Below are positions 1 through 24,825 of a DNA stretch of 24,825 nucleotides, piece after piece. This DNA is from a virus. Position 1 is the stretch's first letter; each line of letters opens with the position of its first letter. The notes under the pieces were generated by a model, which was given only the letters and a program-made list of their open reading frames with translations, ran no database searches and had not been told where the DNA came from. The DNA lies in IMG/VR virus record IMGVR_UViG_3300033146_000877, positions 1 to 24,825 of that record; one strand, written 5' to 3'. The translations under genes were made by a program, and so were the position numbers.

Positions 1-740
1 CCGTCCCCGATAAGCTCACCAACAACTAGCTCGTCACCATCAACAGGAAACTCTGTTGTCTTGGTCCAGGCATCACAGACATACTCTACTGAATACTCAT
101 CCACAAGGAATCTCTTCCACTCAACTGGATTAAGAAGGTCAGGGGGGCTCCCTGTCACGGGGTTCACTGCGATCCATAAGTCCTCGTCATACTCCACCAG
201 TACCCCGGGGTTGTAGCTGTCCTCATTGGGATTCCATGAGATAGAGACAACGCCAACATCAGCAGTGGTCAAGTGTCTGAGGACCAGGTTCCCTAGAGCA
301 TCAAAGGTTATGAACTTTGCATAGCGTTCACTGTCTACGGGAAGCACCAGCAGCCCTTTGTCCTGAAGAGGAGAAATAATAGCTCTATCAATTACATCTT
401 TGTTCTGCTGAATGAGCATCGTGATATAGTCCAGCTGTTTTTCTAGCTGCTCTCTATCAAATACGACCTCTGCATTTTTATATGAAGTGTTCTGCTCATA
501 TTCATTCTCTCTGTAGATTAAGAGAACTCCATGAGGCCATGTACTTTTACGGATGACTGTCTTCTTATCCACTATATAGTCAGCCGTATCCCCATAAATT
601 AGGTCTTGATATGTTCCGTCATCTAAATATATCCGGCACTTAATGCTTTCGTTATATAAGAAGTAGAACTCAGTTATCGGGTACTCAGTTCCTGTGGTGT
701 CAAGATATGTCATAAATGAAACTTGCTGTGAAAATGCCAT
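1..740 (-). CDS. Tail fibre/tailspike, N-terminal part (cut by window edge)
   Basis: This is the last gene of the leftward operon visible here; about 246 residues are present and the 3' end lies beyond base 1. The start is the ATG at 740-738, beginning MAFSQQVSFMTYL, with AGGAGG four bases upstream and overlapping the stop of the giant ejection gene. Residues 1 to about 120 resemble the virion-anchoring N-terminal domain of T7 gp17-type fibres: a beta-rich start, an LIYRENE strand near residue 75, then a helical stretch (QLEKQLDYITMLIQQNKDVIDRA) like the LTMQ/QQLQ helix of that family. From about residue 180 there is a short module with the pattern SWNPNEDSYNPG, DLWIA, W(K)RF, resembling a small carbohydrate-binding repeat. 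The receptor-binding part is not in the window, so fibre versus enzymatic spike cannot be decided. The position after the gp16-like gene matches T7. Confidence 0.8.
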   Translation of the reverse strand, partial: MAFSQQVSFMTYLDTTGTEYPITEFYFLYNESIKCRIYLDDGTYQDLIYGDTADYIVDKKTVIRKSTWPHGVLLIYRENEYEQNTSYKNAEVVFDREQLEKQLDYITMLIQQNKDVIDRAIISPLQDKGLLVLPVDSERYAKFITFDALGNLVLRHLTTADVGVVSISWNPNEDSYNPGVLVEYDEDLWIAVNPVTGSPPDLLNPVEWKRFLVDEYSVEYVCDAWTKTTEFPVDGDELVVGELIGD

Positions 741-748
741 AAAGCCTC

Positions 749-3700
749 CTACTCAATTGCCGTTTGTATTATACCATTGATAATCCATAAGGGCTGATAC
801 CCTACGAATCCTGTGAGAGAAGCCATCTTTAGCATCCCTTTAATTCCCTGCTTCATTGCTGCTGCTCCTCTCGGAGATTCCATCCCATAAGAGAGAGCAA
901 TCACTAAACTTTTCCCAGTCCATAGCATCGTATTGATAACGTCTATTATGGGATTAGGCATTCCAAGGTCAACACCGGCTTCTCCTCTTATGTAGCGATA
1001 GATATCAGGAACAACATCCTTGATTCCAAAGAAGTAGCCTGTAGAAGCCCGAAGTAGATAGTTCTCAAGGAAGAGCTGCCAGAATGGATCATCATCGTCT
1101 TCTCCTCCCTCTATCCAATTAAAGAACTTCCCTCGGCCTACGTCCAGTAAGCCGGATAGCATAGGCATTGCTATGTAGAGTGATGCCAGAGTCTTCACAT
1201 AGGCCAGTGTAGCCCCTTTCTCTCCTCTCTTCATGGCATGTAAGGTCCTTGATTGCAAGTCGTTCATGGCCTGTACAAAACTTCCAAACATTGTGAGGAA
1301 CTTAAACTTGGGCTCTGACTGCAGCTCGCTCCTGAACTGGGTGTCTGTCTGTGGCTGAGTATTTCTCTGAGTCATCTCAGCATACTCCAAGGCTACTTGC
1401 TTGCGCATATTCACATCGCTTCTTAGAAACTCTATCGCTCTATCGTCTATATCCATGAGATTCTTTATCTCTTCTTTGAAGTAACCCCTCTCTACATTGT
1501 CTAAGAACTCATTGAAGGCAGCATACATACCAATCCTGATAGTATGCTTATCTACATTCCTCGTCATCCATGTATTCATCTTGTGCCAACGTGACTGCCC
1601 GGTAGTGAAGTCTCTTCCCCCATAGATTTGATCAAGATAAGCAAGAGCATCCTGCCCACCTCTCTTAGCTCTATTCCGGTAGTAAGAATTATCGTTGAGA
1701 ATCATGTCGATCTTCTTAGGATTTATGGTTGCATCGAAGATAGCCCGTACAATATGTGGTGCTCCTGTGTAAATATTCGTCCAGATACTGAATGACTGCA
1801 TCATGGCAATGAACCCATTTCCAAAGACAATGCCTTGTGTGAAGGTCTTGGCTGCCCTAGCAATGAACTTGTCCATGTTTGTCATGGCCTCGTAGTTCCC
1901 ACCCCATCGTTTGAGCCCTTTAAGCAGCAGATTGTAGTAGTCTTCAGAGATGTGGCCTCGTATAGCATTGGCTACTGCTCCAGAGGTCAATACAGCATTC
2001 GCTCTGATCAGTTCTTTCTGCATAAAGTAGAACTTAGATGCGTTATGTGAGGCATATCTAAGATAGTTTCCCATAGAAGTGATCTTTACAGGCGCATTGG
2101 TCTTCTTTTTCTCTCGTATCATCCCAACAGCAAAGGTAGAAAGTATGTTGTTCTCTACATTATTGCTCTCTCTCATCAGCTCTGTACCAACAGCAGAGTA
2201 TTCTGTGGTGTGGAACAATGGGATATAGAAGTTATTACGGGGCAACTCCTTGCCATAGATGTCTACATATCGTTCATTCGCCAGGTAGTAGAGCTTATCC
2301 ATGTAGTTCTGGAATGCTTTGAGGACTGTTTCATCCTGTTCAGTGAGCCGATAACCATCAACCATCTCTATCAATTGGTTCTTTTCTTGATTGGTGAACT
2401 TCCTTGATCTATGAATGCCGTCATCAAAGAACAAAGTGTTCTCTTTAATCTTAGCCCAGTTATCCGCAACCCTTCTGTTCTGTTTCATGGTCAAAAGAAA
2501 CTCTTTGGTCACATTAAACTTCCCAATCTTTCCCACGACCTCACTGAAGTACGCTTTCTTGTCCGCTATACGGGCATTCTCCATATCCTGAGCGTAAGCA
2601 GTATCTATTTCATTAACGTAAGCATCAGCCAGCTGCTGCCCTCTGTGTGGGTCACTGAAGAGGAGCTTGTAAACAAGGGAACCACGCCCTGATATCTTCT
2701 CAACCAATAGATTATACCCATGAGCCATGTCAAAGAGATCTTTAAGGTCTCTGAAGCGCTCTCTCTGTGTGTCTGGGTCAGCAACAGCAGAGTTTTTCTT
2801 TATATCATCGGCTACAAGCCGTGCTAAGTCCCGATATCCAAGGTCAGTCTCGTCTTCTAGTTGCATAGAGAGCATCGCTGCATCCCTTTTGGCTACTTCA
2901 AGCACCAACTTGTAGTAGTTAGAGAGTTCTTTGAAGGAGAGCTTGTTCAACTTATCGAGTTCGATGTCGTAGCGGAGGCTCTTGTATGTATCAGGGTCAA
3001 TCCCTCCAGTAGCCCGGAGGTTAGGGTCAGTGTAAAGCCCGGCAAGAGCAGAGATCCTTATAATTTCTTCTCTATTTTCAATGAGGTTGATCGAATCATA
3101 GAGTCTCATCAGCATGCTTATCATTTCACCAGAGGACTCATTGACAGCCTTCTGATACATACGGGCTTCTTCCAGTACATTCCCTACACGGGCAGCCTGG
3201 GCATCCTGCACGCTCTTTATCTGAGCTATCTTGGTGTTCTGCCTTGTAATGTTGTGCTGATAGACTTTCTTCTTTATCAGCCGTTGCTTCTTCCCAAGGG
3301 TAGCTTCACTGGTGAGAGTAGCCGTGATGTCTGCCTGATTCTTAATAGACTGGAGAACGTCACTCATGATATCTACAAAGGAATAGAGAGAGTTCTTATT
3401 CAGCTTCGCATCACTCCTATAGTTGAAGTCAAGGAAGTTAAAGATCATCTGGTCTTTGAGTTTAGATACATCCTTCATGTTGATCTTGCTGAACTCAAGT
3501 GTGTTGTAAGCCATGTTCATCAGCTCAGCAAGCATCTCTCTATAAGGAGCGACTGCGTTATGCTCGGCCCCCTTACGTTGCAGCTCACTTATCTTGGTAT
3601 AGATCTCATTCCACATCACCATCACTTGAGAGAGATGAGTATTAACGGCTTCTGTTCTGATTCTTCTCCAATGGTTCTTCCTTACTCGGATGTTCTTGGT

Positions 3701-6700
3701 TCCTGATTCTACCCTGGCGCCACTCTCATCGTACTCATAAGTAGTCTCTTGGATATTATCAGGGCCTTCTATCTTGTTCTGGATGTCCAGTAGCCGGTCC
3801 CTGAGCTTCACTGAGTCCTGAGAGAGAGTAGAGAGTGATTCTATGTATTGAAGTACGTCAGCTCTATCCTCTGGTGCCAACTCATAATCAAAGAGCATTT
3901 CATTAACAAGCTCTTCTTCTCTTATCCGTATTGATTTGAGTTTGTCAGTGAAGATATCGTTGAATCTCTTTGCTATGGCGTTGTACCTATCAAGAGTCTG
4001 ATTGATCTGCTGTATATGCTCATCACCTTCAAAGACAAAAGCATCATTCTTTATGATTCCCAGCTGCCTAGTGAGCCGCATGATTTCTTCAGCCTCAGAT
4101 GCACTCAGCCTTCCTGCTACATTCTGTGTCTGTCCTCTCATGATACGTTCAGCATTTATCACACCACGCTTGAGGTCATGCCAGTCCTTATAGAGGGGAA
4201 GAACTGTATCACTCTTGGTGACATATCCCCTCTTCTTTTTCTTTGATACCTGGATCTTCTTGGAAGGGATCAAGTCTGTCTGTTTGCTATAGTCAGCCTC
4301 ATCTCCAAAAATAACCGGATCATACTCAACGCCATAAAGCTCTAACCTCTTCTGATATGCTTCAATGAGGGTCCTATAGTGAGCCATGTCTATCGGGGGA
4401 GTGAGCCCGGAGTCTATGGCTTTCTGGTTAGTAGCTACAGCCTCCTGCATCTTAGCTACAAGGGCTTCATACTCAGCGGTATAAGGGTTGTCTCTGGAAA
4501 GACTCTTAGCTATCTTCTCTGCTTCCTCTATCGGAAGTTCTTTTTGGAAGCTCAAGGTCCCGGCTTCTTTGTCATATCCATAAGTTGCAGCAAAGGTATC
4601 AAGGTACATCTTCTTGATCTTATATCTCTCTGCCATATTCTCTGTTGCTTCTATGTCTTGCATCATCTTCTCGAATGAAGCGATTGCATCCTTGTCCAGA
4701 TTATCTTTAATATCCTTGAGGAACTGCTTGAGAGGAGCTATATCCTCTTTGATCGCTTGATGCTTCTCATACAGGCTTTGGTATAAAGGAGCCTTGACGA
4801 TAGTGTGAGCAGTAGGAGTAGCCGTTTTCTTCTTGTACTCAACTACATAGCTTTGAGGAGAGCTGAACTCAAGATCCCCCCACTGTATCCCAGAGAGAGC
4901 ATGGTATAGTTCTCGATAATCATCATAGAGCTTATCAGTTCTCTTCTGTACTTCCTCGTCAGAGAGTGGTGAGTAGGCAAGAGAAGACAGGTCATAACGA
5001 ATCTTATCCAGTTTATCAATCTCTGCTTCTACATTTGTTTCAGACAGGATAGCTCGTGATGTGATGATGGCCCTGGCCTTATCCCATTCATCAGTAAGTT
5101 TCTGGTAGACCCCCTCAGCGTTCTCTCTCGCATCATCTGAAGTCTTATATACTTCTGGCAGCTTATCAGGGGTAGCTCTCTCCTTAACCCTGGTTGGGAT
5201 GCCATTCTTGGCATCTTCCAATGTCCGTAAGAAAGCAATGTTTTTAGATTCTTTCTTATCAATAGAAAACAGTTTCTTCTTGGAGATATCCAGGATCTTT
5301 TTGTCTTCTTCTCTAATCTCTTCATGGTTGAAGAAAGGAGAAGAGGACTCAAGGTTCACAATGTCAGGGACTCTCCCCCCTATGGCGCCCATAATGTCAG
5401 AGATCGTATTCAACAAGGCTTGATGCTTGGATAGATCGAAGGGAACCTGATTGAACCTGAAGGCCATCTCATCATTAACGCTCTTGTACTTAATCCCTGA
5501 TGCCTCAACCTGGCTGTAGATGCCAAGCATTTCATTGATAAGATTGTTTATCTGTGTCTCGGCTTCCAGCCTTCTATCTAAGTATTCCTTGCTCTTATTG
5601 TTCATAAGAGAGTGTTCACCCTGGGTAAGCTCAATCTCGTTAAGAGACGATTTTAGCCTCTTAAACTCTTTTGCTATTCCTTCCATCTGGACGTATGAAG
5701 TAGTGATTGTTTCTGAGTCTGGAACGTTCTTATTGAGGTTATAGCGCTCTACGTTGACTATTCTATCCATCATCTTAGAGAGCCGTTCATCAATATCACC
5801 AGCTTCAGATACTTCTATTGCCTTGTTTAACGCCTCTTTTTCCTTCGCTTCCAGTTCTCCCATCTTGCTGGAATCAAGGCTGTAAGCAATCAGATCTTCT
5901 ACTGATTTGAAGTGAGCCACAGCATCGTTATAGGCTTGTCTGTAGTCAGCTCGGTCTCCTCCGGCTGCCTTGGCTCCATTGAGAACATCGTAGTACTTCC
6001 TTGTCCCATCAGAGGAATAGAAGAACTTGTTCTTTGTCATCAGCTTCTTTCTAATCTTAGAGAACTGATTCGTTGTAATGACACCATGCTGTTTGTAGTA
6101 GTCAGCTAAGTTGAGGATGGCCTTGTAATGATCTGAGTAAGCCGATCTCACAATATTGGAGTTGTACTTAGGAACAGTGAATGGAGCCAGCTCAGGACGG
6201 GTATAGAACTCAAGCGCCTTGATAGCAACATTATCATAGACGTCTCTTATCGGAGTACCCTCTACTGTCTTCTCCCTAATCTGTCTCTCTACTTCTATGT
6301 TGTTCTCTTTCGTGATCTCCGCATAGAACATCTCGTTGAACTTGGCGTGGAAGGAGAGAGCAATGAGATTATTCACAAGAGGATCATTCGACTTGGCTGC
6401 CTCAAGAGTATAGTCTCTCACAAGGTTCTCAAGCTCTTCGGTGAAAGCAACAATCTCCAACACTCTGGCTTTCTCTATGTCCCTGGAGATCATATCAATG
6501 TATGTCAGAGCAGCAGCCTTATCTTCATTGTCTATCCGATGAAGCTGCATGTAAGTGTCGAACTCATTGAGTAAGCTCTTCCGTTCATCAACAGTATCTT
6601 TAATCTCTTTGTTCTCATAACGGCCCCATAACACATCAAGGTCACGGAACATGGCTACTTCTTTCACCATTGAATCAATGAATGATCTGATCGTATCAAG

Positions 6701-9700
6701 AGCAATAGACTCCAGTTCTTTGTCTTCATAAAGATTATCTAATTGGTATATGAGCCCTCTGGCTACTTCTAAGGCTCTATTGCTCAGTAAGCCCGCATTG
6801 TAAACACGGTTGGCATAGGTGGCTAAGTAGCCCTGTGACAGCTCCCCACTCATCGTACCCTTTATCTGTGCTAAGATTTCTTCTGCTATATCAGCAGCTT
6901 TCTTTCTCTCAAAGAATACTCTCTTGTCAAATGGACTGTTGTGTTTAACAGCAAAGTCTTTCTTCTCGCTGATTGTTTCAGGGGTTACAGTCTCAGCATG
7001 TTCCTGCATCATTGTAGTCCCAAGTCCGATTACTTCAGCTACCTGCTCTGTGTATTTAGCTGCTCTTCCTTCTGGATCTAATGAATCAATATCTAATGAT
7101 TGGATCATAGAGAGAAGGGAAGTGTACTGGCTCTTATCAAATAGTCCTGCTTGGAATGCTCCATCAATAGAAGTCACCGATTGCATCCAATAACCAAGAG
7201 CATCCTTCTCCGCTTCCGTGTAGGTATCACTCAGCTTACTCTTGTAATACTTCCCTACTTTCTTTGCGAAGGTTCTAAGCTCTCCTTTGAGCCTCTTCAT
7301 CACGGCTTCTTTATCATGCCCATCAGCAATGAGTTGTTCAAACTTACTGATCTCAGTAGCCATTTTGTTCTTAGCTCTGTTTGTTATGTTGGCCTTGAGT
7401 ATTCTTTTCTCATCAAGTTTTGTGTACTTCGGAGCCTCAAGGATTCCTAGCTGCTCAATGTAAGCAATGGGGTCTATGTGCTGCGTATCGACAATAGAGA
7501 GATCTTCTTCATAGTCCAGGTCTTTATAGTCACCGTCATCTTCAAGTGTGTCCTGTCTATCCACTAACTCATCTAATGTTGGCAGCCCTTCTTCTCTAAC
7601 CTCTAATGCTTTCTTCCTGGCCTCAAGTCTTTCTATTCGTTCGGCTTCTATGTTAGAGAGCAGCAGCTCTTCTTTCCTTTCCTTGGCCTCGTCATAAAGC
7701 CTCAGCTCTATCTTGTCTCTGTTCTCTATGATGGGAGGTACGCTTCCTATAACGTTGTTGTAGAGGTTCGTGACTTGATCAAGGATGATATTGATATCTG
7801 AAAGATCGTGGACTGGATATCCTGTATTGTGCCTGTATGCAGTGTTGATATCTTCCAGCTTGTTAGCCAGAGTAGTGGTCTCTGCATAGTAGCCCATCAG
7901 CTTACGGGCTAACTCCAGGGCATCCTCATGAATCTCTTCAATCATAAAAGGATACTCAAACCATCCCTCTACATAATTCACTTGATCTGCAACACTCATG
8001 CCAGGAGCCCAATTGTTATCAATAATATGCTTGGCGTCTCTTGCGTCAGTGATGAGGAGTTCAAGGGTAGCAATGCCCTGTTTTAATAGTTCCTTATCCT
8101 TATCAAAGGTATCTTTAAGAGAAGCAAAGGAAGAAGAGATTGCTTTAGGCCAAGGTTTCTTCTCTATCACTGCTGACTCTTTAGTCTTGGTTGTCGGGTT
8201 CAGCTCTGTGAGTAAATCTTTTACAGGGATAGCAAGGGTTGAAGGAGACTGTCCGGCTACATGAGTCATATAGTTAGCCCCGGCAATACTAATAGTATCT
8301 TCAATCAACTTTGCTATATCACTGGCTGAAATCTCCCTTTCACCAAAGTATTTCCTAGTCAGCCCATTCAGTTCATGCCGATATCTATTTGCATTGGAGG
8401 CTACATCTTTATAGTAGTCGCTTGAATCTACTGTCCGTCTCTTCTCATGGAGCCTGAAGAGATCATTGAGTACTGTCTCGTTGTAAAGAATGAATGCTGT
8501 GTTGGATCGAGTAGCAGCCTTGTAGTCGCCTGTGAGATTCGCTGTAGTCCTTACACTATCAATCTCATCACTGGCAATCGCATTGATCCTATTGTCTAAC
8601 TCAGAGAGAAGGTCTTCAAATGGGAAAGCATTGAATCCTTCCAGCTTGCCATGACGGATACTAGAGAGCCGTCTCCTATAAGCTGTCTCTCTCTTTGTTA
8701 AGACTTCATCTCTCAAAGATACATACCGATCAAGCAGCTGCATCCTCTTATCACGGGCTACTTCATTAAAAGATTGGATGTCGATGTTGTTGATCTCATT
8801 GATATACTTGCGGAGCCTTGCCATATATTCAATGGCCCCCTGAAGAGCAACATCAATAGATAGCAGCTCATCAACAAATGTTTTATGAGAGAGCTTGTCT
8901 TCTTCATGCGTCTTGAAGGTGTTGGTATCCTTCTCTACAAGATCAATCGCTGCGATCTCTCTCTCAATCAACTTGTTTACTCTCCGCTCATAGTCCTGAA
9001 AAGCAGCAAGAGTTTTCTCTTGTTCTTTAGAAAGGTTAGAACGGTTCTGCCCAACAATACCATCAACTTCTTTTCTTCTTGTGCTGAGTTTGTTCTTATA
9101 GGTCTCAATCTTTATACGAATCTCATTGAGATATTCATTACGCTCAACTGCATCCCGGCTATCTACAAACGCATCACTTGTATTCTCATTCTCTCCAGTA
9201 AAGAGTTTTGATTTCTCTTCTGTGTACTCTCCACTCTTGTATCGCTCAAGTTCACTGCGCATCTTCACAAAGTTCTCAAGCTCGATGATGGCTCTCGTTA
9301 CTTCAGTACTCATATCATCAGAGATTGTTGGATCTTTCAGTATGGTATAGAAGTCATTGAACAAATCATCAATAACAATATCATCTTCACTCTTTGCCAA
9401 TGATTCATCTACCGGAACAGGAGGGTAGAACCTTTCCCCTGTATATACTTGTACATCTTCTGGCCTGAGTTGCGTTGAGTCTGAATACTGGTGTCGTGCT
9501 TTGTACTGTATCGTCCTGAGCTTCTTATATAGCCCATCACTCTCTGTCTTATTAGTAGCCAGCTTCTTCTGTAGCTCTTCTATTACTGTGATTGCTTTGT
9601 TGTGTTCCTCTATATCCTTAGTAGAGATGGTCTCTCTCTTCTTTCTCTTGAACTTCATTAAAGTATCAAAGGCTTGCTTCTCTACCGGAGTCATTACAAT

Positions 9701-11719
9701 AGCAGACTCTTCGGCAAGGTTGATCTTCAGCAGCTTGGTAGCTATATCGGCTACTTCAACATTGTCTAAACCAGATGCCTTAATGTTTACTATCTGTAGT
9801 GAGCCGTCTTCATTAGCCTTATAGCTGTACTGAGCAGATCCATCCTCTGTCTTAGCCTCAATCAGAATAGTCGAATTGTTATCATCTGATGTGACCTTGA
9901 CTTCGGCTCCCTTAACAGAAGAATCAAGAGCTTCATTCTTATCTAATGCGACATAGGAGAACTCCCCATCAATCCTTAGTTCGGGGACCATAGCAGCCAG
10001 CATCCCTTCTGCTCTGACAACCCTGGCTTCTCTCTCTTTGGTATTAACAATTATCATTTCAGATGCAGCTTCCAGCTCTGAGATGGTATAGCCTGTCCTT
10101 CTGAAGAAGTAGGAGCTCATCTCTGCATCTTTCTTGTTACGGTTCATGAACTCGGTAAGCACAGTTATCTGCCCTGGGCTCAGATACCCTGCCATCTTAG
10201 GGCTCTTCATAAGAACATCAGCAAGGATAGCTCCATGTTTATTCACATCTTCATTACTGATATTCTTTGGAGTGAATACTCTATCTGTATTGTTAGGATC
10301 AACAAAGATTCCAGCCATATCAGGCAGATCGTTAAGAGTCTGCCTCTCTTCTCTATTTAAGGGAGTCCTCTTATCTGTTATATCTTGCCATACTCTCTTG
10401 CCCAGCTTAGTGGAAAGAAGCATAGGCCCTGACTGCCCTAGAACTCCCCATGCTGTATCCTCTGCTATGTGAGCCATCTCTTTGAGCCGACCTCTCCAGT
10501 TGGAAGCAGAGAGGATAGAGTCTAAGTGAGTAACAAACTTCCTCGCCATTGACTCATCACCCTGTGCATCAGGGTTGCTGGTCAGTTCATTTGCTGTATC
10601 ATTGATTACCCAATTAACAAGCTGTTGTGCTTCTTCTGTGCCTATCTCAAAGAACTCTTCTTTTGCTAGTGAGCCACCTAGTTCCATCAAGAGCTTGGCA
10701 TATGTCTTCTTCCCTAAAGGATTCTTGAGGATAGAGAGAATAGAGTCCTTAACATCTTTCTCTGCCCCCGTATTCACATCAATCATTTCCAACACTGAAG
10801 TAAATGCACCGCTGATGCGTGAAAGCTCCTGCATGTTCTCTTCACTCATGGGGTACTGGCTTTCCTGATTCATCATATACAGCTCAAAGAAAGTAGAAGC
10901 TGCTTCTTGTTTGTATATCTGTTCTCCTAGTGAATATGTGAATGCTGCTTCTCCTGCCTTCACTGCAAATGGAGCGGTTGCTACTGCTGCTGTCGGCCCT
11001 GTAGCCAATGCCCCTACTCCACCAGCTGGAAGCCCTACTGCAAGGCCAAGGCCCGTTCCAGCTAACTCAGTGGCTGCTGCTGCGGTAACTCCATCAAGGG
11101 CTGCTTTAATCATTTGAGGCGTGTTGATGCCGTACTGCTGTTTGATTACATCCATCTTCTCCATGAAGTACTTACGGGTAGGGCCAACAGGCAAGGCATC
11201 TATGACAGTCTGAGGATCAACGTATTGTGATTTCATCTGAGTTAAACGCTGCGTGAAACTTGGAGTTCTCTCTCCAGCTCTGAAGGCTTCTTCCATCTTA
11301 GAGATATCATTCTGGAGATCCCTCATTTTCTTGAGGGTGTATTTGATATCGTTGATCTTATTAGGGTTGGCGGGCATGTTGGGGTAGAGATGAGAAACAA
11401 CACCAGCAAAGTGCTGATAGGCATATGTAGTACCTGTTCCACTGATAGCTCCTATGAACTCAGAGGCTTCTATCTTCTCTAGAGGGAGCCGGAGTGACTT
11501 GTCTCCTATGTCACCACTTAGGTTAGCAAAACCCATGATGGCCCCTTGAGCCTCATTCATGCGGGTGTCTATTTCTGGGTCTCCCTCATATGCGTCAGTA
11601 ACACTTGTTGAAGGAATGATTCCCTGGACAGTCACATTGTTAATATCTATCGGAGCATCCTGTACCCCAAGGATATTATCAGGCTGAACCTCTACTGGAA
11701 GCTGCTGTGTATCACTCAT
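749..11719 (-). CDS. Giant internal virion (ejection) protein, 3656 aa, gp16 position
   Basis: A single uninterrupted frame of 3656 residues, roughly 0.4 MDa, sits between the gp15-like protein and the fibre, where T7 has gp16 (1318 aa). It is probably packaged in the head and injected with the DNA. Visible parts: an N-terminal soluble region; an Ala/Gly-rich hydrophobic stretch near residues 213-256 (GLGLAVGLPAGGVGALA); an FFEIGTEEAQ segment near 350; a very long, highly charged, helix-rich middle (about 600-2950); and a C-terminal region with a PRNNFYIPLF motif near 3155-3170 and hydrophobic helices near 3290-3320, 3500-3525 and 3600-3640. This resembles the C-terminal regions of phage large polyvalent or ejection proteins. 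I see no lysozyme or transglycosylase motif and no T7/N4-type RNA polymerase motifs. Start ATG 11719 follows the previous stop by one base; its ribosome site (AGGTAG) is weak, so coupling is likely. The role is inferred from position and architecture. Confidence 0.75.
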   Translation of the reverse strand: MSDTQQLPVEVQPDNILGVQDAPIDINNVTVQGIIPSTSVTDAYEGDPEIDTRMNEAQGAIMGFANLSGDIGDKSLRLPLEKIEASEFIGAISGTGTTYAYQHFAGVVSHLYPNMPANPNKINDIKYTLKKMRDLQNDISKMEEAFRAGERTPSFTQRLTQMKSQYVDPQTVIDALPVGPTRKYFMEKMDVIKQQYGINTPQMIKAALDGVTAAAATELAGTGLGLAVGLPAGGVGALATGPTAAVATAPFAVKAGEAAFTYSLGEQIYKQEAASTFFELYMMNQESQYPMSEENMQELSRISGAFTSVLEMIDVNTGAEKDVKDSILSILKNPLGKKTYAKLLMELGGSLAKEEFFEIGTEEAQQLVNWVINDTANELTSNPDAQGDESMARKFVTHLDSILSASNWRGRLKEMAHIAEDTAWGVLGQSGPMLLSTKLGKRVWQDITDKRTPLNREERQTLNDLPDMAGIFVDPNNTDRVFTPKNISNEDVNKHGAILADVLMKSPKMAGYLSPGQITVLTEFMNRNKKDAEMSSYFFRRTGYTISELEAASEMIIVNTKEREARVVRAEGMLAAMVPELRIDGEFSYVALDKNEALDSSVKGAEVKVTSDDNNSTILIEAKTEDGSAQYSYKANEDGSLQIVNIKASGLDNVEVADIATKLLKINLAEESAIVMTPVEKQAFDTLMKFKRKKRETISTKDIEEHNKAITVIEELQKKLATNKTESDGLYKKLRTIQYKARHQYSDSTQLRPEDVQVYTGERFYPPVPVDESLAKSEDDIVIDDLFNDFYTILKDPTISDDMSTEVTRAIIELENFVKMRSELERYKSGEYTEEKSKLFTGENENTSDAFVDSRDAVERNEYLNEIRIKIETYKNKLSTRRKEVDGIVGQNRSNLSKEQEKTLAAFQDYERRVNKLIEREIAAIDLVEKDTNTFKTHEEDKLSHKTFVDELLSIDVALQGAIEYMARLRKYINEINNIDIQSFNEVARDKRMQLLDRYVSLRDEVLTKRETAYRRRLSSIRHGKLEGFNAFPFEDLLSELDNRINAIASDEIDSVRTTANLTGDYKAATRSNTAFILYNETVLNDLFRLHEKRRTVDSSDYYKDVASNANRYRHELNGLTRKYFGEREISASDIAKLIEDTISIAGANYMTHVAGQSPSTLAIPVKDLLTELNPTTKTKESAVIEKKPWPKAISSSFASLKDTFDKDKELLKQGIATLELLITDARDAKHIIDNNWAPGMSVADQVNYVEGWFEYPFMIEEIHEDALELARKLMGYYAETTTLANKLEDINTAYRHNTGYPVHDLSDINIILDQVTNLYNNVIGSVPPIIENRDKIELRLYDEAKERKEELLLSNIEAERIERLEARKKALEVREEGLPTLDELVDRQDTLEDDGDYKDLDYEEDLSIVDTQHIDPIAYIEQLGILEAPKYTKLDEKRILKANITNRAKNKMATEISKFEQLIADGHDKEAVMKRLKGELRTFAKKVGKYYKSKLSDTYTEAEKDALGYWMQSVTSIDGAFQAGLFDKSQYTSLLSMIQSLDIDSLDPEGRAAKYTEQVAEVIGLGTTMMQEHAETVTPETISEKKDFAVKHNSPFDKRVFFERKKAADIAEEILAQIKGTMSGELSQGYLATYANRVYNAGLLSNRALEVARGLIYQLDNLYEDKELESIALDTIRSFIDSMVKEVAMFRDLDVLWGRYENKEIKDTVDERKSLLNEFDTYMQLHRIDNEDKAAALTYIDMISRDIEKARVLEIVAFTEELENLVRDYTLEAAKSNDPLVNNLIALSFHAKFNEMFYAEITKENNIEVERQIREKTVEGTPIRDVYDNVAIKALEFYTRPELAPFTVPKYNSNIVRSAYSDHYKAILNLADYYKQHGVITTNQFSKIRKKLMTKNKFFYSSDGTRKYYDVLNGAKAAGGDRADYRQAYNDAVAHFKSVEDLIAYSLDSSKMGELEAKEKEALNKAIEVSEAGDIDERLSKMMDRIVNVERYNLNKNVPDSETITTSYVQMEGIAKEFKRLKSSLNEIELTQGEHSLMNNKSKEYLDRRLEAETQINNLINEMLGIYSQVEASGIKYKSVNDEMAFRFNQVPFDLSKHQALLNTISDIMGAIGGRVPDIVNLESSSPFFNHEEIREEDKKILDISKKKLFSIDKKESKNIAFLRTLEDAKNGIPTRVKERATPDKLPEVYKTSDDARENAEGVYQKLTDEWDKARAIITSRAILSETNVEAEIDKLDKIRYDLSSLAYSPLSDEEVQKRTDKLYDDYRELYHALSGIQWGDLEFSSPQSYVVEYKKKTATPTAHTIVKAPLYQSLYEKHQAIKEDIAPLKQFLKDIKDNLDKDAIASFEKMMQDIEATENMAERYKIKKMYLDTFAATYGYDKEAGTLSFQKELPIEEAEKIAKSLSRDNPYTAEYEALVAKMQEAVATNQKAIDSGLTPPIDMAHYRTLIEAYQKRLELYGVEYDPVIFGDEADYSKQTDLIPSKKIQVSKKKKRGYVTKSDTVLPLYKDWHDLKRGVINAERIMRGQTQNVAGRLSASEAEEIMRLTRQLGIIKNDAFVFEGDEHIQQINQTLDRYNAIAKRFNDIFTDKLKSIRIREEELVNEMLFDYELAPEDRADVLQYIESLSTLSQDSVKLRDRLLDIQNKIEGPDNIQETTYEYDESGARVESGTKNIRVRKNHWRRIRTEAVNTHLSQVMVMWNEIYTKISELQRKGAEHNAVAPYREMLAELMNMAYNTLEFSKINMKDVSKLKDQMIFNFLDFNYRSDAKLNKNSLYSFVDIMSDVLQSIKNQADITATLTSEATLGKKQRLIKKKVYQHNITRQNTKIAQIKSVQDAQAARVGNVLEEARMYQKAVNESSGEMISMLMRLYDSINLIENREEIIRISALAGLYTDPNLRATGGIDPDTYKSLRYDIELDKLNKLSFKELSNYYKLVLEVAKRDAAMLSMQLEDETDLGYRDLARLVADDIKKNSAVADPDTQRERFRDLKDLFDMAHGYNLLVEKISGRGSLVYKLLFSDPHRGQQLADAYVNEIDTAYAQDMENARIADKKAYFSEVVGKIGKFNVTKEFLLTMKQNRRVADNWAKIKENTLFFDDGIHRSRKFTNQEKNQLIEMVDGYRLTEQDETVLKAFQNYMDKLYYLANERYVDIYGKELPRNNFYIPLFHTTEYSAVGTELMRESNNVENNILSTFAVGMIREKKKTNAPVKITSMGNYLRYASHNASKFYFMQKELIRANAVLTSGAVANAIRGHISEDYYNLLLKGLKRWGGNYEAMTNMDKFIARAAKTFTQGIVFGNGFIAMMQSFSIWTNIYTGAPHIVRAIFDATINPKKIDMILNDNSYYRNRAKRGGQDALAYLDQIYGGRDFTTGQSRWHKMNTWMTRNVDKHTIRIGMYAAFNEFLDNVERGYFKEEIKNLMDIDDRAIEFLRSDVNMRKQVALEYAEMTQRNTQPQTDTQFRSELQSEPKFKFLTMFGSFVQAMNDLQSRTLHAMKRGEKGATLAYVKTLASLYIAMPMLSGLLDVGRGKFFNWIEGGEDDDDPFWQLFLENYLLRASTGYFFGIKDVVPDIYRYIRGEAGVDLGMPNPIIDVINTMLWTGKSLVIALSYGMESPRGAAAMKQGIKGMLKMASLTGFVGYQPLWIINGIIQTAIE

Positions 11720-11720
11720 A

Positions 11721-13997
11721 TTATCTACCTACTGCGTACGGGTCTGTTGCGGTAAGAAGGTTCAGTATTCTATTGGGGGTCAGCTCGTATACCTGGTTGC
11801 CTTCTTCATCTGTAACAAGTTCTCCTGTTGTGACGGTGAGGGGTACTCTCCCGCCTTCATTGTAGAATACTCTCCTTTCATATCCGCTATACTGGACGTA
11901 GTTTCCCTGATCATCTTTAGGCATTGCAGTGAGGTTCCCATTAGGCCCCACATAGCCAACAAAGTAATTGGGATATGTATCATCTCTTATGTATGAGAAT
12001 GTAGCCGATCTCTGGAAACCACCAAAATTAAATGTTCCATCTTTAATCCTAGGCTGGCCTTCTGGAGTTACTCGGTACTCCATTTCTGAAGGTTCAACCC
12101 TATAGATCTCTACTTCGGGAAGCCCGTCATAGATCTGTTTGTCTCTTGTGGGGAAGATAGCAATCACTGGTTTCCCTGAGTAATCAAGAGTTGTGACAGT
12201 TGCAATAGTCCCGTTCGGGTTCAGGGTGTAGTCTGCTTTGTTTAATCTGATGTTTCCATTATCCACTGAGTTCACAAACTCTGTCTCAACTGCATCCGAT
12301 AAAGGTTTAAGGATTGACATGTTCTGTCTATGAGCAGCCTGTCCATTGAAGGTCCCCTCATTTGTCAGCTGTAGTATATGGTTCAAATCTTTGTCATTGA
12401 AACGGAAGGAGGGGCTGTCATAGGGCGTCATGGAAGCAGAAGCCAGAGAGGTCATGAAGTCATAGCCTTCAGTATTGTATTTAGCGATTGCTTTATCTAA
12501 GAGGTTCCTTTCAAGGGTGAAGTTAGTAGCCAGCTCAAGGACTCCTGCCCGTGTCTGATTGATATCCTGCTGCCCTGCTACGCCATCTATGTAGTCAGCC
12601 ATCTGAATGCCAAGGTCTATCATGTCCGTCTCAGAGGCCCCTATGCGTTTCATCTGGGCATAAGCATCATTCTTTATCCCTTGGATAGTTGCGTCCATAT
12701 CTTGGGAAAGGCGCTTCTCAAAATATCTATCATCTTCTCTGCTGAGATTTGGTTTATACACCTCCCGATATACTTGAAGTTTGTTGTTGATATCCATAGC
12801 AGGGTTCGTCATCAATGACATCGCTTCATTGTAAGCTGTCTGATCACTGACATCAGCTCCACCATTAGAGATATAACTGTCAAGGTTCTTTAGCATCGCA
12901 TTCACTTTTGTTGAGTCGGCGATACCCAACCCTACTGTCGGGATAACAGAGCTTCCTGTTTCAACTGAACCTCTATCTGCTCCAACTAAAGCTGTCAGCC
13001 TGGCTTGTTCATTTAATGCGTACTCTACTCTTTCTGAATCACTGAGTTCTTCTGAGTACTTTATCTGGTCTATCCTTGCCCATTGAGCATCCAGCCAATT
13101 CTGATCCGCCTCTTTCTTGTATGTCTCATAAGCCCCCTGCAGTGAGACCATGTTACTGATAGCAGCCGTTTTCACCTTCTCTATCTGCTCGGCAGACAGA
13201 TAACTTTTACTCCCTGGTTCAGAGAAACTTTGGATTGCATTAACGAGAATCTTTGCTTCTCCTTCAGTCTTTGCTTTGAGCACAGGATTCCCATTTTCAT
13301 CTTTAGGCTGCAACGTATCCTCAATTAGATGTGAAATGTATATTGCTTGAGATCTCCCCCCAAAGTTCTCTACGATAGCTTCCAAAGACTGTATAGCTTC
13401 AGGGCCTATCCCTAATTGTCCCTGGGCATACATGTTGTCTGCCATACTGAGCAATGATGGAGTGAACCCATTGGTTGAGAACTCTGCTTCCATTGCATCT
13501 ATAGAAGCCAGCTTTGCTCTAAACTGGGTGGTGGCATCAGCAGCAGCTTTGTAAGTAGGCTCTACTTGTTCAAAGTTAAGGTACTGTGCTGTGGTGAATG
13601 TTCCTCTTGCTGTGATGTCTGTGATGTTCTTCGCAGCAGCATCCACTCCCTTGCGATATATAGTTTGAGCATACGAACTGTCGGTAGAAAGTAAATCATA
13701 GTCTACTCCTTTTAGGACTTCTGCCATTGGAGTATGCCCAAAGTATTCTTGCAATGAAGCAGGATCATTTATATTGCTATAGAACTCATTCGCCCAGTCA
13801 GAGAGTTGAAGAGTAGCAAGATTTGTTTCGGCTTGATTGAGCTGCTCTTGATAGTCATCTTTAATAGCCAAGCTGTTCTGGTAAGCATTTGAAGCGGTTT
13901 GAATCCCTGCCAGTATCGGGTTGGGGTTTATTGATGGAGTACTCACTGTCTGCTGTTGTCTCTGATATGTTACAGGGCTACCTGGAAGTCTCATCAT
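11721..13997 (-). CDS. Internal virion protein, gp15-like (758 aa)
   Basis: The protein has 758 residues, close to T7 gp15 (747), and lies between the gp14-like and gp16-position genes. It is mostly predicted helix, with a Gln-rich start (YQRQQQ) and no signal peptide or enzyme motif that I can see. The last 150 residues look more beta-rich (YEL, EVEIYRVEPSEMEYRV). In T7 the equivalent protein forms the periplasmic part of the DNA-ejection channel with gp14 and gp16. Two start codons occur in tandem: ATG 13997 lies four bases after AAGGAG and ATG 13994 seven bases after it, so the true N-terminus may be one residue shorter. The upstream stop overlaps this ribosome site, and the giant gene starts one base after this gene's stop. 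Assignment rests on position, size and composition rather than a sequence motif. Confidence 0.65.
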   Translation of the reverse strand: MMRLPGSPVTYQRQQQTVSTPSINPNPILAGIQTASNAYQNSLAIKDDYQEQLNQAETNLATLQLSDWANEFYSNINDPASLQEYFGHTPMAEVLKGVDYDLLSTDSSYAQTIYRKGVDAAAKNITDITARGTFTTAQYLNFEQVEPTYKAAADATTQFRAKLASIDAMEAEFSTNGFTPSLLSMADNMYAQGQLGIGPEAIQSLEAIVENFGGRSQAIYISHLIEDTLQPKDENGNPVLKAKTEGEAKILVNAIQSFSEPGSKSYLSAEQIEKVKTAAISNMVSLQGAYETYKKEADQNWLDAQWARIDQIKYSEELSDSERVEYALNEQARLTALVGADRGSVETGSSVIPTVGLGIADSTKVNAMLKNLDSYISNGGADVSDQTAYNEAMSLMTNPAMDINNKLQVYREVYKPNLSREDDRYFEKRLSQDMDATIQGIKNDAYAQMKRIGASETDMIDLGIQMADYIDGVAGQQDINQTRAGVLELATNFTLERNLLDKAIAKYNTEGYDFMTSLASASMTPYDSPSFRFNDKDLNHILQLTNEGTFNGQAAHRQNMSILKPLSDAVETEFVNSVDNGNIRLNKADYTLNPNGTIATVTTLDYSGKPVIAIFPTRDKQIYDGLPEVEIYRVEPSEMEYRVTPEGQPRIKDGTFNFGGFQRSATFSYIRDDTYPNYFVGYVGPNGNLTAMPKDDQGNYVQYSGYERRVFYNEGGRVPLTVTTGELVTDEEGNQVYELTPNRILNLLTATDPYAVGR

Positions 13998-14005
13998 TGT
14001 TCTCC

Positions 14006-14536
14006 TTAAAGATTGTTCTCATATGTACCGCCTGTGGTTGAGCGTACTGCCGGGACTTTCCCGTAGTTTGTGTTCAGAAGTTTCTGGTAGTAATCTTCTG
14101 TCTGCTTCTTATAACTCCCTGCTGCGAACTGGCCGACTGCATTCGCTGTAGCCCCCAACATCCCACCAAAGATAGAGAAGCCTGTGTTGATTCTATCTGC
14201 TCTATCGTCTGCTTCTGTATGAGCCTTGAAGTCTTGGAAGTCTTCTTCAATATTATTTATCTGTGCAATATTCGCCTGATAAGCAAGCTGTCTCTTCTGC
14301 CTGGCAGTACCGAAGTCAGCAGATACGCCACTGTTAGCTACAATCATTGTTAAATCCTGAGTGAAGCTCAGCGTGTTCATTGTGACTTGATGCTGACCTT
14401 GGATTGATTCTCGTCTTGCCGTAGCAATAGCTATATTTCTAGCATCTGTTCTCTGATGACGGCCTATGGAGTTTCCTATGCCACTGATTATACCACCTGC
14501 TAATGCAGCAATCCCCATTATTATTCCACCAATCAT
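14006..14536 (-). CDS. Internal virion protein, gp14-like, with N-terminal membrane segment (176 aa)
   Basis: The start at 14536 is chosen because GGAGG lies seven bases upstream and the ATG overlaps the nozzle gene stop by one base (TAATG). A longer frame begins at 14608 inside the nozzle gene but has no such ribosome site. The protein opens with a Gly/Ala/Ile-rich hydrophobic segment (residues 1-25, MIGGIIMGIAALAGGIISG), continues as Gln/Arg-rich helix, and has a second hydrophobic patch near residue 125-150 (FSIFGGMLGATANAVGQFAAG). T7 gp14 has the same size class (196 aa), a similar hydrophobic-helical make-up and the same place after gp12, and forms the outer-membrane pore during ejection. 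The function here is inferred from context. Confidence 0.65.
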   Translation of the reverse strand: MIGGIIMGIAALAGGIISGIGNSIGRHQRTDARNIAIATARRESIQGQHQVTMNTLSFTQDLTMIVANSGVSADFGTARQKRQLAYQANIAQINNIEEDFQDFKAHTEADDRADRINTGFSIFGGMLGATANAVGQFAAGSYKKQTEDYYQKLLNTNYGKVPAVRSTTGGTYENNL

Positions 14537-16917
14537 TAGTTCGCCTCCAAATAGAATATGACGCTTGATAGATTGAACGGCACTCCATCTGATACATAGA
14601 TGAACCACAACGGATCATCTGAGTAACCGCCTACTATCGCTGGTTTAACCGTTCCCGTAAAGGCTTGGCCCTTATCGTATGTAATCGGATAAGTGATATC
14701 AACAATTCTTTTAATGTCAATCTTGTAATCCCATGTGATATCAGCTACTCCAATCTTTCCTCCCATAGACTTGTATATTTCAAGTTCCATCTCATTGATC
14801 TTACCTCTATATATCTGCTTCTTGAGGATGTAAGGAGAGAAGATAGATTCATAACCAAAGCCAAGATCTATAGAGTTCCACCATATCCCCAGTTCCGGGT
14901 AGTCCTGCCCTGATTCAACCTCAACGGTGGTATCGAGTATCACTCCTTGAGAGTTCATCATGATGTCGTAAGGGATCTTATCCATCACACACTTAATATG
15001 TTTTCCAGGCAGGGAAGGAAGGTATGGAAGCAGTGAAATAGGCATGTCCTTGTATACCTTTACTACTTCACCAAGCGTTTTGTATGTCATTGTCCCGTTG
15101 TACCCTATATTGTAGGTGTCTTTGACCATGATATACGTTGGATCTACTTGAGTTATTTCCCATATGCCGTAGATAAAGGATTCAACTGAGTAATCATCCA
15201 GCTCAAAGCCCTCAAACCTCACATGGTCCCCTACATCTAAGGCATTCTCACAGTGGATCTTAATCTCTTTGGTCGGCTCTCTATCAATCAATGTGACTTG
15301 TGTCCTCTGAAGCTCCAGTCTACTGGAACTATCAAGGAAGAGAACATCTTCTCTATAATCGACAGTGACATCCATGAGTTCCATGTAGTTTGTACCATCT
15401 CTATTCACTATTGCAGCAAGCCGGTCTATCTCTCCATCCGAGTACACTGCAATCGTAGAGACAGTACCACCTTCATTCTCATTCCCGGTATACTTTGTCC
15501 CAAAAGAGATTCTTGCCCACCCGTTTATCTCAAGGGCCTGGTCATACGTCATGGCTGATAGCTGCCCGGTATCATTAAGTATCCACGCTATGTTGTAAGG
15601 GCTCCTCTGCACCACCATCTCTACTGGTTTGCTGTTTTCGAACAGATGATCTGCAAAATAGTTGAGTATCTTTGACTGATAACCCATTGTCCTGTCTGTG
15701 AAAGAGAGTTCTTTTAATGTATTCCCAGGCTTTTGGAAGTAAACAAAGGCATCCCCAATGCTTTTCCCCGGTACAAAGTGAGCTGCTTCAGAGAGAGCCT
15801 TGTACATAAGGGGATTGATAGCATTTAAGCCGCCAGCTTGGTTGTTTGAGAGTACCCATATCCCATTGTTTGCTCCACCAAAGAGCGCTTTCCCTGAAGA
15901 TGCCCAGTATAATTCTTCTTGCCCGAGATCTGAGCCTATCTGGTTATTGAATGCGTCTGATATCAATAGTTCCGGAGGTAGTTCATCAGCATCTTCATAG
16001 CTATAACTGGCTACTTCTGGGCGAAGTTGCCAACCTACCTGCGTTTCGTCACCATTTGTAGTGCAATGAACAATATTCTCCCTTACTAGTACAATCCTAT
16101 TATATATGAATGTGACACTGACAAAGTATTCCATTGTTTTTGGAACTTCGTCATATCTATTTATAGGCTTATTCCCCGTATAGGGCATATACCCTAATCC
16201 CTCAGCTCCTTCATTAAGGTTCGGGGTGACAGTCTTCCTCCATCTTCCCGGATCTTCTGTGCTATCCCACCATACATCGACATAGTTGGTTACATAAGCC
16301 GGGGTAGATTCATTATCATGCTCTTCTAAATAGTTGAGAGCGACCCATCCAGCATCTCCTTGGGTTGGTCCGTACTCCCCCGTCTCATCATAGAAAATAT
16401 GCACGGGGAACTTCATGTATCTCTGGGTGATATACATATGTTCTCTTACTTGAACATAGGAGAGCAGCTTAAGATGTGCTGTTAAAGTATCTTCATCGGG
16501 GATTGCGGCAAGAATGAATGGCGAGCCATCTATAGCAACGCCGGGAATAGGATGTTGGTTGAAATCATCCTCTGTGTAGGTATAAACAAGAACAGATTCT
16601 GCTGAAGCACTGAGCCTTCTACCAAAAGGAGTGTCTTGCATGGAGTAGATCTTAAACCTCAGCTCAACACCATCTATATAGAAGTGAACCAAGTAAGTCA
16701 CTCCAGCAATTATATAAGGAACCAATCGGCCCGGCTTCTCAGTTACTGTATCCTGCATAACAAATCCCGGGCGTCTGGTTATTTTAGCCTGGGAATTGAC
16801 AAGGAAGTTATTAACATACCGAGCAGTATAAGGGTAGGATTCTAAATCATAATCTCCAATACTTTTTTGTGACGCTTCACCTTGTGTCCATCGGCCCAAG
16901 GAAACTCTCTGTAGCAT
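14536..16917 (-). CDS. Tail tubular protein B / nozzle, gp12-like (793 aa)
   Basis: The protein has 793 residues, matching T7 gp12 (794). The N-terminus (MLQRVSLGRWTQGEASQ, then YVNNFLVNSQAKITRRPGFV) is typical of this family, in which a Gly-rich start is followed by a conserved N-x3-x(4)-RRPG segment. It forms the tail nozzle below the gp11 ring and carries the fibres. The ATG at 16917 is preferred over the longer ATG at 16929 because GGAGG (16927-16923) is five bases upstream of 16917, and the upstream ATG is itself part of that ribosome site. The gene overlaps the end of the gp11-like gene by 41 bases, a fairly long overlap that fits coupled synthesis of two tail parts. The stop overlaps the next start by one base. 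Confidence 0.85.
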   Translation of the reverse strand: MLQRVSLGRWTQGEASQKSIGDYDLESYPYTARYVNNFLVNSQAKITRRPGFVMQDTVTEKPGRLVPYIIAGVTYLVHFYIDGVELRFKIYSMQDTPFGRRLSASAESVLVYTYTEDDFNQHPIPGVAIDGSPFILAAIPDEDTLTAHLKLLSYVQVREHMYITQRYMKFPVHIFYDETGEYGPTQGDAGWVALNYLEEHDNESTPAYVTNYVDVWWDSTEDPGRWRKTVTPNLNEGAEGLGYMPYTGNKPINRYDEVPKTMEYFVSVTFIYNRIVLVRENIVHCTTNGDETQVGWQLRPEVASYSYEDADELPPELLISDAFNNQIGSDLGQEELYWASSGKALFGGANNGIWVLSNNQAGGLNAINPLMYKALSEAAHFVPGKSIGDAFVYFQKPGNTLKELSFTDRTMGYQSKILNYFADHLFENSKPVEMVVQRSPYNIAWILNDTGQLSAMTYDQALEINGWARISFGTKYTGNENEGGTVSTIAVYSDGEIDRLAAIVNRDGTNYMELMDVTVDYREDVLFLDSSSRLELQRTQVTLIDREPTKEIKIHCENALDVGDHVRFEGFELDDYSVESFIYGIWEITQVDPTYIMVKDTYNIGYNGTMTYKTLGEVVKVYKDMPISLLPYLPSLPGKHIKCVMDKIPYDIMMNSQGVILDTTVEVESGQDYPELGIWWNSIDLGFGYESIFSPYILKKQIYRGKINEMELEIYKSMGGKIGVADITWDYKIDIKRIVDITYPITYDKGQAFTGTVKPAIVGGYSDDPLWFIYVSDGVPFNLSSVIFYLEAN

Positions 16918-17587
16918 ACGGTCCTCCATCTCTGAATCTTTCTCGGTAATAATCGTTTCTATTATAACTCCAAGGAGGTTTCTCCCCGTACTCTATATGT
17001 CGGCTCTTTGTAGAATCAGCCATCTCTGCCTCAACCCCATACTTTGAAGCTAACGATTTGATATACCCATCAAGCTCAAGATTACCTGTGAAGATAATAC
17101 ATGTCTCTGCTGCTATTGAGTACGCCAGATAGAGGATAAATGACGAGTTCATTTTCATTGGATCAAGATCATTCTTTGTATAGGTGAGTTCAACAAACTC
17201 CTGCTCTACATCAATGATGTCATCAATTGTTTCACCAACAACCTGAACTGTCCTTGTTGCTGGAGCGTTTAATCGCAATGTAGCGTTGTCATAGATCTCA
17301 TAGTACTGTTCTGGAATAACTCTTCGCACTCCTGCAAAGTCAGATGGTAATGCAAACGAGTACCGATAGTTCTTATATTCATCACGAGGTACTACCTGAG
17401 TCAGGTCAACTGTACGTCTCGCAAAGTTCCAATCGTAGTCAGTCAGGATCTTATTCAATATAACTGCATAGTACATCTTGATGATGTTCGCTGAATCATT
17501 GTCCTGGTCAATGCTTTGAATCCTATCCTTCCCTAGTGCAGTCAAAGCAAAGTTAGCAACTTTCGTAATCCCATGTTCGTATATCAT
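16877..17587 (-). CDS. Tail tubular protein A, gp11-like (236 aa)
   Basis: A 236-residue protein (T7 gp11 is 196) with the family signature near the N-terminus: LGKDRIQSIDQD, then a helix leading to YDWNFARRTVDL. In gp11-type proteins this W-x-F-A segment follows the helix that binds the portal. The protein should form the ring joining portal and nozzle. The ATG at 17587 overlaps the upstream stop (ATGA) and has AGGAG five bases before it. The 3' end overlaps the nozzle gene. Family assignment is firm; detail of the longer C-terminus is not. Confidence 0.85.
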   Translation of the reverse strand: MIYEHGITKVANFALTALGKDRIQSIDQDNDSANIIKMYYAVILNKILTDYDWNFARRTVDLTQVVPRDEYKNYRYSFALPSDFAGVRRVIPEQYYEIYDNATLRLNAPATRTVQVVGETIDDIIDVEQEFVELTYTKNDLDPMKMNSSFILYLAYSIAAETCIIFTGNLELDGYIKSLASKYGVEAEMADSTKSRHIEYGEKPPWSYNRNDYYRERFRDGGPYATESFLGPMDTR

Positions 17588-17907
17588 ACTCTCTCCTGTT
17601 TCATCCTTTCTTTGATTATCTTCTGTCTCTTCTCCCTGATCTTCTTAGGAAGAACAGAATCCATATCCCCCCAACTGATTCCAGTCCTTGCATTGGAGAC
17701 TAATCGGGTTACTCCAGCTATCGTAACCTTAACAGGTCTACCCGCTTTCCAAGCAGCTGTGTCGTGCATGACGTTGCTTGTATGCTTGTTGGTCTTCTCA
17801 ATCTCCAGCCCAAGTTCTTCTTCTGTCTCTATTATATCCCCTGGTTCATAGATTGTAGTGCCTTCGGCAGTAGTGAGGATAGTTTTCTGAGTTGCTAGAC
17901 GTTTCAT
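17584..17907 (-). CDS. Small protein of unknown function between cement and tail-tube genes (107 aa)
   Basis: I do not recognise this 107-residue protein. It begins MKRLATQKTILTTAEGTTIYEPGDIIET and has a short EEELGLEIEK helix, a WKAGRPVKVTIAGVTRLV strand region, and a very basic C-terminus (LPKKIREKRQKIIKERMKQ). Small proteins at this place in related phages are usually virion or assembly proteins. It is the first gene after the intrinsic terminator at 17925-17950 and so depends on read-through or its own promoter. The bases before ATG 17907 (TATACTATAAGT) carry no Shine-Dalgarno sequence, unlike its neighbours. TATACT ends six bases before the ATG, but no matching -35 is visible. The stop overlaps the gp11-like start (ATGA). 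Confidence 0.6.
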   Translation of the reverse strand: MKRLATQKTILTTAEGTTIYEPGDIIETEEELGLEIEKTNKHTSNVMHDTAAWKAGRPVKVTIAGVTRLVSNARTGISWGDMDSVLPKKIREKRQKIIKERMKQERV

Positions 17908-17924
17908 ACTTATAGTATAGCGCT

Positions 17925-17950
17925 AAAAAAGGGAGGTCTGCACCTCCCTT
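17925..17950 (-). terminator. Intrinsic terminator after capsid-cement genes
   Basis: Read leftward, GGGAGGT (17948-17942), loop GCAG, ACCTCCC (17937-17931), then six T (17930-17925). An A-A/T-T extension makes the stem nine pairs. It lies between the cement gene stop (17971) and the next start (17907). In T7 the main late terminator Tphi is also just downstream of the capsid gene and lets only part of transcription through to the tail genes. Other-strand function is unlikely because the T-run exists on one side only. Confidence 0.85.
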
Positions 17951-17970
17951 CCAGCTTGATTAGCCTATAA

Positions 17971-18381
17971 TCACTGAGCTGACAGCCAGGCTGTAGCAGT
18001 ATCAGCAGTCGCTAATGTCTCAAGTTCGAGTTTGATATACCGCCCTTCCACATCAGAAGGGACAGTAAATACGTGATGAAACCCTGCGTTCTCTTCCCAC
18101 TCAGTTACATTGATCTGATTCGACTGAATAAGAATAGAGGGATCAGTACCATCTTCCATATACAGATTCATGACTGCTGTCCCGCTAAGGGCAGAGCCTC
18201 CAGTGTTGGAAGCTACGACATGAACAGTAAGATTAGAAGCGTTACCAATCCCAGGTTTCTTGCGAAGTTCCGAGTTAGGCCACTCTGCAATATTGGTTCC
18301 ATAGAGATCTATAGTTCCAGATACAGCAGCAGCACTCGGATCTTCATTCTCAAAGAACAATGCTTTGTTATCAATGATCAT
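17971..18381 (-). CDS. Capsid cement/decoration protein, Bbp16-like (136 aa)
   Basis: The 136-residue protein begins MIIDNKALFFENEDPSAAAVSGTIDL, matching the opening pattern of Bbp16-family cement proteins (MIIDKQ.LFSD.QAVTA.A.S...IDLG). The rest is beta-rich with NLTVHVVASNTGGSA and FTVPSDVEGRYIKLELE segments, ending in AWLSAQ. In phage BPP-1 this protein clamps neighbouring capsid subunits on the outside of the head. ATG 18381 has GGAGGAG six bases upstream, and the gene follows the capsid stop by 11 bases, so head shell and cement are co-expressed ahead of the terminator. Confidence 0.75.
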   Translation of the reverse strand: MIIDNKALFFENEDPSAAAVSGTIDLYGTNIAEWPNSELRKKPGIGNASNLTVHVVASNTGGSALSGTAVMNLYMEDGTDPSILIQSNQINVTEWEENAGFHHVFTVPSDVEGRYIKLELETLATADTATAWLSAQ

Positions 18382-18392
18382 CGTTCTCCTCC

Positions 18393-19350
18393 TTAAGCCA
18401 CGATCGGTTCGTTATTAACAATGAGGTCAGACCGTTTGAGGGGGATACCCCTGAAGAAAGTCTGTCTGACTCCACCAGCATCAGTAGCATAGACATTGGG
18501 AACAGTCTGATCGTATGCGAGGATATCGAATACGTTGAACATGTCCTCATTCATGTACGCTACGAGGTTACCTTCTTTGCCCCGGTTGGGAGAATGGTTG
18601 ATAGCACGAATCATCATCTCGAAGAGAGGCTTGAGGTTAGTCATGCTCTCATTGGGATTGATGTTACATATCCTGCTGAGTCCACGGGGATACCTTACGG
18701 TAAGACCAAGGTCAAAGATAGGCCCCGGCGTTGTTCGGATCAGGTACGATCTGAAGGCCAAAGTCTTCTTTGTCGATACCAATCTTGGAACCTTTCGGAT
18801 AGAGCATATGAGTGTAGTCGCTGCCCCAAGTTGTCAGATAAATGCTGGTGTTACTGGTAGAAGTAGCTCCACCCATGTCATAGACCCCTTCAAGCCCAAG
18901 GGCATTACGCCGAGTAGCCATGCCATCAAAGGCTCCAGGAGTTACTGTCTTATCCCCATAAAAGAGGTAAGAGGAAGCTGTCTCAGAGAGACCTTTAAGA
19001 TGTGCGATGTCTTCATCAGATCTAACCTGCTGTTTGTTCCCATTGGGAGCGAGCCGGATAAGTCTGTCATCTACCATACTCATATCTTCGATGAAACCGA
19101 TATAATCGATTTCCTGACCCACCTTAGAGAGTGTAGGTGTTACACCACGGTTGATCTGCCGGAGAGTTCCAGAAGGCTGTGACTCTCGAACGGTAGATAC
19201 GTGAGAAGCAGTCCTATTAGACTCTACCCACTGAGCATCCTGCATAGCTTCATCATGTTCTGCGATGACTTCTGCGATGCGATAAAGCATCGAGCCTTCG
19301 CCGTCCATCCGCTTTGCAAGATCGACAATTGACATTACATTCCATGCCAT
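18393..19350 (-). CDS. Major capsid protein, two frames joined by a +1 frameshift (about 318 aa)
   Basis: The first frame (19350-18712, 212 codons) begins MAWNVMSIVDLAKRM and has features of podovirus BPP-1/T7-group capsids: WVESN, then LRQINRGV, LFYGD, NTSIYLTTWG and PKGSKIGIDKEDFGL. It ends at a TGA (18714-18712). The C-terminal part, starting DLGLTVRYPRG, continues one base further on in the +1 frame (read 18711 to 18396, stop TAA 18395-18393). Joining at CTT TGA C gives 212 + 106 = 318 residues, a normal length. Without the shift the product lacks the C-terminal third. The join is at a prfB-like site (see 18711-18729). The start is one base after the scaffold stop with only a weak ribosome site (GGAATG), so coupling is likely; ATG 19335 is an alternative. 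A sequencing error or a small deletion could also explain the split. Confidence 0.8.
18711..18729 (-). other. prfB-like +1 frameshift site in capsid gene
   Basis: Sense-strand bases are GCC GGG GCC TAT CTT TGA C. CTT TGA C preceded by TAT is identical to the core of the E. coli prfB +1 frameshift site, where tRNA-Leu on CUU slips onto UUU while UGA waits for RF2. A GGGG run (18726-18723) lies five bases before CTT. In prfB the stimulating Shine-Dalgarno-like G-run (AGGGGG) is three bases before CTT, so the stimulator here is shorter and two bases further away. After slippage the read is Y L D L G L T V R. Confidence 0.55.
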
Positions 19351-19351
19351 A

Positions 19352-20047
19352 TTACGTCATTCCATCCATTGATTTGTACATCCCAACCAAGCCTTTCGAC
19401 TTCGGTCTAAGCTGATGGCCGATTGGTATGTGTCCTTCTTCCATTAACCCGCCAAGGTTAATAAAGAAATCCAGCATAGCAGGATCATTATCCAATCCCT
19501 TCTCACTCAACATGGACACAAGCTCTTCACCACCAAGATTCTGGATTGCGGACTTGGCTCCTGAGAGCTTTGCCTCAACCTCATCACCATACTTTTCTTT
19601 AAGACTAGAGAGAGTCTTCATGTACTGCTCTTCTCTCTGCTTGGTGACTTCCTCATCAGTAGGCTGCGGGATATTGCCGAGTCCTTCAGCTAACATCCTG
19701 GCTTGATCTTTCGTGAGATTAGCATTGAAGAATACATCTGCAATCTCTTGTTCTTCTATCCCATAATCTTTCACGTCTGCTGGCTTTCCGAGCTTTGACC
19801 AAACTTCGGACCAATCATCAGACTCTGGGATAACTACCGCATTCTTTAGCTGGCCTTCAAGGTCTCCAAATCTCTCCATTTTGGAAACAGCATCAGATAC
19901 AAACTCATTGAACCCATCATACTGGGAAAACAAATCAGTCTTCTCTGCTGCGATATCCTTGGGGATCATGGTGATCCATCCAGACTCCGGCTCTGGGGCC
20001 TTCGTGTCATTTACGTCTGGCTGTGAGCCTTCAGTGTTGACTTCCAT
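19352..20047 (-). CDS. Scaffolding protein (231 aa)
   Basis: The 231-residue protein is acidic and largely helical, with a Pro/Glu-rich N-terminus, an IPESDDWSEVWSKLGKPADVKDYGI segment typical of podovirus scaffolds (the W-x-K-LG(R/K)P-x-(D/E)-x-x-x-Y pattern), a charged central helix and a basic, Gly-rich C-terminal tail (LRPKSKGLVGMYKS). It sits between the Bbp19-like gene and the capsid gene, as in T7 (gp9) and BPP-1. Scaffolds guide procapsid assembly and leave before DNA fills the head. ATG 20047 has AGGAG eight bases upstream and lies inside the end of the preceding gene (17-base overlap). Confidence 0.85.
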   Translation of the reverse strand: MEVNTEGSQPDVNDTKAPEPESGWITMIPKDIAAEKTDLFSQYDGFNEFVSDAVSKMERFGDLEGQLKNAVVIPESDDWSEVWSKLGKPADVKDYGIEEQEIADVFFNANLTKDQARMLAEGLGNIPQPTDEEVTKQREEQYMKTLSSLKEKYGDEVEAKLSGAKSAIQNLGGEELVSMLSEKGLDNDPAMLDFFINLGGLMEEGHIPIGHQLRPKSKGLVGMYKSMDGMT

Positions 20048-20351
20048 CTATTTTACTCCTAAGCATATTTCTTTTAGCTGGGTTGAGGGCATCTTCCGCA
20101 GCTAAAGTTTCATAGTAATCAATCATTTTCTCCAGATCTCCCTGGGTAGTTAGTCCAAGGATGTGCAGGATCTTGATTGCAAAGTTGTGAAGCGTTACCT
20201 CCTCTTCACTCATGATCGGCTTATACAAGCCTAAGTTTAATAGTAGCCATTTAAGTGTAGAACGCCCATCTGCAGTTGACAAGAGCGTTTTCCTAAAGAC
20301 TAATCGCTCTTCCAGTGTTACTCCGTGATCTATAAATACTTCGTCGCTCAT
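20031..20351 (-). CDS. Small Bbp19-like protein between portal and scaffold (106 aa)
   Basis: The 106-residue protein contains FRKTLLSTADGRSTLKWLLLNLGLYK followed by NFAIKILHILGL, which fits the pattern of Bbp19-type small phage proteins (F...tpdGr.VL..Ll...g.f ... g.r..g..il). These are encoded next to the scaffold in BPP-1-like phages; their role is unknown. The ATG overlaps the portal stop (ATGA at 20351-20348) and AGGAG precedes it. The family call comes from pattern memory and is moderate. Confidence 0.6.
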   Translation of the reverse strand: MSDEVFIDHGVTLEERLVFRKTLLSTADGRSTLKWLLLNLGLYKPIMSEEEVTLHNFAIKILHILGLTTQGDLEKMIDYYETLAAEDALNPAKRNMLRSKIDGSQH

Positions 20352-21979
20352 GCTTCTCCTCGTGCCATCGGGCTATTAGGTTCAATCTGTTTACCACCAT
20401 ACTTCAACAGCATCTCTTCTCTCTTAAGATTGTTCTCCTGCTGCTGCTGGGCCATGATAGCTTCATTGCGTTGTTCTCTTCTCTGGTCTCTATCTGATTC
20501 ACTACGCAGTATATTAAAAGGTATAGAAGAAGATTCGCCGAGTACCTGCGTCACCTTGTCAAAGTCAAAGTTATCAATGACTGAGTTATCAAACTGGGCA
20601 TAGGAGAGAGAAGTATTGATTGGTGAAAGGATTCTCTTCTGAATCTGTGCGTTCTTCTGGGCTACTGCAAGAGGCCCGATGAAGGTCACATCAAGATCTT
20701 TGTCCATGATCTCTTTGGGAGGTTCAGGTAGCTTGCCTTGCTTCGCCAGTATCTTGAGAGTTTCTCTTGTGATAATCTCCAAGAAGCTATTCATTGAAGT
20801 GATCATTGGAGAGAGCATAGCAGCCTTCTCTTGCATGATCTCTGTTACCTCTATAGTAGTACGCCGGGTTGTGGAAGAGACAAGAGAGAGAAAGAAGTCT
20901 GTGAAGAAGTGCTGGTTGACCAACTGAGAGTATCTATTCACTGCGTCTATAGCAGCCGGGTAATCAATCCTGTTGCTCACAGGAAAGATTAGCCTTTCAG
21001 GTGAGCGATAGAATGATCTACCACCTGGTCCCAAGTGATAGTCGTCTCTCATTTCTTTCGGGATATTCATGGGAGGATCAGCAGCTTTCTGCTCTGCCTC
21101 TAATCTGGTACGGGCTGATTGGTTGAGAACGTAAACATCCGGCATTGCTTTGGCAGCTGGAGAGAAGCCGTAGGCCAGTCTCCCCTGAGTTGACCATCGC
21201 CATGTTGCAACAGGGAAACTCATGAATCCATCCTGCCTCATGATCCTCTTGTCCACTGGATGGAGATGATAGCCAGCCCAAGGCATCTTCTTTGCAAATG
21301 GATTACCCGGAGCGTAGAGAGCGTTAGGCATCACCACATATTGAATCTTATACAATTCAAAAGGGTTGCTCTGTATCTTCTCAAAGAGTTCTTCACCAAG
21401 CTCAGGACGGGTGTAGAGAGTCATAAGCTGGTGGGCCTCATACTCCCACTCAGTTCCAAACTGATTCACAATATTATATCCATCAACCCCAAGCGAATAG
21501 TCACCAGGATGCCAGAACCTATAACGTATGCCATCCAGAGTTCTCGGCTCCTCTACAGAAACTGAAGCAGTACCAATCGACATAATAGAGTTGAAGACAG
21601 GGATAAGTTCCCTGTACAGATCATACTTCTCAAATGTTCTCATCAATAAAATATTGACGTTAGTCTCCCAGTCTCTTACTAATGGAGACTTGCTCATCCC
21701 ATCTCCCATCGAAACAGAGACAGACACCCATTCATCGGCAGGGTTACAGGCATAGCCATACATCCCAGAAGAAGCCATGCCCGCTGCTATCCTTGCCGAA
21801 CCGTCATAGACTGAATCACCTATGAGATCCTTGGGGTTCCATATCTTATTGCCGGTAGTGAAGTCCATAAACTCAGGAGTAACGAACCTGGCACACTCAT
21901 ACCACAACGGCTCCCAGCGTTTCCTCTCATCATAGTTATGGTTGTAAACTCTCCTCACTCTCTCATATAGCGTATCCAT
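20348..21979 (-). CDS. Portal (head-to-tail connector) protein (543 aa)
   Basis: At 543 residues it matches T7 gp8 (536). Characteristic parts are an N-terminal helix ending RWEPLWYECARFVTP, then DSVYDGSARIAAGMASSGMYG and WVSVSV, a CNPADEW turn, and a C-terminal Gln-rich coiled region (EAIMAQQQQENNLKREEMLLKYGG). The dodecameric portal is the DNA gate of the head and the terminase docking site. ATG 21979 has GGAGG six bases upstream and overlaps the terL stop by one base (TAATG). Confidence 0.9.
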   Translation of the reverse strand: MDTLYERVRRVYNHNYDERKRWEPLWYECARFVTPEFMDFTTGNKIWNPKDLIGDSVYDGSARIAAGMASSGMYGYACNPADEWVSVSVSMGDGMSKSPLVRDWETNVNILLMRTFEKYDLYRELIPVFNSIMSIGTASVSVEEPRTLDGIRYRFWHPGDYSLGVDGYNIVNQFGTEWEYEAHQLMTLYTRPELGEELFEKIQSNPFELYKIQYVVMPNALYAPGNPFAKKMPWAGYHLHPVDKRIMRQDGFMSFPVATWRWSTQGRLAYGFSPAAKAMPDVYVLNQSARTRLEAEQKAADPPMNIPKEMRDDYHLGPGGRSFYRSPERLIFPVSNRIDYPAAIDAVNRYSQLVNQHFFTDFFLSLVSSTTRRTTIEVTEIMQEKAAMLSPMITSMNSFLEIITRETLKILAKQGKLPEPPKEIMDKDLDVTFIGPLAVAQKNAQIQKRILSPINTSLSYAQFDNSVIDNFDFDKVTQVLGESSSIPFNILRSESDRDQRREQRNEAIMAQQQQENNLKREEMLLKYGGKQIEPNSPMARGEA

Positions 21980-23301
21980 TACTGTCCTCCTAAATGGCGA
22001 CGGAGAAGATCTACCTTCTCATCCCTACTCTCAGTATACACATCATTGCCGCCAATATCTTTCATATACATTATCCCATAGCGGGCTGCATCGTAAGCGT
22101 GGTCTTCAGTATTGGTATCTACATCCTCTGTCTTCTTCTTATCAGCAGTGAGAGTGGGGATGGTTCTGATGAAGTTCTTTGCCGTATTGAAAGATATCAG
22201 CATTGGTCCTCCATCCATCATATTGGTCTTCAAGTAGTCATGGAATCTATAGCAGCCGTTGATCCTGTCATTGATTCCTTTGTGCATAATAAAGTACTCA
22301 GAAAAAATATTGGCTACTGATTCTTCACTAAAGCCCTGATTGGCCCAGATAGCCGGGTCTGCCACCATATCCTCTACTCCAAAGAATGAAGCCATGTTGT
22401 GAGCCTGTTTTGCTACATCACTGGCTTGCTCTCTGGAACCCTCATTAGCCTTCTCTCCTCCATACATCTCATGGAAGAGAACCATCCTCCCCTCATTGGT
22501 CACAGCCCAGAAGAGAATAGCGTAGGGCTTGGCATACCCCCAGTCCATGGAAGCGAAACGATACCATGATGGGTCCATTGGAAAAGGATCTACAACATGC
22601 CTGTCCTGATCCCATTCCTCAAAGACCTGACCGGCAAAGATATCCCAGTCCCCTAATCGAAATGCCTTGTAGAGATGGGGAGGTAAGAGCTTCATGCGTT
22701 TTGCATAGTCTGTCTCCATAAGCCGAGGATTGTCCTCAAGACGGGCAGGGATGAACATACGACCATTCCCATCCTCATCGTAGTAAATCCTGTTCGGCTC
22801 CTTCCCCGTAATGAATCTCTCTTTTATCCACCACGCTCCAACACCACCAGGATTCCCCGTAGCCCTGATATATGCCGGTACTCCCTCAACAGACCGAAGG
22901 TTGGAAAGCATAAAGAGATATGGATATGAAGTGGGATAGTTCCCAAGCTCATCAAAATATATATTGGTTAAAGAAAATCCTTGATACTTTTCAACATCAT
23001 CATCCCTCTCCAAAAACCTCATGCTCAATGTCGCTCCGTTCTTGAACGTCCAGGTCTTATCCCCTACTCTCCACTTGGCCCGGCCCCTATACATCTCCTT
23101 CGATATCTTAATCGCCTCCTCCAACTCCTTGTAAGAACGACGAAACAACATCCCTTGGGCAAACCTCCCATGGGCCTGTGCCACTCCCGCAAAGTCCATC
23201 AAACATGCAAATGTCTTTCCACCCCCACGAGCTCCGCCATAAAACATTTCAAACACATCACTCTGTATAAACAACTCCTGCTTCTCTGTCGGCCTTATCA
23301 T
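21979..23301 (-). CDS. terL: Terminase large subunit (440 aa)
   Basis: The packaging motor ATPase-nuclease. Numbered from ATG 23301: Walker A GARGGGKT at 23-30, Walker B IYFDE at 114-118 with catalytic E118, coupling motif ATGNPG near 147-152, and RNase H-like nuclease acidic residues D253 (FASMDWGY), D315 (MVADPA) and D404 (HAYDAARY). All expected motifs are present. The start is chosen because GGAGG (23310-23306) is four bases upstream of ATG 23301; ATG 23304 is only one base away, and the frame extends to a TTG at 23322 that has no ribosome site. It is the first gene of the leftward operon, next to the control region; in T7 the terminase gene (19) is at the opposite end, so gene order differs here. 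No small terminase subunit is recognised in this window. Confidence 0.95.
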   Translation of the reverse strand: MIRPTEKQELFIQSDVFEMFYGGARGGGKTFACLMDFAGVAQAHGRFAQGMLFRRSYKELEEAIKISKEMYRGRAKWRVGDKTWTFKNGATLSMRFLERDDDVEKYQGFSLTNIYFDELGNYPTSYPYLFMLSNLRSVEGVPAYIRATGNPGGVGAWWIKERFITGKEPNRIYYDEDGNGRMFIPARLEDNPRLMETDYAKRMKLLPPHLYKAFRLGDWDIFAGQVFEEWDQDRHVVDPFPMDPSWYRFASMDWGYAKPYAILFWAVTNEGRMVLFHEMYGGEKANEGSREQASDVAKQAHNMASFFGVEDMVADPAIWANQGFSEESVANIFSEYFIMHKGINDRINGCYRFHDYLKTNMMDGGPMLISFNTAKNFIRTIPTLTADKKKTEDVDTNTEDHAYDAARYGIMYMKDIGGNDVYTESRDEKVDLLRRHLGGQ

Positions 23302-23305
23302 CATT

Positions 23306-23330
23306 CCTCCAATAATAAACAAACTAGCAT
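23306..23330 (-). repeat. terL leader segment, copy 1 of a direct repeat
   Basis: Plus-strand bases CCTCC then AATAATAAAC-AAACTAGCAT. Read leftward this ends in the GGAGG ribosome site of terL. A near-copy lies at 23414-23442. Confidence 0.6.
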
Positions 23331-23354
23331 AAAATATTCACCATCCCCCATTTG

Positions 23355-23403
23355 GTATAAACCCCGTAAAACGGATGCCTAAGTGCCTTTAAGCACACTT
23401 AGA
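23355..23403. repeat. Control-region repeat unit A (near terL)
   Basis: The pattern is GTATAAACCCCGT, nine variable bases, GCCTAAGTG, eleven variable bases, ACTTAGA. All three fixed blocks and both spacings are identical in unit B 179 bases to the right, while the spacers differ completely. Read leftward it ends in CGGGGTTTATAC, which could place a transcription start about 45 bases before the terL ATG; read rightward TATAAA could be a -10. Orientation is undecided. Confidence 0.8.
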
Positions 23404-23413
23404 TTTCCTCTAG

Positions 23414-23442
23414 CCTCCGGCAATAATGAACTAAACTAGCAT
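23414..23442 (-). repeat. Orphan copy 2 of the terL leader segment
   Basis: Plus-strand CCTCC, GGC, then AATAATGAAC-T-AAACTAGCAT. Compared with copy 1 there is one substitution and one inserted base in the 20-base core, plus three inserted bases next to CCTCC. Read leftward it presents GGAGG but no start codon follows, so it looks like a relic of a duplicated terL leader. Confidence 0.55.
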
Positions 23443-23494
23443 TATCCTGTCTTTCTGCTGCTTTCAGCCTCTCTCTAAGTATAACGCATCTACT

Positions 23495-23518
23495 CTAAGT
23501 CCCCTAGAACCTACTTAG
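23495..23518. promoter_or_regulatory. Third CTAAGT-N12-ACTTAG dyad (operator candidate)
   Basis: CTAAGT (23495-23500), twelve bases, ACTTAG (23513-23518), extended by T and A outside. The 12-base spacer is the same as in the dyads inside units A (23379-23402) and B (23558-23581), but here the TATAAACCCCGT block is absent. An extra half-site CTAAGT lies 20 bases upstream at 23475. This spacing fits a dimeric DNA-binding protein touching two half-sites 18 bases centre to centre. Confidence 0.6.
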
Positions 23519-23533
23519 ATCAATAGCCTTCAA

Positions 23534-23582
23534 GTATAAACCCCGTGTTTTAAGAGCCTAAGTGGCCTGGAGAATACTTAGA
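23534..23582. repeat. Control-region repeat unit B
   Basis: This is the second copy of the pattern GTATAAACCCCGT-N9-GCCTAAGTG-N11-ACTTAGA in the same orientation as unit A. The spacers (GTTTTAAGA and GCCTGGAGAAT) share nothing obvious with those of unit A, which indicates that the fixed blocks are selected binding sites rather than a recent copy. Confidence 0.8.
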
Positions 23583-23684
23583 GCCCTTTTATTCGGGGGT
23601 TAAGTATATATGTTGTTCCCTATACAAGTTAGCCGATGGGTCATTGGGGTTGGTCTAAGTGTGTTGTAGCGGTGTTTTATCGTA

Positions 23685-23717
23685 CCGTTGTTGGTTGGCT
23701 CGGTGAGCCAACAACGG
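23685..23717 (+). promoter_or_regulatory. Strong hairpin upstream of the 146-aa gene
   Basis: Left arm CCGTTG-TTGG-TTGGCTC, loop GGT, right arm GAGCCAA-CAACGG: thirteen base pairs with a four-base TTGG bulge. TCTAAG (23654-23659) and CTTAGA (23718-23723) flank it and could close a larger stem. There is no T-run, so it is not a standard terminator. It ends 14 bases before the AGGAGG of the next gene, so it could affect translation start or mRNA stability. Confidence 0.6.
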
Positions 23718-23744
23718 CTTAGAACATACTTAGGAGGTCATCAA

Positions 23745-24185
23745 ATGGAGATGACAAAAGATCAATTAACGGTTAAGGATTATGCGGATTTCAAGGCAGA
23801 CTTCGAGTCTATGGAGCAGCAGTACTGGGATGATAGATGGGATGCGAGCTACTGGAAGCCACTGGCTGGCTTGTCGATGAGAGAGCATGGACTCTCTCCT
23901 TCTATCCTCTCGACCTTCTTAACCGCACTTAGAGAGGATTATGCAGGGTTCTCTGAAGCTTGTGGGGCCTTTGCCTGGTCTTCTCATCTCATCTCTTCTT
24001 TCGCCTATGAGGTAACGGAAGAGGGGCGGGCTGTTGAGAAGCAGTCGGTTGCTTTCTTGGATAGAGTGAGAGATACCGGGTCTCTCAGGAGTCCTAAGGA
24101 CGTTGTGAGGGTATGGATTGCGTTGCGGGCATATATAGAGTATCCCAAGTTACAGCAATTGGTAGCTGAAGGCATAGACTGGTAG
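23745..24185 (+). CDS. Unknown protein, first rightward gene (146 aa)
   Basis: I do not recognise this protein. The start ATG 23745 is chosen for AGGAGG (23732-23737) seven bases upstream; a longer frame from TTG 23688 would run through the hairpin and has no ribosome site. The 146 residues begin MEMTKDQLTVKDYADFKADF and include an aromatic stretch (YWDDRWDASYWKPLAGLSM) and a basic helix near 110-120 (SPKDVVRVWIALRAYIEYPK). It looks soluble, acidic and helical with no membrane segment. An ACTTAG half-site (23728-23733) overlaps its ribosome site, so the protein or site that recognises CTAAGT may control it. A terminator follows nine bases after the stop, so it is probably transcribed alone. 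Confidence 0.75.
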   Translation: MEMTKDQLTVKDYADFKADFESMEQQYWDDRWDASYWKPLAGLSMREHGLSPSILSTFLTALREDYAGFSEACGAFAWSSHLISSFAYEVTEEGRAVEKQSVAFLDRVRDTGSLRSPKDVVRVWIALRAYIEYPKLQQLVAEGIDW

Positions 24186-24193
24186 TAGCCGCT

Positions 24194-24234
24194 GAGGCAG
24201 GTTGGGTTTCATACCTGGCCTGTCTTATTTTTTT
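24194..24234 (+). terminator. Intrinsic terminator after the 146-aa gene
   Basis: GAGGCAGGTTGGG (24194-24206), loop TTTCATA, CCTGGCCTGTCTT (24214-24226), then A and seven T (24228-24234). In RNA all 13 positions can pair, five of them as G-U. It separates the 146-residue gene from the next promoter. Confidence 0.8.
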
Positions 24235-24257
24235 GTATTCACAAGGGTTGTGTATGT

Positions 24258-24286
24258 TTGAGCTATGCAATTTGCATAGTTATAGA
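24258..24286 (+). promoter_or_regulatory. Promoter with a palindromic operator filling its spacer
   Basis: TTGAGC (24258-24263), 17 bases, TATAGA (24281-24286): four of six matches to each sigma70 box at ideal spacing. The spacer is almost exactly CTATGCAA-T-TTGCATAG (24263-24279), a perfect 8+8 inverted repeat. It follows the terminator directly and precedes the membrane-protein gene by a leader of about 65 bases. A repressor bound here would block RNA polymerase. Confidence 0.5.
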
Positions 24287-24356
24287 CTCTAGTGGTGTTG
24301 TGAGTAAGCTAGAGAGAGAGAATAGAGATGATCTTGTTGAGTATAGGAGTATAGAA

Positions 24357-24614
24357 GTGAAGTATGTGATGTCTTTAATAGTAGGTGTGATGATAGGGTT
24401 ATTGATAGAAGCCGGTGGGGTAGTGATAGCACCATTGTTAATAACTGTTGTTTTGTTAGTGATGGAAGTGGTGAAGAATGGGTTTAGTTGGTTATGTATA
24501 CCATTGGTTGTTGGTCCAATCCTGGTAGTAGCCGATACCATACATCCAATGGTTGGTATTGCAGTGATAGTTGTATCAATCATTGTATTCATACATAGCG
24601 TGGAGGCGTCATGA
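24357..24614 (+). CDS. Small hydrophobic protein with about four membrane segments (85 aa)
   Basis: The GTG at 24357 is chosen because AGGAG (24345-24349) lies seven bases upstream; ATG 24369 is a possible shorter start, and the frame extends to TTG 24258 without a ribosome site. The protein is almost entirely hydrophobic, with likely membrane spans near residues 4-17, 20-36, 44-59 and 65-80, short polar turns between (EVVKNGFS, ADTIHP) and no signal-cleavage pattern. Val and Ile dominate. Early phage membrane proteins of this size include superinfection-exclusion, holin-like and unknown proteins; nothing here picks one. Not next to any recognisable endolysin, so a holin role is not supported. 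Its stop overlaps the next start (ATGA). Confidence 0.65.
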   Translation: MKYVMSLIVGVMIGLLIEAGGVVIAPLLITVVLLVMEVVKNGFSWLCIPLVVGPILVVADTIHPMVGIAVIVVSIIVFIHSVEAS

Positions 24615-24769
24615 ATAGATATCAAAGACGATTAGAAGCCAGGACAGAGCAGTTTGTTAAGGCTACCAGGGTCTTAAGAGAAGAGAAACAGAGAAGAGAT
24701 AAGGTTGAAGTAGCCCGCCTTCAGAGTGAGTTAAATCAATCTATTGCAATATTAAAGAGGTATTCATGA
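24611..24769 (+). CDS. Small basic helical protein (52 aa)
   Basis: The ATG at 24611 overlaps the membrane gene stop by four bases and has GGAGG four bases upstream. The 52 residues begin MNRYQRRLEARTEQFVKATR and are rich in Arg, Lys, Glu and Gln (VLREEKQRRDKVEVARLQSELNQ, shown in part), a strong single coiled-coil helix. I do not recognise it. It ends at TGA 24767-24769, again overlapping the next start (ATGA), so three genes in a row are translationally coupled. Confidence 0.65.
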   Translation: MNRYQRRLEARTEQFVKATRVLREEKQRRDKVEVARLQSELNQSIAILKRYS

Positions 24770-24825
24770 GCTATATGAAAGAGTCACTCTTAAAAAGGGA
24801 AGCAATTTTGAAACTACTTGATGAT
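24766..24825 (+). CDS. Start of a further rightward gene (cut by window edge)
   Basis: The ATG at 24766 overlaps the previous stop (TCATGAG) and AGAGG lies five bases upstream. Only 20 residues are visible, MSYMKESLLKREAILKLLDD, charged and helical. No function can be assigned. Confidence 0.55.
   Translation, partial: MSYMKESLLKREAILKLLDD

Follow-up and report, generated by a model that had tools for sequence, protein, structure and literature searches.

The window analyzed here comprises the whole of a virus record, IMGVR_UViG_3300033146_000877, and is 24,825 bases long. Leftward genes run contiguously from position 3 to 23304, with a largest gap of ~63 bp in the table of open reading frames, and this table together with family matches identifies the terminase large subunit, portal, capsid, and tail proteins among their products. 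The portal is similar to those of epsilon15-like and other podoviruses. These genes make up a structural operon of at least 23 kb, in which the terminase gene comes first. A rightward gene lies on its other side, and the two blocks are separated by positions 23305 to 23744 (440–446 bp), the sole long non-coding stretch in the window. Since the leftward genes are contiguous and the right-hand gene is divergent, both transcripts should start within this stretch. Judging from the layout, it would be the only place able to serve both flanking units without an unseen intragenic start.

Two further features of these gene blocks can be recorded. In the leftward block, a 3656-aa reading frame (749–11719) has no Pfam match and probably encodes a giant internal virion protein. 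The leader of the rightward gene contains, directly before its ribosome-binding site, a strong 12-bp hairpin (23685–23717; −21.4 kcal/mol, z −4.8) with no T run.

The features of the intergenic region and its flanks are as follows.

21979–23304, minus strand: gene for the terminase large subunit, which opens the leftward structural operon
23305–23404, no strand: copy 1 of a duplicated module, the 5′ leader of the terminase gene, with GGAGG, together with unit A (local alignment)
23355–23403, minus strand: unit A, dyad A plus N12-CGGGGTTTATAC, reading towards the terminase
23355–23367, minus strand: ACGGGGTTTATAC block of unit A, a putative promoter core with TATACC as its −10-like element
23379–23402, no strand: dyad A, CTAAGT-N12-ACTTAG, proposed operator
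23416–23520, no strand: copy 2 of the module, a decayed leader copy plus dyad C (local alignment)
23475–23480, plus strand: single half-site CTAAGT
23495–23518, no strand: dyad C, CTAAGT-N12-ACTTAG, the third putative operator, flanked by no CGGGG box
23534–23582, minus strand: unit B, dyad B plus N12-CGGGGTTTATAC
23534–23546, minus strand: ACGGGGTTTATAC block of unit B, a putative promoter core with TATACT (5/6 to the −10 consensus)
23558–23581, no strand: dyad B, CTAAGT-N12-ACTTAG, putative operator flanked on each side by a CGGGG box
23576–23601, plus strand: ACTTAG-N12-CGGGG-N-TT facing the rightward genes, the mirror-image half of unit B
23655–23660, plus strand: single half-site CTAAGT
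23728–23733, minus strand: single half-site ACTTAG that overlaps the rightward gene's ribosome-binding site
23745–24185, plus strand: first rightward gene, 146 aa, without an assigned function; weak homologues occur at the same place in two relatives (L003 and L005)

The region carries nine CTAAGT/ACTTAG half-sites in its 440–446 bp; the commonest 6-mer in shuffles averaged 3.4 copies and never exceeded 7. Six of the nine are arranged as three dyads of the form CTAAGT-N12-ACTTAG, while each of 2000 shuffles had at most one such dyad. Inverted repeats of this kind might act in RNA, as stems in the leaders that serve processing or termination. Dyad A folds well in the minus-strand RNA (−10.3 kcal/mol, z −4.2), clearly better than shuffles, and was flagged as terminator-like. 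However, folding on either strand gives dyads B and C little if any advantage over shuffles (z 0.09 to −1.26), the bases that flank the arms show no pair-keeping co-variation, and neither the fixed N12 nor the CGGGG box that lies farther out would be explained. We give RNA hairpins very little credence as an account of the dyads.

A non-coding stretch full of short repeats, in which the GC skew changes sign, could also be a replication origin with initiator-binding repeats. This is very improbable, as the skew change here coincides with a change of coding strand, the region (GC 0.42) has no strongly A+T-rich unwinding stretch, and the window is devoid of a replication gene.

A second element stands at a fixed distance from the dyads. 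Within the 24.8-kb window, the pattern ACTTAG-N12-CGGGG-N-TT is matched exactly three times, twice on the minus strand (in units A and B) and once on the plus strand (at dyad B), always in the intergenic region. When the half-sites were kept fixed and the rest was shuffled 100,000 times, a single such box turned up 21 times and more than one never, although this test was devised post hoc, after the match had been seen, and carries less weight than the figure suggests.

Units A and B had been picked out in a preliminary description of the window as two long spaced repeats, and their positions are confirmed here. The blocks GTATAAACCCCGT, GCCTAAGTG, and ACTTAGA are identical in both (29 bases), as are the spacer lengths of 9 and 11. 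Overall, the units agree at 34 of 49 positions, which is the best 49-base self-match within the 446-bp intergenic region; in 2000 dinucleotide shuffles of the region, the best match averaged 25.4 and was at most 31. The accompanying statement that the spacers diverge throughout, at 20 of 20 bases, is correct for spacer 1 (9 of 9 positions) but not for spacer 2, where 5 of 11 are identical, so that 15 bases diverge.

The region also retains a trace of its history. Positions 23305–23404 are collinear with 23416–23520, and the leader parts alone score 35, as against 30 or less in 2000 shuffles. The match shows that an old tandem duplication of the terminase-proximal module gave rise to part of the array. 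The preliminary description, from which this duplication, dyad C, the nine half-sites, and the plus-strand box at 23576–23601 were all missing, had argued for selected protein contacts and against a recent duplication. This is a false choice. The fixed spacing, the three dyads, and the mirrored third box do have the look of contacts, but duplication partly made the array. After the duplication, selection would have kept the contact blocks, and it is because of this selection that the blocks would have outlived the spacers.

Repeats that adjoin the large terminase gene might instead form a packaging recognition site like cosB. Such a site is defined by repeats that are bound by the small terminase subunit and lie between the cohesive end and the terS gene. 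Repeated protein sites, putative in the present case, adjoin terminase genes both here and in lambda-type cosB, and the mixed orientation of the repeated sites resembles that of the R sequences of lambda cosB (PMC9026076). In contrast to the R sequences and small terminase gene of lambda-type cosB, the present region has symmetric dyads, no small terminase gene beside them (nor a reading frame for one between the repeats and the terminase), and no known cohesive end. Moreover, R sites do not feature dyads or mirror-symmetric CGGGG boxes, and the region would still need its divergent promoters. A packaging role is quite improbable.

With respect to those promoters, a standard scan of positions 23280–23760 for sigma70 sites (a TTGACA-16/18-TATAAT-like pair with at least 9 of 12 matches) returned none, with 1.0 expected by chance, in agreement with the earlier statement that no ordinary sigma70 promoter is visible for either divergent transcript. 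A relaxed scan returned one 9/12 site with 15-bp spacing, and TATACT directly 3′ of CGGGGTT in the minus-strand reading of unit B. T7-type promoter sets are recognized by one conserved ~20-bp sequence before several genes together with a phage RNA polymerase gene; ACGGGGTTTATAC is found twice in the window, and both copies are in this intergenic region.

The same blocks can be read on the plus strand, with GTATAAA as the −10 element of rightward promoters in tandem, which would be blocked by repressors bound to operators, the dyads, immediately downstream. TATAAA matches TATAAT at 5 of 6 positions and is preceded by TGG in unit A, and the order GTATAAA-CCCCGT-dyad would place the operator at ~+10 to +35. 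However, no conserved or recognizable −35 lies upstream of either TATAAA, unit A adjoins the terminase at a distance of 380 bp from the rightward gene, and the CGGGG box is mirrored on the far side of dyad B without a TATAAA. We consider rightward promoters under repression unlikely.

The reading that we prefer, with a probability of about 0.5, is that of a shared control region for two divergent units, in which the operators of a phage regulator drive activator-dependent promoters leftward and perhaps rightward as well. The region fits a familiar class, namely divergent phage control regions with repeated operators, as three dyads of the same spacing lie between the divergent genes that begin at 23304 (minus strand) and 23745 (plus strand).

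From the arrangement of the blocks, we infer regulator binding, activation, strand of action, and start sites as follows. A dimeric, probably phage-encoded regulator would bind CTAAGT-N12-ACTTAG at all three operators. In units A and B, this operator would lie upstream of the leftward promoter core ACGGGGTTTATAC, with TATACC (A) or TATACT (B) as a −10-like element. If leftward transcription starts ~7 bp past these hexamers, the operator centre would fall ~41–44 bp before the start, where it overlaps the place of the missing −35 and takes the position of an activator that touches RNA polymerase. An operator at approximately −41 to −44, together with the lack of a good −35, thus has the geometry of such an activator. 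For example, lambda CI at OR2 touches polymerase at PRM, as an activator centred near −42. Operator B, with its mirror-image CGGGG box on the other side, may also serve the rightward gene. Counting against this reading are the mirror box, which lacks a TATACY at the same distance, and dyad C, which has no CGGGG box.

A regulator gene was not found. The first rightward protein yielded no relatives in a direct search and no PHROG or Pfam family match, and its model was poor (pLDDT 58.5), with no significant fold match. Likewise, no Pfam match to an Ogr/Delta zinc-finger gene was obtained among ten early proteins, one from the window and the rest from L003 and L005.

A close parallel in form is with P2-type late promoters, where a dyad TGT-N12-ACA upstream of late operons is bound by Ogr; in the P2-like phage Smp131, one divergent pair of structural operons is under such promoters (PMC3931495). 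Both systems place a 12-bp-spaced inverted repeat at structural operons. However, the letters differ, as the arms here are CTAAGT/ACTTAG, with an inner AGT-N12-ACT in all three dyads, and an additional CGGGG box lies 12 bp outside the dyad. As no Ogr gene was seen either in this genome fragment, which has few rightward genes, the array is not assigned to that type. Switch regions of the lambda OR and TP901-1 type likewise have several operators between two divergent transcription units. Unlike those temperate phage switches, with their CI/Cro-type gene, the present region has no such gene adjacent and is flanked by an operon starting with terminase and by a gene of unassigned function.

Scans of IMG/VR with the terminase, capsid, and portal, and of a genome collection with the capsid, identified only four close relatives (L003, L005, L006/L026, and L028), with capsid identities of 79–84%. 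The region is present in two of the four, L003 and L005 (terminase identity of 64% and 71%, respectively), and the divergent layout is kept in both. The first rightward gene of L003 is related to that of L005 (E 6e-15), and both are weakly related to that of the window (1e-5 and 0.002 in single comparisons). Neither intergenic region contains CTAAGT dyads or a full block. Instead, each has direct repeats of its own in the same intergenic place: L003 has two copies of TTCTGACGATTTATATATAA, and L005 a 31-base repeat with TATCTAGGT. The sequence TATAAACC occurs once in both, with the opposite orientation in L005. We regard the position of the control region as conserved and its sites as not conserved. 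The expectation that the spaced pattern would recur in relatives accordingly fails in the two closest ones that have the region. The related suggestion of a phage-specific promoter or activator site is favored by the fixed spacing, the dyads, and the divergent flanks, and weakened by the absence of the blocks from these same relatives.

Wider searches gave a similar picture. Exact and relaxed forms of the spaced pattern had no matches in IMG/VR, comparison of the intergenic DNA with phage records by blastn gave no match, and Rfam gave no meaningful match. A single IMG/VR match to dyad-N12-CGGGG, in an unrelated 50-kb contig (L032), was judged to be due to chance, as 17 fixed bases should match a few times in so large a collection. 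The 10-mer GGTATAAACC, common to the window and L005 in opposite orientations, shows no excess over chance, with an estimated ~0.6 shared 10-mers expected.

A bolder and fairly unlikely extension of the shared control region envisages a phage transcription factor, as yet undescribed, that uses the mirror-symmetric composite CCCCG-N12-CTAAGT-N12-ACTTAG-N12-CGGGG (elements spaced by ~18 bp) as its binding platform and fires both divergent operons, with each lineage having swapped in its own sites at the same place. For the preferred reading of a shared control region, the value would lie in locating precisely, and in testable form, the switch of a little-known podovirus lineage. It would also show that such control regions hold their position while binding sites are replaced between relatives, and the duplicated module offers a possible route for that replacement.

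Several minor observations concern the window and its relatives. The capsid gene of the window (18393–19350) is broken into two frames, while it reads through in L003, L005, and L026 (327–329 codons); ~8 residues present there are absent from the window, and the frame is broken by a short deletion or an assembly error. The closest relative contig in the genome collection, L029, was assigned by binning to a Thermotogae MAG (QNAR01000082.1), a weak hint as to the host. In a capsid search of 103 genomes of that MAG's phylum, only this MAG matched and the other 102 did not. In L003, positions 5460–5650 (minus strand) are a long non-coding stretch with a structured look and no Rfam match. The intergenic region of L005 has nested inverted repeats at 3348–3440 (minus strand), GGTGTATTGT...ACAATACACC and GGTATA...TATACC, that are possibly its own control hub. 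Finally, an HNH endonuclease with a NUMOD4-like part is encoded among the rightward genes of L005 (896–1417).
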